A DNA stretch of 64,000 bases from Sphingomonas sp. AP4-R1 (lineage in GTDB: Bacteria > Pseudomonadota > Alphaproteobacteria > Sphingomonadales > Sphingomonadaceae): NCBI RefSeq assembly GCF_013113735.1, contig NZ_CP053346.1, forward strand, positions 2,928,001-2,992,000. The letters run 5' to 3'. Shown here in pieces: positions 1 through 64,000 of the stretch. The notes below the pieces were generated by a model. It made no database searches. It was not told the DNA's origin and saw only the letters and a program-made list of their open reading frames with translations. Position numbers and translations under genes: made by a program. The first letter of the stretch is position 1; each line of letters starts with the position of its first letter.

Positions 1-2451
1 CTGGGGCTCGGCGGCGCGACGCTGGCCGCCGCTCCGGCACCGGCAAAGGCAGGGGCGGAGGCACCTGCGCGCACCGGTCCCGCGCCGGTCCATGCCGACG
101 GCTACGTGCCGTTCACCTTCGATGCCGCGAAGAACAAGGTGTCGCTGGAGGTGCCCGTCTTCGATCAGGACGTGCTGTATTTCGTCTCGGCCGCGACGGG
201 CGGCGGCGAAGTGGAACTGCCGTTCGATCGCGGCGTACACGACACGAGCGTGATCCACTTCGTTCGCGCGGGGCAGAAGGTGCTGGTCGTCGAGCAGAAC
301 ATGGCGTTCCGCGCGCCGAACGCGGCGCCGGCCGAGAAGCAGAATGTGGAGGACAGCTTCCCCACGTCCGTTCTCGCCGCGCTGCCGATCGAAAGCGAGG
401 CGGGCGGCAAGGTGATCGTCGATGCGACGCCTCTGTTCAACCGCGATGCCGCCAATGTCGAGGCGGGGCTGCGCCGCAGCAATCAGGGCAATTATCGCTT
501 CGATCCTCAGCGCTTCGCTTTCTATCCGAAGCGGATGAAGGCGTTTCCCGACAATACCGAGATCGAGACGGTCGCCACCTTCGCATCGGACAGCCCGGGC
601 ACGCTTGTCCGTGCCGTCACGCCCGATCCGCGCAGCCTGACCTTCCGCATCCACCACAGCTTCCTGCGCGCGCCGGCGCCGGGCTTTCATCCGCGTGACG
701 CCGACCCGCGCATCGGCGTCGGGCTGGGCGGTGCCATGTACAAGGATTTCAGCAAGCTGCCGGACGACGCGCCGGTCGGCCAGATCATCGGCCGCTATCG
801 TCTGGAGAAGAAGGATCCGAGCGCCGCGCTGAGCGAGCCGGTGAAGCCGATCACCTTCTATTTCGACACGGCCATCCCCGATCCGATCCGCTTCGCGATG
901 AAGCAGGGCCTGTTGTGGTGGAACAAGGCGTTCGAGGCGGCGGGCTTCAAGAATGCGATCGTGGCGCTGGATCTTCCGGCCGATGTCGATCCGATGGACA
1001 TCCGCTACCCGACGGTGCTGTGGATCGATCGCGACGAGCGCGGCTTCTCGTCGGGCGGCAGCTATCGCGATCCGCGCACGGGCGAACTGCTCGGCACCAA
1101 GACGCACATGGACAGCCACCGCATCCGCACGATCGGCAATTTCTACGATGCCTATTCGGGCGGTCTGCCCGAGGATGGCAGCGGCATCGACGTGGCCGAT
1201 CCCTCGATCCTGCAGAGCCCGGATGTGTGGAATGCGATGCCCAAGGGCCAGCGCGACATGATCCTGGAGCGCCAGGCGCTTCTGACCGCACACGAACTGG
1301 GCCACACGCTGGGCTTCAACCACAATTTCGCGTCGAGCCTGAACAATCAGGCTTCGGTGATGGAATATCCCAGCCCGCGCGTGAAGGTGACGAACGGCAA
1401 GCTCGATCTGTCCGAAGCATTCGAGAAGCAGATCGGCGCCTATGACGTCTATATGGCGCGCTACGCCTATACGCCGTTCGCGCCCGCGCAGGAGAAGGCC
1501 GGGCTGGACGGGATCATCGCCGACATGCGCGCGCACGGCATCATCTACACGCCGTCCGACGATCCGCGCTGGACGGCCTATGACGATCGCGCGACCCCGA
1601 CCGAATATCTCCGCGAGACGCTGGATGCGCGCAAGATCATGCTCGCCACGTATGGGCAGGGCATGCTCAAGGCCGACGAGCCGATCGGCGATCTGCGCGA
1701 TGCGCGGCTGTGGATGGTCTATCTCCACCATCGCTGGGCGATCGACAGCGGCGTGAAATATATTGGCGGCATTTTCACCAACATCGTGGTGAAAGGCGAG
1801 ACGCTGCCGCCGACCGAGTTCATCCCGACCAAATTGCAGCACGACACGCTCGGCCTGCTGATGGAGGCGATCGATCCCAAGACGCTGGAACTGCCGGAAA
1901 GCCTGCTCGTGCAGTTGACTCCGTCGCCGGGCCGCAATCTGGAGGATCTGTCGAAGGACGACATGTTCGATCAGCTGCGCGCCGCGCGGATCGCGGCGGC
2001 CATGGTGCTGGAGCCGCTGTTCAATCCGGAGCGGGCGGCGCGCCTCGTCGCCCTGGCTCCGCGTCAGGCGGGGGCGGTGACGCTGCCCGACGTGTTCGAC
2101 GCGGTGATGGCCAAGACGTGGCATGCCAGCGCCACCGGCACGGCCGAGGAGCGCGCGATCCTGCGCTCGACGCAGGCGGCGGCTTTGGATTCGATGATGA
2201 TCCTGGGCGCGGCCAAGGATACGGCGCCGGAGGCGAAGGCCTATGCGCTGGATCGTCTGGCGTCGCTGGCGGCCGAGCTGAAGAGCAAGAAGGACAGCGA
2301 TCCGCTGACGACCGGCTTCTATCGCCAGAGCGCGCGCGACATCGAGCGCTATCTGGAGGAGCCGGCCAAGTGGGCGCCCAAGACGGCGGTGCCGGACTGG
2401 GGCGGCAATCCGCGCTCGCGCTACACGGTGAACCCGGGCGCTCCGCTCTGA
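1..2451 (+). CDS. Secreted zinc-dependent metalloprotease (DUF5117/DUF4953 type), 5' end outside window
   Basis: The reading frame is open from base 1. It begins with the tail of an Ala-rich signal peptide, so the start lies upstream of the window; about 816 residues are visible. The catalytic motif HELGHTLGFNHNFAS is of the HExxHxxGxxH metzincin type, with two zinc-ligand His in HExxH and a third His after the glycine. This matches the large DUF5117-DUF4953 family of exported proteases common in sphingomonads and Bacteroidetes. The substrate is unknown. A dispersed repeat follows the stop, and the next gene (kup) is unrelated. Confidence is high for the family and low for the physiological role. 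Confidence 0.88.
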   Translation: MGLGGATLAAAPAPAKAGAEAPARTGPAPVHADGYVPFTFDAAKNKVSLEVPVFDQDVLYFVSAATGGGEVELPFDRGVHDTSVIHFVRAGQKVLVVEQNMAFRAPNAAPAEKQNVEDSFPTSVLAALPIESEAGGKVIVDATPLFNRDAANVEAGLRRSNQGNYRFDPQRFAFYPKRMKAFPDNTEIETVATFASDSPGTLVRAVTPDPRSLTFRIHHSFLRAPAPGFHPRDADPRIGVGLGGAMYKDFSKLPDDAPVGQIIGRYRLEKKDPSAALSEPVKPITFYFDTAIPDPIRFAMKQGLLWWNKAFEAAGFKNAIVALDLPADVDPMDIRYPTVLWIDRDERGFSSGGSYRDPRTGELLGTKTHMDSHRIRTIGNFYDAYSGGLPEDGSGIDVADPSILQSPDVWNAMPKGQRDMILERQALLTAHELGHTLGFNHNFASSLNNQASVMEYPSPRVKVTNGKLDLSEAFEKQIGAYDVYMARYAYTPFAPAQEKAGLDGIIADMRAHGIIYTPSDDPRWTAYDDRATPTEYLRETLDARKIMLATYGQGMLKADEPIGDLRDARLWMVYLHHRWAIDSGVKYIGGIFTNIVVKGETLPPTEFIPTKLQHDTLGLLMEAIDPKTLELPESLLVQLTPSPGRNLEDLSKDDMFDQLRAARIAAAMVLEPLFNPERAARLVALAPRQAGAVTLPDVFDAVMAKTWHASATGTAEERAILRSTQAAALDSMMILGAAKDTAPEAKAYALDRLASLAAELKSKKDSDPLTTGFYRQSARDIERYLEEPAKWAPKTAVPDWGGNPRSRYTVNPGAPL

Positions 2452-2494
2452 TCCTTCCCATCTCGAAGGGGGAGGGCGCAAAGTGCACCTTCTC

Positions 2495-2588
2495 CCGTTC
2501 GTGCTGAGCCTGTCGAAGCACCGTTCTTTCTCTTGAATAAGAGAGAGCAGGAAGAACGGCCCCCTTCGACAAGCTCAGGGCAAACGGG
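2495..2588. repeat. Dispersed sphingomonad palindromic element, type A
   Basis: The element opens with CGTTCGTGCTGAGCCTGTCG and closes with the imperfect complement CTTCGACAAGCTCAGGGCAAACG. Its inner arms (GCACCGTTCTT / AAGAACGGCC) also pair. Related copies lie near 26260, 38692, 45001, 49522, 53751 and 55882. This copy sits between the metalloprotease and kup. Confidence 0.85.
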
Positions 2589-2650
2589 GTGGGACGTCAG
2601 TTTCGCGGCTGTCCCGATCGGGGTCGCGATGAAGTTACGCGGTGAAGAAA

Positions 2651-2690
2651 GGGAAATCGTCGCCGGCTGCATGCCCGGCGGCGGTTTCCC
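2651..2690. other. Long hairpin upstream of kup
   Basis: GGGAAATCGTCGCCGG pairs over 16 bp with CCGGCGGCGGTTTCCC, with two G-U wobbles on one strand and an 8-base loop. It lies about 100 bases before the kup start and about 200 bases after the metalloprotease stop. It could be a terminator without a T-run or a structured kup leader. The rest of this 340-base gap holds only the type A repeat. Confidence 0.5.
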
Positions 2691-2793
2691 TTCGCACATC
2701 CGGCCGAAACATTTCGGTTGTCGCTTTTCGTGAACGAGGGGAGCATAGGGCCGCCCGCCCGCGTTGTGCGGGTGCGAAACAGGTTTTGAGAAC

Positions 2794-4701
2794 GTGCCTC
2801 CCGCAGATCATGCTGCTCCCGGCGATCCCGGCGCCCATCATCGTGGCGACCGAAAGACGCTTCCCCTCGCGGTCGGCGCGATCGGAGTGGTGTTCGGCGA
2901 TATCGGCACCTCGCCGCTCTACGCGCTGAAGGAAAGCTTCATCGGCCATCATCCGCTGGCCGTGGATCCGCAGCATCTGTTCGGCGTGCTCAGCCTCGTC
3001 TTCTGGACGATGATGCTGATCGTCACGATCAAATATGTGCTGATCATCCTGCGCGCGGACAATGACGGGGAGGGCGGCAGCCTCGCCTTGCTGGCGCTGA
3101 TCGCGCGATCGTCCGGCGCGCGGAAGCTGACCCCGATCATCGCGGTACTGGGCGTGGTGGCGACCGCGCTCTTCTATGGCGATGCGATCATCACGCCGGC
3201 CATCTCCGTGCTGTCCGCCGTCGAGGGCCTCGCCACGGTGGAGCCCGCGTTCGTGCATCTGGTGATGCCGATCTCCATCCTGATCCTGATCGGCCTGTTC
3301 GCGATCCAGTCGCACGGCACGGCGCGCGTCGGCGCGCTGTTCGGCCCGGTCATGATCTTCTACTTCCTGGTGATCGCGGCGCTCGGTCTTCTCAGCATCG
3401 TCGCGCGGCCCGACATTCTCTGGAGCCTCAACCCGGTCTGGGCGGTGCGCTTCTTCGCGCTCGATCCGAAGGTCGCTTTCCTTGCGCTCGGCTCCGTGGT
3501 GCTGGCGGTGACGGGCGCGGAGGCGCTGTATGCCGACATGGGCCATTTCGGGCGCAAGGCGATCAGCATCTCGTGGCTGTACGTGGCCTTTCCCTGCCTG
3601 ATGCTCAATTATCTGGGGCAGGGGGCGCTGCTGCTGGGTCAGCCCGATGCGATCGAAAACCCCTTCTTCCTGATGGCGCCGGAGCAGGTTCGCCTGCCGC
3701 TCGTGATCCTCGCCACGCTCGCGACGGTCATCGCCAGCCAGGCGGTGATCTCGGGGGCTTTCTCGGTCACGCAGCAGGCGATCCAGCTCGGCTTCCTGCC
3801 GCGCCTGCGGATCGTCTACACCAGTGCGCGCGAAGCCGGGCAGATCTATGTGCCGCTGGTCAACGGCATGCTGCTCGTCTTCGTGGTGCTGATCACGATC
3901 GGCTTCCGCAGTTCGTCCAACCTCGCCGCCGCTTATGGCATCGCGGTGACGGGCACGATGTTCATCACGGCCTGCATGCTGGGCGTGCTGACCTTCCGGG
4001 TCTGGCGCTGGCACCCCGCGCTGGCCGCGCTCGTGACGGGCGTGGCCCTGCTGGTCGACGGGCTTTATCTCGCCTCGAACATGACCAAGCTGACCGATGG
4101 CGGCTGGTTTCCGCTGGCGGTGGCGGTGGTGGTGTTCACGCTGCTGACGACCTGGTCGAAGGGCCAGAAGCTGATGCGCGCACGCGTGGCCGAGGACATG
4201 ATGGCTGCCGAATTGTTCATCGCCTCCGCCTCGCCCAAGCTGGAACGCGTCCCCGGCACGGCCATCTTCCTGTCCGCCGCCAAGGAGGGCATCCCGGCCG
4301 CGCTGCTGCACAATGTGAAGCACAACAAGGTGCTGCACGAGCGCAACCTGATCCTGACGCTGATCATCGAACAGGTGCCGTTCGTGGGCGAGGCGCGCCG
4401 GCTGGAAGTGGCCGATCTGGGCGAGGGCTTCTTCCGCGTCTTCCTCCGTTATGGCTTCATGGAGGAGATGAACGTGCCGGCCGCGCTCGACATACGCGAG
4501 ATTTGCGGTGGCCCGTTCAAGCAGATGGAAACCAGCTATTTCCTGAGCCGGCAGACGCTCATCCCGTCGCCCCGGCCGGGCATGGCGCTGTGGCGGGAGC
4601 ATCTGTTCGCCTGGATGGTCCGCAACGCGGAAAGCGCGATGGAATTCTTCCGCCTGCCCACCAATCGCGTGGTGGAACTGGGCAGCCAGGTCGAGATCTG
4701 A
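2794..4701 (+). CDS. kup: KUP-family potassium uptake transporter
   Basis: This is an integral inner-membrane K+/H+ symporter. The N-terminal signature [17 protein letters not shown] is diagnostic for the KUP/HAK/KT family. About twelve hydrophobic segments follow, then a hydrophilic C-terminal cytoplasmic domain. From the GTG at 2794 the protein has 635 residues, the usual size for bacterial Kup. A TTG at 2764 in the same frame would add a Cys-containing decapeptide unlike the family, so the later GTG is preferred. The gene stands alone, behind a repeat and a hairpin and ahead of a terminator-like hairpin. The family is known for K+ uptake, often at low pH. Confidence 0.93.
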
Positions 4702-4733
4702 TTTTCTGATTGAGATGCGCCTGTCGGCGCCTC

Positions 4734-4756
4734 GAAATGCGCGCCTCGCGCATTTC
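4734..4756 (+). terminator. Hairpin after kup
   Basis: GAAATGCGCG-CCT-CGCGCATTTC is a perfect 10-bp stem with a 3-base loop, 33 bases after the kup stop. No strong T-run follows, so it may be a transcript-end stabiliser or a weak terminator. Confidence 0.5.
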
Positions 4757-4838
4757 CCAACAGCCTTATGACGCCGGGCTATCGGGCGGGGGCAGGGCGC
4801 GTTATCCCGTCCGCTCGCTCCACCGCACAAGGATCCCC

Positions 4839-5768
4839 ATGGCCTCCGGTCTCGTAGCCCTGCTCGACGATATTGCCGGCATCACCAAGCTCGCCGCCGC
4901 GAGCCTCGATGATGTGGGCGCGGCCGCCGGCAAGGCGGGCAGCAAGGCGGTGGGCGTGGTGGTCGACGATACGGCGGTGACGCCGCGTTACGTCACCGGC
5001 CTCGCCCCCGAGCGCGAACTGCCGATCATCGGCAAGATCGCGCTGGGATCGATCCGCAACAAATTGCTGATCCTGCTGCCGGTGGCGCTGCTGCTGAGCG
5101 CGTTCGCACCCTGGGCGATCACGCCGCTGCTGATGGCGGGCGGTGCCTTCCTCTGCTTCGAGGGCGCCGAGAAGCTGATCGAGGCGCTGGGCGGCGAAGC
5201 GCATGGCGACGACGACGAGAAGGCCGCCAATGCGGCCGATCTGGAAAAGCAGAAGGTGTCCGGCGCGATCCGCACCGACCTGATCCTGTCGGCCGAGATC
5301 ATGGCGATCGCGCTCAGCAGCGTGTCCCATGCGCCGTTCCTCACGCAGGCGGTGGCGCTGGTGCTGGTGGCGATCGGGATCACGGCGGGCGTTTACGGTG
5401 TGGTCGGGCTGATCGTGAAGATGGACGATATCGGCCTCTATCTGGCGCGCCGCGGCGGCAGCGCCACCAAGGCGATCGGGCGCGGGCTGGTGAAGGGCAT
5501 GCCGGTGGTGATGTCCGCGCTCGCCACGATCGGCACGGCGGCGATGCTGTGGGTGGGCGGCGGCATCCTCGTCCACGGCATGGAGGTGCTGGGTTTTGCC
5601 GCGCCTGCCCATCTGATCCACACGGCGGGCGAAACGGCGGCCGGGATAGCGCCTGCGATCGGGAGCCTCATCGCCTGGATCGTCGGTGCGATCGGATCGG
5701 CGATCGTCGGCATCGTGATCGGCGGGATCATCGCGCTGGCGCTGCACATGGCGCGCCCCGCCCACTGA
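4839..5768 (+). CDS. DUF808 family inner-membrane protein (YedI-like)
   Basis: The 309-residue protein begins MASGLVALLDDIAGITKLAA, the typical N-terminus of the DUF808/YedI family. It goes on with the family-like segments VVVDDTAVTPRYVTGL and LLMAGGAFLCFEGAEKL and several hydrophobic helices near residues 65-110, 145-185 and 225-305. The ATG at 4839 was chosen because the family starts exactly there; the upstream in-frame extension has no similarity. The function of the family is unknown. It appears to be a single-gene unit after kup. Confidence 0.88.
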   Translation: MASGLVALLDDIAGITKLAAASLDDVGAAAGKAGSKAVGVVVDDTAVTPRYVTGLAPERELPIIGKIALGSIRNKLLILLPVALLLSAFAPWAITPLLMAGGAFLCFEGAEKLIEALGGEAHGDDDEKAANAADLEKQKVSGAIRTDLILSAEIMAIALSSVSHAPFLTQAVALVLVAIGITAGVYGVVGLIVKMDDIGLYLARRGGSATKAIGRGLVKGMPVVMSALATIGTAAMLWVGGGILVHGMEVLGFAAPAHLIHTAGETAAGIAPAIGSLIAWIVGAIGSAIVGIVIGGIIALALHMARPAH

Positions 5769-5851
5769 TCGGGGCCCTGCTTCCGCCGACCCTCGATCCA
5801 TGGTATTTCGTTGCCGAAGCGTGACGAAATGCGGCGGGGGCGGCATCGGGC

Positions 5852-6631
5852 ATGACAACGATCGCGGGACTATGGCCGACAGGGGCGCCGCCGCGCTCGC
5901 CCCGCTTTGCGCCGCGCCATCCCGCCGACGCTTATATATTCGCGATCCTCACCTTTTATGTGTGGCTGGGCATCGTCATGGGCTTCGGTGGCGAGATCCT
6001 CGCCCATTATGCGCAGCACAAGCCCGCTTATCCGCTGATCGTCCATGTCCATGCCATCGCGTTCGTCGGCTGGCTGCTGCTGTTCACCACGCAGGTCGCG
6101 CTGGTGCGGAGCCGCCGTCTCGCGCTGCATCGCAGGGTGGGCATCGGGATGATCGGTCTCGCGATCGTGATGATGGTCCTCGGGCCGGTGACGGCGATCA
6201 TCATCGATCGGGCGCGGATGGCGGTGCCGGGCGGGGACGGTCCGTCCTTCCTCTACATCCAGTTCGCCGACATGCTGGCCTTTGGCGGTCTCGTCGCGGC
6301 TGGCGTCAGGCTGCGCTGGCGCGCGGCGGATCACAAGCGGTTGATGATCCTGTCGCTGCTGGCGATCAGCGATGCGGGCTTCGCGCGCTGGCTGTTCGCG
6401 CCGATCGGCCACGTGATCACCGATCCCTTCTGGCTGAACCTCGTCGGTGGATATGGCGGCAATGACGTCGGCATCGTCGCGCTGGGCCTCTATGATCTCG
6501 TGACCAGGCGACGGCTGAATGGGGCCTATGTGGGAGGCGTGGCCTTCCTCGCCGCAATTCAGCTGATCGCGGTGTGGGCCTATCTCGAGCCCGCCGCCCG
6601 GCCGCTGGTGCTGCGCCTGCTGGGCGCGTGA
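5852..6631 (+). CDS. Uncharacterised polytopic membrane protein
   Basis: A 259-residue protein with about six or seven hydrophobic segments. The pattern HVHAIAFVGWLLLFTTQVAL followed by a LALHRRVG turn resembles DUF2306-like and related small heme- or quinone-type membrane proteins, in which His and Arg flank a helix. I cannot name the family with confidence. It starts at an ATG about 85 bases after the DUF808 stop, and an M28 peptidase lies downstream on the same strand. No catalytic motif is visible. Confidence 0.7.
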   Translation: MTTIAGLWPTGAPPRSPRFAPRHPADAYIFAILTFYVWLGIVMGFGGEILAHYAQHKPAYPLIVHVHAIAFVGWLLLFTTQVALVRSRRLALHRRVGIGMIGLAIVMMVLGPVTAIIIDRARMAVPGGDGPSFLYIQFADMLAFGGLVAAGVRLRWRAADHKRLMILSLLAISDAGFARWLFAPIGHVITDPFWLNLVGGYGGNDVGIVALGLYDLVTRRRLNGAYVGGVAFLAAIQLIAVWAYLEPAARPLVLRLLGA

Positions 6632-6717
6632 GGCGCCGTCCGTCGCCCTTTGTTACGAACGGGCCCTTGCGTTCGACACGCTAGCTCGCGAAACCTGCCC
6701 GCACCGGGGGTAAAGCC

Positions 6718-8226
6718 ATGTTCGTGTCGTTGTTTCTCGCCGCTGCAGCCGCAGGGCATCGCCCGCCACGCGTGGCGCCCATGCCCGATCGCGACACCGC
6801 CGCATGGTGGCAGGCGACCCAGCAGCTTTCGGGCGACGACATGGAAGGGCGCGATGTCGGATCGCCCGGTTATGACCGCGCGGCGCAACTGGTGGCGGCC
6901 GCCTTCGCCAAGGCCGGGCTGAAGCCGGCGGGCGAGAACGGCTCCTTCTTCCAGACGCTGAAGCTCACCGACGTGACGATCGACAAGGAGGGGACGCATC
7001 TCGCCATCGATGGTCGTCCGCTGCGCTTCCTGCAGGACCTCACCCTGCGCGCCTCATCGGACCTGCCGGCCGAACTGGGCGGTACGATCGCCTTCCGCGG
7101 CTATTGCGGGCGCGAGGCGATGGGGGATGTGAAGGGCAAGATCATACTCTGCTACGGCACGCGCAAGCCGGGGTTTCCGACACCGGCCGAGCGGACCGAG
7201 GCGGCGCGGGCAGGCGGCGCGATCGGCGTGCTGACGATCGCGGACCCGTCCTTCACGGTCGAGCCGCCGCGCTGGCCCGCCGCTTATGCCCGCACCGTCA
7301 CCTTCGAGGATGCGAAGCCGGTGGCGGTGGACCGGATGCTGCTCGGCACCGTCAATGTCGATGCGCTGGCGAACATGATCGAGGGCAGCGGGCGGGATCC
7401 AGCCGCGATCGTGACGGAGGGAAGCGCCGGGCGGCCGTTGCCGAGCTTCGATGCCGGGCGTTTCACGGCGCGGATCGCACTGTCGCATCGTGCGATCCGA
7501 TCGGACAATGTGCTGGCGATGCTGCCGGGCACGGATCCGGTGCTGAAGGACGAGGTGATCGTCCTCTCCGCGCATCTCGACGGCTATGGCTTCGGCGAGC
7601 CGGTCGATGGCGATGCGCTGTATAATGGCGCGTTCGACGATGCGGCCTATGTCGCCCTGCTGGAACGGCTGGCGGAGCGGCGCGCGGGCAAGGGCTATCG
7701 CCGTTCGGTGCTGTTCGCGGCCTTTACGGGCGAGGAGAAAGGGCTGCTGGGCGCCACCTATTTCACCAGCCGCCCGACCGTGCCGATCAGGGCGATCGTG
7801 GCGGACATCAATCTGGACCAGTTGCGGCCGATCTTTCCGCTCGATCTGCTGACGGTCCATGCGCTCAACGACAGCACGCTGGGCGATGCTGTGCGCGACG
7901 TGGCCGCGCGGCAGAAGATCGCGGTACGGATCGATCCGGAGCCGGAGCGCAACCTGCTCACCCGCGCCGACCATTGGCCGTTCATCCGCAAGGGTATCCC
8001 CGCGACGGGTTTCGTCTTCGGCTATCGCCCCGGATCGCCCGCCGAGAAGATCTATCGGGGATGGTACGATACCCGTTACCACCGGCCGCAGGACGATTTG
8101 ACCCAGCCGATCGACTGGGCGGCGGCGGGCAAGTTCAACCGCTTCTTCTACGACCTGACGGCGCAGGTCGCCGACGCGCCCGATCGCCCGCGCTGGAAGC
8201 CCGGCAGCGCCTACGCCAAGCCTTAA
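6718..8226 (+). CDS. Secreted M28-family zinc aminopeptidase
   Basis: The 502-residue protein has a short N-terminal hydrophobic export signal. A PA-type insert lies near residues 120-220. A C-terminal M28 di-zinc peptidase domain carries AHLDGYG (first His-x-Asp), NGAFDDAAY (bridging Asp), TGEEKGLLG (catalytic Glu-Glu), DINLDQ and DHWPFIRKGIP (last His ligand). These motifs support an exported aminopeptidase that trims peptides in the periplasm or outside the cell. The ATG at 6718 is preceded by a G-rich ribosome-binding site. Together with the metalloprotease at the window start it suggests proteolytic scavenging, though the genes are not adjacent. Confidence 0.88.
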   Translation: MFVSLFLAAAAAGHRPPRVAPMPDRDTAAWWQATQQLSGDDMEGRDVGSPGYDRAAQLVAAAFAKAGLKPAGENGSFFQTLKLTDVTIDKEGTHLAIDGRPLRFLQDLTLRASSDLPAELGGTIAFRGYCGREAMGDVKGKIILCYGTRKPGFPTPAERTEAARAGGAIGVLTIADPSFTVEPPRWPAAYARTVTFEDAKPVAVDRMLLGTVNVDALANMIEGSGRDPAAIVTEGSAGRPLPSFDAGRFTARIALSHRAIRSDNVLAMLPGTDPVLKDEVIVLSAHLDGYGFGEPVDGDALYNGAFDDAAYVALLERLAERRAGKGYRRSVLFAAFTGEEKGLLGATYFTSRPTVPIRAIVADINLDQLRPIFPLDLLTVHALNDSTLGDAVRDVAARQKIAVRIDPEPERNLLTRADHWPFIRKGIPATGFVFGYRPGSPAEKIYRGWYDTRYHRPQDDLTQPIDWAAAGKFNRFFYDLTAQVADAPDRPRWKPGSAYAKP

Positions 8227-8284
8227 AGCACCATACCAGTGCGGTCTGGCATCGCAGGCTGATCGAAGCGCGCGTCTGCCGGAG

Positions 8285-8308
8285 ATGCCGGCTTTCGCCG
8301 GGATGACG
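8285..8308. repeat. Short intergenic palindrome (CCGGCtttcGCCGG type)
   Basis: ATGCCGGCTTTCGCCGGGATGAC is a short hairpin-forming sequence of a kind found dispersed between genes in many alpha- and betaproteobacteria. Here it lies between the M28 peptidase and a small ORF. Confidence 0.55.
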
Positions 8309-8328
8309 AGGACGGTAGCGTCGGGGGC

Positions 8329-8526
8329 ATGCGAACCACCTCCGACAGCGACGCCGTACGCCTCTACCATCTCGACGCCGACAGTGGCGCAGCGACGACC
8401 CTGCTCTACGGCACGATGGCGGAAGCCCTGCGCGCCGCCGAGGCCGAGCCGGAGGATGTGCAGCAAGGCCTATTCCTCCAGACCAGCAACGACGTGGCCG
8501 CCTATCTCGACCTGATCGGCGAATAA
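8329..8526 (+). CDS. Small hypothetical protein, 65 aa
   Basis: The predicted peptide is acidic and soluble, without cysteines or a membrane segment, and ends DVAAYLDLIGE. Its start follows a G-rich stretch (GTCGGGGGC) that could bind ribosomes. Gene end and the end of the convergent YCII-like gene are only 12 bases apart, a compact arrangement typical of real genes. I do not recognise a family. Confidence 0.6.
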   Translation: MRTTSDSDAVRLYHLDADSGAATTLLYGTMAEALRAAEAEPEDVQQGLFLQTSNDVAAYLDLIGE

Positions 8527-8538
8527 GCGGGCAGGGGC

Positions 8539-8886
8539 TCAGTCGCGCAGGAGCAGGCCCAGCGGCCAGAGCGGGCCGATCGGGATCAGCTCGAACACCA
8601 TCATCCCCGCCTGCCCCAGCGGGAGTGCCTCCAGCAGCGCATGCGCCTCGGCCGGATCGGTCAGGTTCATCAGGAAGACGGCGCCCTCGCCATCGGAGCG
8701 GGCGAACCACTGATCGATCTTGCCCGCCAATTGCAGCGCCATCGTCTCCCGCGCCTCGAACGGCATGACGGGCGTCCGCGCTGCCGGTGTGGCCTTTTCG
8801 GTCCAGCGACCGAGCGCGAGGATGCGGGTGACGGGAACGCGCGACAGGGCCTTCATCGCTTCCAGGCTCGGAGGCTCGGTATTCAT
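8539..8886 (-). CDS. YCII-like / muconolactone-isomerase-fold small protein
   Basis: A 115-residue soluble protein. The C-terminal half (GEGAVFLMNLTDPAEAHALL, then LPLGQAGMMVFELIPIGPL) has the alpha-beta ferredoxin-like pattern of YCII or muconolactone isomerase domains. The ATG at 8886 overlaps the stop of the upstream alpha/beta hydrolase by four bases (ATGA), so the two are almost certainly co-translated. The role is probably in the same small-molecule pathway; the substrate is unknown. Confidence 0.7.
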   Translation of the reverse strand: MNTEPPSLEAMKALSRVPVTRILALGRWTEKATPAARTPVMPFEARETMALQLAGKIDQWFARSDGEGAVFLMNLTDPAEAHALLEALPLGQAGMMVFELIPIGPLWPLGLLLRD

Positions 8887-9752
8887 GACAGGATCTCCCT
8901 GGCGACCTGCGCCGGTTCGTCGGATTGAAGCCAATGGCCGGCAGCGACGGGATGAAAGGTGCCGCGCCGGAAGCGGGCGGCACGCTCGCGGCCCATGGCC
9001 GTCGTGAGATAAGGATCGGCGATGCCCCAGATGACCTTTACGGGCATGTCGAGCGCCTGCAGCAGATCCAGCCGTCCGCTGTTCAGCTGAAGCTCGGCAT
9101 AAAAAGCGGCGGTCATCTGCGCAAAGGCGGGGCCGGCGCCGGGCTGACGGATGAAATTGTCCGCGATGAGCGGACCGATCACGCTTTCGAAGCGGGCACC
9201 TTGCGTCGGGGGCAAACTCGCGGCGAACCGGCCCTGCTGCCACCGCAGGAGCCAGCCGAATTGGGTCGTGTCCGTCGCGATCGCATGGGCCAGTGCCGTC
9301 AGGTCCGGATCTGCGAACAGGATGATCATTTCCGGCCAGTGCGCGAGCGGCGACGCGTCGAAAGCGGAATTGAGGATGTACAGCCCGGCGACCTGCTCGG
9401 GATGCGCGATCGCGAAGTTGATGCCCACGATTCCGGAGGAATCGTGCGGCACCAGCGCGACCGTGCCGAGGTTTAGCGCGCGGACTACGGTTTTGAGATC
9501 GCCGAGCTGCTGCGCGAAACTGTATTGCGCGCCCGCCGGCTTGTCCGAAGCGCCGAAGCCGAGAAAGTCGAACAGCACCACCCGGCGACCTGCGGCGACG
9601 AGATAGGGCACGAGATCGTCATAGATGCCGAGATGATCCGGAAAGCCGTGCATCAGGACCAGCGCAGGGCCTGCGCCGGCATAGTCACGGACGTAGATCT
9701 CGCCCGCGCCGCTGGGGATGCGATGCGCGTCATAGGGGATCGGATCGGCCAT
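8883..9752 (-). CDS. Alpha/beta-fold hydrolase with Asp-type nucleophile elbow
   Basis: A 289-residue alpha/beta hydrolase. The oxyanion-hole region is LVLMHGFPDH. The nucleophile elbow reads VPHDSSGIVG, which aligns with the HDWGG elbow of epoxide hydrolases and haloalkane dehalogenases, so the nucleophile is probably Asp rather than Ser. KVIWGIADPYL is the usual acid-loop strand, and AAGHWLQSDEP carries the catalytic His. An upstream AraC regulator on the same strand (96-base gap) and an overlapping YCII-like gene downstream suggest a small operon for detoxifying or using an epoxide, halide or ester. Confidence 0.82.
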   Translation of the reverse strand: MADPIPYDAHRIPSGAGEIYVRDYAGAGPALVLMHGFPDHLGIYDDLVPYLVAAGRRVVLFDFLGFGASDKPAGAQYSFAQQLGDLKTVVRALNLGTVALVPHDSSGIVGINFAIAHPEQVAGLYILNSAFDASPLAHWPEMIILFADPDLTALAHAIATDTTQFGWLLRWQQGRFAASLPPTQGARFESVIGPLIADNFIRQPGAGPAFAQMTAAFYAELQLNSGRLDLLQALDMPVKVIWGIADPYLTTAMGRERAARFRRGTFHPVAAGHWLQSDEPAQVAREILS

Positions 9753-9848
9753 CGCGTCCTCCGTGGGGCCGCTATGGGGCGGCCTCTCGGACGCGACTAT
9801 CGATCGGAACGACGGCCGGGTATTGGATAAAGCGGACGCGCCCTCTGG

Positions 9849-10784
9849 CTAATTCCGATGGTGGCGACGCCAGCGGCCGGGGCTTTCGCCTTCGAGACGC
9901 GTGAACACCCGGCTGAAGTGACTCTGGTCCACGAAACCGCAGGCCGCCGCGATCAATGCCAGCTCCAGCGAGCCGTGCAGCAAAAGCTCCCGCGCGCGCT
10001 CGACGCGGCGGCGCATCAGCCATTGATGGGGCGTCACCCCTGCCGTCTGGCGAAAGGCGCGCGCGAAATGTCCGGCCGAGAGGCCGCACTCGATCGCCAG
10101 CTGGGCGATGGTGGGATCGCCGTCCAGATGGGCGACCATATGATCGATCGCGCGACGCAACTGCCAGGGCGCCAGCCGGCCCGTCGCGCGGCGCGCGGGC
10201 GGGCCCACCACGGCATAGGTTTCGGTGAGGTGGGCGTGGAAGGCGAGGCCGATATGGTCGACGAACAGCGCACTGCGCTCGCTGGGCCGTTCGACGCGAT
10301 CGAGCAGCGCGTGCGCCAGCCCCAGCATCACCGGATCGGGCGCGCCCAGCCGATCCGTTTCAAGGCGGACGGCCTGTCGCCAGCCCCGTTCCGCCGCCAA
10401 CTCGTCGAGGCTGTCCTGCGAGATATAGAAACGCAGGATATCGAAGCCGCCATCCAGTTCCGAGACCGGATTGCAGCGCAGGTCGAACAGGAACGCGTCA
10501 CCCGCGGAGGCCGCCTTGCCCAGCCTGTGCCGCCCATCGATCCACAGGTTCACCGCCGTCGGCTGGAGCGCGACATGCAGCGAATAGGCCGCCTCCGGCG
10601 GCACGTCCTTCGCGCGGACATGGCGGGCGTCGCTCCTCAGCCGGGAAAAGCCGATGGGGGCGATCGATGCGGTGCGGGTCAGCAATGTCGGCGCGGGGGT
10701 CAGCCGAAACCGATCTCCGATGATTGCGCCGTCATAGCTGCCTGCCACGCTCAGCTCCCCCCGCGCGTGGCGCCATCCTAGCAC
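9849..10784 (-). CDS. AraC-family transcriptional regulator
   Basis: About 311 residues. The C-terminal 100 residues form the two-helix-turn-helix AraC/XylS domain (IAQLAIECGLSAGHFARAF and then LIAAACGFVDQSHFSRVF). The N-terminal 200 residues are a sensor domain without a recognised motif. The GTG at 10784 gives the longest form; an in-frame GTG at 10748 (protein starting VAGSYDGAI) is equally possible. It probably regulates the hydrolase/YCII genes just downstream on the same strand. Confidence 0.85.
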   Translation of the reverse strand: MLGWRHARGELSVAGSYDGAIIGDRFRLTPAPTLLTRTASIAPIGFSRLRSDARHVRAKDVPPEAAYSLHVALQPTAVNLWIDGRHRLGKAASAGDAFLFDLRCNPVSELDGGFDILRFYISQDSLDELAAERGWRQAVRLETDRLGAPDPVMLGLAHALLDRVERPSERSALFVDHIGLAFHAHLTETYAVVGPPARRATGRLAPWQLRRAIDHMVAHLDGDPTIAQLAIECGLSAGHFARAFRQTAGVTPHQWLMRRRVERARELLLHGSLELALIAAACGFVDQSHFSRVFTRLEGESPGRWRRHHRN

Positions 10785-10862
10785 GATTGTTGCTGCAACG
10801 TTGGCCTTATCCGCGAACGGGACCGGGCTGGCAGGGCATCGGGCGTGCCGTGCCGCGCGGAC

Positions 10863-11669
10863 TCAGCCGCGCTCGGGCAGGCTTCCCACGAACAGGCGGG
10901 AGCGGGGCTTGCGCGAATAGCGCTCCGGATTGCGGCGGATGCCGAGTTCGAGGCGATAGCCCTTGCGGTAGATCGTCCGCAGCGGAAACAGCTCACCTTT
11001 CTGTTCGAACGCGCGCCGTACCGTCGTCAGCACGTTCGAGATGTTCGAGGGCTGGCATTTGCCCACGCCCGTTTCGGTCAGCCGGTTCGCGAAATCCTCC
11101 AGCGAGTGGATCGCCAGCGGGTTTTCCAGCATCATCTGGTAAAGTGCGAACGGCACCGGCTGCATGGCGATAGCCTGGCCGCTGCTGGCGGCTTTCTTGT
11201 CGCGGGCGTTGACGGCCATCCAGCCGAAGATCGTCCAGGGCCCGCGCGTGCGGGGATTTTCGAGCAGTTCCATCGCCCGCGTCGCCACGAATGCGGGCGT
11301 TTCGGACGCGGAGAGCACGAGATCGGCGGAGGAGGAGCGGGCGAAGCTCGCGATCATCTCGTCATCGTCCGGGATCAGGAGGATCACGGGCAGGAAGAAG
11401 CCGCGCGCGCTCGATCGGATTTCGTCGCAGATGCGGAGCGCCGCCACGTCGCGGCCGTCGCAATGCACGATCGCGACATCGATCGCATGATCTTTCGCAA
11501 ATCCGGTGAAGTAAGCGGCGTCGCTGAGGTGCAGCGCCTCGGAGCCGTGGCGCTCCAGCGCGGAGACGAGGCCGCCGAGTGTAAGGGCGCGATCATAGAT
11601 GGCCGCCATCGGCCAGAAATTCTGCTGCTGGTCGCCGGCCGCGAGCGCGAGATAATCTTCCGTCTTCAT
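10863..11669 (-). CDS. Winged-helix transcriptional regulator with degenerate receiver-like domain
   Basis: A 268-residue protein. The C-terminal part (about 165-250), including NISNVLTTVRRAFE and TIYRKGYRLEL, matches the OmpR/PhoB winged helix: recognition helix, then the YRKGYRL wing. The N-terminal part has a Rossmann-like alternation resembling a response-regulator receiver (VAIVHCDGRD, PVILLIPDDDE, ADLVLS). The usual phosphoacceptor position is not a clear Asp, and the conserved Lys of the last strand is missing. The ATG at 11669 has a GAAAGCAGGG ribosome-binding site. It lies directly downstream of, and co-oriented with, the TonB-dependent receptor and may control it without phosphorylation. 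Confidence 0.75.
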   Translation of the reverse strand: MKTEDYLALAAGDQQQNFWPMAAIYDRALTLGGLVSALERHGSEALHLSDAAYFTGFAKDHAIDVAIVHCDGRDVAALRICDEIRSSARGFFLPVILLIPDDDEMIASFARSSSADLVLSASETPAFVATRAMELLENPRTRGPWTIFGWMAVNARDKKAASSGQAIAMQPVPFALYQMMLENPLAIHSLEDFANRLTETGVGKCQPSNISNVLTTVRRAFEQKGELFPLRTIYRKGYRLELGIRRNPERYSRKPRSRLFVGSLPERG

Positions 11670-11855
11670 CCCTGCTTTCCACCATGGGCCCCCACGGCCC
11701 ACCCGGCTGCGTCGGTCATTCGGTGTGCACGGCGTTGGTCGGTACGGTCCTGTGCCGGCGATGTGCGATGCACGGGGGTAATCGAAACTCGGGGAAACGA
11801 TCCGTGGCCGGGATCGCCGCGCCTGCGCGCGGGCCACCCGGCCACGTTTCGCCGA

Positions 11856-14324
11856 TTAGAAGTTGATGCCCGCTTCGACGCCGAAGGTACGCGGCGGATT
11901 GAAGTTGGCGTAGCTGCCCAGCACCGCATCGTTGGCGCGCGACATGCGATAGATGTGCGTCTCGTTGAACAGGTTGCGGGTCCAGACCGAGACGGTCAGC
12001 TTGGCGTTGGCATAGTTCATCGGGATCTGCGCCAGCGCGAGGCGGCCGTTCACGATGAAGCTGGAGTCCGTCATCACGCTTTCGTTCTGGAAGCTGTGCT
12101 GCGGGCTCGCATAGTTCGCATCCAGATGGAGGCGAAGGGCGGCGCCCTCGGCGACGACCGGCATCGGCAGCTCATAATCGAGCGTACCCGAGGCCGCATG
12201 CTTCGGCGTGTACACCGTGAACACCTGCGTCAGCACACCGAACGTCGGGCCCGGGTTCGGGTTCGCCGTCCGCGGGATCTTCGTGTAGGTGTAGGCGTAG
12301 GAGCCGCCCAGCGTCAGGCCCTCGATCGGGCGCACGGTCAGGTCCGCTTCCACGCCGCGGATCTTCGAGGTGCCCGGCGCATTGGCCGTATTCTCGGTGT
12401 GCAGGTTGAAGTTCGGGTTGGCCGTGGTGGTGCCGGGCAGGAACGCGTTCGTGTCGACGAAGTCGAAGTCGATCTGCGTGCCGGTGCGGTCCATGATGTA
12501 GCCCGCCACGTTGAAGCGGACCTTATGGTCGAGGAAGTCGGTCTTGGCGCCGATTTCGTACGACTTGACCTTTTCCGGACCGAAGGAACCGAAGTTCGAC
12601 GAGCGATCGTTCGCACCGCCAGCGCGATAGCCGGTGGAGAACTTGCCGTAGAGGTTCATGTTCTCGGTCGCGTCGAACGCCAGCGTCACCATCGGATCGA
12701 AGCGATCCTTGTTATAGTTGAACTGGTAGTTCGTGGAGACGCCCGACACCGTGTAAAGCGTGCCGTCGCGCTTGTCCTTGGTCCAGCGACCGCCGACCGT
12801 CAGGTGGACCTGCTCGAGGGCAGCCGGGGTGTAGGTCGCCTGGGCGAAGGCCGCGTAGCTCTTCGTCACGGCGCGGCTGGCGCGCTGGTAGAACCAGTAG
12901 CGACGATCCCAGCCCTGGTTGGACGAGGTGATCGGCGCGTTCGGGTTCGGCGCGATTTCCGACACGATCGTGTAGGCGGTGCCGTCGGCGTTGAACTTGT
13001 TGGTGGTCGGCGTCGCGGCCGATTCCATCACATGTTCGTTGAAGTAATAGAGGCCGGCGACGTAATCGATGTTACCGCCCAGCGCGTTGACGTTGCCGAC
13101 AGCCTGGAATTCCTGGCTGAACTGGTTCTGGTGCAGCGCGGAGAGGCTGTAGCGGTTGAAGCTGCCGTTCGGCACGTAGACCTGGCGGTGCAGACCGCCC
13201 GAGCTGTCCCACTGATCGGTCTGGACGCCACGCCATGCGGTGATCGAGCGCAGCGTCAGGCCCGGAACCACGTCATAGGACAGGTTGGCCGAGATGCCGT
13301 GCGTCTTGTCGATGCTCGCCTGCTGCGGCACGCCGATGTCGGCGGTCGACATGCGCTTGTCGCCGCTGACCTGAACCAGCGGGGAGAGCGGCGCGATACA
13401 GGCCGAGCAGGCCGTGCCGGTCGCCGGGTTGAGCAGGGTGGTGCCGGTGGCGCCGCCGTAGATGCCGACGGTGCGGCCCTGCGGGTTGTAGTTCACCAGC
13501 TGGCTGTAATATGGCGTGTTGTTGTCCTGCGCCATGTCGCCGGAGATGACGGCCTTGAAGCCGTCGAACGGCGTCCACTTGGCCGACACGCGGCCGCCCT
13601 TGCGGTTGTAGTAGTTCCAGCCGAGCTGGCCATCGAGCGGGTTCTTGGTGGTCGCATCCTGATGCTGGATCACGCCGTCGAACTTGAACGCCAGATTGTC
13701 GAAAGCCGGAATGTTGATGTGGCCTTCGGTCGTGTACGCGCCGTAATTGCCGTAGCCGGCCGAGATGCGGCCGCCGAACTCGCCGGTCGGCTCCGCGGTG
13801 ACGATGCTGACGGCGCCGCCTTCGGTGTTACGGCCGAAGAGCGTGCCCTGCGGGCCCTTCAGCACTTCGATGCGCTGCACGTCGAACAAAGCGGCGTTCA
13901 GGCCCTGCGAGCGGCCGAGATAGACGCCGTCGATATAGACGCCCACGCCGATGTCGCGCGCGGTCTGGTTCTGGTCGAACGGCACGATGCCGCGGATGCC
14001 GACCGTCAGCGCCGACTGGCGGGCTTCGAAGGTGGCGACGCGGAGCGAGGGGACGCCGCCGTCGGCGAGATCGAGCAGGCTCTGGACGTGGCGATCCTGA
14101 ATCATCTGGCTGCTGACGACCGAGATCGAGATCGGGGTCTTCTGAAGGTTCGTCTCGCGCTTGGTCGCGGTGACGACGATGTCGTTCAGCCCGCCGGAAT
14201 CGGCATCGGCGGCGGGTGCGTCGGCCGGCGCCGGATCGGCCGCCATCGCCATTGCAGGCGCGCTCGTCACGACCAAAGCCGCACCGATCATGAGCCCCTT
14301 ACGGAACCCTGCATCGAATCGCAT
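11856..14324 (-). CDS. TonB-dependent outer-membrane receptor
   Basis: The 822-residue protein has a signal peptide (GLMIGAALVVTSAPAMAMAA), then the plug-domain entry DIVVTATKRETNLQKTPIS, plug motifs such as LKGPQGTLFGRNTEGGAVSI, and a long beta-barrel ending FGVEAGINF with the terminal aromatic residue needed for outer-membrane assembly. It should import a bulky ligand using TonB energy. The plug style is common in sphingomonad receptors for plant or aromatic compounds, but the substrate cannot be read from sequence. The ATG at 14324 follows GAAGGGGT; a longer frame to 14387 has no signal-peptide logic. The upstream region is unusually A+T-rich. Confidence 0.93.
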   Translation of the reverse strand: MRFDAGFRKGLMIGAALVVTSAPAMAMAADPAPADAPAADADSGGLNDIVVTATKRETNLQKTPISISVVSSQMIQDRHVQSLLDLADGGVPSLRVATFEARQSALTVGIRGIVPFDQNQTARDIGVGVYIDGVYLGRSQGLNAALFDVQRIEVLKGPQGTLFGRNTEGGAVSIVTAEPTGEFGGRISAGYGNYGAYTTEGHINIPAFDNLAFKFDGVIQHQDATTKNPLDGQLGWNYYNRKGGRVSAKWTPFDGFKAVISGDMAQDNNTPYYSQLVNYNPQGRTVGIYGGATGTTLLNPATGTACSACIAPLSPLVQVSGDKRMSTADIGVPQQASIDKTHGISANLSYDVVPGLTLRSITAWRGVQTDQWDSSGGLHRQVYVPNGSFNRYSLSALHQNQFSQEFQAVGNVNALGGNIDYVAGLYYFNEHVMESAATPTTNKFNADGTAYTIVSEIAPNPNAPITSSNQGWDRRYWFYQRASRAVTKSYAAFAQATYTPAALEQVHLTVGGRWTKDKRDGTLYTVSGVSTNYQFNYNKDRFDPMVTLAFDATENMNLYGKFSTGYRAGGANDRSSNFGSFGPEKVKSYEIGAKTDFLDHKVRFNVAGYIMDRTGTQIDFDFVDTNAFLPGTTTANPNFNLHTENTANAPGTSKIRGVEADLTVRPIEGLTLGGSYAYTYTKIPRTANPNPGPTFGVLTQVFTVYTPKHAASGTLDYELPMPVVAEGAALRLHLDANYASPQHSFQNESVMTDSSFIVNGRLALAQIPMNYANAKLTVSVWTRNLFNETHIYRMSRANDAVLGSYANFNPPRTFGVEAGINF

Positions 14325-14803
14325 TATTCTGACCCCTTCGTTGAAAACTCTTATCTGGGCGGGGCCACTACGCAGGCTGCATGACACTTAGGTTACATGC
14401 GATAGTATAGAGAGAATCTACATTTCGTAATAAATGGAATGATCAATTAATACCGCATCGGACTGATCTAAAGTTTGAGACTAGTCTGTAAATTAATCCA
14501 AGGTGAACAAAATTTCACTTTAAAGTCGAGCGAGGTTGATCATTTTTTATTTAAATAGATGATCGCGCGAGAGGGCCGTATTGGCGGGTTTATCATCATG
14601 GATCGACTTTCGTGACGAAACATTGCTGGAGAGTGTTTCAAGGTAAAATCGCGCGATATTCAGTGGTTTGGATGGCCGGAGGCTCTGCGGGGAAAGGGCG
14701 AACGCCTACGTGCCCCGCGCGGATAGGCACGGGGTGGGGCGATCCGGCAACATGTCCGGGCGGTTTAGCCGGCGATATCGATGGCGACGCCGGCAGGCGC
14801 TGC
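14325..14803. promoter_or_regulatory. A+T-rich intergenic region upstream of the TonB-dependent receptor
   Basis: This is a 479-base gap. Its part from about 14395 to 14660 is visibly A+T-rich in an otherwise G+C-rich chromosome (for example AATAAATGGAATGATCAATT and a TTTTTTATTTAAATAG run). It must hold the receptor promoter on the minus strand, and it may bind a nucleoid or global regulator. I could not fix a convincing -35/-10 pair and see no ORF with a good start. Confidence 0.5.
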
Positions 14804-15322
14804 TCAGGCGTCGATCGTCCAGGTCAGGGACAACAGGACCGGATCGGCCGAGACGAGGCGGGTGGCGAAGCCCATGCGGTGCGCCAGATTGATCGCATCG
14901 TGATCGGCGCCGATTTCCGTGGCGGTCACGCGCCGGAAACCGGCCTGTCGCGCGAGATCCAGCGTGGTTTCCAGCAGCGACCAGCTCAGCCCGCGCGCCT
15001 TCCAGGGCTCCAGCACCGAGACCGCCACATCCGCCGTTCCCTCGCGCTCGATCGGGGTGAGCGTCGACGAGGCGACGAGGAGGCCGTCGTCATTATAGGC
15101 GACGAGGCTGGTGGCGGGCGCCTCCAGCGACGCGAGTTCAAGGCTGCCCACCTCCCCCTCCGTATCCGGGAAACGGAAGGTACGATCGGCGGCGGCGACG
15201 CCCTGGAAGAAGGCGAACATCGCCTCCTTGTCCCCCGCCTGATACCGGCGGATGTGGAGCGCGACACCGCTATGGGTGGTCACGTCGACCGATTTTCCCT
15301 CGGTCCAGTCCGCTGCGATCAT
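14804..15322 (-). CDS. GNAT-family N-acetyltransferase
   Basis: A 172-residue single-domain protein with a GNAT layout. The N-terminal strand HIRRYQAGDKEAMFAFF is followed by VAVSVLEPWKARGLSWSLLE, the acetyl-CoA binding loop (a variant of the R/QxxGxG/A motif), and then ATEIGADHDAINLAHRMGF, the usual motif B strand-helix. It resembles the acetyltransferase domains of Pat-type protein acetylases but lacks the CoA-ligase part. The ATG at 15322 has GAGG upstream. It is on the same strand as the secreted protein upstream (78-base gap). The acceptor substrate is unknown. Confidence 0.78.
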   Translation of the reverse strand: MIAADWTEGKSVDVTTHSGVALHIRRYQAGDKEAMFAFFQGVAAADRTFRFPDTEGEVGSLELASLEAPATSLVAYNDDGLLVASSTLTPIEREGTADVAVSVLEPWKARGLSWSLLETTLDLARQAGFRRVTATEIGADHDAINLAHRMGFATRLVSADPVLLSLTWTIDA

Positions 15323-15399
15323 CGTCACGACCTCGTCGTTATCGTTGCAGTTCCGATATGGTGTCGCCCCACAAAGCCGCAATATGTGACGGTGCGGCG

Positions 15400-16023
15400 T
15401 CAGGGGGCGGCGTGGGTGTGATGCGGCCCGGTGGCGCGGATCTGCGCGACGAGGGTGTTGAGGCGGGTGCGCGCGTCGGCCGTGTCGGCTTCGGGATAGG
15501 CGGCCGCCACGCGCCCGGCCCAGGCGCCCATGTCCAGCGTCGAGAGGCTGAGCATGTAGGGTTGGTCGCCGCGCGAGGCGGAGAAATGGCCCTGCCACGC
15601 GTCGCGCGGCGCCACCCCGGGAAGGCTGAGCGGCCCATCCGACAGGGGCTTCACCTGATCGAACGTCAGGCCCGGAAAATAGGTGCCGATGCGCGGCGCC
15701 ATCGCGGCATAATGTTCGAGTGCGGTCATGTCGCGGATCTGCACGAGCGCGATCTGCGCGACGATCCGCTTGGCGCCCTTGCCGCTTTCATAGGTGATGG
15801 TCGCATAGTCGCCCGCCGGATCGAGCGAGACGGTGGCGGTGCGGGTGAAGCCTTCCGCCGTGCGCGGGAAGCGCAGACCGGTGGGCGTATGGACGAGGCT
15901 GCCATCCGGGCCGGGCTTGAAATCAGTCGTGGAGGCCGCCGCCAGGGCGCGCTGGGGAGCCAGACCCGAAACCGCCGCGACCGCGATCGCCGCCGCCACA
16001 CACGCACCGCCAAACCGTACCAT
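15400..16023 (-). CDS. Secreted hypothetical protein, 207 aa
   Basis: A clear Sec signal peptide (hydrophobic AAAIAVAAVSGLA, cleavage near AQRALAA) precedes a mature domain of about 180 residues. Features such as GPDGSLVHTPTGLRFPRT and DYATITYESG suggest a beta-rich periplasmic or surface fold. I do not recognise a named family and see no catalytic motif. It lies between the aroG-type gene and the GNAT gene, all on the minus strand, with gaps of about 80-90 bases. Confidence 0.7.
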   Translation of the reverse strand: MVRFGGACVAAAIAVAAVSGLAPQRALAAASTTDFKPGPDGSLVHTPTGLRFPRTAEGFTRTATVSLDPAGDYATITYESGKGAKRIVAQIALVQIRDMTALEHYAAMAPRIGTYFPGLTFDQVKPLSDGPLSLPGVAPRDAWQGHFSASRGDQPYMLSLSTLDMGAWAGRVAAAYPEADTADARTRLNTLVAQIRATGPHHTHAAP

Positions 16024-16112
16024 TCATGCCTCCCACCACCGGCCGGGCGCTGACGAGGATCAGCGCCCGGTTTCCGGCATGCGCCTGCTCTAGGCCGGGA
16101 GGGGGCGGGGGC

Positions 16113-17486
16113 TCAAGCCGCCGCTTTCTCCCGCTCGCGCATTTCCTGGTTCAGCATCTCGGCCAGCAGGAAGGCCAGCTCGATGCTCTGGCCCGCATTG
16201 AGGCGCGGATCGCAATGCGTGTGATAGCGATCGGCCAGACCCTGCTCGGTCACCGCGATCGCGCCGCCCGTGCATTCGGTGACGTTCTGGCCGGTCATCT
16301 CGGCATGAATGCCACCGCCATGCGTGCCCTCGGCGCGATGCACGGCGAAGAAGCCGCGCACCTCGGCGAGGATCCGCTCGAACGGGCGCGTCTTGTAGCC
16401 GTTGGCGGCCTTCACGACATTGCCGTGCATCGGGTCGCACGACCACACGACCGGGCGCCCCTCGCGCTTCACCGCGCGCACGAGCTTCGGCAGATGCTTC
16501 TCGATCTGATCGTGACCGTAGCGCGTGATCAAAGTGATGCGGCCGGGCTCGCGCGCCGGGTCCAGCGTGTCCAGCATGCGCAGCAGCGCGTCCGGCTCCA
16601 GGCTGGGGCCGCACTTCAGGCCGATCGGATTGCCGACGCCGCGCAGAAACTCGACATGCGCCGATCCCTCGAAGCGCGTGCGATCGCCGATCCACACCAT
16701 ATGCGCGCTGGTGTCATACCAGTCGCCGGTCAGGCTGTCCTGCCGGGTCAGCGCCTGCTCATACTGGAGCAGCAGCGCCTCGTGGCTGGTGTAGAAACTG
16801 GTGCCGGAGAGCTGCGGCACGGTCTGCGGATTGACGCCGCAGGCCGCCATGAAGGCCAGCGCGTCGCCGATGCGATCGGCCAGCTGCTGATATTGCGTGG
16901 CCCAGGGGCTGCGGCCCATGAAATCCAGCGTCCAGCGGTGGACCTGCTGCAAATTCGCATAGCCGCCCTGCGCGAAGGCGCGCAGCAGGTTGAGCGTCGC
17001 CGCCGACTGCGAATAAGCGCGCACCATCCGCTGCGGATCGGGGCGGCGCGCCTCGGGCGTGAAGGCGATGTCGTTGACATTGTCGCCGCGATAGGAGGGC
17101 AGTTCCACGCCGTTGATCGTCTCGGTATCGGCCGAGCGCGGCTTGGCGAACTGGCCCGCCATGCGGCCGACCTTCACGATCGGCATCTTCGACGCATAGG
17201 TGAGGACGACCGCCATCTGCAGGATCACGCGGAACGTGTCGCGGATATTGTCCGGATGGAATTCGGCGAAGCTCTCCGCGCAATCGCCGCCTTGCAGCAG
17301 GAAGGCCTTGCCCTCCGACACCTGCGCCAGATCGGCCTTCAGCGAACGCGCCTCGCCCGCAAAGACGAGCGGCGGCGACCGGCGCAATTCCTTCTCCGCG
17401 GCCTCCACGGCCGCGATGTCGGGATATTTGGGGAGCTGCTTTGCCTCGTACCCGCGCCAGCTATCGGGCGTCCAATTCGTCGCCAT
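16113..17486 (-). CDS. aroG: Class II 3-deoxy-7-phosphoheptulonate (DAHP) synthase
   Basis: A 457-residue enzyme that condenses phosphoenolpyruvate with erythrose 4-phosphate, the first step of the shikimate pathway. Class II markers include [38 protein letters not shown] and [20 protein letters not shown], together with the plant/Mycobacterium-type length. The second ATG (17486) is chosen because AAGGA lies 6 bases away, while it is only 3 from the first ATG (17489). It is a separate cytoplasmic unit downstream of the cpdA-like gene (118-base gap). Confidence 0.94.
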
Positions 17487-17603
17487 CATTCGTCCTTTCG
17501 AGCGAGCGCCCTTAGGGGAAACGCGGCCGATCCTCAATGCAGCGGAGATTGGAGCGAGCGAGGGAAATGTTTGAGCGACGGGATCGGCCGGGCACGATCC
17601 TCC

Positions 17604-18449
17604 TCAGCCCGCGCGCTCGGCCAGCATCGAGGCGATCATCGGCTGGAGCTTGGGCGTGTAGGCCGCCAGCACGGTGGGCGGGCAGCCGCCGAAGAGGGTG
17701 GTGAGGCGGCCTTCCTCCCAGCTGTGGAGCGCGAAGCCGGGATCGCCATCCTCGATCAGCGCGCGATCGTCGGGCGTGGCGGGATCGAGGGGGGTGAGCA
17801 CCAAGCCCACTTCGGGCGCGGTGGAGGGGCAGATGGTGAGCGGCACGTTCGCCCAGCTCGTGTGGCTGGAGCGGTGGACGTGGCCGGAGACGAGGCCCAT
17901 CACCTGGGCGTGGCCTGCGAGGGCGCCGTGCAGGCGGGCGATCCACGGCTCGTTGGGGGCCGGATCCATCCAGGGGATGCCCACGCCTTGCGGCGGATGG
18001 TGGAGGAAGATCAAAGTCGGCGTGTCCGGCGCTTCGGACAGGCGGGCGGCGAGCCAGCCGGCGCGGACCTCGCAGAAGGCGCCGCCATGACGGCCTTCCT
18101 CCAGCGTATCGAGCAGGATCAGGCGCAGGCCGGGGCCCTCGATCACCTGCTGGATAAAGCCCTCGCTCACCGGCGTATTCGGGAAGATGCGTGCCATCGG
18201 CCCGCGCAGATCGTGATTGCCGGTCATCAGATGGACCGGCATCGGGCAGCGGGCGAGGGCCGCGGCGAGGACGGCATAGCTTTCCTCGTCGCCATATTCG
18301 GTAAGATCGCCCGAGGCGATCAGCAGATCGGGCAGGGGGTTCAACGCGAGGATACGATCAAGGACGCGATGAAGGCGCTGCAGATTGGGCTCGTCCGGGT
18401 TTGATCGCTCAAAACCGATGTGCAAATCGGAAATCTGCGCGATCAGCAT
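17604..18449 (-). CDS. cpdA: CpdA-like 3',5'-cyclic-nucleotide phosphodiesterase (metallophosphoesterase)
   Basis: The 281-residue calcineurin-type phosphoesterase carries the full metal-binding set: SDLHIG, SGDLTEYGD, MTGNHDLRG, LHHPPQG and GHVHRS. This matches class III cAMP phosphodiesterases (CpdA). The ATG at 18449 follows a GGGGGG tract; in-frame GTG starts at 18470 and 18482 are possible, and the latter overlaps the upstream cytochrome stop. The gene lies 25 bases after the FHA-decaheme cytochrome gene on the same strand. That whole unit begins with a protein carrying two cNMP-binding domains. Co-transcription would make this the local cAMP off-switch; that functional link is inference. 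Confidence 0.85.
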   Translation of the reverse strand: MLIAQISDLHIGFERSNPDEPNLQRLHRVLDRILALNPLPDLLIASGDLTEYGDEESYAVLAAALARCPMPVHLMTGNHDLRGPMARIFPNTPVSEGFIQQVIEGPGLRLILLDTLEEGRHGGAFCEVRAGWLAARLSEAPDTPTLIFLHHPPQGVGIPWMDPAPNEPWIARLHGALAGHAQVMGLVSGHVHRSSHTSWANVPLTICPSTAPEVGLVLTPLDPATPDDRALIEDGDPGFALHSWEEGRLTTLFGGCPPTVLAAYTPKLQPMIASMLAERAG

Positions 18450-18474
18450 CGGTGTTGGCCCCCCATTCACCTTC

Positions 18475-20313
18475 CTACTCACTATTCCTTACGGAAGTGG
18501 TGGCCGAAGGTTGCGTGAACTTTCTTTTCTCTTCTCGATTGGCTGCCGTCGCCGCGCGCCGATCATCCTTATGATAGACGTGACACATCGCGCAGCCCGA
18601 CGCCACCTGCGCTTTCTTTGCGATTCCGCCACCATTTTCGCCGACATGGCAGGTGCGGCAATTGGCGATGCCGGGGATCAGCACGTCGCGCGCATCCTTC
18701 GATTTCGGCGCCGCATGGCAGGAGGCGCAATCCTCGGTCGTGTGCGCGCGATGATCGAACCAGCCGTTCACGAAGTAGTGATCGGGCAGGGTGACGGCGG
18801 CGATCTTGTAATCCAGTGCGCCGGGACGCGACGGGCCGGTGATGCGGTGGCAATCGGCGCAGGTGCCATCCGGCGCGAACATCGCGCGGATCGCCTGGCC
18901 CGCGGTGCCGCTGATGCCCTGCAGGCTCGCGACCTGAGCGGCGGCGAAATCGCCGGGGCGCTTGCGCATATAGCCGGCGAGAGGCTGGACCGGCGTACCG
19001 CCGCCCGCGCCATAGAAATCGCGGACCTGCGCGATCGCCTGATCCACCTCGCCATGGCGCAAGGTGCGGATCTGGCCGTCACGTCGGCCGAAGGCGAGGC
19101 TGTGGCAGGACTGGCAATCCTTCTCCATCGTCACCGGCAGGAAGCCCGCGCCGTTGCGATTGGGCGTGTGGCAGCCCGCGCAATCGAGCCCGCCGCTCTT
19201 CACCTGACCCAAAGCCTGCGCCATGCGCGCGACGCCGTTGGTAGCGGACAGATGCAGATCGTGCGGGAAGATCAGGCCGGTCTCCTGTTTCGGATGCGCA
19301 TCCAGCGACGTGCGCTGGAAGATCGGCTGGTCGCCGGGCTTGATCAGGATGGCGGGCTGGAATTCGGGATGGCCGGAGCCGAAATCCTTCGTGTCGCCCA
19401 GCTTCGTCTCGGGCAGCTTTTCCTTCAGATCGGCGTGGCAATCCGCGCAGAATTTCTGGTTGGGCACGGCGATCCGGGTGTCGTTGCCCTTATGCTCGGT
19501 GTGGCAATCCACGCAGCGCCCGGCGGGGCGATTGAAGGCGTGGGCGACGGCGAGGCTGAGCTTGCCGCCGATCGTGTCCGGCGCCAGCGCGACGCGCAGC
19601 TTTTCCGGATCGGCATGATCGTGGACGGTGGTGTGGCAGGTCTTGCAACTCTCGTCCCGCACCGAGACGAAGGCCTTGGCGTGGCAGGCGGTGCAATCGT
19701 TGGTGAGCCCGGCGTGGGCCGACGAGAGCGGCCCGGCCGACCAGCTGCGATCGCCATGGAAGCCGGCCGTGCCCGCCGCCATCTGCTCGGCCGTGAGCGT
19801 CTTGTGGCCGGCATTCACATAAGAGGCGATCGGCCAGGCGAGGAACAGCAGCAGGACGAGCAGCGCGCCGCCCCACGCCATCAGGCGGCGCGAGGGGGCG
19901 ACGCCCGCGAGCGTGAACAATTGCCGTTCGTCGCGCTCCTCATCGGCGGCGGAGGCGGCGACCGCGCCGAAGCGCTCGACGGTGACGCCGATCGCCTGCT
20001 CGGCCTCGTCCCATGCGATTTCGAGGCGGAAGCCCGCGATGCGGACCTCGGCGCCGGCGCGCGCATCGACCTCGGCCTCCTGCGTCGAGCGGCCGTCGAC
20101 CGTGAAGGGCACGCCCTTCAGCGAGCGGACGATCAGGCGGTGCGGCCCGGTCTGGACGAGCGTGGCATGCTCGAGCGTGACCTCGAGATCGGTGAGGACG
20201 ATATCGGAGCCGGGATCGCGGCCGATCGAGACGCGCTCGCCTTCCACGCGGCGGCTGCGGCGGATCTCGCGGCCTGTGGCGGATGCCGAGACGGCATGGA
20301 TCAGAAACGCCAT
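18475..20313 (-). CDS. FHA domain - transmembrane - decaheme cytochrome c fusion
   Basis: The protein has 612 residues. Residues 1-105 form a forkhead-associated fold: SIGRDPGSDIVLTDLEVTLEH keeps the GR and the His of the phosphothreonine-binding consensus, but the usual SR is TL. A charged linker and one hydrophobic helix (about 144-165) follow. The long exported part then has ten CxxCH heme sites: CTACH, CKTCH, CVDCH, CADCH, CAGCH, CQSCH, CADCH, CASCH, CRTCH and CAMCH. The topology implied is a cytoplasmic FHA tail and a periplasmic multiheme wire. It starts 7 bases after the b-type cytochrome gene and shares an operon with the CNB-oxidoreductase and cpdA genes. It resembles cytochrome c3/NrfH-like multihemes only in heme motifs. 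Confidence 0.85.
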   Translation of the reverse strand: MAFLIHAVSASATGREIRRSRRVEGERVSIGRDPGSDIVLTDLEVTLEHATLVQTGPHRLIVRSLKGVPFTVDGRSTQEAEVDARAGAEVRIAGFRLEIAWDEAEQAIGVTVERFGAVAASAADEERDERQLFTLAGVAPSRRLMAWGGALLVLLLFLAWPIASYVNAGHKTLTAEQMAAGTAGFHGDRSWSAGPLSSAHAGLTNDCTACHAKAFVSVRDESCKTCHTTVHDHADPEKLRVALAPDTIGGKLSLAVAHAFNRPAGRCVDCHTEHKGNDTRIAVPNQKFCADCHADLKEKLPETKLGDTKDFGSGHPEFQPAILIKPGDQPIFQRTSLDAHPKQETGLIFPHDLHLSATNGVARMAQALGQVKSGGLDCAGCHTPNRNGAGFLPVTMEKDCQSCHSLAFGRRDGQIRTLRHGEVDQAIAQVRDFYGAGGGTPVQPLAGYMRKRPGDFAAAQVASLQGISGTAGQAIRAMFAPDGTCADCHRITGPSRPGALDYKIAAVTLPDHYFVNGWFDHRAHTTEDCASCHAAPKSKDARDVLIPGIANCRTCHVGENGGGIAKKAQVASGCAMCHVYHKDDRRAATAANREEKRKFTQPSATTSVRNSE

Positions 20314-20320
20314 CCCGCCC

Positions 20321-21193
20321 TCACCAGTAGAAGAAGACAGACACGACATGCGCGATCAGAGCGGCGATCAACGCGATCGTCGTCGGCACATGCACGTAGA
20401 GCCAGATTTCGAGGATCGCGCGCAGCCGCAGGTGACGGCGCAATTGCGCGACGAGGCTGTGCTTCTGCCCCAGCAGCGCCTTCAGCCGCTCCATCGCGTC
20501 GGGCGGGATTTCGCCCTTCATCTCGCGCAGGCCATGCTCGGCCTCGGTCGTGGCATTCTCCAGCGCGCCCGAGCGCAGGCGCGCGCGCAGCCCGCCACCG
20601 AACGCATCCTCGTCCAGCGAGGCCTGGATCAGCGCGGCGGCGCGCGGACCCAGCGGCTGGGCGGCGGAATGAAGCTGGCGATCGAGCGAGCGCAGGCCTT
20701 CCAGCATCTGCGTCTCGGTCAGCTCACCGCGATTTTCGGAAAGCTTGGAGGGCAAAGCCGCATAGACGCCGATCCCGAACAGGCCGGAGGCGATGACGAG
20801 CATCATCAGCGCATAAGCGAGCGTGTGGACGTTCCAGCCGAAATGGAAGCCGGTGTGGAGCGTGCCGATCACGATCAGCGACAGGCCCAGCCACACATGT
20901 GCGGAGGTCCACGCCTTCAGCGACCAGACGCCCGGCGACATGCGCCGCTTGCGGATGCCGAGCGCCGTCAGCCACAGGATCAGCGCGAAGCCGATCGTGC
21001 CGAGCGTATAGCCATAGACGGTGTCGCCCTCGGGCCGGGGCACCGGATTGTCGAACGCGTAGATCAGGATCAGGACGAGGCAGAGCGCGCTTGCGATCTT
21101 CGCCCAGCGCCAGTTGCGATGGCGCAGGAAGCTTTCGTGCAGGAGCGCGGCCGAGCGGCGGACCTGCTTGCGGGGGGAGGAGCGGCTGGCCAT
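20321..21193 (-). CDS. b-type cytochrome-like membrane protein, partner of decaheme cytochrome
   Basis: A 290-residue integral membrane protein with about five hydrophobic helices: near residues 30-46, 62-82, 95-120, 125-150 and 265-290. His residues sit at helix positions suited to heme b ligation (SAHVWLGLSLIVIGTLHTGFH, WNVHTLAY, LYVHVP, LIAHVV). A soluble, charged cytoplasmic loop of about 100 residues separates helices four and five. This is the expected membrane link between the Fe-S/flavin subunit encoded upstream and the FHA-decaheme subunit encoded 7 bases downstream. I cannot assign a named family. Heme binding is predicted, not proven. Confidence 0.72.
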   Translation of the reverse strand: MASRSSPRKQVRRSAALLHESFLRHRNWRWAKIASALCLVLILIYAFDNPVPRPEGDTVYGYTLGTIGFALILWLTALGIRKRRMSPGVWSLKAWTSAHVWLGLSLIVIGTLHTGFHFGWNVHTLAYALMMLVIASGLFGIGVYAALPSKLSENRGELTETQMLEGLRSLDRQLHSAAQPLGPRAAALIQASLDEDAFGGGLRARLRSGALENATTEAEHGLREMKGEIPPDAMERLKALLGQKHSLVAQLRRHLRLRAILEIWLYVHVPTTIALIAALIAHVVSVFFYW

Positions 21194-21214
21194 CAGCGCG
21201 CGCTCTCTTCAACA

Positions 21215-21315
21215 CCGTTTGGTTCGAGCAGCATCGAGCTTGCCGAGATGCGACCGTCGAGAACCTTCTCGACTGCGGTTCTCGACAGGCTCAAACCTTC
21301 GCTCGAAGCAAACGG
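21215..21315. repeat. Dispersed palindromic element, type B
   Basis: The element opens CCGTTTGGTTCGAGCAGCAT, contains CTCGACTGCGGTTCTCGACAG and closes AAGCAAACGG. It is the same subtype as the copy embedded in the E2 gene near 57348 and fills the gap between the CNB-oxidoreductase gene and the b-type cytochrome gene. Confidence 0.8.
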
Positions 21316-21341
21316 CTGGGGAGGGTGGGCGGGGAGCATGC

Positions 21342-23840
21342 TCACCGCTCCGCCCCCAGGCGCGAGATGGTCAGGAATTCCTCCGGCGCGACGCGGATCG
21401 CGGCGCCGGTGGGGCAGGCGCGGACGCAGGCGGGGCCGCCGTCGATGCCCGAGCACATGTCGCACTTGATCGCCTTCTTGGGCTTCTCGACGCCCGCCGG
21501 CATATTGTCGTGCACCCATTTGTGGGACGGTTCGCCGGGGCCGGGGCCGCGCCCGAACAACAGCCAGGAGAGCAGGCCCGGCTTCTTCGGCGGCACCTTG
21601 TCCAGCCGGATCACGCCATACGGGCAGTTACGCTGGCAATTGCCGCAGCCGATGCAGCTGTCGTCGACGAACACCTCGCCGTCCGGCCCGCGATGGATCG
21701 CGTTGGGCGGGCAATCGGCCATGCAGTGCGGATGCTCGCAATGGCGGCAGGAGGTGGGGACGTGGAGGTGCGCATAGGTGCGCCCCGCCTCGCGATCGAG
21801 CCGCGACAGGCCTTCGTGGCTGTCCGCGCAGGCCTTCTCGCAATTGTCGCAGCCGACGCAGAGCTTCTCGTCGATCAGCAGAACGTCGGTCGCCTCGCCG
21901 ATGCCGTTCTCGATCAGGAAGCCCGCAACCGAGGAATAAAGATCGACGGCGCCGCCGAAATCCTCCTTGCGCTCCTCGATGAAGCTGTTGACCTGCCGGC
22001 GCGAGGCCATGTCCTTCTTGGCGCGCTCCAGCAGTTTGGGATGTTTCTGGAGGAGGGCAGCGAAGGCGTCGCCGTCGATCCGCAGCACTTCGGACTTGAT
22101 CGCCGCGCGCACGGTGGCGGTGCGCGTGCCGCCGTCGATCAGCGCCATCTCGCCCACGTAGGAGCCGGCGGGGAGATAGGAGAGGAAGATGGGCTTGGAG
22201 CCGACCTTCTTCTCCACGATCATCGAGCCCGAGCGGATCACGTAGATGTCACGGCCCTCGTCGCCCTCGACGAGGATCGATTCACCGGCCTTGATCTGCT
22301 TGATCTCCGAATGCTCCATCACATCCGCCAGATCGGCGGGGGTGAGGCCGGAGCCGAACATCTGGAGAAGCTGGCGCTCGGTGGAGATGCGCGTGATCGC
22401 GCGTTTCACGGCGGGTACCTGGCTCATCAGCTTGAGCGTGGCGGAGCGGGGGATTTCCAGGAGGACGCAGGGCTTGGCGGCGCTGACGGTGGAGCCGCGA
22501 CGACGGCCCGAAATCAGGCCGACCTCGCCGAAGATCGAGCCCTTGTCGATCATCACATCCACGCCCGGCGCGACCTCGACCGCGACCGAGCCCGAGGCGA
22601 CCGCGAACAGCGAGGAGCCGGGATCGTTGCGGCGGAAGATCACCTCGCCCGCCGCGAACGCCGCAATCTCGCTGTCCAGCATGAATTCGCGCATCTGCAG
22701 CGGCGAGAGATCGTGCAGGATCTCCACATTCTCGCGCAGATAGTCGAGCCAGCCGGAGACGCTGTTCTCGCGTGCGACGCCCGAGGGAAGGCCGGAGAAT
22801 TTCCGCTCCAGGATCGGCTCGTCGGCGGGCTTCAGGCTCGTGTTGCCGGCGATGAACTCGACGACGTCATAGCCCTGGTTCATGCAATGCTTGATCAGCG
22901 GATAGCCTGCCAGCGCGCCGATCACGTAGATGCCGGGCACGGTCGATTCGAACGTCGGCGACAACTTGGGATAGGAGATGCGATCCTGGCTGGCGAACTG
23001 GACGCCGGTGCCGGGGACGACGCTCTTGCGCCCGTCCTTCTCCTCGAAGCTGGCGCAGCACGCTTCCACGAAGGCGCGGGGCGGGGCGGAGCCGATGCGG
23101 GCGATCGTGCGGTTGCACGGGATCGTCACCGCGCCGTCGCGCGTGTCGAAGCTGATCGTGTCCGGGCCGATCGCGGACGTGCTCGTCTCGCACATCACGG
23201 TGATGCGGCCTTCGGCCTCGGCCGCGCGCAGCAGCTTGACGTTGGCATCCTTGGCGGTCGGGAATTCGGCGCCGAGATTGACGAGGGTGACGGTGTTGCG
23301 CTGCTCGGGATCGGCGGCGAGGCCCAGCGCATTCTCGATGCCCGCGTCGCCGCCGCCGATCACGGTGATATGCTCGTCGATATATTCGGCGGGGTCGTCC
23401 AGCGTGTACTGGACGATCGCGGCATCATCGACGGGGCAGCGCATCCGGTTCGGATTGCCCTGCGTGCCGATGCCGAGGATGATCGTCTCGGCCTTGACGT
23501 CCGGCTTGCCCTTGATCGAGATGGTGAAGTCGCCGATCTGGCCGGTGACGGCGGTGACCTCCGCCTCCATCAGCACGTTGACCTTGTGGCCGGCTGTGCC
23601 CTCGTTCCAGTTACCGAGGATCGCCTCGCGCTTGCCCGCCTCGAACGGCAGGTCCGAGCGCAGCACGAGCTGGCTCGGCGTGGCCATCACGTGCTTGCCC
23701 TTCTGGTATTTGTAGATCGTATCGGAGAGGTGGTCCGTCTTCTCGATCAATATATGATCGAGGCCCAGAGACGCGGCGTGCGCGGCCGCGCTCAGGCCAG
23801 CAGGCCCGGACCCGATAATGGCGACGCGATGCATCGTCAT
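21342..23840 (-). CDS. FAD/NAD(P) oxidoreductase with two cNMP-binding domains and four [4Fe-4S] clusters
   Basis: The protein has 832 residues in four parts. Residues 1-330 are a thioredoxin-reductase/YpdA-like flavoprotein, with FAD motif GSGPAG at 10-15 and NAD(P) motif GGGDAG at 162-167. Residues about 390-490 are a first cyclic-nucleotide-binding domain (FGEVGLISGRRRGSTVSA). Residues about 510-610 are a second, with a textbook phosphate-binding cassette (VGEMALIDGGTRTATVRA). Residues 650-832 are a DmsB/HycB-type ferredoxin with four cysteine quartets: CVGCDNCEKAC, CRHCEHPHCMADC, CIGCGNCQRNC and CDMC...CVRAC. It should pass electrons from NAD(P)H through flavin and Fe-S clusters to the membrane cytochrome encoded next, with cNMP as effector. 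The ATG at 23840 follows GGAAGGGGGA. Confidence 0.88.
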   Translation of the reverse strand: MTMHRVAIIGSGPAGLSAAAHAASLGLDHILIEKTDHLSDTIYKYQKGKHVMATPSQLVLRSDLPFEAGKREAILGNWNEGTAGHKVNVLMEAEVTAVTGQIGDFTISIKGKPDVKAETIILGIGTQGNPNRMRCPVDDAAIVQYTLDDPAEYIDEHITVIGGGDAGIENALGLAADPEQRNTVTLVNLGAEFPTAKDANVKLLRAAEAEGRITVMCETSTSAIGPDTISFDTRDGAVTIPCNRTIARIGSAPPRAFVEACCASFEEKDGRKSVVPGTGVQFASQDRISYPKLSPTFESTVPGIYVIGALAGYPLIKHCMNQGYDVVEFIAGNTSLKPADEPILERKFSGLPSGVARENSVSGWLDYLRENVEILHDLSPLQMREFMLDSEIAAFAAGEVIFRRNDPGSSLFAVASGSVAVEVAPGVDVMIDKGSIFGEVGLISGRRRGSTVSAAKPCVLLEIPRSATLKLMSQVPAVKRAITRISTERQLLQMFGSGLTPADLADVMEHSEIKQIKAGESILVEGDEGRDIYVIRSGSMIVEKKVGSKPIFLSYLPAGSYVGEMALIDGGTRTATVRAAIKSEVLRIDGDAFAALLQKHPKLLERAKKDMASRRQVNSFIEERKEDFGGAVDLYSSVAGFLIENGIGEATDVLLIDEKLCVGCDNCEKACADSHEGLSRLDREAGRTYAHLHVPTSCRHCEHPHCMADCPPNAIHRGPDGEVFVDDSCIGCGNCQRNCPYGVIRLDKVPPKKPGLLSWLLFGRGPGPGEPSHKWVHDNMPAGVEKPKKAIKCDMCSGIDGGPACVRACPTGAAIRVAPEEFLTISRLGAER

Positions 23841-24042
23841 GGAGCATTCCCCCTTCCCCAACGCCTGCTCTAGCATCCCTGACGCAAGAGGCTAGACCTT
23901 GATCGTTACGGGCTGCAAATCAGCCGGCAACGTGAAACACGGTTTCGACACGGTACGGAGCCTGGTTCGCATCCGTTGCAGGCGTGCGGCGCGCGCCGAT
24001 ATCTCGGACGATCGAGGTCCGGGCGCGCAAGTATTTGGGGGA

Positions 24043-24978
24043 GTGAGGAATTTGGCGAGCCAGGGTGGGATCGGCGCCAGCCGGATCGGGATTTACGCTC
24101 TGGTTCTGGCGGGGGTGGCGGCGGTCGTCGCGCTCGGCCTGCGCTATCGTGAAAGCCGCGGGCAGGGGGCTGCGCCCAGCGCCGCCACGGCTCCGAAGGC
24201 GCCGCAGGGCGACGTCAATCAGATGGTGCAGGCGCTGGAAGCGCGGCTGAAGGCGAATCCGAAGGATGCCGAAGGCTGGCGGATGCTGGGCTGGTCCTAC
24301 TTCAACATGAACCGCTTCGACGATGCGGCCAGGGCCTATGCGCGCGGGGCCGAGCAGGCGCCGAACGATTCGGGGCTGTGGTCGGCGCTGGGCGAAACCC
24401 TGGTCTATGCCCACAAGAAGGGCGTGGACGAGGATGCGGCCCACGCCTTCGGCCGCGCGCTGCAAATCGATCCCAAGGATGCGCGCGCGCGCTACTTCAT
24501 GGCCGTCCGCAAGGATCTGGCGGGCGATCACAAGGGCGCGATCGACGACTGGATCGCGGTGCTGCGCGATGCGCCGGCCGACGCGCCGTATGCCGACTCG
24601 ATCCGCACGCTGGTGACGCAGGTGGCCAAGCGCGAGAAGATCGACGTTGCGGGCCGCATGCCGACCGCGCCGGCGCCGCGCACCGTGGCGAGCGACGGCA
24701 TACCGGGGCCGACGCCCGGCCAGATGCAGGATGCGGCGCGGATGAGCCCGTCCGAACAGGATGCGATGGCGCGCGGCATGGTCGATCGGCTGGCCTCGCG
24801 CCTTTCGCAGCAGCCGCGCGACGAGGAGGGCTGGATCCGTCTGATGCGCGCGCGGCTGGTGCTGGGTGACAAGGTGGCGGCGAAAGAGGCGCATGCCAAG
24901 GCGCGCGGCGTGTTCTCGGACGACAAGGGCGCGCTCGGCCGGATCGATGCGGCCGCCAAAGAGTTGGGAGTCGAATGA
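24043..24978 (+). CDS. TPR protein of the CcmI/CycH type (cytochrome c maturation-like)
   Basis: A 311-residue protein with one N-terminal membrane helix (IGIYALVLAGVAAVVALGL) followed by TPR repeats at about 60-180 (GWRMLGWSYFNMNRFDDAA and others) and a C-terminal TPR-like tail. The anchor-plus-TPR layout resembles CcmI/CycH, which hands apocytochrome c to heme ligation, but no other ccm gene is visible. The GTG at 24043 is chosen for its GGGGG ribosome-binding site and the immediate membrane helix; the frame is open back to 23899. It is divergent from the multiheme-cytochrome operon, which fits a maturation role. The stop overlaps the phhA start. Confidence 0.7.
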   Translation: MRNLASQGGIGASRIGIYALVLAGVAAVVALGLRYRESRGQGAAPSAATAPKAPQGDVNQMVQALEARLKANPKDAEGWRMLGWSYFNMNRFDDAARAYARGAEQAPNDSGLWSALGETLVYAHKKGVDEDAAHAFGRALQIDPKDARARYFMAVRKDLAGDHKGAIDDWIAVLRDAPADAPYADSIRTLVTQVAKREKIDVAGRMPTAPAPRTVASDGIPGPTPGQMQDAARMSPSEQDAMARGMVDRLASRLSQQPRDEEGWIRLMRARLVLGDKVAAKEAHAKARGVFSDDKGALGRIDAAAKELGVE

Positions 24979-25835
24979 GCGGCGTGGTCGATTTTCTGCC
25001 TGAGGGAGCGGCGGCCGACTGGACGATCCCGCAGGACTGGCAGCGTTATACGGCGGCCGACCATGCGATGTGGGACACGCTTTTCGCGCGGCAGGCGGGG
25101 ATGCTGCGTGGCCGCGTGGCACCTGAATTTCTCGCCGGGCTCGATCTGCTGCGGATGGACAAGCCCGGCATTCCCGATTTCGAGGCTTTGTCCGAACGGC
25201 TGATGAATGCGACGGGGTGGCAGGTGGTGGCGGTGCCGGGGCTGGTGCCCGATGCCGTCTTCTTCGATCATCTCGCCAATCGGCGCTTCGTGGCCGGCAA
25301 TTTCATCCGCACGCCCGATCAACTGGATTATCTGGAGGAGCCGGACGTCTTCCACGACGTGTTCGGCCATGTGCCGCTGCTCGCCCACCCGATGTTTGCC
25401 GATTACATGCAGGCCTATGGGCGCGGCGGGCAGCGCGCGGCCGGGATGGGCGCGATCGAGCGGCTCTCCCGTCTCTATTGGTATACGGTGGAGTTCGGGC
25501 TGATCGCGGGTGCGGACGGGCTGCGGCTTTATGGCGCGGGGATCGTCTCGTCCTTCGGCGAGAGCCATTTCGCGCTGGAGGATGCGTCGCCCAACCGGAT
25601 CGGCTTCGATCTGAAGCGGATCATGCGGACGCGCTACCGGATCGACGATTATCAGCAGAGCTATTTCGTGATCGACAGTTTCGAGGATCTGCTGCGCCAG
25701 ACGCTCGAAACCGATTTCGCCCCGCTTTACGATGCGCTGGAGGCCGAGCCGGATCACGCGCCCGACGCGGTGCTGGCATCGGATCGGGTGATCACGCGCG
25801 GCACGCAGGCCCATGCCGCCGCGCAGGCGGACTGA
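24975..25835 (+). CDS. phhA: Phenylalanine 4-monooxygenase
   Basis: A 286-residue aromatic amino-acid hydroxylase that makes tyrosine from phenylalanine with tetrahydropterin and O2. The iron site is visible: VFHDVFGHVPLL supplies both His ligands and WYTVEFGL the Glu. Length and motifs match bacterial PhhA. The ATG overlaps the TPR-protein stop (ATGA), so translation is coupled. No pterin-dehydratase gene (phhB) lies beside it. Confidence 0.93.
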   Translation: MSGVVDFLPEGAAADWTIPQDWQRYTAADHAMWDTLFARQAGMLRGRVAPEFLAGLDLLRMDKPGIPDFEALSERLMNATGWQVVAVPGLVPDAVFFDHLANRRFVAGNFIRTPDQLDYLEEPDVFHDVFGHVPLLAHPMFADYMQAYGRGGQRAAGMGAIERLSRLYWYTVEFGLIAGADGLRLYGAGIVSSFGESHFALEDASPNRIGFDLKRIMRTRYRIDDYQQSYFVIDSFEDLLRQTLETDFAPLYDALEAEPDHAPDAVLASDRVITRGTQAHAAAQAD

Positions 25836-25860
25836 ACGAACGAGAGAGAAGGAGCGGATG

Positions 25861-26235
25861 ATGAGGATGACGACGCAGACTCTGGCCCTATGGGCCTCCC
25901 TCTCGCTGGCCGGATCGGCCTCCGCGCAACTGCCCTCGGGGCTGCTGGGCGGGATGCTGCCCAATGTCGCCTCCACCAGCGCGGGCAATGCGGCGGGGCT
26001 CCTGTCCTTCTGCGTGAAGAACAAGCTGCTGGGCGGGCAGGATGCCTCGTCCGTGATCGGTTCGCTCACCGGCCAGCCCGGCGTGACGACCTCGAAGGAT
26101 TTCGCGCAGGGGCAGGCGGGTGTGGTGCAGACCGGCAACGGATCGGGCCTGTCGCTGGCGAACCTGAAAGGGCAGATGAAGACCAAGCTGTGCGATATGG
26201 TGCTGCAGCACGGGAAATCGCTGGCGGGGCTGTAG
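25861..26235 (+). CDS. DUF2501 family secreted protein (YjjA-like)
   Basis: A 124-residue protein with a signal peptide (LALWASLSLAGSASA). A Gly/Leu-rich mature part, SGLLGGMLPNVASTSAGNAAGLLSFCVKNK-like in layout, matches DUF2501/YjjA. The two cysteines (in LLSFCVKN and KLCDMV) probably form a disulfide. AAGGAG lies 6 bases before the ATG at 25861. The function of the family is unknown. The gene lies 22 bases after phhA on the same strand. Confidence 0.82.
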   Translation: MRMTTQTLALWASLSLAGSASAQLPSGLLGGMLPNVASTSAGNAAGLLSFCVKNKLLGGQDASSVIGSLTGQPGVTTSKDFAQGQAGVVQTGNGSGLSLANLKGQMKTKLCDMVLQHGKSLAGL

Positions 26236-26259
26236 GCGTGGACCGATCGCCCTCAAAAA

Positions 26260-26385
26260 CCGTTCGTGCTGAGCCTGTCGAAGCACCGTCCTGCTTTCCG
26301 TCAGCGTTGAAAGAGGAACGGCCCCCTTCGACTGCCTGCCAAGGCAGGCGCTCAGGACAGGCTTAGACAGTCTCAGTGCAAACGG
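26260..26385. repeat. Dispersed type A element with an inserted palindrome
   Basis: The outer arms match type A (CCGTTCGTGCTGAGCCTGTCG ... GTGCAAACGGGA). A second perfect palindrome, GCCTGCCAAGGCAGGC at 26334-26349, interrupts the right arm, followed by a disturbed copy of the arm. This suggests one mobile palindrome nested in another. Confidence 0.75.
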
Positions 26386-26485
26386 GATGGGGGGGCTTTA
26401 GGCCGTCCCGCGGATTATGTACCGGTCGGTTATGGAAATTCGTCGCCTGAGCGACTAAGTGCCGCCGTCAGGGAGTGACGAACTG

Positions 26486-27175
26486 ATGAAGCGGGACATC
26501 ATCCGATATCTGGATTCCGTGAAGGCGCGCGATCCCGCGCCGCGTTCGCGGTGGGAGATCCTGCTTTATCCGGGCGTGTGGGCGTTGGTCTTCCACCGCG
26601 CCGCGCATTGGCTGTTCGAGGCGGAATTGTGGTTCCTGGCCCGGCTGGTGAACCATATCGGCCGGATGGTCTCCGCGATCGACATCCACCCCGGTGCCAA
26701 GATCGGCGACAATTTCTTCATCGATCATGGCTTCACCGTGATCGGCGAGACCGCCGCGATCGGCGACAATGTGACGATCTACCAGTGCGTCACGCTGGGC
26801 GGCACCAATCCCGCCAATGGCGTGGCCGGCAAGCGCCATCCGACGATCGAGGATGACGTGATCATCGGATCGGGCGCGCAGGTGCTGGGCCCGATCACGG
26901 TGGGCAAGGGCGCGCGCATCGGCGCGAATGCCGTCGTCACGCGTGACGTGCCGCCGGGCGCGACGATGACGGGCATTCCCGCACGACCCACCTTGGTGGA
27001 CGCGCAGAATTATAATAGCTTCATCCCCTATGGCACGCCCTGCAGCGAACGCTTCGATCCGCAGACACAGCAGCTGGAGTTGCTGAAGTGCGAGGTGGAG
27101 ACGCTGCGCGCCAAGCTGGCCCAATTGATCGAGCAGCGCGACGAGACGAGCGCGCCGGATCGCGAGCGCGCCTGA
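26486..27175 (+). CDS. cysE: Serine O-acetyltransferase
   Basis: A 229-residue hexapeptide-repeat acyltransferase that makes O-acetylserine for cysteine synthesis. Left-handed beta-helix repeats run through [20 protein letters not shown] and [20 protein letters not shown]. The catalytic His in [10 protein letters not shown] and the CVTLGGT segment are present. It is the short form typical of Gram-positive and alphaproteobacterial enzymes. The ATG at 26486 begins [18 protein letters not shown] as in homologues; a GTG at 26459 is less likely. The C-terminal extension is coiled-coil-like. A PLP enzyme of the cysteine-synthase family lies 4 kb downstream. Confidence 0.92.
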
Positions 27176-27241
27176 CGCACGCGTGCATGGCCGGATCGTG
27201 CGGGACGACGGGATGCGGTTTCTGAGCGGGGTGCGCGCCTG

Positions 27242-27580
27242 ATGGGGGTGGTGACGCCCTTTCCCGTGCCCGATGCGGCGCAGGTGATCTTCGTCCGGGC
27301 TGAATTGCAGCGCATCCTCGATCTCTACGGACGGATGGTCGCGGCCGGGCACTGGCGCGATTATGCGATCCAGTTCGGGCGCGACGCGGCCTCCTTCGCC
27401 TGCTTCCGCCGATCGTCCGAGCGGCCCGAATATCGGATCGAGAAGCGCCCGGCACTGCGCAACCGTCAGGGCGAATGGGCGCTGATCGGGGAGGGCGGTG
27501 CCGTCCTCAAGCGCGGGCACGAACTGGGCCCGGTGCTGGCGCCGGTGGAGCGCAAGCTGATGAAGCTCGTCGAGGAGTGA
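27242..27580 (+). CDS. DUF2794 domain protein
   Basis: A 112-residue soluble protein with the alphaproteobacterial DUF2794 pattern: F-x-R-x-E-L-x-x-I-L-x-L-Y-G-R-M near residues 15-35, then GHWRDYAIQFGRDAASF, YRIEKRPALR and a terminal KLVEE. The function is unknown; the family is nearly universal in Alphaproteobacteria. It follows cysE by 66 bases on the same strand. Confidence 0.85.
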   Translation: MGVVTPFPVPDAAQVIFVRAELQRILDLYGRMVAAGHWRDYAIQFGRDAASFACFRRSSERPEYRIEKRPALRNRQGEWALIGEGGAVLKRGHELGPVLAPVERKLMKLVEE

Positions 27581-27653
27581 TCCTCTTGCGGCGATCCGTT
27601 GCGCTGGTGCATCGGCGTGCCTATCTGCACGCACGAACGCCACGGGAGCCGAC

Positions 27654-27977
27654 ATGAAAGAATTCTCAGATCGCGAGCGCGCCGAGGAAGGCAAGTTCGC
27701 GCGCGACGAAGAGATGGCCTTCCGGATCACCGCCCGCCGCAACCGGCTGGTGGGAACCTGGGCCGCCGGCCTGATGGGCCTGACCCCCGAAGAGACCGAT
27801 GCTTATGCCAAGGCCGTCGTCCAGGCCGATTTCGAGGAAGCCGGCGACGAGGACGTGATCCGCAAGGTGCTGGGCGATCTGGTCGGCGCCAATGTGGACA
27901 TGGACGATCGCCGTGTGCGATCCGCGCTGCACGACGCGACCGTCGAGGCGCGCCGCCAACTGATCGAAAGCCAGTGA
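27654..27977 (+). CDS. F1-ATPase inhibitor subunit zeta (DUF1476)
   Basis: A 107-residue protein. It has the characteristic basic/acidic N-terminal helix FSDRERAEEGKFARDEEM, which in Paracoccus denitrificans zeta inserts into F1 and blocks ATP hydrolysis, and then the RNRLVGTWAAGLMGL helix of DUF1476. It would prevent wasteful ATP hydrolysis by the F1F0 enzyme, whose F0 genes lie 18 kb away at 45984-48540. It precedes bolA by 10 bases. Confidence 0.9.
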   Translation: MKEFSDRERAEEGKFARDEEMAFRITARRNRLVGTWAAGLMGLTPEETDAYAKAVVQADFEEAGDEDVIRKVLGDLVGANVDMDDRRVRSALHDATVEARRQLIESQ

Positions 27978-27987
27978 GCCCTTATCG

Positions 27988-28221
27988 ATGCCGATGACCG
28001 CCGACGAGATCGAGACGATGATCCGGGATGCGATCCCCGACGCGCAGATCGAGATTACCGATCTGGCCGGGGATGGCGACCATTATGCGGCGCGCGTCGT
28101 CGCCGAGAGCTTCCGGGGTATGCCCCGCGTCCGCCAGCACCAGCGCGTCTATGATGCGCTGGGCGGGCGGATGGGCGGCGTGCTCCATGCCCTGCAACTG
28201 ACCACAGCCCTTCCCGCCTGA
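27988..28221 (+). CDS. BolA-family protein
   Basis: A 77-residue protein with the BolA fold. It carries the GDGDHYAARVVAESFRGMPRVRQHQRVYDAL core, in which conserved His and the loop before it bind Fe-S with a monothiol glutaredoxin. The immediate downstream gene is a CGFS glutaredoxin 21 bases away, which is the known partnership. It functions in cytoplasmic Fe-S delivery and iron sensing. Confidence 0.9.
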   Translation: MPMTADEIETMIRDAIPDAQIEITDLAGDGDHYAARVVAESFRGMPRVRQHQRVYDALGGRMGGVLHALQLTTALPA

Positions 28222-28242
28222 AGGCTCCAGAGGAAACCGACC

Positions 28243-28581
28243 ATGACCACCGCCACCACGGACGCGCAGGCCCGCATCGACGCTGCCGTCAAAGGCAATG
28301 ACGTGCTGCTGTTCATGAAGGGCACGCCGCTCTTCCCGCAGTGCGGCTTTTCCAGCCGCGCGATCGCGATCCTCGAGCATCTCGGTGTCGAGTTCGAGTC
28401 GATCGACGTGTTGCAGGATCAGGCGGTGCGCCAGGGCATCAAGGATTATTCCAACTGGCCGACCATTCCCCAGCTCTATGTGAAGGGCGAGTTCGTCGGC
28501 GGCTCCGACATCATGATGGAAATGTATGAGAGCGGCGAGCTGGCCGAACTCATGCGCGAAAAGGGCGTCGCCGCCGCGTAA
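28243..28581 (+). CDS. grxD: Monothiol CGFS glutaredoxin (Grx4/GrxD type)
   Basis: A 112-residue protein with active site PQCGFS (Cys34), FMKGTPLFPQ before it, NWPTIPQLYVKGEFVGGSDI for the glutathione site, and the terminal helix ESGELAELM. CGFS glutaredoxins dimerise around a [2Fe-2S] cluster and form heteromers with BolA, encoded just upstream. A rho-independent terminator follows about 75 bases downstream. Confidence 0.94.
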   Translation: MTTATTDAQARIDAAVKGNDVLLFMKGTPLFPQCGFSSRAIAILEHLGVEFESIDVLQDQAVRQGIKDYSNWPTIPQLYVKGEFVGGSDIMMEMYESGELAELMREKGVAAA

Positions 28582-28657
28582 GCGCGCCGAGCGTTCGCTT
28601 TTAGTGTGGCGCGCTCCTGCGGAGGCGGGAGCGCGGAGCTGCAAACGTTTTACCGGA

Positions 28658-28699
28658 TAGCCCCGTGCTCCTTTCGCAGGAGTGCGGGGCTTTTCTTTT
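28658..28699 (+). terminator. Rho-independent terminator after bolA-grxD
   Basis: AGCCCCGTGCTCCT pairs with AGGAGTGCGGGGCT (14 bp, two G-U pairs, loop TTCGC) and is followed by TTTCTTTT. It closes the operon that includes zeta, bolA and grxD. Confidence 0.88.
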
Positions 28700-28824
28700 G
28701 GGCTGACCGGTTTTGACGGAGTCTCCCCGTGTCTCGGTCGGCGTGCCAGCCGGTCGATGTGTCTGTCCGCCTGTCATCTCCCGTTCAGCATTCCGGCGTC
28801 ATTCCCGCGTTGACGACCACATGT

Positions 28825-28841
28825 GTAATCGTTATGATTAC
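28825..28841. promoter_or_regulatory. Probable BlaI-type operator
   Basis: GTAATC-GTTAT-GATTAC is a perfect inverted repeat 22 bases before the BlaI-like start, followed by a further half-site-like TGTAATCGG at 28845-28853. The position and symmetry fit an autoregulated BlaI/MecI-type operator and overlap the expected promoter or transcript start. Confidence 0.6.
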
Positions 28842-28862
28842 GTCTGTAATCGGAGGTGGTGG

Positions 28863-29231
28863 ATGTCCGAACGGATCAGCGAAGGCGAGCATGTGCTGAT
28901 GGAGGTGCTGTGGGCGGATTCGCCCCTCACCGCCGTCGAGGTGACCGAGCGGATCGATCCCGCGCGGGGCTGGAGCGACCGCACCGTCAAGACGATGCTG
29001 GGCCGCCTGCTCGCCAAGGGCGCGCTCTCCCATGAGGAGGATGGCCGGCGTTACCTGTATCGCCCGGCCGTGGAGCGCGGCGATTATGTCGCGCGCGAAT
29101 CCAGCCGCCTCGTCGATCGCCTGTTCGGTGGTCGCGCGGCGCCGCTGGTGGCGCATCTCGCCGAGCGTCAGGCGCTCAGCGAGGCCGATATCGCGGAACT
29201 CGAAGCCCTGCTGAAGGAGTTGCGGCCATGA
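28863..29231 (+). CDS. BlaI/MecI/CopY-family repressor
   Basis: A 122-residue winged-helix repressor. The family pattern is E-x-x-V-(x)3-LW at the start (GEHVLMEVLWADSPLTAVEV), DRTVKTMLGRLLAKGALSHEE for the recognition helix and wing, and a C-terminal dimerisation helix where BlaR proteases cut. The ATG at 28863 is preceded by CGGAGGTGG. It overlaps the M56 peptidase gene by four bases (ATGA), so sensor and repressor are translated together. No beta-lactamase or PBP gene is nearby, so the controlled genes are unknown. Confidence 0.9.
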   Translation: MSERISEGEHVLMEVLWADSPLTAVEVTERIDPARGWSDRTVKTMLGRLLAKGALSHEEDGRRYLYRPAVERGDYVARESSRLVDRLFGGRAAPLVAHLAERQALSEADIAELEALLKELRP

Positions 29232-30973
29232 ACCAGTGGATCGTCGAAACGCTCTCCATGTCGAGCCTGCTGATGCTGCTCGTCCTCATAGTGCGTCGCC
29301 CCGTGAGCCGCTGGTTCGGCGCGCGCGTCGCTTATGCATTGTGGCTGATCCCGCTCGTGCGGATGGTGCTGCCGCCGGTGCCGGGGCATCATATGCTGCT
29401 GAAGCCGTTCGCGGTCTTGACGGCGACGGCCGAAATGACGGCGCCTGCGAACGTCAATCTGGACCTCGGCCTGGCCGCTCCCGAACCGCTCGGGCTGCCG
29501 CCAGAACTGCAGGCCGCGCTCGACACGGGCCCCGTGCCCGCCGGACCGGACTGGATCTCGTTGCTGATCGGCGCGTGGCTGGCGGGGGCGGCTTTGTTCT
29601 TCGGCTGGCAGATGCTGCGCTACCGCCTGTTCGTGGCGCGGGCGATGCGAGGTGCCACCCACCTTTCGACCAGCGCGGGCGTCGAGATCTTCGTCAGCGA
29701 TGGCGTGGAGGGGCCGATCGCCTCGGGTGTGATGCGGCGGCGCATCTTCCTGCCGCGTGACTTCCTCGATCGTTATTCCTCCAGCGAGCGGCGCCAGGCG
29801 CTGCTGCACGAGGGCGCGCATCACGATCGCAAGGATCTGCTCGCCAATGTCGCCGCGATCGGAATCGTCGCGCTCCACTGGTGGAACCCGATCGCGCACA
29901 TCGCCTATCGCTGCTTCCGCGCCGATCAGGAGCTGGCGTGCGACGCCACCGTGCTGGCCGATGCCGCGCCCGAGGAGCTGTATGCCTATGGCAGCGCGCT
30001 CGTGAAATCGACCGTGGGCCGTGCGCCTGCCGCTGCCTGCGCCTTCAATCGCACCGACGAGATCAAGAGGAGGCTGACGATGATCAAGCGTGGTCGACTG
30101 GGTTTCGGGCGCCGCGCCGCGGGCGTGATGCTGGCGACCGTCGCGACGGTCGCGGGGCTGGGGGCCACGGCGTCGGGTGGCCGTGCCGCGGTTCGGATCG
30201 AGACAGGGGCGGCGACGCCGGCTGCCGCTGTGGCGCCCGCATCGCCGGATATGTCGCTTGCCGAGGATATGGCCGCACCCGTCCGGGCGAAGGCCACGCA
30301 GTCTGTCGCAATGGCCGATCCGGTGGGCATGCCGGCGCCGCCCGCGCCACCCGCCGATCCGGCTTCGCCTGTGCCGCCTGCGCCTCCCGCAGCGCCGGTC
30401 GCGCCCCAGGCGCCGATGCAGGTGACGCACATCCATCATCAGGCGGACGGCTCGGTCACGGTGGATCGCCGCCCTGAAACGCGGGCCGAGGCGCGGGCTC
30501 GCGCGCTGGCGGAGGCGCAGGCGATGCGTGACCGGGCACAGGCCCGTCGCGACTCGGCAATGGCCGAGCGCGATCGGAAGTGGGCCGAACGGGATCGGCA
30601 GCAGGCCGATCGGGACAGGGCGCAGGCCGACCGGGATCGGGCGCAGGCCGCGCGTGATCGGGATCTGGCCGCGCAGGATCCGATCCGCATGTCGAATGTC
30701 CGCGTAATCTTCGGCCAGTCGCTGGATCAGGCGCGCGCCGAGATGGTGTCGACCTGTGCGGCACGGGGCACGCCGGTGGCGGCGGGCGAGCGCGACTGGC
30801 GCAAGCTCGCTCTGTGCGACAAGGCCGCGTTCAACACGCAGGTGATCCGATCGATGGAGGAGGCGCGTGACGATATCGCCCGTGATCGTGCCATGGCCAA
30901 AGACGAGCGCACCCGCACGATCGACGCCCTCGACGGGGCCATCGCCCGGATGAAGGCGCGCGGCATCAGCTAG
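29228..30973 (+). CDS. M56/BlaR1-type membrane metallopeptidase with charged coiled-coil tail
   Basis: A 581-residue protein with N-terminal membrane helices (about 10-60 and 115-135), then the M56 zinc site LLHEGAHHDRKD (HExxH, here HEGAH) and the partner ACDATVL further on. The BlaR1 beta-lactam sensor domain is absent. Instead there is an Ala/Pro-rich stretch (about 350-400) and a strongly charged region (about 420-480) of repeating (A/D)RDRAQAD-type units, probably an extended coiled coil, then about 95 residues of soluble domain. It should cleave the BlaI-type repressor after a signal that is not beta-lactam in the classic way. Confidence 0.82.
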   Translation: MNQWIVETLSMSSLLMLLVLIVRRPVSRWFGARVAYALWLIPLVRMVLPPVPGHHMLLKPFAVLTATAEMTAPANVNLDLGLAAPEPLGLPPELQAALDTGPVPAGPDWISLLIGAWLAGAALFFGWQMLRYRLFVARAMRGATHLSTSAGVEIFVSDGVEGPIASGVMRRRIFLPRDFLDRYSSSERRQALLHEGAHHDRKDLLANVAAIGIVALHWWNPIAHIAYRCFRADQELACDATVLADAAPEELYAYGSALVKSTVGRAPAAACAFNRTDEIKRRLTMIKRGRLGFGRRAAGVMLATVATVAGLGATASGGRAAVRIETGAATPAAAVAPASPDMSLAEDMAAPVRAKATQSVAMADPVGMPAPPAPPADPASPVPPAPPAAPVAPQAPMQVTHIHHQADGSVTVDRRPETRAEARARALAEAQAMRDRAQARRDSAMAERDRKWAERDRQQADRDRAQADRDRAQAARDRDLAAQDPIRMSNVRVIFGQSLDQARAEMVSTCAARGTPVAAGERDWRKLALCDKAAFNTQVIRSMEEARDDIARDRAMAKDERTRTIDALDGAIARMKARGIS

Positions 30974-31049
30974 GGATGTTCGTGGGGAGACGGAAAAAGA
31001 GGCCGCTGGGTCCTAGCCGCGCCCTCCGTCAATCCGCTAGGCAAAGGCG

Positions 31050-32135
31050 ATGCACATGTCCCCCGCCGTCCTCGCCCCCGCCCGCCCCGATCGCTCTTGG
31101 ATCGACGAGGCGGTGCGGCGGATCGAGGCGGACTATAACCGCTCGGCGGATACGCATCTGGTGCCCGTGCCGATGCCGGCCTTTCCGGGCATCCACCTGT
31201 ATCTGAAGGACGAATCCAGCCACCCCACCGGGAGCCTCAAGCATCGTCTGGCGCGCTCGCTCTTCCTCTATGCGCTGTGCAACGGGCGGATCGGGCCGGG
31301 CACCACGATCGTCGAGGCGTCCAGCGGATCGACCGCCGTGTCGGAGGCCTATTTCGCGCGGATGCTGGGTTTGCCGTTCGTGGCGGTCGTGCCCCGGAAT
31401 ACGGCGGCGGAGAAGATCGAGGCGATCGCCTTCCATGGCGGCCGCAGCCATTTCGTCGATCGGCCGGGCGATGCCTATGGCGAGGCGGAGCGGCTCGCCC
31501 GCGAACTGGGCGGCGTCTATCTCGACCAGTTCACCTATGCCGAGCGCGCGACCGACTGGCGCGGCAACAACAATATCGCCGAATCCATCTATGCGCAGAT
31601 GGCCAAGGAGCCGCATCCCATTCCCGCCTGGGTGGTGTGCGGGGCGGGGACGGGGGGCACCTCCGCCACGATTGGTCGCTTCGTGCGCTACCGGCGGCTG
31701 GCCACGCAGCTGTGCGTGGCCGATCCGGCGGGATCGGTCTTTCATCGCCACTGGGCGGATCGCTCGATCACGGAACTGGAATCGTGTGGCAGCCGGATCG
31801 AGGGGATCGGCCGCGCGCGCGTCGAGCCCAGTTTCCTGCCCGATCTGGTGGACGAGATGATCGCCGTGGCGGATCCCCAGAGCGTCGCCGCCGCGCGCCT
31901 GCTGAGCGAGCGGCTGGGACGGCGCTGTGGTGGATCGACCGGCACGAACCTGTGGGCCTGCGCCACGATCGCGGCGCGGATGGCGGCGGCGGGCCAGACG
32001 GGATCGATCGTCTCGATCCTGTGCGACGACGGCAACCGCTATGCCTCCACCTATTTCGACGATGCCTGGCTGGCGACGGCGGGAATCGATCCGACCGGGC
32101 CCCGCGCCGAGCTTGCGGAGCGGCTGGGCTGGTAG
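31050..32135 (+). CDS. PLP-dependent cysteine synthase / cysteine desulfhydrase family protein
   Basis: A 361-residue fold-type II PLP enzyme. The PLP lysine is in [11 protein letters not shown], the phosphate/substrate loop is [13 protein letters not shown], and [13 protein letters not shown] is the Gly-rich loop. These match the group that includes Cds1-like L-cysteine desulfhydrases rather than canonical CysK. It would release sulfide from cysteine or make a related beta-substituted alanine. Start choice is open between the two Met codons at 31050 and 31056. It stands alone downstream of the M56 gene. Confidence 0.82.
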
Positions 32136-32252
32136 CGGACAGCGCCTTTCGTCGCGTCACCGCTGAAATCTGCGTGCAACATCGTGGTCCGATGGAGCAT
32201 GCTGGAGGGGCGCCCGATCGCGCCCGCGCGCGCTTTGGTATAAGATGAGGGC

Positions 32253-34601
32253 ATGAACAGGGTTCGCTGGCCGCGCTGGCGGGGGCCGCCGCTGGCATTG
32301 CAGATCATGGCGCTGCTCGTGGGCGGTCTGTTCGTCGCGCAGATCGTGACGCTGATGCTCACGCTGTTGCTGCCGCCCGCGCCCGCCCCGCAATATGGGC
32401 TCGACGATATCGCCGAGGCGCTGGTCAACGATCCGGAGGCGGATCTGCACGGCAATGGGCTGCAGCGCATCGTCCAGCCCGGCCCGCCGGACGTGAACGG
32501 ATCGGGCTGGCTGGTGTCCGAGCGGTCGCGCAGCGAACTGGCCAAGCTGATCGGGGTCGATCCCCGGCGCGTGACGCTGGCTTTCTATACGCCGCTGCCC
32601 TTCGCCGGCACCGCCGCCGCGCGCACGATGGCGATGGCCAATGACGGCTTCGCCCCGCCGTTCAAGGCGGCGGCGAACGAGGCGTTCCAGCCGCCCTTCA
32701 AGCCGGCCGCGTTCACGGCGGACGCGCCGCAGGCGCATCTCATCCTCGCCCAGTTCGCGCCGGGATTGGCGACGCTGCCGGGCGGGCATCGGCTGGAAGG
32801 GGCCGCCGTCTCGCGCGATATGCTGCCGCCGGGCCTGATGGCGCGCGGGGCGATGATCGGCCAGATGGGGTCGGCGGGGCAGACCGGACAGCCGGGGCAG
32901 GCGCCGGTGCCCGGCATGCAGCCCGGGCAGATGGGCCAGATCGCGCCGCCCGGTCGAGCGCGTGTCGCCGAACTGCGCGGGCAGATGCTGTCGCGTCAGG
33001 ATAGCACGCACCCGCTCGTCAGCATCGATCCGCGTTTCGCCGGGAACGGCCTGTTCATCCCCGGCGACAATGGCGCGGCGGTGCCGGGCCTGCTGCGCGG
33101 GGGGCAGGCCGCCGCCGACGCCGTTCCGGCCGCCGTCTCGGCCTTGCCCGTGGTCAGTGGGGCGATCAACGCCGCCGCGACGGCTGCGGCCACCGGGCAG
33201 GCTACCACGCAGGTGCCGATCGGTGGCGTCGCGGCGGCCCGGCCCGGTGCGAACACGCCGGGCTTCGCGCCGCCGCTGGGTGGACGGCCGCTCGGCCAAT
33301 TGTTCATGGGCAATGCGGGGCGCGTGCTGTCCGATCGGGCGCTGATCGCGCAGGCGCAGGTGCAATCGGTGGCGCCGCAGCGCGTGGCGCCGCCGCTTCT
33401 GATAGAGCCGCTGCAGGGCGCGCAGCCCCGCTCCGGCCCGAGCCTGCACGTGCAGGAAACCGCGCCGCAGACGATCTCGCCGAACTTTCCCGCGCCGTTC
33501 GCCCAGGCCCCCGTCATCCCGCCGCTGAGGGCTCCGGGGTTCGAGGAGGGGCCGCAGATGCTGCCCTATGAGGAGCCGGCCGGCCCGCCGATCCAGATCA
33601 CGCCCACGCGGCGTAGTCTCTTCGGTCTCGCGCAGGCGCCGTTCGTGGAGGGCGATTTCGTCGCCTCGCTGAAGCTGCCCGACGGGCGCTGGGCCGTGGT
33701 GCAGCCCGCCCCGCCGCCCTTCCTGAACAGCTGGCAGAAGCGCGTGCTGCTGTGGTTCGCGATCGCGCTCGGCGTGGTGCTGCCGCTCGGCTGGCTGTTC
33801 GCGCGGCGGCTGGTGACTCCGCTGCAGAGCTTCGCGCGCGCCGCCGAGCAATTGGGCCGTGAGCCCTCCGCCGCGATCGTCCCGCTGGACGGGCCGGCCG
33901 AGATCGGTCGCGCCGCGCACGCCTTCAATCTGATGCAGGGCCGCCTGCGCGCCTTCGTCGACGATCGGACGGCGATGGTCGGCGCGATCAGCCACGATCT
34001 GCGCACCCCGCTCACCCGGATGCGCTTCCGTATCGAGGATGTGGGCGACGACGACGTGCGCGATGGCCTGCTGGAAGAGGTCGAGGAAATGGAGGCGATG
34101 ATCGCGCAGGTCATCGAATTCATCCGCGATGCCTCCACCCCCGGCGCGCGCGAGCGGCTGGATCTGCGGACTTTGGTGGACGACGTGGTGGAGGATGCGC
34201 GCCTCGTGGGTGGCGACGTGACGGTCGAACAGGCGGATCGCGCGCCGGTCGAGGTGGACGTGCTCGGCATGCGGCGGCTGCTCGATAACCTGCTGGAAAA
34301 CGCCGTGAAATACGGCACCCGCGCCCGCGTGCGGCTGCGCACCGAGGCCGAGGATGTGGTCGCCGAGATCATCGACGAGGGGCCGGGGCTTCCCGAGGAG
34401 GAGCTGGAGCGCGTGTTCGAGCCTTTCTATCGCAGCGACGAGGCGATCGCCTCCGACAAGAAGGGATCGGGCCTGGGGCTGGCCGTCTGCCGCTCGATCG
34501 CGCGCGCCCATGGTGGCGATGTGCGCCTGATACGCGGGCCGGACGGCTTCCGCGCCGAGGTGCGCCTGCCGCAGGCGTTCGGCGGAGCGGCGATCGCCTG
34601 A
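32253..34601 (+). CDS. Orphan sensor histidine kinase with large low-complexity sensor region
   Basis: The protein has 782 residues. A first membrane helix near 15-40 and a second near 490-520 bracket about 450 residues outside the membrane. That part has a Met/Gly/Gln/Pro-rich run (GQMGSAGQTGQPGQAP and similar, about 205-235) and Ala/Pro-rich stretches. A HAMP-like RRLVTPLQSFARAAEQLG follows, then the HisKA box ISHDLRTPLTRMR with His581, and an HATPase_c domain (LLENAVKYG, DEGPGLP, GSGLGLAVC). No response regulator gene is adjacent; the nearest is at 51674. The kinase half resembles EnvZ. Confidence 0.85.
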   Translation: MNRVRWPRWRGPPLALQIMALLVGGLFVAQIVTLMLTLLLPPAPAPQYGLDDIAEALVNDPEADLHGNGLQRIVQPGPPDVNGSGWLVSERSRSELAKLIGVDPRRVTLAFYTPLPFAGTAAARTMAMANDGFAPPFKAAANEAFQPPFKPAAFTADAPQAHLILAQFAPGLATLPGGHRLEGAAVSRDMLPPGLMARGAMIGQMGSAGQTGQPGQAPVPGMQPGQMGQIAPPGRARVAELRGQMLSRQDSTHPLVSIDPRFAGNGLFIPGDNGAAVPGLLRGGQAAADAVPAAVSALPVVSGAINAAATAAATGQATTQVPIGGVAAARPGANTPGFAPPLGGRPLGQLFMGNAGRVLSDRALIAQAQVQSVAPQRVAPPLLIEPLQGAQPRSGPSLHVQETAPQTISPNFPAPFAQAPVIPPLRAPGFEEGPQMLPYEEPAGPPIQITPTRRSLFGLAQAPFVEGDFVASLKLPDGRWAVVQPAPPPFLNSWQKRVLLWFAIALGVVLPLGWLFARRLVTPLQSFARAAEQLGREPSAAIVPLDGPAEIGRAAHAFNLMQGRLRAFVDDRTAMVGAISHDLRTPLTRMRFRIEDVGDDDVRDGLLEEVEEMEAMIAQVIEFIRDASTPGARERLDLRTLVDDVVEDARLVGGDVTVEQADRAPVEVDVLGMRRLLDNLLENAVKYGTRARVRLRTEAEDVVAEIIDEGPGLPEEELERVFEPFYRSDEAIASDKKGSGLGLAVCRSIARAHGGDVRLIRGPDGFRAEVRLPQAFGGAAIA

Positions 34602-34617
34602 TCGTGCCTGCGCGCCC

Positions 34618-35511
34618 TCAGCCGCGGTAGCGCAGCGCCTCCAGCAACAGGCGGAAGGCCGGGGTCGGCTGACGACGGCTGGGATAATAGAGATGATAGC
34701 CGGGGAAGGGATCGCACCAATCCTCCAGCACGCGGATCAGCTCGCCGCTCTCCACATGCGGCTTCACCTGCCCCTCGGTGAGATAGGCGAGACCCAGCCC
34801 CGCCACCGCCGCCCTCAGCATCAGCGCGCTGTTGTTGAACACCATCTGCCCGTCCACGCGCACGTTCAGCTCGCGCCCGTCCTGTTCGAATTCCCACACA
34901 TAGATGCCGCCATGCGTGGGCAGGCGCAGATTGATGCAGTTGTGGTGCGTCAGATCGTGCGGGCTCAGTGGCGCGGCGCGGCCCGCGAAATAAGCGGGTG
35001 AGCCGACCACGGCCATGCGCAGATGCGGACCGATCGGCATCGCGATCATATCCCGGGCGATGATGTCCCCCGGCCGGACGCCGGCATCGAAGCGTTCGTT
35101 GACGATGTCGGTCAGGCCGATGTCGGTGCTGATCTCCACCTTGATGTCCGGATAATCGGGCAGCAGCCGCGCGATGGCGGGCAGCAATACCGATGTCGCG
35201 GCATGCTCGGTCGCGGTGATGCGGACGGTGCCCGCAGGCTTGTCGCGCAGCGCCGTCAGCGCATCCAGCTCGGCATCGATTTCGTCGAGGCGCGGTCCGA
35301 TCCCGGCGAGCAGCCGGGCGCCCGCCTCGGTCAGCGCGACGCTGCGCGTGGTGCGGGTGAGCAGCCGTACGCCCAGCCTTTCCTCCAGCGCGCGCATCGA
35401 ATGGCTGAGCGCCGAGGGCGAGACGCCGAGCTGGGCGGCCGCGCGCGTGAAGGTCCCCGTCCGCGCGATCGAGACGAACGCGGCCAGCTCATGGATGCTC
35501 GCGCGGCCCAT
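34618..35511 (-). CDS. LysR-family transcriptional regulator
   Basis: A 297-residue protein. The N-terminal winged helix reads ELAAFVSIARTGTFTRAAAQ then LGVSPSALSHSMRALEERL. The effector domain has the usual LysR segments (AGTVRITATEHAATSVLLP, GDIIARDMIAMPIG). It is divergently transcribed from the cupin/CMD/monooxygenase genes across about 93 bases, the classic position for a LysR regulator of that operon. Confidence 0.92.
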   Translation of the reverse strand: MGRASIHELAAFVSIARTGTFTRAAAQLGVSPSALSHSMRALEERLGVRLLTRTTRSVALTEAGARLLAGIGPRLDEIDAELDALTALRDKPAGTVRITATEHAATSVLLPAIARLLPDYPDIKVEISTDIGLTDIVNERFDAGVRPGDIIARDMIAMPIGPHLRMAVVGSPAYFAGRAAPLSPHDLTHHNCINLRLPTHGGIYVWEFEQDGRELNVRVDGQMVFNNSALMLRAAVAGLGLAYLTEGQVKPHVESGELIRVLEDWCDPFPGYHLYYPSRRQPTPAFRLLLEALRYRG

Positions 35512-35604
35512 TACTGAATTTTCCTCATAACCACATGCGCGTTTGCCGCTCTAACCGGATGATCCCGGCGGGCATAGATCGGGTGCTTCGCAGGAGACAC
35601 GATC

Positions 35605-36012
35605 ATGGAATTGAAGCGTGCGGGATCGCAGCCGTCGCAAAAGGGCCCGTCGGATTTCTTCACGGGCGTCGTGAGGATCGATCCGCTCAACGCGCCGCCG
35701 GCCCCGGCGCGCCATTCCTGCGCGGCGGTGACGTTCGAGCCCGGCGCGCGCAGCCACTGGCACACCCACCCGCTCGGCCAGACGCTGATCGTGACGGCCG
35801 GCTGCGGCTGGACGCAGTGCGAGGGCGAGCCGATCGTGGAGATCCGCGCCGGCGACGTGATCTGGTGCCCGCCCGGCCACAAGCATTGGCACGGCGCCAG
35901 CCCGACGACCGCGATGACGCACATCGCCGTGCAGGAGTCGCTCGACGGCAGGAATGTCGAATGGCTCGAACCCGTGACCGATGCCCAATATGCGGAAGGA
36001 CCGACCCGGTGA
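35605..36012 (+). CDS. Cupin-domain protein
   Basis: A 135-residue single-domain cupin. Motif 1 is [20 protein letters not shown] (two His and the Glu/Gln position), and motif 2 is [14 protein letters not shown]. It resembles the small manganese cupins annotated as hydroxynitrile-lyase-like or quercetinase-like that pair with carboxymuconolactone-decarboxylase proteins. Its stop overlaps the next gene start (GTGA), so translation is coupled. Confidence 0.86.
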
Positions 36013-36335
36013 CCGACGAACCCACCAACGCGCGCAAGGCCTTCGGCGATCTCGCGCCGCAGCTGGCCGAGATCACGGACAAGATCCTGTTCGGCACGGT
36101 CTGGGCGGACGAGAGCCTGTCGCCACGCGATCGCAGCCTCGTGACGATCACCAATCTTGCCGCGCTTTACCGGGTCAACGAACTGCCTTTCCATCTCGGC
36201 AAGGGCATCGACAATGGGCTGACGAAGGAAGAGATCGTCGCCGCGATCACGCAGACCGCTTTCTACGCGGGGTGGCCTCCGGCGATGACGGCGCTGCAAA
36301 TCGCCCGGAAGGTCTTCGACGAACGCGGCTTGTGA
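36009..36335 (+). CDS. Carboxymuconolactone decarboxylase (CMD)-family protein
   Basis: A 108-residue helical CMD/AhpD-like protein. [38 protein letters not shown] helices match the family, with the His of LPFHLGKG conserved. The CxxC of true AhpD peroxidase is not present. The GTG start at 36009 overlaps the cupin stop; its own stop TGA overlaps the ATG of the next gene (TGATG). The gene is likely part of one transcript under the divergent LysR protein. Confidence 0.86.
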
Positions 36336-36760
36336 TGCGCGGCGCGGCTTTGATCGGCGCGCTGGCGGCGCTGCAGGGAGGTGCGGCCATGGCGCAGACT
36401 GGAGCGCGGATTGCGATGCCGATCGTGCGACTGGCCGAGCTGCGGATCGATCCCACCCGGCTGGATGCCTATCGAGTGCTGCTGCGCGAGGAAATCGAGA
36501 CGTCGATCCGAACCGAGCCGGGCGTACTGATGCTCTATGCGGTCGCCGTCAAAGGACAGCCCGACCGCATCCGGCTGACCGAGGTCTATGCCGACCAGGC
36601 CGCCTATGAGGCGCATCTCGCCTCGCCGCACTTCCAGACATACAAGGCGGGAACGGCGGCGATGGTGCGATCGCTGGACCTGCTGGAAACGGATCCGATC
36701 GCGCTGTGCGACAAGGCCGGGCTCGCAGCCTGCGTATCGACCCCGGCTCAGCCGAAATAA
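36335..36760 (+). CDS. Exported putative quinol monooxygenase (ABM domain)
   Basis: A 141-residue protein with a short signal peptide (AALIGALAALQGGAAMA). A ferredoxin-like ABM domain follows: VRLAELRIDPTRLDAYRVLL, then EPGVLMLYAVAVKGQPDRI and FQTYKAGTAAM. It would act in the periplasm on a quinol-like or aromatic substrate, or as a small scavenging domain. It closes the cupin-CMD operon. The last bases overlap by 13 with the convergent DUF2141 gene. Confidence 0.78.
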   Translation: MRGAALIGALAALQGGAAMAQTGARIAMPIVRLAELRIDPTRLDAYRVLLREEIETSIRTEPGVLMLYAVAVKGQPDRIRLTEVYADQAAYEAHLASPHFQTYKAGTAAMVRSLDLLETDPIALCDKAGLAACVSTPAQPK

Positions 36761-37173
36761 TAGCTGAGCTTCACCGTGATCGCCTGATCCTCGCCGTCAT
36801 GCGTGAAGGCATAATCGCTGAAACGGGGCGGCAGGCGGGGGACGTGCTCCATGCGCGAAAAGCCGAAATCCTCGCGTGGCAGCGCAAAACGCTTGTCGAG
36901 CACGCCATTGTCGTTGCGATCATGGAAGGCCATCGCGGCATAGGTGCCCGGTGGCACGTCGGCGAAGCGGACGACGACCTTGCCGATCCGTGCGGGCACT
37001 TTCTGGCCGATCGCGCAGGTGCCGAGAAACTGCTTCTGCGGGCAGATCTGGACAAAGATCATGCCCTCCGTCGACCGCACATTCTCGACGGTCACCTCGA
37101 TCGCGCGTGCTGTCGCGGGGGATGCCATTGCGGGTGTCAGGACGGCGACGGACAAAAGAAAGAATCGGCGCAA
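36748..37173 (-). CDS. DUF2141 domain secreted protein
   Basis: A 141-residue protein with signal peptide (RRFFLLSVAVLTPAMASPATA) and a beta-sandwich-like domain: GMIFVQICPQKQF, then VPPGTYAAMAFHDRNDNGVLD and FGFSRMEHVP. These are hallmarks of DUF2141. The start is uncertain: TTG at 37173 is the only codon in frame that places the signal peptide correctly, with a weak ribosome-binding site. It is transcribed away from addB and convergent with the ABM gene. Confidence 0.75.
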   Translation of the reverse strand: MRRFFLLSVAVLTPAMASPATARAIEVTVENVRSTEGMIFVQICPQKQFLGTCAIGQKVPARIGKVVVRFADVPPGTYAAMAFHDRNDNGVLDKRFALPREDFGFSRMEHVPRLPPRFSDYAFTHDGEDQAITVKLSYYFG

Positions 37174-37275
37174 GCTGGGTTCCGGTGGACAGAGGCGGCC
37201 GGGCCGTAGCCGAGGTATGCGGAGCGGACAAATCGGCGCTTCCCCGCTCGTCCCAAACTCCGCTACGCCCGTCGC

Positions 37276-40200
37276 GTGTCCGACACCGTCCACCCCCGCA
37301 TCTATACGATCCCCCCGCATCGCGCCTTCGCCGATGCTCTGGCGGCCGGGCTGCTCGCGCGGTTCGGCAAGGAGCCGCTGGGGCTGGCCCGTGGCGTGGT
37401 GCTGCTGCCCAACAACCGCGCCCGCCGTGCGATCCGCGACGCGTTCGTGCGGGCGAGCGGTGGAGCGCTGCTGCTGCCCAGGCTGGTTTCGATCGGTGAT
37501 CCGGCGCTGGATGAGGCGATCGGCGCGGCGCTGGAGACGGTGGAGGCGCCGTTCATCCCGCCCGCGATCGATCCAGTCGCGCGCCAGCTGATCCTCGCCC
37601 GCCTGATCGAGGCGGCGCGGGCGAGCGCCGGCGAAGAGGTGGATGCGGGCGAGGCGATGCGCTTCGCCGCCGATCTGGGGCGCACGCTGGATCAGCTGAT
37701 CGTCGAGGGGATCGATCCGGGCGCGCTGCGCGAGGCGGTGCCCGACGAACTGGCCGCGCACTGGCAGGCGAGCCTGACCGCGCTCTCCGTGGTGCTGGAT
37801 CGCTGGCCGGAGGAACTGAAGCGGCGCGGGCGGATCGATCTGGCGGACCGGCGCAACCGGCTGATCGCGGCGACGGCGGCGCGGTGGCGGGTGACGCCGC
37901 CCGAGGGCTTCGTGGTGGCGGCGGGCGTCAGCGCGGCGGGCCCGGCGGTGGGAGATCTGCTGCGGACCATTTCGCGGATGGAGAAGGGGCTGGTCGTGCT
38001 GGCTGGGCTCGATCGCGCGATGCCCGACGCGGAATGGGAGGCGCTGCGCGGCGCCGAGGGCGTCGACGGGATCGAGACGCATCCGCAATTCGGCCTGTCG
38101 CGCCTGCTCGACCGGATCGGCGTGGCGCGCGAGGAGGTGCGGCTGTGGCGCCCGGCCGGAGCGGAGGGCGCGCGCTCGGTGCGCACCGTCGCGATCGGCC
38201 ATGCGATGACGCCCGCCGCCTTTACCGACAAATGGCAGATTCTGAAGCCGCACCAGCGTCGTCTCTCCAACGTGCGTTCGGTGGAGCTGGCTCATCCGGC
38301 GGCCGAGGCGCAGGCGATCGCGCTGGCGCTGCGCGAGGCGCTGGAGGTGCCGGGGCGGACGGCGGCGCTGGTGACGCCCGATCGCGCGCTGGCGGTCCGC
38401 GTTGTCCAGCATCTGAAGCGCTGGGGGATCGACGCGGACGACAGCGCCGGGCGGCCGCTCGCGCTGATGGCGCCGGGCACGTTGCTGCTGGCGATCGCCG
38501 AGGCGGTGGCGGCCGATTTCGCGCCGGTGCCGCTGCTGGCCCTGCTCAAGCATCCGCTGGTGATGGCGACGGATCGCGCGCCGTGGCTGGAGGGCGTGCG
38601 TGCGCTGGATCGGGCGCTGCGGGGGCCGAGGCCGGGGCCAGGGCTGGAGGGCATCACCCGATTTCTTTCGCCCACGGGCAACTCTCAAGAACCGTTCGGG
38701 CTGAGCCTGTCGAAGCCCCGTCCTTCTTCTGACGACGGGCAAGGGGAAGGACAGCCCTTCGACAAGCTCAGGGCAAACGGGAGTCGGGATTGGGCTGAGC
38801 GCGAGAAGGCTGAAGCATTCGAGGCCTGGAAGCGGATCGAGCCTCTGCTCGCGCCCTTCTCCCGGCCTGCGCGTCCCACGCTCGCGGGGCTGATGGCGTT
38901 GGTGCGCGAGGCCGCCACCGCGCTGGCGGAGGATGCCGCGTGGAGCCGCCCCGCCGGGCGCGCCGCCGCCGATCTGGTGGCGGGATTGGAAGAGGGCGCG
39001 CATGAGGGGCCGCAGAAGATCGAGGTGGCGACCTTCCCGGCGCTGCTCCGCGCCGCGCTGGAGCAGGTGGCGGTGCGGCCGCCGCAGGGCGGGCATCCGC
39101 GTCTGTTCATCTGGGGCCTGATCGACGCCCGCCTGCAGCGCGCCGACCTGATGGTGCTGGGCGGGCTCAACGAGGGCGTTTGGCCGTCACTTCCGTCGCC
39201 CGATCCGTGGCTGGCGCCCGCGATCCGCCGCGCGCTCGGCCTGCCGGGGCTGGAGCGGCGCATCGGCGCGGAGGCTGAGGAGTTCGCCGCCGCGCTCGGC
39301 GCGCCCGAAGTGCTGCTGACGCGATCCCGCCGCGATGCGCGCGCGCCCGCCATCGCCTCGCGCTTCTGGCTGCGGCTGGACGCGATGACCGGGCGCCTGC
39401 CGCGCGCCCATGCGCTGGCCCGCTGGGGCGACGCGCTCGACAAGCCTGCGCTCTATGCGCCCGCCGAGCAGCCCGCGCCCGTCCCGCCGGTCGCGGATCG
39501 GCCGCGCCGGATCGCCGTCACCAAGCTCGACCGGCTCAAGGCGGATCCCTTCGCTTTCTATGCCGATGCGATGCTGAAGCTGCGCGCGATGGACGCGGTG
39601 GATGCCGATCCGACACCGGCGTGGCGCGGCAATGCGGTCCACGCAATCCTGGAGGAATGGCTGAAGCAGGATCAATGCGATCCGGCTCTCCTCAGGGCGC
39701 GTGCGGAAAAACTGCTGGCGGAGGCCGCAGCGCATCCGGTGCTGCGCGCCTTGTGGAGCCCGCGCCTGATGGAGGCGATCGACTGGATCGCCGAGACGAC
39801 GGGCGACGATCTCGTCGCGGGACGCGTGCCCGTCAGAGCCGAGATCAAGGGCCGCATCGACGTGCAGGGCATCACGCTGGAGGGCACGGCCGACCGGATC
39901 GATCGCGATCGGGAAGGGCATCTCGCCATCGTCGACTACAAGACGGGCAAGCCGCCCTCGAAGAAAGCTGTGATCGAGGGCTATTCGATGCAGCTCGGCC
40001 TGCTCGGGCTGATCGCGCAGAAGGGCGGCTTTCCGGATGTGACGGGCGTGCCGGGCATCTTCGAATATTGGTCGCTGGCGGCGAAGGGATCGACGCTCGG
40101 TTATCGCGACAGCCCGGTGGGGCTGAACAAGAAAGGCGAGGGGATCGCGCCCGAGGAGTTCGCGCACCGCGCCGAAGAGGTGCTGGGCGAGGCGGTGCGG

Positions 40201-40329
40201 CGCTGGCTGACGGGCGGGGAGCCGTTCGTGGCCAAGCTCCATCCCGAATATGCGCCGTACGGGGATTATGACCAGTTGATGCGGCTCGACGAATGGTATG
40301 GCCGCGTCGCGCGGAGGAGCGAGGCATGA
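37276..40329 (+). CDS. addB: Double-strand break repair protein AddB
   Basis: A 1017-residue helicase-like/nuclease subunit of AddAB, the alphaproteobacterial counterpart of RecBCD that processes DNA ends for RecA. N-terminal PNNRARRAIRD and the middle LPRLVSIGDPALDEA match AddB. The C-terminal PD-(D/E)xK nuclease shows LAIVDYKTGKPPSKK. GTG at 37276 is the start. Residues about 473-502 (PFGLSLSKPRPSS... to DKLRANGS) are translated from an in-frame dispersed repeat, absent from ordinary AddB. It overlaps addA by four bases. Confidence 0.92.
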   Translation: MSDTVHPRIYTIPPHRAFADALAAGLLARFGKEPLGLARGVVLLPNNRARRAIRDAFVRASGGALLLPRLVSIGDPALDEAIGAALETVEAPFIPPAIDPVARQLILARLIEAARASAGEEVDAGEAMRFAADLGRTLDQLIVEGIDPGALREAVPDELAAHWQASLTALSVVLDRWPEELKRRGRIDLADRRNRLIAATAARWRVTPPEGFVVAAGVSAAGPAVGDLLRTISRMEKGLVVLAGLDRAMPDAEWEALRGAEGVDGIETHPQFGLSRLLDRIGVAREEVRLWRPAGAEGARSVRTVAIGHAMTPAAFTDKWQILKPHQRRLSNVRSVELAHPAAEAQAIALALREALEVPGRTAALVTPDRALAVRVVQHLKRWGIDADDSAGRPLALMAPGTLLLAIAEAVAADFAPVPLLALLKHPLVMATDRAPWLEGVRALDRALRGPRPGPGLEGITRFLSPTGNSQEPFGLSLSKPRPSSDDGQGEGQPFDKLRANGSRDWAEREKAEAFEAWKRIEPLLAPFSRPARPTLAGLMALVREAATALAEDAAWSRPAGRAAADLVAGLEEGAHEGPQKIEVATFPALLRAALEQVAVRPPQGGHPRLFIWGLIDARLQRADLMVLGGLNEGVWPSLPSPDPWLAPAIRRALGLPGLERRIGAEAEEFAAALGAPEVLLTRSRRDARAPAIASRFWLRLDAMTGRLPRAHALARWGDALDKPALYAPAEQPAPVPPVADRPRRIAVTKLDRLKADPFAFYADAMLKLRAMDAVDADPTPAWRGNAVHAILEEWLKQDQCDPALLRARAEKLLAEAAAHPVLRALWSPRLMEAIDWIAETTGDDLVAGRVPVRAEIKGRIDVQGITLEGTADRIDRDREGHLAIVDYKTGKPPSKKAVIEGYSMQLGLLGLIAQKGGFPDVTGVPGIFEYWSLAAKGSTLGYRDSPVGLNKKGEGIAPEEFAHRAEEVLGEAVRRWLTGGEPFVAKLHPEYAPYGDYDQLMRLDEWYGRVARRSEA
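38692..38781 (+). repeat. Type A palindromic element inside addB, in frame
   Basis: The 90-base element opens CCGTTCGGGCTGAGCCTGTCG and closes CCCTTCGACAAGCTCAGGGC then AAACGGG. It is read in frame as PFGLSLSKPRPSS through PFDKLRANG, adding about 30 residues (473-502) without a stop. Same family as the intergenic copies at 2495 and 55882. Confidence 0.9.
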
Positions 40330-43300
40330 GCGCGCGGATAGAGCCGCTCCGCCGCCTGGCCGGCGCGCAGGCCGATGCTTCCGATCCGAAGCGGCAGGTG
40401 TGGCTGTCCGCCTCGGCCGGCACGGGCAAGACGCATGTGCTGACGGCGCGGGTGCTGCGCCTGTTGCTCTCCGGCGCGCGGCCGTCCTCGATCCTGTGCC
40501 TCACCTTCACCAAGGCGGGCGCGGCCGAGATGGCGGAGCGCATCCAGTCCCGCTTGGCCAGCTGGGTGCGGCTGGACGAGAAGAAGCTGGAAAAGGAATT
40601 GTTCGCGCTGGGCGAGCCGAACGATGCCGAAGCGATCCGCAAGGCACGCCGCCTGTTCGCGCGCGTGCTGGATGCGCCGGGCGGCGGGCTCCGCATCCAG
40701 ACGATCCACGCTTTCTCGCAGACCTTGCTCGCCTCCTTCCCGACCGAGGCGGGGCTGGCGCCGGGCTTCAAGCCGCTCGACGGGCGGGCCGAGGCGGCGT
40801 TGGCACGCGAGACTCTGGCGCGACTGCTGGCGGATGCCGAGAGCGGCGGCGATCTGGGGCTGGTGCGCGACGTGCAGGTGCTGAGCCGGCGCCTCGGCGA
40901 GCAGGCGGCCGAGCGCTATCTGCGCCTGTGTGCGCGATCGCCCCGCGCGATGGCGGAGCTGGGCAGCCGCGAAGGGCTGGAGCCGCGCATCCGCACCGGG
41001 CTCGGCATCTGGCTGGGCGATATCGAGGCGCGCATCGTCGGCTATCTGGACGATGATACGTTCGACAGCAGTCTCCTGCGCGCGATCGGCGATGCCTATG
41101 CCGCGTGGGGCACGAAGACGGGGCTGGAGCGCGCGGCCGTGGCCGGGGCGTTCCTCGAGGCCGATGCCGGGGCGCGGGCGGGAATGCTGGGCGATCTGCT
41201 CCGTATCGCCGTCACCGCTGCGGGCGCGCCTTATGCCCATTCGCAGAAATTGCTCGATTGCGATCCGGCGCATGGCGACAATTGCGAGTCCCTCGCCGAG
41301 GCGATCGGCATGCTGCTGGAGCAGAGGCGCGGTGCCGAGCTGGCCGCCTTGCTGGCGGCCGGGCTGCGCGCGGGGCAATCCTATGCCGCCGCCTATGAGC
41401 GGGCGAAGCGCGCGGCGGGGGCGGTGGATTTCGACGATCTGATCCGGCTGGTGCTGGATCTGCTGGAAGAGCCCGGCGTGGGCGACTGGATCCGCTTCAA
41501 GCTGGACCGCCGCGTCGATCATTTGCTGATCGACGAGGGGCAGGATACCAATGTCGCCCAGTGGCGCATCGTGCGCGCGCTGGCGGACGATTTCTTCACC
41601 GTCGATCCGGACGAGGCGGAGCGCGAGCGCCTCCACCGCACGATCTTCTCGGTCGGCGATTTCAAGCAGGCGATCTTCGGCTTTCAGGGCACCGATCCGC
41701 AGGCCTTCGCGGCCGCGCGCGCCTTTTTCGGACGGCGGATCGAGGAGGGGGACCGGCAGCTCGATCGCCTCTCGCTCGATCGCTCCTTCCGTTCGACGCC
41801 TCCCATTCTCGCTCTGGTCGATCGGCTGAATGCCGATCTCGGCAAGGATGCGCTGGGACTGGCCGACGAACTGGAGCCGCACCAGAGCGCCAAAGACGGC
41901 AAGCTCGGCACCGTCACCCTGCTCGCGCCGATGTCGGTGGCGGGCGGCGATGCGGGCGAGGATGAGGGCGACGAGAGCTGGCTGGACGATGCCACGCGCG
42001 GCTTCGCCCAGCGGCTGGCGCAGCAGGTGAGCGAATGGCTGGCGCAGCCGCTCTGGCTGCCCGGCAAGGGGCGGGCGCTGCGGCCGGAGGATATCTTGAT
42101 CCTCGTCCGCCGTCGGGGCGAACTCGCCTCGCTGATCGTGGCGCGGCTGCATGCGGAAAGCGTGCCGGTGGCGGGTGTCGATCGGCTGCGGCTGGATGCG
42201 CCGCTGGCGGTGCGCGATCTGATGGCGGCGATCCGCTTCGTGCTGCAGCCGGGCGACGATCTCAGCCTCGCCAGCCTGCTCGTCTCGCCTTTGTTCGGCC
42301 TGTCGCAGGACGATCTCTACGCGGTCGGTTTCCGGCGCGAGGGGAGCCTGTGGGCCGCGCTCCAGCGCCACCCCGATCAAGCCGCCGCGACCGAACATCT
42401 GCGCGAGCTGCTGCGCCTGACCGATTTCACCACGCCTTATGCGTTTCTCGAAACGATCCTGACGGGCGCGCTCGACGGGCGGCGCAAGCTGCTGTCGCGG
42501 CTGGGCGACGAGGCGCGCGACCCGATCGAGGAATTGCTGAACGCGGCGATGCTGTTCGAGAGCGAGGCGACGCCGACGCTGCAGCGCTTCCTCGACTGGT
42601 TCGATCGGGGCGAGGTGGAGGTGACGCGCGATCCCTCCGCCCCGCTGGATGCGGTGCGCGTGATGACGGTGCATGGCGCCAAGGGGCTGCAGGCGCCGCT
42701 GGTGATCCTGGCGGACGCGACCGGCGACCCCGCGCGCCAGCCCGCGCGCGACGTGAACTGGGCGATCGAGGAGGAGAGCGCGCCCGTGCCGATCGTGCGC
42801 CCGCGCAAGGCCGAGCGGATCGGGCCGCTGGAGGATCGCATCGCCGAGATCGAGCGGCGCGAGCGCGAGGAGCATTGGCGCCTGCTGTATGTGGCCGTCA
42901 CCCGTGCCGAGGAGCATCTGGTGATCGGCGGCGCGCTGGGGCCGGCGGCGCGCGGCGTGCCGCCCGCCGAAAGCTGGTATGCGGCGATCGAGCGCGCGAT
43001 GGAGGGGCTGGGCGCCGAGCCGGTCGACGATCCGCTCTGGGCGCATGCGCGCCATTATCGCGGCGATCGGCCCGCCGTGGCGCCGGTTCGCGCCGAGCGG
43101 GTGGCGCGGCCCGAACGCGCGCCGTCGCCGCTCCCGCATTGGGCGAAGCGCCCCGCGCCGCTCGAGGCGCTGCCGCCGCGCCCGCTCGCGCCGTCGTCTC
43201 TGGGCGACGATCTCGCCGCCAGCCCGCCGCCGAGCCCGGCGATGCGCGCGGCCGCCGAACGTGGGCGCCTGCTTCATGCCCTGTTCGAGCGTCTGCCGGC

Positions 43301-43784
43301 GCTCGCGCCCGACCAGCGCCTCGCCGCCGCCGAACGCTGGCTGACGGGGGCGGGGGGCGTCACCGATGCGGAGGCCGCGCGCACGCTGGCGACCGATGCC
43401 TGCCGCATCCTCGCCGATCCGGCGCTGGCCGAGATCTTCTCGCCCGAGGCGCTGGCCGAGGCGCCGATCGCGGCGGTGCTGGAAAGTGGCCATGTGGTGG
43501 CGGGCACGGTCGATCGCCTGCTGGTGACCGACGATCGCGTGCTGCTGCTGGATTACAAGACCGGCCGCGCCATTCCCCCGAGCGCGGAGGAGGCGCCGGT
43601 GATGCATCTGCGCCAGATGTCCGCTTATGTGGACGCGCTCGCCCGCATCTTTCCGGGGCGCACGATCGAGGCGGCCTTGCTGTATACGGCGGGGCCGCGC
43701 CTGTTTCCGCTCGCGCCCGACCTGTTGGCGCGGCACAAGCCGGACTATGCAGGGGCGCAGCAAAAGCTTGGCGCAAAGAGTTGA
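40326..43784 (+). CDS. addA: AddA helicase-nuclease subunit (UvrD-family)
   Basis: A 1152-residue superfamily 1 helicase with Walker A SASAGTGKTHVL near residues 25-40, motif Ia TFTKAGAAEMAER, motif II LLIDEGQDTNV, motif III VGDFKQAIFGFQG, SLDRSFRS (motif IV), TVHGAKGLQAPLV (motif V) and LLYVAVTRAEEHL (motif VI). The C-terminal nuclease shows LLLDYKTGR. Together with AddB it unwinds and resects broken DNA. The ATG at 40326 overlaps the addB stop (ATGA). Confidence 0.95.
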   Translation: MSARIEPLRRLAGAQADASDPKRQVWLSASAGTGKTHVLTARVLRLLLSGARPSSILCLTFTKAGAAEMAERIQSRLASWVRLDEKKLEKELFALGEPNDAEAIRKARRLFARVLDAPGGGLRIQTIHAFSQTLLASFPTEAGLAPGFKPLDGRAEAALARETLARLLADAESGGDLGLVRDVQVLSRRLGEQAAERYLRLCARSPRAMAELGSREGLEPRIRTGLGIWLGDIEARIVGYLDDDTFDSSLLRAIGDAYAAWGTKTGLERAAVAGAFLEADAGARAGMLGDLLRIAVTAAGAPYAHSQKLLDCDPAHGDNCESLAEAIGMLLEQRRGAELAALLAAGLRAGQSYAAAYERAKRAAGAVDFDDLIRLVLDLLEEPGVGDWIRFKLDRRVDHLLIDEGQDTNVAQWRIVRALADDFFTVDPDEAERERLHRTIFSVGDFKQAIFGFQGTDPQAFAAARAFFGRRIEEGDRQLDRLSLDRSFRSTPPILALVDRLNADLGKDALGLADELEPHQSAKDGKLGTVTLLAPMSVAGGDAGEDEGDESWLDDATRGFAQRLAQQVSEWLAQPLWLPGKGRALRPEDILILVRRRGELASLIVARLHAESVPVAGVDRLRLDAPLAVRDLMAAIRFVLQPGDDLSLASLLVSPLFGLSQDDLYAVGFRREGSLWAALQRHPDQAAATEHLRELLRLTDFTTPYAFLETILTGALDGRRKLLSRLGDEARDPIEELLNAAMLFESEATPTLQRFLDWFDRGEVEVTRDPSAPLDAVRVMTVHGAKGLQAPLVILADATGDPARQPARDVNWAIEEESAPVPIVRPRKAERIGPLEDRIAEIERREREEHWRLLYVAVTRAEEHLVIGGALGPAARGVPPAESWYAAIERAMEGLGAEPVDDPLWAHARHYRGDRPAVAPVRAERVARPERAPSPLPHWAKRPAPLEALPPRPLAPSSLGDDLAASPPPSPAMRAAAERGRLLHALFERLPALAPDQRLAAAERWLTGAGGVTDAEAARTLATDACRILADPALAEIFSPEALAEAPIAAVLESGHVVAGTVDRLLVTDDRVLLLDYKTGRAIPPSAEEAPVMHLRQMSAYVDALARIFPGRTIEAALLYTAGPRLFPLAPDLLARHKPDYAGAQQKLGAKS

Positions 43785-43835
43785 GGGAGCGGCCCGCCCT
43801 GCCTACATCCGGTCCAACTCACAGGAGCATACAAG

Positions 43836-44156
43836 ATGGCGACCAAGAAGATCACCGACACGTCCTTTGAAAGCGACGTGCTGAAGGCGGACGGCCCGGT
43901 GCTGGTCGATTTCTGGGCCGAGTGGTGCGGGCCGTGCCGGATGATCGGCCCGGCGCTGGAAGAGCTGTCCGACGAGCTGGGCGAAAAGGTGACCATCACC
44001 AAGATCAACATCGACGAGAATCCCGAAACGCCCGGCAAATATGGCGTGCGCGGCATTCCGACGATGATCCTGTTCAAGGACGGTGCCCCGGCCGCGACCA
44101 AGGTGGGCGCCGCCCCCAAGAGCGCGCTCAAGGGCTGGCTCGAACAGTCGATCTAA
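43836..44156 (+). CDS. trxA: Thioredoxin 1
   Basis: A 106-residue thioredoxin with active site [10 protein letters not shown] (Cys31, Cys34), the buried Asp of LVDFWA, the cis-Pro in RGIPTMILF, and the usual C-terminal strand. It is the cytoplasmic disulfide reductant. It lies 51 bases after addA. The order addB-addA-trxA is common in Sphingomonadales. A perfect 10-bp hairpin follows. Confidence 0.95.
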
Positions 44157-44168
44157 TTCGTTACGGGC

Positions 44169-44200
44169 GCGGCGAAACGGCATTCACGCTGTTTCGCCGC
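44169..44200 (+). terminator. Hairpin after trxA
   Basis: GCGGCGAAAC pairs perfectly with GTTTCGCCGC around a 12-base loop, 12 bases after the trxA stop. It lacks a clear T-run, so termination strength is uncertain. Confidence 0.6.
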
Positions 44201-44301
44201 TGTCGTGCCGCGCGGGCGCGGACCATTTCTCTATTCACCTCGTTCGGTAACACCCCGCGCTCTCGTCTGTGGCATGATCGCTGCGGGGAGCGATTCGGAC
44301 G

Positions 44302-44772
44302 ATGAACAACACGGCCTTCGGGGGCACCACACTCGCCGCGCGGCTGGTGGACGCGCTCTATACGGAAGCGATGCTTCTGGCCGACGAGACGCGCGGTTAT
44401 TTCGACGATGCGGGGGCCGAGGAGCGCGAGGCGCTGCCCCCCAAGCTGCGCGTGGAATTTGCGTGCGAAGCGCTGAAGGGCACCACCCGCCTGATGCAGG
44501 TGATCGGCTGGCTGCTGATGCGAAAGGCCGTGCATGCAGGCGAGCTGCCCGTGGGCGCCGGCACCTCCGAAAATCGCCGGCTGGGCGAGGCTCCGCCGCT
44601 GGACCCGGCCGTGATCGCGCGCCTGCCGCAGACGGCGCGCCGCCTGCTGGCGAGCGGCGACGACCTCTACCAGCGCGTGCGCCGCATGGACGAGGGCATC
44701 GACATGCCGCCCCCGGCCGTAACGGCGAGCCCGGCGCTGTCGCTGCTCCACAGGCTGGAACAGTCGCTTTAG
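44302..44772 (+). CDS. DUF1465 family protein (RcdA-like)
   Basis: A 156-residue helical protein. TLAARLVDALYTEAMLLADE, then RVEFACEALKGTTRLMQVIGWLLMRKAV, match DUF1465. In Caulobacter this family includes RcdA, the ClpXP adaptor that helps destroy CtrA at the G1-S transition. An adaptor role here is inferred from family only. It is a separate unit from trxA (145-base gap with hairpin). Confidence 0.86.
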   Translation: MNNTAFGGTTLAARLVDALYTEAMLLADETRGYFDDAGAEEREALPPKLRVEFACEALKGTTRLMQVIGWLLMRKAVHAGELPVGAGTSENRRLGEAPPLDPAVIARLPQTARRLLASGDDLYQRVRRMDEGIDMPPPAVTASPALSLLHRLEQSL

Positions 44773-45210
44773 GCGGTGTCGGTGCCCGTCGGTGGCGACG
44801 GGAAGGGGCTGGCGCTCGCGGCTTGGGCGGATCGATATTCAGCGATGGGAAACGGCAGCTTTCGAGACATCGTCACCCTGAATGTGTTTGGCTGATGTCC
44901 CTTCGAACATAGAGACTTCGTCATGCCGGACTTGTTCCGGCATCCACCCGTCTGCTCATACCTCGGATCGCTGTTCTCGTCGCCCAGTGGACCCCGGAGC
45001 AAACCTGTCCTGAGCCTGTCGAAGGGGCCGGGGTGACGGGTACGTGTTCTGACGAGATACCCACCAGACAAGTTCAGGGTCCATGACCCGACCGTTGAGC
45101 CTGGCCTACCCGTCAGGGTCATGGATGCTGAAACGAGTTCAGCATGACAGGCTGGAATGATGCCAGCTCAGTCTTTCACATTATCGGAATGTCGATCTGG
45201 GCATCCAGCC
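44773..45210. repeat. Intergenic mosaic of palindromic repeats
   Basis: This is a 438-base gap without a credible gene. It holds four nested palindromes. ATGCCGGA-CTTGT-TCCGGCAT lies at 44923-44943. A diverged type A element lies at 45001-45081 (CCTGTCCTGAGCCTGTCGAAG ... CAAGTTCAGGG). CATGACCC ... GGGTCATG lies at 45082-45123. ATGCTGAA-ACGAG-TTCAGCAT lies at 45125-45145. These are typical sphingomonad dispersed elements. The first 100 bases show nothing recognisable. Confidence 0.7.
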
Positions 45211-45840
45211 TCAGTAAAACGCCCCGTAGATAACGTCGACGATCCGGCGCGTGCTGATCTGCACCAGCAGCAGATCCGGCCCGTAGCGCACCCAGCGATA
45301 GCCCGGCGGGGGCGCGCCGACGCCGAGCGGCGCATAATCGTCGAAATAATAAGCCGAGGAGAAGAACAGGCCGGGCAGGAGCAGCCCGATCGACCAGCGG
45401 CGATACCGATAGCCGGCGGGGTAGCGGAACGGACGGCCGTGTATCGGGCGGAAGCCGGGCGGGCGGCCAAGGCCGGGGCGATGGACCGGCGGGCGACCCG
45501 CGCCGGGGCGTCCGGGAACGGGATGGGGAAGAGGCGTCACGCCCGGACGGCCGGGGCGCGGCGGCTGGATTGCGGGACCGCCGGGGCGATCCGGGCGACC
45601 GACATGGCCGCCGGGCCTGCCGGGCTCGGGCCTTCCGGCGCCGGGTCCCGTCGGTGGGCGACCCGGTGACGGGCGCATGCCCTGACCGCTGCCGCCGGGC
45701 CTGCTGGAGCCTGCACCCTGCTGCGGCGGGCGTCCGCCACCGCCACCCGGCTGGGGCGGACGCGGCTGGCCGTTCTGGGCCATGGCGATATCGGGGAGGA
45801 TGACGAGCATGGCCGCCATCCAAAGGAGCGACTTCTTCAT
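45211..45840 (-). CDS. RcnB-family periplasmic protein with Pro/Gly-rich domain
   Basis: A 209-residue protein with signal peptide (ending PDIAMAQ). About 110 residues rich in Pro, Gly and Arg follow (GQPRPPQPGGGGGRPPQ and GRPGGHVGRPDRPG-like). The C-terminal RcnB domain shows YRWVRYGPDLLLVQISTRRIVDVIYG and the preceding GAPPPGYRWV. RcnB in E. coli is a periplasmic nickel/cobalt-homeostasis protein. Here the long disordered part suggests a cell-wall or envelope role instead. A terminator hairpin separates it from the upstream atp operon. Confidence 0.82.
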   Translation of the reverse strand: MKKSLLWMAAMLVILPDIAMAQNGQPRPPQPGGGGGRPPQQGAGSSRPGGSGQGMRPSPGRPPTGPGAGRPEPGRPGGHVGRPDRPGGPAIQPPRPGRPGVTPLPHPVPGRPGAGRPPVHRPGLGRPPGFRPIHGRPFRYPAGYRYRRWSIGLLLPGLFFSSAYYFDDYAPLGVGAPPPGYRWVRYGPDLLLVQISTRRIVDVIYGAFY

Positions 45841-45921
45841 CGGCGATCCCCTGTTCTGTCGTCACCGGGCTAGGCCGCCCGCAGCCGGATCGCAAGACGC
45901 GCGCAGGCGCCCAAACGAACA

Positions 45922-45951
45922 GCGCCCGCCTCTCGGGTGAGAGGCGGGCGC
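45922..45951 (-). terminator. Terminator hairpin of the F0 operon
   Basis: GCGCCCGCCTCTC pairs perfectly over 13 bp with GAGAGGCGGGCGC, loop GGGT. On the minus strand it follows atpF by about 35 bases and is followed by TGTTCGTTTGG, only a weak U-run. Confidence 0.75.
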
Positions 45952-45983
45952 CAGTCTCGTGTCAGCCCTCGATCGGGCTGAGA

Positions 45984-46550
45984 TCAGTTGGCGCGCTGGC
46001 CCAGACCCGCGATCGTGCGATCGACGAGACCCTTGTCGCTGCCCGCATCCAGCTTCTCGCCGATGATCTGCGCGGCGGCGGCGGCGGCGGCGTTGGCGGC
46101 CTTGGCGCGCAACTCGGCGATCGCGCCCCGCTCGGCGGCGGCGATCTTGTCCTCGGCCATCTTGCTGCGGCGTGCGATCAGCGTTTCCGCATCGCTCTTC
46201 GCCTTCTCGACGATCAGCGCCGCCTCGGCATGCGCGTGCTCGACGATCGAGGCGGCCTCGCCCGCGGCGGCGGCGGCCTTCTTCGCATATTCGGCCTTCA
46301 GCGCTTCCGCTTCGGCGCGCAGCTTGGAGGCCTCGTCCAACTGGGTGCGGATGCCCGCAATCTTCTTGTCCAGCGACGCGGCGATCGCGGTGGGGACCTT
46401 CTTCCACAGGATGATCGCGATCACGACGAGCATCGACAGCGCGACCCAGCCGCCCGGCGGCAGGCCCAGCGCGGTCATCTCGCCATGTTCGATCGTCTCG
46501 GGATTGGCGAGCGTGGTGGCGTTGAGTTCGGTGCCGGCGACTTCGGCCAT
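45984..46550 (-). CDS. atpF: ATP synthase F0 subunit b
   Basis: The 188-residue protein has one N-terminal membrane helix near 33-50 (GGWVALSMLVVIAIILWKK) and a long Ala/Glu/Lys-rich helix that dimerises as the peripheral stalk. The order after the c and b' genes identifies it as the classical b of a b/b' pair. Its start is 10 bases after the b' stop. No F1 genes lie in this operon, as in other alphaproteobacteria. Confidence 0.9.
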   Translation of the reverse strand: MAEVAGTELNATTLANPETIEHGEMTALGLPPGGWVALSMLVVIAIILWKKVPTAIAASLDKKIAGIRTQLDEASKLRAEAEALKAEYAKKAAAAAGEAASIVEHAHAEAALIVEKAKSDAETLIARRSKMAEDKIAAAERGAIAELRAKAANAAAAAAAQIIGEKLDAGSDKGLVDRTIAGLGQRAN

Positions 46551-46560
46551 TCTCTGATCC

Positions 46561-47052
46561 TTATGCCGCCAGCGCGGACTTGACCGCGCGAGCGGCCTCG
46601 GCGCGATCCACGTTCAGGCCGGACACGCGCGCCACGATCTCCTGCGCCGCCTCGGTGGCGACGGTTTCGATCCCGGCAGCGGCGTCGGCGAGCTGCGCGG
46701 CCAGAACCGCTTCGGCTTCGGCCGCCTTGGCCTGGACGGCCGCGTCGGCCGCCTTCACCTTGGCTTCGGCATCCAGCGTCGCCTTATGCTTGGCGGCGGC
46801 CGTTTCCGCCAAGGCGGCGGCACGGCTTTCGGCCAGCTTGGCGAGATAGGCTTCCTCGGCCGCATCGGCCTCGGCCCGCGCGGCTTCCGCCGCGGCGAGA
46901 TCGCCCTGGATGCGCGCGTCGCGATCCTCGATCGTCTTCTCGATCTTCGGCAGCATCCCCTTGCCGATCCCGAAATAGAGGAGCGCGAAAACGATCACGA
47001 GCCAGAAGAGCTGGGACGCGTAGATTTCGGCGATCTGATCTATCTGAGGCAT
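46561..47052 (-). CDS. atpG: ATP synthase F0 subunit b' (AtpG type)
   Basis: The 163-residue protein begins MPQIDQIAEIYASQLFWLVIVF, a membrane helix typical of b'. A long charged helix follows, including PKIEKTIEDRDARIQGDL. Together with subunit b it makes the hetero-dimeric peripheral stalk found in alphaproteobacteria and chloroplasts. It lies 67 bases after atpE. The symbol atpG follows alphaproteobacterial usage for b', not gamma. Confidence 0.9.
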   Translation of the reverse strand: MPQIDQIAEIYASQLFWLVIVFALLYFGIGKGMLPKIEKTIEDRDARIQGDLAAAEAARAEADAAEEAYLAKLAESRAAALAETAAAKHKATLDAEAKVKAADAAVQAKAAEAEAVLAAQLADAAAGIETVATEAAQEIVARVSGLNVDRAEAARAVKSALAA

Positions 47053-47119
47053 CGGCTGGAAACGGCCTTACGAAAGGTGGACGACAGGAGTTTCGCCGGG
47101 GGTGCCCCCGGCGAAGACC

Positions 47120-47350
47120 TTACTTGACGACGAACAGGATCAGGATCGCGATGACGAACGCGATCAGGCCCAGAAGCTCGGCGGCGGCGAAGCCGATGAA
47201 CAGGCGGCCCTGCTGGCCGTCAGCGGCGCCCGGATTGCGGAGCGCGCCCTCGAGGAACGAACCGAACACGTTGCCCACGCCCAGCGCGGCCATGCCGACG
47301 CCGATGGCTGCGAGACCGGCACCGATGACCTTGGCAGATGCGAGATCCAT
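47120..47350 (-). CDS. atpE: ATP synthase F0 subunit c
   Basis: The 76-residue hairpin protein has two membrane helices. The first is Gly/Ala-rich ([19 protein letters not shown]), the polar loop is RNPGA, and the ion-binding carboxylate is Glu58 in [13 protein letters not shown]. The Glu with no Gln/Ser Na+ pattern in helix 1 suggests a proton ring. The ring rotates against subunit a, encoded just upstream. Confidence 0.96.
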
Positions 47351-47394
47351 TTGATATTCCCTTCTGTGAACTATGGTTCGTTAAATAACTGAAA

Positions 47395-48180
47395 TCAGTG
47401 AAGATTGATCGCGTCGTTGAGGTACAGCGACGTGAGCAGGGCAAAGACGTAGGCCTGGATCGCCGAAACCAGCAGCTCCAGCGCGGACACGCCGATGATC
47501 ATGATGAAGGAGAGGATGCTGACGCCGTAGCCGATGCCGCCGGCATTCAGGCCCTGCACCACGAAGCTCGCGAACACGTCTAGCAGGATGTGGCCCGCCG
47601 TCATCGCCACGAACAGTCGCAGGCCCAGGCTGAACGGACGCACCAGGAAGCTCGCCAGCTCGATCACGAAGATCAAGGGGATCATCACCTTGGGCGTGCC
47701 GTGCGGCACGAACAGCGAGAAGAAGTGGAAGCCGTGCTTGGCGAAGCCCACGACCAGCACGATCGCGAAGCTGAAGAAAGCGAGGATCGCGGTGAGCGTG
47801 ATGTGGCTCGTCACCGTGAACGGATGCACGCCCGGCACCACGCCCAGCGGGATCAGCCCGATCAGGTTGGCGAACAGGATGAACATGAAGAGCGAGAAGA
47901 CGTAGGGCGTGAATGCCCTACCCTTCGGCCCGATATTGGCGTCCATCATGTTCGTGACGAAGCTCGTCATGCCCTCGACGGCGGCCTGCCAGCGGCCGGG
48001 GACGAGCTGACGCTTCATCCCGCCCAGCATGAACAGCCACAGGCCGGCGAGCGTGATCACCATGAACAGGGCGCTGTTCGTGAACGCGATATTGTGGCCC
48101 GCAACGGACCAGTCGGCGCCGAACAGCGGCTCGACCTTGAACTGATGCATCGGATCGATGCCGGAGCCCTCAGCGGCCAC
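47395..48180 (-). CDS. atpB: ATP synthase F0 subunit a
   Basis: The 261-residue membrane protein has five or six helices. The essential Arg is in FLVRPFSLGLRLFVAMTAGH. HQFKVEPLF near the N-terminus and the terminal SLYLNDAINLH are typical of alphaproteobacterial subunit a. GTG at 48180 is preferred because AGGGG lies about 9 bases away; a TTG at 48189 would leave no space for a ribosome-binding site. It is followed by atpE after 44 bases. Confidence 0.94.
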   Translation of the reverse strand: MAAEGSGIDPMHQFKVEPLFGADWSVAGHNIAFTNSALFMVITLAGLWLFMLGGMKRQLVPGRWQAAVEGMTSFVTNMMDANIGPKGRAFTPYVFSLFMFILFANLIGLIPLGVVPGVHPFTVTSHITLTAILAFFSFAIVLVVGFAKHGFHFFSLFVPHGTPKVMIPLIFVIELASFLVRPFSLGLRLFVAMTAGHILLDVFASFVVQGLNAGGIGYGVSILSFIMIIGVSALELLVSAIQAYVFALLTSLYLNDAINLH

Positions 48181-48216
48181 TCTCTTCAACCCCTGTTATG
48201 GGCAACAGCGCCCGGA

Positions 48217-48540
48217 TCACTCCGCGCGCTGGCCCGAAATTCGCATGATATTCCGGAAGGCGACCGCGATCCCAAGGACCATCAGCACCAACAGGAGCCA
48301 GGGCGACGTGCCCAGCCAGCGATCGAACAGCCAGCCAATGAGCGCACCGCCTGCCGGACCCGCGATCAATTCCGTCAACACACGGCTGCCCTGGCTGTAG
48401 CCCTTGCCCGGCTTGCGATGTGCTGTGTCGGTCCTGATCTTCTCGGCATGAGCGGCCGCTTTGAGCCGCTGATCCAGCGACGAAAGCCGGATATCTCCTC
48501 CGATCGGATCCTGCCCGGTCCCGTCCTCCGCCACGGCCAT
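48217..48540 (-). CDS. atpI: ATP synthase protein I (AtpI)
   Basis: The 107-residue protein has two membrane helices (ELIAGPAGGALIGWLFDRWL and WLLLVLMVLGIAVAFRNI). It begins after a hydrophilic N-terminus with GGDIRLSSLDQRLKAA. AtpI helps assemble the c-ring and carries Mg2+. It is the first gene of the F0 operon. The ATG at 48540 follows GGAGGAGG directly; a longer form from 48579 is less likely. Confidence 0.88.
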   Translation of the reverse strand: MAVAEDGTGQDPIGGDIRLSSLDQRLKAAAHAEKIRTDTAHRKPGKGYSQGSRVLTELIAGPAGGALIGWLFDRWLGTSPWLLLVLMVLGIAVAFRNIMRISGQRAE

Positions 48541-48789
48541 CCTCCTCCATATCGTCCTGATCGGAAAAGCATGCCGCACCGGCGGGCGTTCCCGTCAGGC
48601 GCGCACCCTCTAGGAAAGGGGTTCTCCTGAGTCAACCAAGCGCTGACCTTGGGGGGACAATGTCCGCTTCGGCCTCTCCCAAATTCCCGGTTCACACCCA
48701 ACTTCAGCCCAACGGGAGAAGGGGCCGTACAGAAGGTCGATTGAGAGAGTCAGGTTGTAACCGGCCAAAGGCCCGCTAGCCTCCCGTCC

Positions 48790-49476
48790 ATGAGCGACAT
48801 CGATCCCGCGCATGATACGAGCGGCCACCGCGCCCGCCTCCGCAGCCGCCTGATCGAAGGCGGGCCGGACGCGCTGCTGGATCACGAGCTGGTCGAATAT
48901 CTGCTCACGTTCACCATTCGCCGCATCGACACCAAGCCGATCGCGCGGCGCCTGATCGACGAATTCGGCGGCGTCGGCCCGTTGCTGAGCGCGGATCCGG
49001 AATCGCTGGCGCACGCGAACGTCAGCGAAGCCGCGAGGGGCGCGATCCTGATCGCGCGGGCGGCGGCGCTCCGCTTGCTGAAGAGCGAGGTGAAGGACCG
49101 CCCGATCCTGGGCAGCTGGCAGGCGCTCACCGATTATCTCCACGCCGCCATGGCGCACCGCGCGACCGAATCCGCGCGCGTGCTGCATCTGGACGTGAAG
49201 AACGTGCTGATCCGCGACGAGCTGGTTTCGGAAGGCTCGGTGGACCAGGCGGCCATCTATGTGCGCGAGGTGGTGCGCCGGGCGATCGAGCTGCACGCTT
49301 CGGCGCTGATCCTCGTCCACAATCATCCGAGCGGCGATCCGTCACCCTCGAAACAGGATATCGCGCTGACCCGCGAAATCATCGCCGCCTGCCGCCCGCT
49401 GGGGATCGCCGTCCACGATCATGTGATCGTGGGCAGCAAGGGCCACGCCAGCCTGCGTTCGATGGGGCTGATGTAG
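48790..49476 (+). CDS. radC: RadC/JAB-domain protein
   Basis: The 228-residue protein has a helix-hairpin-helix-like N-terminus and the MPN+/JAMM metal site LVHNHPSGDPSPSKQDI (H-x-H ... D), preceded by Glu in the LDVKNVLIRDE region. RadC was named for DNA repair but its activity is not settled. It is a stand-alone plus-strand gene divergent from the atp operon (249-base gap), starting at 48790. Confidence 0.92.
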   Translation: MSDIDPAHDTSGHRARLRSRLIEGGPDALLDHELVEYLLTFTIRRIDTKPIARRLIDEFGGVGPLLSADPESLAHANVSEAARGAILIARAAALRLLKSEVKDRPILGSWQALTDYLHAAMAHRATESARVLHLDVKNVLIRDELVSEGSVDQAAIYVREVVRRAIELHASALILVHNHPSGDPSPSKQDIALTREIIAACRPLGIAVHDHVIVGSKGHASLRSMGLM

Positions 49477-49521
49477 ACAGTCCCCAAAAGCAGGGCGGGA
49501 CGGTCAGGCAGACACAATTCA

Positions 49522-49604
49522 GTTCGTCCTGAGCGAAGTCGAAGGACGGGCTTCAAACGTTCCCGCTTGGGGCACGTGCTTCGACTTCGCTCAGCACGAA
49601 CGGG
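49522..49604. repeat. Dispersed type A palindromic element
   Basis: GTTCGTCCTGAGCGAAGTCG ... and the near-perfect complement CTTCGACTTCGCTCAGCACG then AACGG. The arms here carry GCGAAGTCGAAG, the second common arm variant, also seen at the right end of the copy at 55882. It lies between radC and a convergent secreted-protein gene. Confidence 0.85.
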
Positions 49605-49639
49605 ATCGGGGAGGAAGCGCGTTTCCTCCCCTCCAACCC

Positions 49640-50047
49640 TTACTTTTTCACGGCGCCCGGTGCCGGCTTGGCTGCGGCGGCCGTCATTTCCTTGCCGATC
49701 TGCTGCATCATGGCGCGGCGCTGCTGCACGCGCTGCACGCAGGCGTTCATCGCCGGCGCCATCATCGGCGGGGTCAGCGTCTTGGCGATCGTCATCACCT
49801 GCGCCTTGAGCTGCGCGGGCGTAAGCCGGGCGTCGACGCGCCCGAAATAATATTGTGCGGATTCGATCGCGAAGCGCTTCTTGGGCTCATCCTTTTCGGT
49901 CGTCGCGAAGGCGTTGGCCACCATCATGCAGCGCACGTCGGAGGCGGCATCCTGCGCGAAAGCGGGCGCGGCGAGCGTCGCGGCGAAGGAAAGAGCCACC
50001 GGGAACAGGAAAAGAGAGCGCATGAAAGACAGGAAAAGAGAGCGCAT
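49640..50047 (-). CDS. Secreted hypothetical protein with duplicated signal-peptide start
   Basis: A 135-residue protein. The signal peptide contains a direct repeat of MRSLFL (MRSLFLSFMRSLFLFP) because a 24-base segment was duplicated. The mature part (about 100 residues) ends in an Ala/Lys tail and has two cysteines, in DVRCMMV and NACVQRV. ATG at 50047 has GAGG 9 bases upstream. The ATG at 50023 inside the second copy has no clear ribosome-binding site, and the ATG at 50062 would add five residues. I do not recognise the family. Confidence 0.7.
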   Translation of the reverse strand: MRSLFLSFMRSLFLFPVALSFAATLAAPAFAQDAASDVRCMMVANAFATTEKDEPKKRFAIESAQYYFGRVDARLTPAQLKAQVMTIAKTLTPPMMAPAMNACVQRVQQRRAMMQQIGKEMTAAAAKPAPGAVKK

Positions 50048-50052
50048 GAAAG
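50005..50052. repeat. 24-base tandem duplication over a start codon
   Basis: Two perfect copies of a 24-base unit, 50005-50028 and 50029-50052. The unit reads ACAGGAAAAGAGAGCGCATG followed by AAAG on the plus strand. The length keeps the frame, so the secreted protein carries eight extra residues and two in-frame start codons. Confidence 0.9.
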
Positions 50053-50273
50053 AAGGCCTCATGATCGAAGGACGCCGCCAACTGCCACAAAGGCGGCCTG
50101 AACGCGACCGCCATGACGGATTCGCGCTTTTTCAACGCACCGCCGCCTTCGCCGTTGCAGCGCGAAGGCCCCCGATTACACTCCGATAGGCAAGACAGGC
50201 TGACCCACCGCCTTATTCCCGCCCATCGCGAGGCGCCGACCGGCCCTCGCGCATCCTTTCAGGAGTCCGTGAC

Positions 50274-50765
50274 GTGAAGCGCATGACGATGTCGACCGGC
50301 CTCGCCCTGATTTCCGCCATCTTCGCCAGTGCACTCGCGGCCCCGGCCCTGGCCGCGCCCGCCCGATCGAGCGGCGATTTCGAGGAGGTCCACGCTTACT
50401 GGAGCAACGGCCAGCTCCCCGCGACCTTCCATCTCGCGATCACGATGACGGTCGATGGCGACACGGTCAGCTATCGCGGCGTCAACTCCACCGACAAGGA
50501 TCACCCCCATCTCGCCACCTGGTCCGGCGTGACAGACGGCAAGCGCACTGCCTTCGACGGCGGCTATTTCGATCATATGGCGCTGATGAAGACCGGCCCC
50601 GACGAATTCATGATCGAGAAGTATCGCAACGGCGATCTCGTGGTCGGCGAATTCTGGCGCTACGACGCGGCCGGTGATGAATGGGTCCGCCACGGCGTCG
50701 TCGCGCGCGCGGCCGCCGATGGCACGTCGAAATCATATATCGAGGTCTTCAAGCGCAAGAAGTGA
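50274..50765 (+). CDS. Secreted hypothetical protein, 163 aa
   Basis: The protein has a signal peptide (ALISAIFASALAAPALA) and a mature domain of about 130 residues with a beta-rich look (YWSNGQLPATFHLAITMTVDG, TYRGVNSTD, GEFWRYDAAGDEWVRHG). GTG at 50274 follows AGGAGTCC. I recognise no family and see no metal site. Genes on either side are unrelated secreted proteins. Confidence 0.68.
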   Translation: MKRMTMSTGLALISAIFASALAAPALAAPARSSGDFEEVHAYWSNGQLPATFHLAITMTVDGDTVSYRGVNSTDKDHPHLATWSGVTDGKRTAFDGGYFDHMALMKTGPDEFMIEKYRNGDLVVGEFWRYDAAGDEWVRHGVVARAAADGTSKSYIEVFKRKK

Positions 50766-50957
50766 GGCGCGACGCAGCCCCGCCGACGGCGATCGGCATG
50801 ACCCGGGCGCCCTGAACGCCTGCCCGGCTCCGCGGGCGACCACGACGGCGCGGAGGTGCCGCCGCCGCGCCACGTGTCCGGCATGCGTCTGGCGAGGCTT
50901 TTCCATTTCACCTTTGCAATCTTGTGGAAGAGCCGGCGGCTAGTAAGCGTGGCATCC

Positions 50958-51677
50958 ATGATTTTCGCCCGCCGCATCCTCCTCCTGCTCGCGCTTTCGG
51001 CGGCCCCCGCCTGGGCGGCGAAGGGGCCGAAGATTCCCGACGACGCGCCCTATTGCGCGCCGCCGGGGACGAAGCCCGTCTTCCTCTCTCCGATGGGGGA
51101 GCCGTTCCGGGGTGTCGCGGGGCAGGCCTATCCGGCGGTGATCTGGTTCGCGGGCGCGGACGGCGATCATGACGGGAGCGTCTCGCGCGGCGAGTTCGTC
51201 CGGGATGCCGAGCGCTTCTTCAAGACGATCGATCTGGATCGTGACGGCAGGATCACGCCCGAGGAGGTGATCGCCTACGAGCGCGATGTCGCCCCCGAAA
51301 TCGCGCTCTACAGCCGCTCGCGCGATTATGTGGAGGTGCCGTCGCGCGGGCGCGCGCAGCGCGGCTATGGCGGCGCGATCGGGGCGGGGCGCTATGCCTG
51401 GCTCAACGTGCCGGAGCCGGTCGTCTCGGCCGATAGCGATTTCAATCGCGTGATCGATGCGGACGAATTCCGGCAGGCGGCCTCGCGCCGCTTCGACGCG
51501 CTGGCCAAGGGGCAGGACAGGCTGACTCTTGCCGCGATGCCGCGCACGCCGATCCAGATCGCGATCGAGGGGCTCTGCCGGCCTCGCCCGACGCCCAAGA
51601 AACCCAAGAACGGGGACCATCGCGACGCCCCCGACGACCAGGATGACCATGCCCGCGGGGAGGGGCAGCCCAAATGA
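50958..51677 (+). CDS. Secreted EF-hand protein
   Basis: The 239-residue protein has a signal peptide (ARRILLLLALSAAPAWA). Three calcium-binding loops are visible: ADGDHDGSVSRGEF, DLDRDGRITPEE and DSDFNRVIDADEF. ATG at 50958 is chosen for the signal peptide. Its stop overlaps the response regulator start by four bases (ATGA), so it is translated with a two-component system. That suggests a periplasmic Ca2+ or metal reader feeding the kinase, by position only. Confidence 0.82.
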   Translation: MIFARRILLLLALSAAPAWAAKGPKIPDDAPYCAPPGTKPVFLSPMGEPFRGVAGQAYPAVIWFAGADGDHDGSVSRGEFVRDAERFFKTIDLDRDGRITPEEVIAYERDVAPEIALYSRSRDYVEVPSRGRAQRGYGGAIGAGRYAWLNVPEPVVSADSDFNRVIDADEFRQAASRRFDALAKGQDRLTLAAMPRTPIQIAIEGLCRPRPTPKKPKNGDHRDAPDDQDDHARGEGQPK

Positions 51678-52375
51678 ACGATCCGACCGCACGCCTTCTC
51701 GTCGTGGATGACGATGCCGAGCTTCGCACCCTGATCGCCGATTTCCTCGCGGCGAGTGGCTATGAGGTGACCGCCGCGGCCAACGCCGTCGAGATGGACG
51801 AGGCGCTGGCCAAGGAAACCTATGACCTGATCGTGCTGGATCTGATGATGCCCGGCGAGGATGGCCTGTCGGTGCTGCGGCGGATGCGGGGCGGCGGCGG
51901 CCCCGGCATCATCATGCTTTCCGCGATGGGCGAGGATACGGACCGGATCGTCGGGCTCGAGGTGGGCGCGGACGATTATCTGGCCAAGCCTTGCAATCCG
52001 CGCGAGCTGCTGGCGCGGGTGCGGGCGCTGCTGCGCAGGCGGGCCGAGCTGCCGGCCTCGGGCAGCGGCGCCAAGGTGCGGCGCTTCGGCGTATGGGCGC
52101 TGGATATCGTCCAGCGGCGCATCTCGCGCACCGGCATCGCGCCCGTGCAGTTGACCGACGCCGAATTCCGTACGCTCACCGCCTTTCTCGATCGGCCGCA
52201 GCGCGTGCTGACGCGCGATCAGCTGATCGAACATGCCAAGGGCCTGTCCAGCGACGTGTTCGATCGCGCGATCGACGTGACGATCAGCCGGCTGCGCAAG
52301 AAATTGGCGCCGGAGGATCCGATCCGCACCGTGCGGAACGAAGGCTATATGTTCATGCAGAAGGTCGAGGGATGA
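51674..52375 (+). CDS. OmpR-family response regulator
   Basis: The 233-residue protein has receiver motifs DDDAE near residue 13, phosphoacceptor Asp56 in YDLIVLDLMMPGEDG and Lys in ADDYLAKPCNPREL. The C-terminal winged helix reads VQLTDAEFRTLTAFLDRPQR and DRAIDVTISRLRKKL, like OmpR/PhoB. It overlaps the upstream EF-hand gene and the downstream kinase gene by four bases each, a tight three-gene unit. Confidence 0.94.
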   Translation: MNDPTARLLVVDDDAELRTLIADFLAASGYEVTAAANAVEMDEALAKETYDLIVLDLMMPGEDGLSVLRRMRGGGGPGIIMLSAMGEDTDRIVGLEVGADDYLAKPCNPRELLARVRALLRRRAELPASGSGAKVRRFGVWALDIVQRRISRTGIAPVQLTDAEFRTLTAFLDRPQRVLTRDQLIEHAKGLSSDVFDRAIDVTISRLRKKLAPEDPIRTVRNEGYMFMQKVEG

Positions 52376-53736
52376 TCCGTCGCCTGCGGGGGCTGCCGCT
52401 CTTCTGGCAGACCCTGATCCTGTTGTTCATGTCGGTCGCCGTCGCGCAGGCGGCGGGGGTGCTGGTGCTGATCATCTCGCCGCCGCCGCGCCCCGATTTC
52501 AACCGGATGGGCGATATCGTCGCGGCGCTGACAGGCAATGCCCCGGCGCGCGAGCGGCGCGACCATGACGATCGCGGCGATCGCGAGCGCGAATTGCATG
52601 TCCACCGCGAGGCGGCGGCGCCGAGCCCGCGCCCCGACATGGTGTCCGATCCCGCGCTCGTCCGCGCGCTGGCGGAGCGGCTGCATGTCAGCGATGCGAG
52701 CGTGCGGCTGTGGTATGAGCCGGATCGGCCGGCACGCGCGGCGCTGGGCGAGCGACGCGGTCGCCGGTCCGTCTTCATCAAGGATGGCGAGCCCTTGTTC
52801 TTCGCGCCGATCGTGGTCGGCGTGAAATCGGGCGACGGCTGGACGGTGGCCGAAACCAAGCTGCCGCCGCTGATCGCGCCGTGGCAGCGGCGGATGGCGT
52901 TGTGGTTCGCGTTGAGCTCGATCCTGCTGCTTCCGCTCGCCTGGGTGTTCGCGCGGGCCCTGACCCGGCCGATCTCCAGTCTGGCCGATGCCGCCAATCG
53001 GCTCGGCACCGATCCCACCGCGCCGCCCGTGGCGGAGGAGGAAGGGCCGGCCGAGCTGCGCGTGACGGCGCATGCGCTCAACCGGATGCAGAGCCGTATG
53101 GCGGATTATGTGGGCGAGCGGACCGCGATGATCGGCGCGATCGCGCACGATCTCCGCACGCCGCTCGCGCGCATCGCCTTCCGCATCGAGGGCGCGCCGG
53201 AGCCGACGCGTGAGAAGGTGCTGGCCGATGTCGAGCAGATGCGCGCGATGCTGGCCGCCACGATCGGGTTCGTCCGCAATCTGGATACGAGCGGTGCGCG
53301 CGTGCCGGTGGATCTTGCGGCGCTGGCGAGCGCGCTGACCGACCAGGAGGCCGATCTCGGCCGTCCGGTGAAGGCCGGTGAGACGGTGCGGGCCACCGTG
53401 CTGGGCGATCCGATCGCGCTGGAGCGGCTGTTCCAGAATCTGATCGACAACGGCATCGCCTATGGCGAGCGTGTCACCGTGTCGGTGCGGCCCGATCAGG
53501 GCATGGCGCTCGTCTCGGTCGCGGACGAGGGACCGGGCATGGAGGAGGGGCTGCTGCAGCGCGCCTTCCAGCCGTTCGTGCGCGGCGATCCCTCGCGCAA
53601 TCGCGATACGGGCGGGATCGGCCTGGGCCTCACGATCGCGCGCACGATCGCGGAAAATCATGGCGGCACGCTGGCGCTGGCCAATCGCAAAGGCGGCGGG
53701 CTGGAGGCGCTGCTGCGGCTGCCCCTGGTGGCTTGA
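52372..53736 (+). CDS. Sensor histidine kinase partner of the OmpR-type regulator
   Basis: The 454-residue protein has a first membrane helix at 10-38 and a second near 170-190, with a periplasmic loop of about 130 residues (rich in Arg/Asp/His at REELHVHREAAA-like positions). A HAMP domain follows (RALTRPISSLADAANRLG), then AIAHDLRTPLARI with His259, and HATPase_c (LIDNGIAYG, DEGPGM, GIGLGLTIARTI). It resembles EnvZ. A type A repeat follows its stop. Confidence 0.92.
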   Translation: MIRRLRGLPLFWQTLILLFMSVAVAQAAGVLVLIISPPPRPDFNRMGDIVAALTGNAPARERRDHDDRGDRERELHVHREAAAPSPRPDMVSDPALVRALAERLHVSDASVRLWYEPDRPARAALGERRGRRSVFIKDGEPLFFAPIVVGVKSGDGWTVAETKLPPLIAPWQRRMALWFALSSILLLPLAWVFARALTRPISSLADAANRLGTDPTAPPVAEEEGPAELRVTAHALNRMQSRMADYVGERTAMIGAIAHDLRTPLARIAFRIEGAPEPTREKVLADVEQMRAMLAATIGFVRNLDTSGARVPVDLAALASALTDQEADLGRPVKAGETVRATVLGDPIALERLFQNLIDNGIAYGERVTVSVRPDQGMALVSVADEGPGMEEGLLQRAFQPFVRGDPSRNRDTGGIGLGLTIARTIAENHGGTLALANRKGGGLEALLRLPLVA

Positions 53737-53750
53737 GGCCGGGAACCTGT

Positions 53751-53843
53751 TCCGTTCGCATTGAGCGTGTCGAAGTGCCGTTCTTTCTTGATGCTGTCGA
53801 TAACCAAGAAGGACGGTGCTTCGACAGGCTCGGCACAACCGGG
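53751..53843. repeat. Dispersed type A palindromic element
   Basis: TCCGTTCGCATTGAGCGTGTCG ... TGCTTCGACAGGCTCGGCAC then AACCGGG. A diverged copy with the inner stem TTCTTTCTTGATG / AACCAAGAAGG. It lies between the convergent kinase and Pr6Pr genes and could serve both ends as a terminator-like structure. Confidence 0.8.
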
Positions 53844-53855
53844 CTTCAGGAGTGG

Positions 53856-54473
53856 TTATTTCTCTGATGCCCTGCCCAGTCGCCGGTCGAGCAGCACCAT
53901 CAGGTGGCCGAAGAGGAGGAATACCGCCGAGATCGTGACGACATAGGCGGACACGCCCGCCCAGCCGATCCGGCCCGGATCGATGAAGGGATAGGGATAG
54001 AAGCCGCCCGTCGCCCCCCGGATCAATGCATAGCCCAGATAGACGATCGGGAAGATCGCGATCAGCCAGGGATCGCGCGCCCGCAGCTTGCCCTTTTCGG
54101 CGAGGAACAGCCACGCCGCCACCGTCAGCAGCGGCACCGCATCGTGCAGCAGCGCATTGGTGACGAGCCGCCAGCCCGTCGGGTGGACGATCCGGCGCAG
54201 CATCAGTTCGAACACCGCGCCGACCAGCGCCATCGTCATGGCCAGCCCGGCGAGGACGAGGGGATGGCGCAGCTTCACCGATCCCAGCGCGATGCCGGTG
54301 AAGACGATCGCCGTCGTCAGGTTCGACAGGATCGTGAAGAAGATGGAGAGGCGCCAGAGCGCGGGGGCGAGGCCGTGGACGCGAAGCGCCGCCAGCACCA
54401 CCTGCAGGATCAGCCCGCTCCACCCGCAGGTCGCGATGGCCGCAGCCCAGAGACGCCAGCGCCGTTCACTCAT
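53856..54473 (-). CDS. Pr6Pr family membrane protein
   Basis: The 205-residue protein has six hydrophobic segments. The family-naming signature is at the end (YPYPFIDPGRIGW), together with FTILSNLTTAIVF and LLHDAVPLLTVAAWLFL. The family is named for Pro-rich motifs and has no established function. It is transcribed convergently with the histidine kinase and divergently from the bkd operon. Confidence 0.84.
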   Translation of the reverse strand: MSERRWRLWAAAIATCGWSGLILQVVLAALRVHGLAPALWRLSIFFTILSNLTTAIVFTGIALGSVKLRHPLVLAGLAMTMALVGAVFELMLRRIVHPTGWRLVTNALLHDAVPLLTVAAWLFLAEKGKLRARDPWLIAIFPIVYLGYALIRGATGGFYPYPFIDPGRIGWAGVSAYVVTISAVFLLFGHLMVLLDRRLGRASEK

Positions 54474-54581
54474 CCGCTTGGGTCCTCCCAGAAGCTTGTG
54501 GATCTGCTATTCTTTTGTTACGTCAGCGTGAAACATAATAACCCAGGCAACGGGCGATAGCCCGGATGCGTTGGGGAGAGG

Positions 54582-55862
54582 ATGAATGAGATGGCCGAGC
54601 CGCGTCCACCGCGCAATCTGCCGCCGCTGTCGCTGCACGTGCCGGAGCCTCGCTTCCGGCCGGGTGACGCTGTGGATTTCGCCCAGTTCGATCGCGGGGC
54701 GGCGGGCGCCGTCGCCCGGCCGGATACCGCCGTCGCCGCCGCCGACATACGCGACCTGCCATATGCACTGATCCGCGTGCTGGACGATGAGGGGCGGGCC
54801 AAAGGGCCTTGGGATCCGCGTCTCGATCCCGATCGGCTGCGCGCGATGCTGCGCCATATGGCGCTCACCCGCGCGTTCGACGATCGCATGTATCGCGCCC
54901 AGCGGCAGGGCAAGACCAGCTTCTACATGAAATGCACCGGCGAGGAGGCGACCTCGGTGGGCGCGGCGCACGCGCTGGACCAGGAGGATATGTGCTTCCC
55001 CTCCTATCGCCAGCAGGGGCTGCTGATCGCGCGGGGCTGGCCGATCGGCGACATGATGTGCCAGATCTATTCGAACAGCGGCGATCGGCTGAAGGGCCGG
55101 CAGATGCCGATCATGTATTCGGCGCGCGAGGCCGGCTTCTTCTCGATCAGCGGCAATCTGGCGACGCAATATCCGCAGGCGGTGGGCTTCGCGATGGCGA
55201 GTGCGGCCAAGGGCGACAGCCGGATCGCGGCGAGCTGGGTGGGCGAGGGATCGACCGCCGAGGGCGACTTCCATTCGGCCTGCACCTTCGCCAGCGTCTA
55301 TCGCGCGCCCGTCATCCTCAACATCATCAACAATCAGTGGGCGATCTCGTCCTTTTCCGGCTTCGCGGGGGCGGAGGCGACGACCTTCGCGGCGCGCGCG
55401 ATCGGGTACGGCATCGCCGGGCTCCGGGTGGACGGGAACGACATCCTCGCCGTTTACGCCGCGACCTTGTGGGCGGCCGAGCGGGCACGGGGCAATTTCG
55501 GGCCGACGATCATCGAGCATTTCACCTATCGTGCCGAGGGCCATTCCACCTCGGACGATCCCAGCAAATATCGCTCCGCCGACGAGCGCGCGGCCTGGCC
55601 ATTGGGCGATCCGGTCGCGCGGCTGAAGCAGCATCTGATCGGCTTGAGCGAATGGGACGAGGAACGCCACGCGGCGATGGATCGCGAGGTGGCCGAACAT
55701 GTGCGCGACGAGGGGCGCAAGGCCGAGGCGCTGGGCACGCTCCACGACGGATTGAGCCAGCCTTTCACGACGATGTTCGAGGATGTGTTCGAAGAGCAGC
55801 CCTGGCACCTGAAGGAGCAATCCGAGCAGATGCAGGCCGAGCGCAAGGCGGCGGGGATATGA
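54582..55862 (+). CDS. bkdA1: Branched-chain 2-oxoacid dehydrogenase E1 alpha
   Basis: The 426-residue thiamine-diphosphate enzyme oxidises branched-chain 2-oxoacids from Val, Leu and Ile. MYRAQRQGKTSFYMKCTGEE, then the ThDP motif GEGSTAEGDFHSA...NNQWAIS, and the phospho-loop YRAEGHSTSDDPSKYR are typical of BkdA1. A Met at 54591 has better spacing to the GGGGAGAGG sequence and may be the true start. A repeat element separates it from the E1 beta gene. Lipoamide dehydrogenase (E3) is not in this cluster. Confidence 0.93.
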   Translation: MNEMAEPRPPRNLPPLSLHVPEPRFRPGDAVDFAQFDRGAAGAVARPDTAVAAADIRDLPYALIRVLDDEGRAKGPWDPRLDPDRLRAMLRHMALTRAFDDRMYRAQRQGKTSFYMKCTGEEATSVGAAHALDQEDMCFPSYRQQGLLIARGWPIGDMMCQIYSNSGDRLKGRQMPIMYSAREAGFFSISGNLATQYPQAVGFAMASAAKGDSRIAASWVGEGSTAEGDFHSACTFASVYRAPVILNIINNQWAISSFSGFAGAEATTFAARAIGYGIAGLRVDGNDILAVYAATLWAAERARGNFGPTIIEHFTYRAEGHSTSDDPSKYRSADERAAWPLGDPVARLKQHLIGLSEWDEERHAAMDREVAEHVRDEGRKAEALGTLHDGLSQPFTTMFEDVFEEQPWHLKEQSEQMQAERKAAGI

Positions 55863-55881
55863 AGGCGAGCCCTCTGATGTC

Positions 55882-55966
55882 CCCGTGCGTCCTGAGCCTG
55901 TCGAAGGACGGGCTTCGGGCGGTGCCTTTTGCCTCCCGTGCTTCGACTTCGCTCAGCACGAACGGA
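55882..55966. repeat. Dispersed type A palindromic element inside the bkd operon
   Basis: CCCGTGCGTCCTGAGCCTGTCG ... GTGCTTCGACTTCGCTCAGC then ACGAACGG. Lies in the 120-base gap between the E1 alpha stop and the E1 beta start, so any co-transcript carries this hairpin. Confidence 0.85.
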
Positions 55967-55982
55967 GTGGGGGGCGACGGAG

Positions 55983-57017
55983 ATGAGTGAGGCCATATCT
56001 CAAACCCGCACCATGAACATGATCCAGGCGATCAATTCCGCTCTGGATATCGTGATGGGTCGCGATCCCGATATCGTCGTGCTGGGCGAGGATGTCGGCT
56101 ATTTCGGCGGCGTCTTCAAGGCGACCGAGGGCCTGCAGGCGCGTCACGGCAAGGCGCGCGTGTTCGATACGCCGATCAGCGAATGCGGGATCATCGGCGT
56201 GGCGGTGGGGATGGCCACCTATGGCCTGCGGCCCGTGCCCGAGATCCAGTTCGCCGATTATATCTATCCGGCGCTGGACCAGCTCGTCTCCGAGGCGGCG
56301 CGGCTGCGCTATCGATCGGCGGGGGAATATACCGCGCCGATCACGGTGCGGACGCCGTTCGGCGGCGGCATCTTCGGCGGGCAGACCCACAGCCAGAGCC
56401 CCGAGGGGATCTTCACGCATGTGGCGGGGCTGAAGACGGTGATCCCGTCCAATCCCTATGACGCCAAGGGGCTACTGATCGCGGCGATCGAGGACAATGA
56501 TCCCGTGATCTTCTTCGAGCCCAAGCGCATCTACAATGGCCCGTTCGACGGCCATTATGATCGGCCCGTCACGCCCTGGTCCAAGCATCCGCAGAGCGCG
56601 GTGCCGGAGGATTATTATCGCATCCCGCTGGGGCAGGCGAAGGTGGTGCGCGAGGGTGAGGCCGTCACTCTGCTCTGCTACGGCACGATGGTGCACGTCG
56701 CGCTCGGCGTGGCCGAGGAGACGGGCGCCGACGTAGAGATCATCGATCTTCGCACGCTGGTGCCGCTGGATATCGCGACGATCGAGGAGTCGGTCCGCAA
56801 GACCGGGCGCTGTATCGTGCTGCACGAGGCGACGCGCACCGGCGGCTTCGGAGCCGAGCTGGCCGCCCTCGTGCAGGAGCGCTGTTTCTATGCGCTGGAG
56901 GCGCCTGTCGAGCGCGTGACGGGTTGGGATACGCCGTATCCCCACAGCCTGGAATGGGCCTATTTCCCCGGCCCGGTGCGGCTGACGCAGGCGCTGAAGC
57001 GCGTGATGGAGAGCTGA
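55983..57017 (+). CDS. bkdA2: Branched-chain 2-oxoacid dehydrogenase E1 beta
   Basis: The 344-residue transketolase-like beta subunit forms the E1 heterotetramer. AINSALDIVMGRDPDIVVLGEDVGYFGG and FDTPISECGIIGVAVGMA are family hallmarks; RTPFGGGIFGGQTHSQSPE and LEAPVERVTGWDTPYPHSLE follow. ATG at 55983 fits the usual N-terminus. Three bases separate its stop from the E2 start. Confidence 0.94.
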   Translation: MSEAISQTRTMNMIQAINSALDIVMGRDPDIVVLGEDVGYFGGVFKATEGLQARHGKARVFDTPISECGIIGVAVGMATYGLRPVPEIQFADYIYPALDQLVSEAARLRYRSAGEYTAPITVRTPFGGGIFGGQTHSQSPEGIFTHVAGLKTVIPSNPYDAKGLLIAAIEDNDPVIFFEPKRIYNGPFDGHYDRPVTPWSKHPQSAVPEDYYRIPLGQAKVVREGEAVTLLCYGTMVHVALGVAEETGADVEIIDLRTLVPLDIATIEESVRKTGRCIVLHEATRTGGFGAELAALVQERCFYALEAPVERVTGWDTPYPHSLEWAYFPGPVRLTQALKRVMES

Positions 57018-57020
57018 AAA

Positions 57021-58310
57021 ATGGCGCGCACGACATTCCGGTTGCCGGATATCGGCGAGGGTATCGCCGAGGCGGAGATCGTCGCCTGGCATGTGAAGGT
57101 GGGCGACCGGATCGAGGAGGATGATCCGCTCTGCGACATGATGACCGACAAGGCGACGGTGGAGATGACCGCGCCGGTTTCGGGCGTCGTGGTGGAGGTG
57201 GCCGGCGCGGTCGGCGACCAGATCGCGATCGGGGCGATGCTGGCGGTGTTCGAGGGGGAGGAGATTGCGGGCGAGGCGACGGTGGTGGAGGCGCCAGCGG
57301 AGGCGAGCGCCGTGGCCTTGAGCGAACCGATCGAGCAGGATGCGATCCGTTCGGTTCGAGCAGCGTCGAGTGAAGTCGAGACGCGCCCGTCGAGAACTCC
57401 TGACCAAGACGGTGTTCTCGACAAGCTCGAACCAGACGGGCGTGGAGATCAGGCGGAGCGCCGCGTCCTGGCGTCTCCCGCTGTCCGAGCGCGGGCCAAG
57501 GATCTGGGTATCGATCTTTCACAGATCCAGGCGCAGGGCGGCCGCGTCCGTCATTCCGATCTGGATGCCTATCTTGGCTATCACGGCGCCTATCGCCCGG
57601 CGGGGGGCGCGGCCCGGCCGGATGAGGCGATCAAGGTGGTCGGGCTGCGCCGCCGGATCGCGGAGAATATGGCGGCCGCCAAGCGCGCCATCCCGCATTT
57701 CTCCTATGTCGAGGAACTGGACGTCACGAAGCTGGAGGCGCTCCGGGCGGACCTGAACGAAACGCGTGGGGACAAGCCCCGGCTGACCCTGCTGCCGCTG
57801 CTGATCGTGGCGATCTGCAAGGCGCTGCCCGATTTCCCGATGATCAACGCTCGCTATGACGATGCGGCGGGGATCGTGACGCGGCACGGCGCGGTCCATC
57901 TCGGTATCGCGACGCAGACCGATGCGGGGCTGATGGTGCCCGTGCTCCGCGACGCGCACAGCCTCAACATCTGGCAGCTGGCGGGCGAGATCGTGCGGCT
58001 GGCGGAGGCGGCGCGCAGCGGGAAGGCGAAGAGCGAGGAGCTTTCGGGATCGACGCTCACGATCACCTCGCTGGGGCCGCTCGGCGGGATCGCCACCACG
58101 CCGGTCATCAACCGGCCGGAGGTTGCGATCATCGGGCCGAACCGGATCGTGGAGCGGCCGGTGTTCCGTGATGGTCAGGTGGTGGCGGCGAAGCTGATGA
58201 ATCTGTCCCTGTCGTGCGACCATCGCGTGGTCGACGGATGGGATGCGGCCAGCTTCGTGCAGGCCGTCCGGCGGCTGATCGAGACCCCGGCTCTGCTGTT
58301 CGTCGACTGA
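57021..58310 (+). CDS. bkdB: Branched-chain 2-oxoacid dehydrogenase E2 (lipoamide acyltransferase)
   Basis: The 429-residue protein has a lipoyl domain at 1-80 (Lys44 in MMTDKATVEM), a linker, an E3/E1-binding domain near 150-190 (ASPAVRARAKDLGIDLSQIQ), and a catalytic acyltransferase domain from about 200 with SCDHRVVDGWDAA (catalytic His) near the end. It moves the acyl group to CoA. Residues about 110-140 come from an in-frame type B repeat in the linker (VRAASSEVETRPSRTPDQDG region), foreign to ordinary E2 enzymes. Confidence 0.93.
   Translation: MARTTFRLPDIGEGIAEAEIVAWHVKVGDRIEEDDPLCDMMTDKATVEMTAPVSGVVVEVAGAVGDQIAIGAMLAVFEGEEIAGEATVVEAPAEASAVALSEPIEQDAIRSVRAASSEVETRPSRTPDQDGVLDKLEPDGRGDQAERRVLASPAVRARAKDLGIDLSQIQAQGGRVRHSDLDAYLGYHGAYRPAGGAARPDEAIKVVGLRRRIAENMAAAKRAIPHFSYVEELDVTKLEALRADLNETRGDKPRLTLLPLLIVAICKALPDFPMINARYDDAAGIVTRHGAVHLGIATQTDAGLMVPVLRDAHSLNIWQLAGEIVRLAEAARSGKAKSEELSGSTLTITSLGPLGGIATTPVINRPEVAIIGPNRIVERPVFRDGQVVAAKLMNLSLSCDHRVVDGWDAASFVQAVRRLIETPALLFVD
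57348..57440 (+). repeat. Type B palindromic element inside bkdB, in frame
   Basis: The element opens CCGTTCGGTTCGAGCAGCGT and closes GTTCTCGACAAGCTCGAACC then AGACGGG. It matches the type B copy at 21215. Read in frame it encodes about 31 residues (110-140) of the lipoyl-to-binding-domain linker, a disordered part that tolerates insertion. Confidence 0.88.
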
Positions 58311-58311
58311 G

Positions 58312-58428
58312 TCAGATCAGGACGAGCAGCAGCAGCGTCAGTCCGAGAAATCCGCAGGTGCCTGTGCACCAGGAAACTAGGCAGGCGGAATCGAAATTCA
58401 CGAACGTTTCCGGTGGGATAATATGCAT
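58312..58428 (-). CDS. Candidate 38-aa small membrane protein
   Basis: The frame from ATG 58428 encodes a 38-residue peptide with a short N-terminal part (MHIIPPETFVNF), three cysteines in ACLVSWCTGTC and one hydrophobic C-terminal helix ending GLTLLLLVLI. GGGAGAGGA lies 4-5 bases upstream, a near-ideal ribosome-binding site. The stop lies next to the convergent bkdB stop. No similar protein is known to me. Ribosome-profiling or a peptide would decide whether it is real. Confidence 0.5.
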   Translation of the reverse strand: MHIIPPETFVNFDSACLVSWCTGTCGFLGLTLLLLVLI

Positions 58429-58539
58429 GGCATCCTCTCCCGACTTCGTGCGAATCGGCACAGAGAGAATGACTCAAATCCCCAATATTGGAAAGAGCCC
58501 GAGACGGTCCTTTTTTTGTGTGATCCGCTAACGCGGAGT

Positions 58540-58621
58540 GCCGCACCAGCCCGCTCCCCCACCCGGCCTCCCAACGGCAGTATCATATGGGAGGCCGGGT
58601 GGGGGAGCGGGCTGGTGCGGC
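58540..58621. repeat. 34-bp perfect inverted repeat between bkdB and coaA
   Basis: GCCGCACCAGCCCGCTCCCC (first 20 of 34 bases, 58540-58573) is repeated in exact inverse complement at 58588-58621 around a 14-base loop. A very stable cruciform or hairpin, bidirectional, in the gap between convergent units (small ORF aside). It is unrelated to the GAGCCTGTCG family. Confidence 0.95.
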
Positions 58622-58648
58622 CTCTGGCTCAGCAACGCTGAACCAGTA

Positions 58649-59638
58649 TCAAAGCCGCCGCAGCCACAATTCCTTCACCGCGTGCCGTGCGCCCTTGCGG
58701 ATCACGACGTCGGCGCGGCTGCGCGAGGGTAGGATATTCTCGCACAGGTTGATCGCGTTCACGCTCGCCCAGATATCCCGTGCCGCGACCAAGGCCTGCT
58801 CGCGCGTGAGATGCGCGAAGTGATGGAAATAGGATTTGGGATCCTGGAAGGCCGTGCGCTGGAGCAGCAGGAAGCGCTCCTCATACCAGCGCTCGATATC
58901 GTCCGGATCGGCATCAATATAGATCGAAAGATCGAAGAAATCGCTGGCCGTATAGGGATAATAAGCGTCGTGGCCGGTGCCGATCTGGAGGACGTTGAGC
59001 CCCTCGAAGATCAGGATATCCGGCTGATCGACCGTCTGCACCTGTCCCGGCACGATATCATAGGCATGGTGCGAATAGACCGGAGTCTCGCCGCGTCCGG
59101 TGGAGCGCACGTCGGCGAGGAAATCGATCATCCGGCGCACGTCATAGCTTTCGGGAAAGCCCTTCCGCGACATAAGCCCACGCTCTTCCAACGTCCGCGT
59201 GGGATAGAGGAAGCCGTCCGTCGTCACGAGATCGACGGAGGGATGATCCGGCCAGCGCGAGAGCAGAGCGCGCAACACGCGCGCCATCGTGCTCTTGCCG
59301 ACCGCGACGGAGCCCGCGATCGCGACGATATAGGGCCGGCGGCTGGCGGGGCGGCCGAGAAAATCGTCGGTGACGCGGGAAAGGCCGCGCGAGGCGCCGA
59401 CGTGCAGATTGATCAGGCGCGTGAGCGGCAGATAGACCTGCTCCACCTCGGCCAGCGAGATGGGCTCGTTCGCGCCGCGCAGACGCGCCAGATCGCCTTC
59501 GTCCAGCGTGAGCGGCACGGCCGAGCGCAGCCGCGCCCAGGCGGCCCGATCGAAGCGCGTATGGCTGGACGTGCCGATCGGGGCGTCGGGCGCGAACGAC
59601 GACCAACTCGGCCGCCGGGCGGTTCCTTCTACAGGAAT
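58649..59638 (-). CDS. coaA: Pantothenate kinase (type I CoaA), start codon uncertain
   Basis: The enzyme phosphorylates pantothenate, the first committed step of CoA synthesis. The ATP site IAGSVAVGKSTMARVLRALL and GFLYPTRTLEERGLMSRKGFPESYD match E. coli CoaA closely, as do PVYSHHAYDIVPG and DILIFEGLNVLQ. The coordinate 59638 is an ATT, used only as the outer limit. Homology starts by about 59565 (TRFDRAAWARLRSAVP), yet no ATG, GTG or TTG lies in frame between 60148 and the GTG at 59518, which would cut off the conserved N-terminus. It overlaps panD by ten bases in this form. Confidence 0.87.
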   Translation of the reverse strand: MPVEGTARRPSWSSFAPDAPIGTSSHTRFDRAAWARLRSAVPLTLDEGDLARLRGANEPISLAEVEQVYLPLTRLINLHVGASRGLSRVTDDFLGRPASRRPYIVAIAGSVAVGKSTMARVLRALLSRWPDHPSVDLVTTDGFLYPTRTLEERGLMSRKGFPESYDVRRMIDFLADVRSTGRGETPVYSHHAYDIVPGQVQTVDQPDILIFEGLNVLQIGTGHDAYYPYTASDFFDLSIYIDADPDDIERWYEERFLLLQRTAFQDPKSYFHHFAHLTREQALVAARDIWASVNAINLCENILPSRSRADVVIRKGARHAVKELWLRRL

Positions 59639-60015
59639 GACGCCACTTCCCGCTTGGGATGCTCCACCAGATGGCGAATCAGGCGATTGGCCTTGTCGAC
59701 GAGGATCACATGCGGCGTGATCGGCTCGGCCGTCAGCTCGAAGCCCATGATGATGACCTCCTCGCCCTCGCCGATCAGATGCGCGGCGGCGCCATTCATG
59801 CAGATCTCGCCCGAACCGCGTTCGCCCGCGATCACATAGGTTTCGAGGCGCGAGCCGCTGGTGTTCGAGACGACCAGCACCTTCTCGCCCGCCCACAGGC
59901 CGACCGCGTCCAGCAGATCGCTGTCGATCGTGATCGATCCGACATAGGCCAGATTCGCCTCCGTAACGGTGGCATTGTGGATCTTGGAGCGCATCACCCA
60001 ACGCACGATAGACAT
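59629..60015 (-). CDS. panD: Aspartate 1-decarboxylase
   Basis: The 128-residue pyruvoyl enzyme makes beta-alanine for pantothenate. The self-cleavage site Gly-Ser is in NLAYVGSITID; SKIHNATVTEANL and GAAAHLIGEGEEVIIMGF are typical. ATG at 60015 follows GGGAGG. It lies directly ahead of coaA on the minus strand and is divergent from panB-panC (196-base gap). Confidence 0.94.
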   Translation of the reverse strand: MSIVRWVMRSKIHNATVTEANLAYVGSITIDSDLLDAVGLWAGEKVLVVSNTSGSRLETYVIAGERGSGEICMNGAAAHLIGEGEEVIIMGFELTAEPITPHVILVDKANRLIRHLVEHPKREVASFL

Positions 60016-60210
60016 CCTCCCGCCGCTCAACCGGCTCAGGCCGCATATAGTGCGTGAATCCGCGTTCGCGAAGATGTCGCATTTGCGAGGGGGCACCTCG
60101 CGGGCTAGAGCCGCCGCCCGAACCATGAACTTGAAGTCCCCCTCTCATCGTGAGGACAGGCTCAGCCTCTCTTCAGGGCGAGCGGACGGCTGGAGCAGGA
60201 GCCAGTTAAG

Positions 60211-61083
60211 ATGCGGCTGACCGTCGCCGGGATCGCCCGGATGAAGGCCAAGGGCGAGCGGATCGCGATGCTCACCTGTTACGATCACGCCTCCGCGCTG
60301 ATCGCGGAGCGGGCGGGGCTGCGCTTCCTGCTGGTGGGCGATTCGCTCGGGCAGGTGATGCTGGGCCACGGATCGACCATCCCGGTGACGCTGGACGACA
60401 TGATCCACCACAGCGCCGCCGTGGCGCGCGGCGCGCCGGAGTCGCTGATCGTCGCGGACCTGCCGTTCCTCACCTATGCGAGCGCAGATCAGGCCGTGCT
60501 GTCCGCGCGGCGGCTGATGCAGGAAGGGCGCTGCCACGCGGTCAAGCTGGAGGGCGGGGCGCCCGTGCTGGGCGTCGTGGAGCATCTGGTGTCGCTGGGC
60601 GTGCCGGTGATGGGCCATCTGGGTTTCACCCCGCAGGCGGCCAACCAGATCGGCGTGCGGGTGCAGGCCAAGACGGCGGCACCGGCGGCGGAACTGATCC
60701 GCGACGCGCTGGCGCTGGAGCGCGCGGGCGCGTTCGCGATCGTGCTGGAACTGGTGCCGATCGAACTCGCGGCCGAAGTCTCGAAGCGGCTGACCATCCC
60801 CACGATCGGCATCGGCGCGGGGCCGGGCTGCGATGGGCAGGTGCAGGTGTGGCATGACGTGCTGGGCCTCCACGATCATCCGCCGTTCCGCCATGCGGGC
60901 CGCTATGGCGAGATCGGCAAGGCGATCGAGACGGCGCTGGCCGGATATGCGGGCGACGTGGTGAGCGGCGCCTTCCCGACCGAGGCCAATGGCGCCTCGA
61001 TCGACGCGAGCGTGATCGCGGAAGCGGCGGCGCTGGTGGACGGGCAGGCGAGCGCGAGCGCGCTCGTGGACGACCGCGCATGA
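60211..61083 (+). CDS. panB: 3-methyl-2-oxobutanoate hydroxymethyltransferase
   Basis: The 290-residue TIM-barrel enzyme makes ketopantoate from 2-oxoisovalerate. Motifs are MLTCYDHASALIAERAGL, VGDSLGQVMLGHGSTIPVT, AVKLEGGAPVLGVV, and IGIGAGPGCDGQVQVWHDVLG. Its substrate is also the substrate of the bkd complex encoded 3 kb away, so the two pathways compete for 2-oxoisovalerate. The stop overlaps the panC start (ATGA). Confidence 0.95.
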   Translation: MRLTVAGIARMKAKGERIAMLTCYDHASALIAERAGLRFLLVGDSLGQVMLGHGSTIPVTLDDMIHHSAAVARGAPESLIVADLPFLTYASADQAVLSARRLMQEGRCHAVKLEGGAPVLGVVEHLVSLGVPVMGHLGFTPQAANQIGVRVQAKTAAPAAELIRDALALERAGAFAIVLELVPIELAAEVSKRLTIPTIGIGAGPGCDGQVQVWHDVLGLHDHPPFRHAGRYGEIGKAIETALAGYAGDVVSGAFPTEANGASIDASVIAEAAALVDGQASASALVDDRA

Positions 61084-61925
61084 AGATCGCCCGCACCGTG
61101 GCGGAGGTGCGCGCGGCGCGCGCGACGCTCGGCCGGCTCGGCTTCGTGCCGACGATGGGGGCGCTGCACGACGGGCATATGAGCCTGATGGCGGCGGCGC
61201 GCGACGGCTGCGACGCGGTGGCGGCGAGCATCTTCGTGAATCCCACCCAGTTCGGCCCGAACGAGGATCTGTCTCGCTATCCGCGCCCGATCGAGGCGGA
61301 CATCGCCCGGCTGGAGGCGGCGGGAGTGGAGATGTTGTTCCTGCCCACGGTGGACATCGTCTATCCCCATGGTTTCGACACGCGGATCGAGGTGGGTGCG
61401 ATCGCCAACCGGCTGGAAGGCGCGGTGCGGCCCGGCCATTTTTCCGGCGTGGCAACGGTGGTGAACAAGCTTTTCAATATCGTGGCGCCCGATGTGGCGT
61501 GGTTCGGCCAGAAGGACGTGCAGCAGACGCGCGTGATCCTGCAGATGGTGCGCGATCTGGACCTGCCGGTGGAGATCAGGATCGGCGCGACCTTGCGCGA
61601 GGCGGACGGGCTCGCTCTGTCCAGCCGCAACGTCTATCTTTCGGCCGGGGACCGTGCGGAGGCGGTGGCGCTGTATCGCGGGCTTGCGGCGGCCGAGGCG
61701 GCATGGGCCGGGGGCGAGGCGCGCACGGCGACGCTCCGTAGCCTGATCGCCACCGAGATCGCGACGACCGGCGGCGTGGTCGATTATATCAGCATCGCGG
61801 ATGGCGACACGCTGGAGGAACTGGACGCGGTGCCCGATGCGGGCGCGGTGATGTCGCTGGCGGTGCGCTACGGCACGACACGATTGATCGACAATCTGGT
61901 GCTGGCGCCGCGCGCCGCGCGCTAA
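61080..61925 (+). CDS. panC: Pantoate-beta-alanine ligase
   Basis: The 281-residue enzyme joins pantoate and beta-alanine with ATP. PTMGALHDGHMSLM carries the HxGH nucleotide site, followed by FVNPTQFGPNEDLSRYPR, FGQKDVQQTRVI and ADGLALSSRNVYLS. ATG overlaps the panB stop. A hairpin lies just after the stop. Confidence 0.95.
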   Translation: MKIARTVAEVRAARATLGRLGFVPTMGALHDGHMSLMAAARDGCDAVAASIFVNPTQFGPNEDLSRYPRPIEADIARLEAAGVEMLFLPTVDIVYPHGFDTRIEVGAIANRLEGAVRPGHFSGVATVVNKLFNIVAPDVAWFGQKDVQQTRVILQMVRDLDLPVEIRIGATLREADGLALSSRNVYLSAGDRAEAVALYRGLAAAEAAWAGGEARTATLRSLIATEIATTGGVVDYISIADGDTLEELDAVPDAGAVMSLAVRYGTTRLIDNLVLAPRAAR

Positions 61926-62062
61926 ATGCGCATTGTGAACGCGCCGATTGGCGCGCTGCGATTTCGGCGAAGCTGAAACCGGGCACGCGGCGCGGCTTCG
62001 GGCGAAAGGCGCCGGGACAGGCTGGCCGTTGTCGAAAGCAGCGGGATTGATGACTTGGTCAT
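61922..62062 (-). CDS. Candidate 46-aa basic small protein
   Basis: A frame from ATG 62062, with CGGAG about 9 bases upstream, encodes 46 residues: a Ser/Thr-rich N-terminus (MTKSSIPLLSTTASLSRRL) and an Arg-rich C-terminus. It lies downstream of the P-loop ATPase on the same strand and overlaps the last codon of panC. Composition is G+C-rich like the core genome, unlike the ATPase gene. Low confidence; it may be chance. Confidence 0.25.
   Translation of the reverse strand: MTKSSIPLLSTTASLSRRLSPEAAPRARFQLRRNRSAPIGAFTMRI
61940..61955. terminator. Short hairpin after panC
   Basis: CGCGCC-GATT-GGCGCG, a perfect 6-bp G+C stem 15 bases after the panC stop. No T-run follows. Confidence 0.4.
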
Positions 62063-62139
62063 GACGTCAGCTCCGCGCGCCAAGTAAGGCATGTCGGGAG
62101 CTGTAGGACAGAGGGATTTTTGACATCCCCTGCGAGCAA

Positions 62140-63606
62140 TTAGTTAATCCAAGAATCAATTACACCTTGGATATCGGTGGGCTGAAGTGCCCATCGATAG
62201 GCAGGATGGACCTCCATGTCGAAGCCAAAATCGATTGTAGGGTTTATCAAAAATCGACTTTGATCGAAATTCCTTCGAACGATAGACCCATCTTCTTCTT
62301 CAGCCCTAGCTTGCAAAAAATCAATCTTGTACAAAAAAGTAAGAAGCTCAATATCGGACGATGGTTTTCCGCTAGTGAAGCTGGCTGAGACGTGTTGTTT
62401 GATATTTTTTATTTTTACAATAATCTGATCTCTTGAGAAAAGGAAGCTATCAGAGGTCCGTCGTTGGCGTTTTGCTGGTCTGAATTGCAATAGGACATTT
62501 TGAATTTGTGGTAATTCGGATTTAAACTCGTTCACTAAGTCTTGGAGTCGTTCCTCGGAATATCGAGGGAAAGATGACTCGAGGTCGTGAGTGGTTATGA
62601 TTTTGTGTCCCCGAAGGTAGGCAGCTTTCGCTGCGCCGTGAAACATTTTAATTAAATCTCGCGGCCTTGCTCTGCAAAGTGACAGCAATACCCGGTGTAT
62701 AGGGGCCTTTGACCAGTGACCTTCTCCAGTGAATTTTTCTTCAATAACAAGAGACAATATATCTCGTGATATGGAGGACTGCGACATCGATTTTATTTGC
62801 TGATATGTGTCCAGTTTTCCAAATGATCGAGAAATTCTATAGGCGGCGAGGCAGAGGATTTCGTGATTGGTCCAAGTAAGTTGGATTATATTTCGTTCTA
62901 TTTTGTCAGTCGATTCGTCGGATGTTCTTACGAGGTAATAAACATCTGTGCGCAATGCGATTCTGCAGCGCATATTCTCATCTGCGTTTCCAAGGTCCCG
63001 AATTGCATTAAGAAGTGCTGAAATGCTGTTAATGTCAGAATTTGACGCTTTCCACCCTCGGTCAATATCGTCTATATATACAAAAATATTCATTGTCTTT
63101 GAGAAGCGATCGAAAAGTGACTTCTCTACTTGACCGGCTATTTCTGGTTTTATAAGCGATAAAAAATCAAAGATCGTAGCTGAAAGGCCTTTTGTAAGGT
63201 TGGCTGCCCAGCCAGACATAGTCTTCTCTATAGAAGACGCTCCAAGTCGTTCTGCTGCTTTTTTTGCGATGACTCGAACAATGCCCCTTTTCCAGCCTTC
63301 AATCAATCTATTGAAGTCTTGACTCTTTATTTCATGCGCGATTTCTTCGATATCTCCCGGTTGGATGAATACAGCAAGTCGTCCGCTCTCTTCATCGTCG
63401 AGATATGCTCGTCGCAGCAGTGCGCTCTTTCCAACCCCTTTATGTCCAACAAGTATTCTTATTGGTAAATCTTCGGTGAGTTTTTCGTAAGATTTGTTTG
63501 CGACGAAGTACTCTTTAAAACGCTCCTTGCGTTCCCCTTCGGCATCTTCTGCGCCGAAGAGGTTCTCAATTTCGCGGTCTGTAAAGCCGTTCTTCGATAA
63601 AGACAT
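62140..63606 (-). CDS. Sll1717-type P-loop ATPase, A+T-rich, probably acquired
   Basis: The 488-residue protein has Walker A ILVGHKGVGKSALLRRA at about 51-67 and Walker B MNIFVYIDDID near 170-182, a pattern of the Sll1717/KAP-like STAND-related NTPases. A second half of about 250 residues has no recognised motif. Base composition is clearly lower in G+C than every neighbour, and Ile/Lys/Ser codons dominate, so it is probably foreign. It starts only 3 bases after the nrdB stop and its ribosome-binding site (GGCGGAG) lies in the last nrdB codons. NTPases of this type occur in defence islands; a role in phage defence is inference. Confidence 0.82.
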   Translation of the reverse strand: MSLSKNGFTDREIENLFGAEDAEGERKERFKEYFVANKSYEKLTEDLPIRILVGHKGVGKSALLRRAYLDDEESGRLAVFIQPGDIEEIAHEIKSQDFNRLIEGWKRGIVRVIAKKAAERLGASSIEKTMSGWAANLTKGLSATIFDFLSLIKPEIAGQVEKSLFDRFSKTMNIFVYIDDIDRGWKASNSDINSISALLNAIRDLGNADENMRCRIALRTDVYYLVRTSDESTDKIERNIIQLTWTNHEILCLAAYRISRSFGKLDTYQQIKSMSQSSISRDILSLVIEEKFTGEGHWSKAPIHRVLLSLCRARPRDLIKMFHGAAKAAYLRGHKIITTHDLESSFPRYSEERLQDLVNEFKSELPQIQNVLLQFRPAKRQRRTSDSFLFSRDQIIVKIKNIKQHVSASFTSGKPSSDIELLTFLYKIDFLQARAEEEDGSIVRRNFDQSRFLINPTIDFGFDMEVHPAYRWALQPTDIQGVIDSWIN

Positions 63607-63609
63607 CTC

Positions 63610-64000
63610 TTACTCCGCCGCCACGCCCGGGCCGAACAGGCCGCCGTCACCCGCATCCTCGTTCGCCACGGGCGCATCGACCTTTGCGGCCTTGCGACGG
63701 TCGAACGCGTCCCACACGTCGTTCCACTGGCCCTTGGTGGCGCCCTTCGAATATTCGGTCGCGCGCGTTTCGAAGAAGTTCGCATGCTCCACGCCGTTCA
63801 GCAGCGGGGCGAGCCAGGGGAGGGGATGCTCCTCGATCATGTAGATCGGCTTCAGGCCCAGCTGGCCCAGGCGCCAGTCGGCGATGAAGCGGACATATTT
63901 CTTGATGTCCTTGGGCGTCATGCCGTTGACCGGGCCCATCTCGAACACGAGATCGATGAACGCATCCTCGATGCGGACCGTCTTCTGGCACATGTCCAGA
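63610..64000 (-). CDS. nrdB: Ribonucleotide reductase subunit beta, C-terminal part only
   Basis: About 130 residues run in from beyond the window end. VRIEDAFIDLVFEMG, KPIYMIEEHPLPWLAPLLNG and VEHANFFETRATEYSKG match class Ia NrdB. The C-terminus normally ends in the short peptide that contacts NrdA; here the tail is DAGDGGLFGPGVAAE. It is immediately followed by the A+T-rich ATPase gene, which uses the nrdB end as leader. Confidence 0.93.
   Translation of the reverse strand, partial: LDMCQKTVRIEDAFIDLVFEMGPVNGMTPKDIKKYVRFIADWRLGQLGLKPIYMIEEHPLPWLAPLLNGVEHANFFETRATEYSKGATKGQWNDVWDAFDRRKAAKVDAPVANEDAGDGGLFGPGVAAE

What the first reader, a model, noticed from the sequence alone, without database searches (positions are those of the whole stretch)
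17604..23840. Possible cAMP-gated transmembrane electron-transfer operon
Seen: four minus-strand genes in order. They encode a flavoprotein with two cNMP-binding domains and a four-cluster ferredoxin, a His-rich b-type membrane protein, an FHA-decaheme cytochrome c, and a CpdA-like phosphodiesterase. Gaps are 148, 7 and 25 bases, the first holding a repeat. Known: CNB domains bind cAMP or cGMP, and CpdA enzymes destroy cAMP. Inference: electrons pass from NAD(P)H through FAD, four Fe-S clusters and heme b to periplasmic hemes, with cyclic nucleotide as the switch and CpdA as reset. I know of no experimental description of such a unit.
Basis: partly seen in the sequence, partly recalled or inferred. 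Interest (0 to 1): 0.88.

Follow-up and report, generated by a model that had tools for sequence, protein, structure and literature searches.

The report
Putative cAMP-gated electron-export module
Four neighbouring genes look like the inner half of a bacterial wire that could carry electrons from the cell's fuel molecule NAD(P)H out through the cell wall under control of the messenger cAMP; no step has been tested in the laboratory.

Summary
In detail: flavoprotein/2xCNB/4x[4Fe-4S] (A), five-helix b-type protein (B), FHA-decaheme (C) and class III phosphodiesterase (D) lie in order, with gaps of 148, 7 and 25 bp. B carries the WX3HX13H (twice) and SGXXG signature of the inner-membrane protein of the bioinformatically proposed 'PCC4' extracellular-electron-transfer clusters (He et al. 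2017), whose main text names no CNB, cAMP or FAD. In 248 genomes of the window's family, A is in 98 and an LVIVD-decaheme protein is in the same 98; here it is encoded about 91 kb away with a tetraheme, an HbpS-like protein and a barrel. A class III cyclase is in 98/98 A+ but 20/150 A- genomes; this genome's only match is a CHASE2-cyclase. The cyclic-nucleotide Glu and Arg are invariant in both CNBs of 107/107 relatives. Best reading: an NAD(P)H-fed, cyclic-nucleotide-controlled inner-membrane module of a trans-envelope conduit. D was not found in 40 distant loci and scores nearer to SpdA (2',3'-cNMP) than to CpdA, below both cut-offs, so 'CpdA reset' is weak. Direction, acceptor and gating are inferred. 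New variant of a known kind.

The parts
21342..23840 (-). Gene A: FAD/NAD(P)H oxidoreductase fused to two CNB domains and a four-[4Fe-4S] ferredoxin (832 aa)
   Evidence: FAD glycines G10, G12, G15, NAD(P) G162, G164, D165 and 16 cluster Cys invariant in 107 of 107 relatives
22419..22658 (-). CNB1; phosphate-binding cassette FGEVGLISGRRRGSTV with Glu439 and Arg448
   Evidence: PF00027 match in genome scan; E439 and R448 in 107 of 107 relatives
22041..22301 (-). CNB2; cassette VGEMALIDGGTRTATV with Glu564 and Arg573
   Evidence: PF00027 match; E564 and R573 in 107 of 107 relatives
21387..21881 (-). Four-cluster ferredoxin domain of A, including PF13247
21194..21341 (-). A-B gap with a long stem-loop; the A-B gap is usually short in relatives (median 32 bp in 76 loci, measured from HMM-domain starts)
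20321..21193 (-). Gene B: membrane protein with five modelled helices, predicted di-heme b (W95-X3-H99-X13-H113, S136-G-X-X-G140, W264-X3-H268-X13-H282)
   Evidence: same signature as the PCC4 inner-membrane protein
18475..20313 (-). Gene C: FHA domain, one hydrophobic segment (aa 144-162), ten-heme c-type domain
   Evidence: sides of the membrane inferred
17604..18449 (-). Gene D: class III metallophosphodiesterase, SpdA/CpdA/GpdQ/Rv0805-like; a conserved partner in the close set only
23899..24978 (+). Divergent neighbour: TPR protein of the CcmH/CycH (CcmI) type, apocytochrome chaperone by family; the listed ORF start is probably too far upstream
   Evidence: PF23914 77.1 bits; divergent neighbour in 66 of 80 loci

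Best explanation
A-B-C is the inner-membrane module of a split trans-envelope electron conduit. Inferred path: NAD(P)H -> FAD of A -> four [4Fe-4S] clusters -> two b hemes stacked across B -> ten c hemes of C in the periplasm -> an outer module (tetraheme c554-type cytochrome, HbpS-like lipoprotein, AlgE-like outer-membrane barrel, LVIVD-decaheme) and an acceptor outside. The two CNB domains let a cyclic nucleotide, probably cAMP made by a CHASE2 (extracytoplasmic sensor) cyclase, switch A on or off. D trims a cyclic nucleotide locally in sphingomonads. Shown here: gene content, synteny, invariant ligand residues, co-occurrence of the two modules and of a cyclase. Inferred: cofactors, direction (outward), ligand, gating, acceptor, surface location.
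For: Synteny: A-B-C-D in 64 of 80 close loci; A-B-C in 22 of 27 distant loci, plus one (L165) with A and B in one 1120-aa open frame and C downstream. Residues. Co-occurrence: A in 98 of 248 family genomes and the LVIVD-decaheme in the same 98, often unlinked; in the class sample the decaheme (E <= 1e-30) is in 23 of 289, all among the 28 with A at E <= 1e-150. Own genome carries tetraheme, HbpS-like, barrel and decaheme genes together at C1:3037049-3046503. Barrel: the model of P0124, an 88%-identical relative of the own barrel, has 18 long strands and is AlgE-like by Foldseek (probability 1.00). Exchangeable NAD(P)H modules: loci L150 and L155 (fused A) share 58-65%-identical pentahemes and 47-55%-identical barrel-like proteins with loci whose A' has no flavin domain; two of these (L167, L178) carry a separate FAD/NAD/2Fe-2S reductase gene. 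Cyclase (any PF00211): 98/98 A+ vs 20/150 A-; 39 of the 39 distant genomes whose A or A' loci I had fetched (no matched control).
Against: No biochemistry. No complex or cofactor model; the B model is weak (pLDDT 70.8) with no PDB match at E <= 0.001, and hydropathy alone finds four of its five helices. Four of 27 distant loci have A without B or C in the fetched stretch (L149, L156, L158, L164). Five of 28 A+ class genomes lack the decaheme. The own-genome cyclase lies 1.26 Mb from the decaheme. Genomes are related and genome size was not controlled, so co-occurrence counts are not independent events. CHASE2-type cyclases of relatives also sit in other gene clusters. The window's A has Leu at position 189, where 103 of 107 relatives have Arg. 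Conserved CNB residues do not prove cNMP binding.
Confidence: 0.6

Rival explanations
1. Inward flow: the module is a PCC4-type electron-uptake route, taking electrons from an outside donor such as Fe(II) or Mn(II) to the quinone pool (the He et al. 2017 model), with A a side branch.
For: He et al. 2017 propose this for PCC4 and note hosts from iron- and manganese-oxidising settings; B matches their IMP signature; a ten-heme Forkhead-associated protein is listed in 27 of 87 iron-oxidising Gallionellaceae genomes.
Against: A fused NAD(P)H flavoprotein, or a separate FAD/NAD/2Fe-2S reductase near A' in L167 and L178, points to NAD(P)H. With b hemes across the membrane (topology by the positive-inside rule), membrane potential would oppose inward flow to NAD(P)+ (inference). 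Quinone sites were not looked for.
Confidence: 0.2
2. The CNB domains are structural or oligomerisation modules; the conduit is not cyclic-nucleotide gated.
For: CNB-type domains occur in proteins without shown gating, e.g. family 2B encapsulins (recalled), whose profile A matches far below cut-off (45.6 vs 400 bits). In A', by eye, only the first CNB keeps the canonical cassette.
Against: Both CNBs of A keep Glu and Arg in 107 of 107 relatives, and cyclases track A in 98 of 98 family genomes against 20 of 150 without A.
Confidence: 0.25
3. The chain ends in the periplasm: A-B-C powers a periplasmic reductase or detoxification step (MsrQ-like logic, recalled), and the co-inherited decaheme is a periplasmic enzyme.
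For: The decaheme and tetraheme have Sec-type starts by eye and no shown surface location.
Against: An AlgE-like outer-membrane barrel and a putative lipoprotein (lipobox by eye) are encoded in the same run of genes as the decaheme, as in porin-cytochrome clusters.
Confidence: 0.2

Closest known systems
PCC4 putative porin-cytochrome clusters (He et al. 2017, PMC5566968; sections 16-18 and passages read, supplement not read)
   Same: Five-TM inner-membrane protein with SGXXG and two WX3HX13H motifs; PF13247 Fe-S partner upstream; 10-heme and 4-heme cytochromes; a barrel.
   Different: No pentaheme match in this genome (no positive control); LVIVD-decaheme and HbpS-like protein instead; loci split; fused NAD(P)H flavoprotein. 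The main text has no occurrence of 'cyclic', 'cNMP', 'cAMP', 'Crp', 'FAD', 'forkhead' or 'sphingo'; proposed there as quinone-linked uptake.
FHA-decaheme cluster 403 in Gallionellaceae (PMC10734462; passages read)
   Same: Listed as 'Forkhead-associated protein' with 10 heme motifs in 27 of 87 iron-oxidiser genomes.
   Different: Listed under 'Other' with no role; neighbours not given in the passages read; sequence not compared here.
MtrCAB/CymA, MtoAB, PioAB conduits (recalled; passages)
   Same: Inner-membrane entry, periplasmic multiheme, outer-membrane barrel, in some a multiheme outside.
   Different: Quinol- or reaction-centre-linked, without NAD(P)H or CNB modules (recalled); barrel here AlgE-like with about 18 strands.
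NOX/ferric reductase/MsrQ membrane domains (recalled; HX13H comparison)
   Same: Two HX13H helices for two b hemes, electrons from NAD(P)H via flavin.
   Different: Sequence match sub-threshold; four Fe-S clusters between flavin and heme; decaheme acceptor.
SpdA and CpdA phosphodiesterases (SpdA: abstract of PMC4222275 read)
   Same: Metallophosphoesterase motif residues of D conserved in 64 of 64.
   Different: D is below both curated cut-offs (135.8 vs 400 and 87.5 vs 225 bits); substrate unknown.

Membership tests
PCC4 porin-cytochrome cluster | Inner-membrane protein, five TM, SGXXG in TM4, WX3HX13H in TM3 and TM5 | tested here: met
   Four His, both SGXXG Gly and W264 in all gap-free rows; W95 in 75 of 76 and S136 in 74 of 76 close rows, S136 in 9 of 10 short-branch rows; five helices in the model, pLDDT 70.8; hydropathy finds four
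PCC4 porin-cytochrome cluster | Fe-S (pfam13247) gene upstream of the IMP gene (subgroup II) | tested here: met
   PF13247 in A, 43.3 bits, cut-off 26.2, directly upstream of B
PCC4 porin-cytochrome cluster | Periplasmic cytochromes with 4, 5 and 10 hemes | tested here: inconclusive
   10-heme (C) and 4-heme (L181) present; no match to the L150 pentaheme in own genome, but that search had no positive control
PCC4 porin-cytochrome cluster | Porin gene in the cluster | tested here: inconclusive
   Barrel present and AlgE-like by a relative's model, but encoded about 89 kb away and without BLAST match to the barrel-like proteins of L150, L155, L167 and L178
PCC4 porin-cytochrome cluster | Sequence identity to the named PCC4 loci | not tested
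Cyclic-nucleotide-binding domains | PF00027 match and conserved Glu/Arg of the phosphate-binding cassette | tested here: met
   122 bits; Glu and Arg in both domains in 107 of 107; residue roles recalled
Cyclic-nucleotide-binding domains | Ligand binding | not testable with these tools
   Needs protein
Ferric reductase-like domain PF01794 | Profile score over cut-off | tested here: not met
   16.6 bits vs 28
CpdA 3',5'-cAMP phosphodiesterase | NCBIfam PRK11148 cut-off | tested here: not met
   87.5 vs 225 bits
SpdA 2',3'-cNMP phosphodiesterase | NCBIfam NF050112 cut-off | tested here: not met
   135.8 vs 400 bits
FHA phosphothreonine reader | Gly-Arg, Ser and His of the pThr site (recalled) | tested here: not met
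   Gly-Arg in 97 of 97; Ser position variable; His in 74 of 74 close but 12 of 23 distant rows

The most novel reading that the evidence does not exclude
A second-messenger-gated extracellular electron exporter: an outside signal read by a CHASE2 adenylate cyclase raises cAMP, cAMP opens the NAD(P)H gate of A, and electrons leave an aerobic Sphingomonas cell through B, C and a split outer module to an external acceptor. It would be one of at least two exchangeable NAD(P)H inlets on a widespread family of outer conduits, all carrying a cyclic-nucleotide site.
Probability: 0.4. Interest if true: 0.92.

Novelty: new variant of a known kind. Interest (0 to 1): 0.76.

Why it matters
Extracellular electron transfer is known mostly from anaerobes and iron oxidisers and is mostly quinone-linked (recalled). 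Here a conserved, NAD(P)H-linked and probably cyclic-nucleotide-controlled inlet is in two of five genomes of the window's genus and 98 of 248 of its family, a family of sphingomonads by the names of close relatives. It also recasts the unexplained inner-membrane protein of PCC4 as a possible NAD(P)H-fed exporter and gives a direct, testable link between second messengers and electron export.

Tried and rejected
D as part of the general machine: rejected, not found in 40 of 40 distant loci at E <= 0.1 in ORFs of 150 aa or more. YpdA, AegA and the other NCBIfam matches shown as identity of A: all far below cut-off (25 of 134 shown). FHA as canonical pThr reader: Ser not conserved. Fold of B by PDB search: no confident match, so heme b rests on motif only. 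Pfam for the barrel: no match at E <= 0.01 in the own-genome copy, only a sub-threshold Alginate_exp match in L145. cAMP versus cGMP preference from the residue after the cassette Arg: variable, not decided. Replacement PDE in L003 (316-aa ORF where D should be): no Pfam match. Promoters and co-transcription were not analysed.

Literature: nine searches were answered; no listed paper was seen to describe a CNB-flavoprotein-multiheme unit, but only listings were read except for PMC5566968 (sections 16-18 and passages), PMC10734462, PMC11475568 and PMC13264449 (passages) and PMC4222275 (abstract). Supplements were not read; subscription papers are not held.

Selections to know: the 30 A-decaheme distances and the 45 cyclase-decaheme distances were typed from displayed rows. 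The cyclase rows were picked because they lay on the decaheme's contig, so '44 of 45 within 37 kb' is biased and is not used as evidence. Others, such as G765, G600 and G701, showed cyclases only far away. The nine relatives read were picked for a nearby cyclase too. The equality of the two 98-genome sets was checked by typing both printed lists into a script; both calls also print 98 of 248 and 36 of 89 genera. Cut-offs: A at 1e-100 (family) and 1e-150 by my reading (class), decaheme at 1e-60 and 1e-30.
Full report
What is there. Pfam gives FAD/NAD(P), two cNMP_binding and Fer4 matches in A, no family over cut-off in B, FHA and multiheme c matches in C, and Metallophos in D. The A-B gap forms a stem-loop (z -4.2); in relatives the A-B gap has a median of 32 bp (76 loci) and the B-C gap 10 bp (74 loci), measured from HMM-domain starts, so tight linkage is the rule.

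Residues. In 107 relatives (80 close, 27 distant) the FAD glycines G10, G12, G15, the NAD(P) residues G162, G164, D165, all 16 ferredoxin cysteines, and Glu439/Arg448 (CNB1) and Glu564/Arg573 (CNB2) never vary; the third NAD(P) glycine, G167, is Ala in 16. B keeps H99, H113, H268 and H282 in 76 of 76 close rows, in the 21-22 gap-free of 23 distant rows, and in 10 of 10 rows of a related short branch. C keeps each heme motif in 69-72 of 74 close rows (the rest gaps) and in 15-23 of 23 distant rows, fewest for the last hemes. The FHA Ser is not kept.

Conservation. A-B-C-D in order on one strand: 64 of 80; of 65 loci with at least 1.1 kb after C, three lack D. D was not found in any of the 40.

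The missing half. In the close loci a gene for a protein of up to about 1400 aa with ten CXXCH and LVIVD repeats recurs (30 of 80 within the stretches held, 29 of 30 on the opposite strand to A; Pfam on two copies). In L139, L140 and L145 a ten-heme or cut-off copy lies downstream of C with an HbpS-like protein (Pfam run on L145) and a barrel-like one. This genome has the set at C1:3037049-3046503: tetraheme, HbpS-like protein (lipobox by eye), barrel, LVIVD-decaheme; the decaheme match starts 90.7 kb from A. In 248 family genomes A is in 98 and the decaheme in exactly those 98 (Fisher P 1e-71, and 36 of 89 genera each; relatedness is not removed). In the window's genus two of five have both and three have neither. 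In 289 class genomes the decaheme is in 23, all among the 28 with A at E <= 1e-150. Of the five others (G215, G102, G049, G042, G089), G049 and G089 carry a tetraheme, a pentaheme and another barrel-like protein.

Relation to PCC4. He et al. 2017 described 'PCC4': porin, 4-, 5- and 10-heme cytochromes, an Fe-S pfam13247 gene and an inner-membrane protein with five helices, SGXXG and two WX3HX13H. B fits that signature in nearly every row of all three branches. In 13 short-branch loci, A' (CNB plus ferredoxin; no flavin domain in the Pfam lists of 120 relatives) has a B homologue by HMM in 10 and a 7-11-heme gene in 12. L167, L177 and L178 also have the pentaheme after the decaheme, and L167 and L178 a barrel-like protein (OprB match sub-threshold in L167), which matches PCC4 in gene content. 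The same pentaheme and barrel families occur beside the fused A in L150 and L155 (58-65% and 47-55% identity), while L167 and L178 bring a separate FAD/NAD/2Fe-2S reductase. Two non-homologous NAD(P)H inlets on one outer module argue that NAD(P)H is the inner redox partner. This differs from the quinone model of that paper, whose main text has no occurrence of 'cyclic', 'cNMP', 'cAMP', 'Crp', 'FAD', 'forkhead' or 'sphingo'. A ten-heme Forkhead-associated protein, probably like C, is listed without a role in 27 of 87 Gallionellaceae iron oxidisers (PMC10734462, passages); I did not compare sequences.

Cyclic nucleotide. A class III cyclase (any PF00211) is found in 98 of 98 A+ and 20 of 150 A- family genomes and in the 39 distant genomes whose loci I had fetched (no matched control). 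The single PF00211 match in this genome has a CHASE2 sensor and a class III catalytic domain, with a Lys in the base-recognising motif (meaning for adenylate recalled). Of nine relatives picked for a nearby cyclase, four (L190, L191, L192, L193) have a CHASE2 cyclase within about 1 kb of the tetraheme gene or D; four (L194, L196, L197, L199) have a 49-57%-identical relative of the own cyclase farther off, followed by a secreted-looking ORF of about 250 aa; one (L198) has a GAF/PAS cyclase. In A' the first CNB keeps FGELAALGR and the cassette Arg in 98-100% of 120 sequences.

Mechanism and direction. Charge distribution puts the N-terminus and the 100-aa loop of B inside and its C-terminus outside, which would stack H99/H268 and H113/H282 hemes across the membrane. 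Outward flow from NAD(P)H is downhill and aided by the membrane potential; inward flow to NAD(P)+ would not be (inference). The acceptor is unknown. The barrel model (of the relative P0124, pLDDT 69.7) is AlgE-like with 18 long strands; whether it houses a cytochrome is open.

D. Closest curated families are SpdA (135.8 bits, cut-off 400) and CpdA (87.5, cut-off 225); closest solved structures are a phosphohydrolase (2zo9; GpdQ by recall) and Rv0805. SpdA had no detectable 3',5'-cAMP activity and acts on 2',3'-cNMPs (abstract). D may therefore shield CNBs from 2',3'-cNMPs rather than end a cAMP signal.

Verdict. It is a new variant of a known, still bioinformatic, kind.

Noticed in passing
window 23899-24978 (+): A CcmH/CycH-type TPR gene (PF23914) is divergent from A here and in 66 of 80 close loci; a link between the operon and cytochrome c maturation.
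   Followed up: partly
window 23274-23276 (residue 189 of A): Leu at the end of the NAD(P) beta-2 strand where 103 of 107 relatives have Arg; the closest relatives P0001 and P0002 also have Leu, so it is lineage-specific and may change NADPH preference.
   Followed up: partly
L165:6844-10203: A and B lie in one open frame (1120 aa), a natural fusion supporting direct contact.
   Followed up: partly
L167:161-1834 and neighbours: Short branch: CNB-ferredoxin without flavin domain plus a separate FAD/NAD/2Fe-2S reductase gene.
   Followed up: partly
L156, L158: A lies between tetraheme and LVIVD-type decaheme genes with no B or C found in the fetched stretch; where their membrane part lies is unknown.
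   Followed up: no
L194, L196, L197, L199: A relative of the own CHASE2 cyclase followed by a secreted-looking ORF of about 250 aa, in three of the four by large secretion-type ORFs, and by a cysS-like gene (labels recalled) recurs near the operon or outer module; own genome has the cyclase and small ORF elsewhere.
   Followed up: partly
L003:13356-14303: Where D should be, a 316-aa ORF with a YHNWAHTA stretch reminiscent of HN-x-x-HA phosphodiesterases (recalled); no Pfam match.
   Followed up: partly
window 21194-21341: Long stem-loop in the A-B gap, possibly a mobile repeat; copies in the rest of the genome were not counted.
   Followed up: partly
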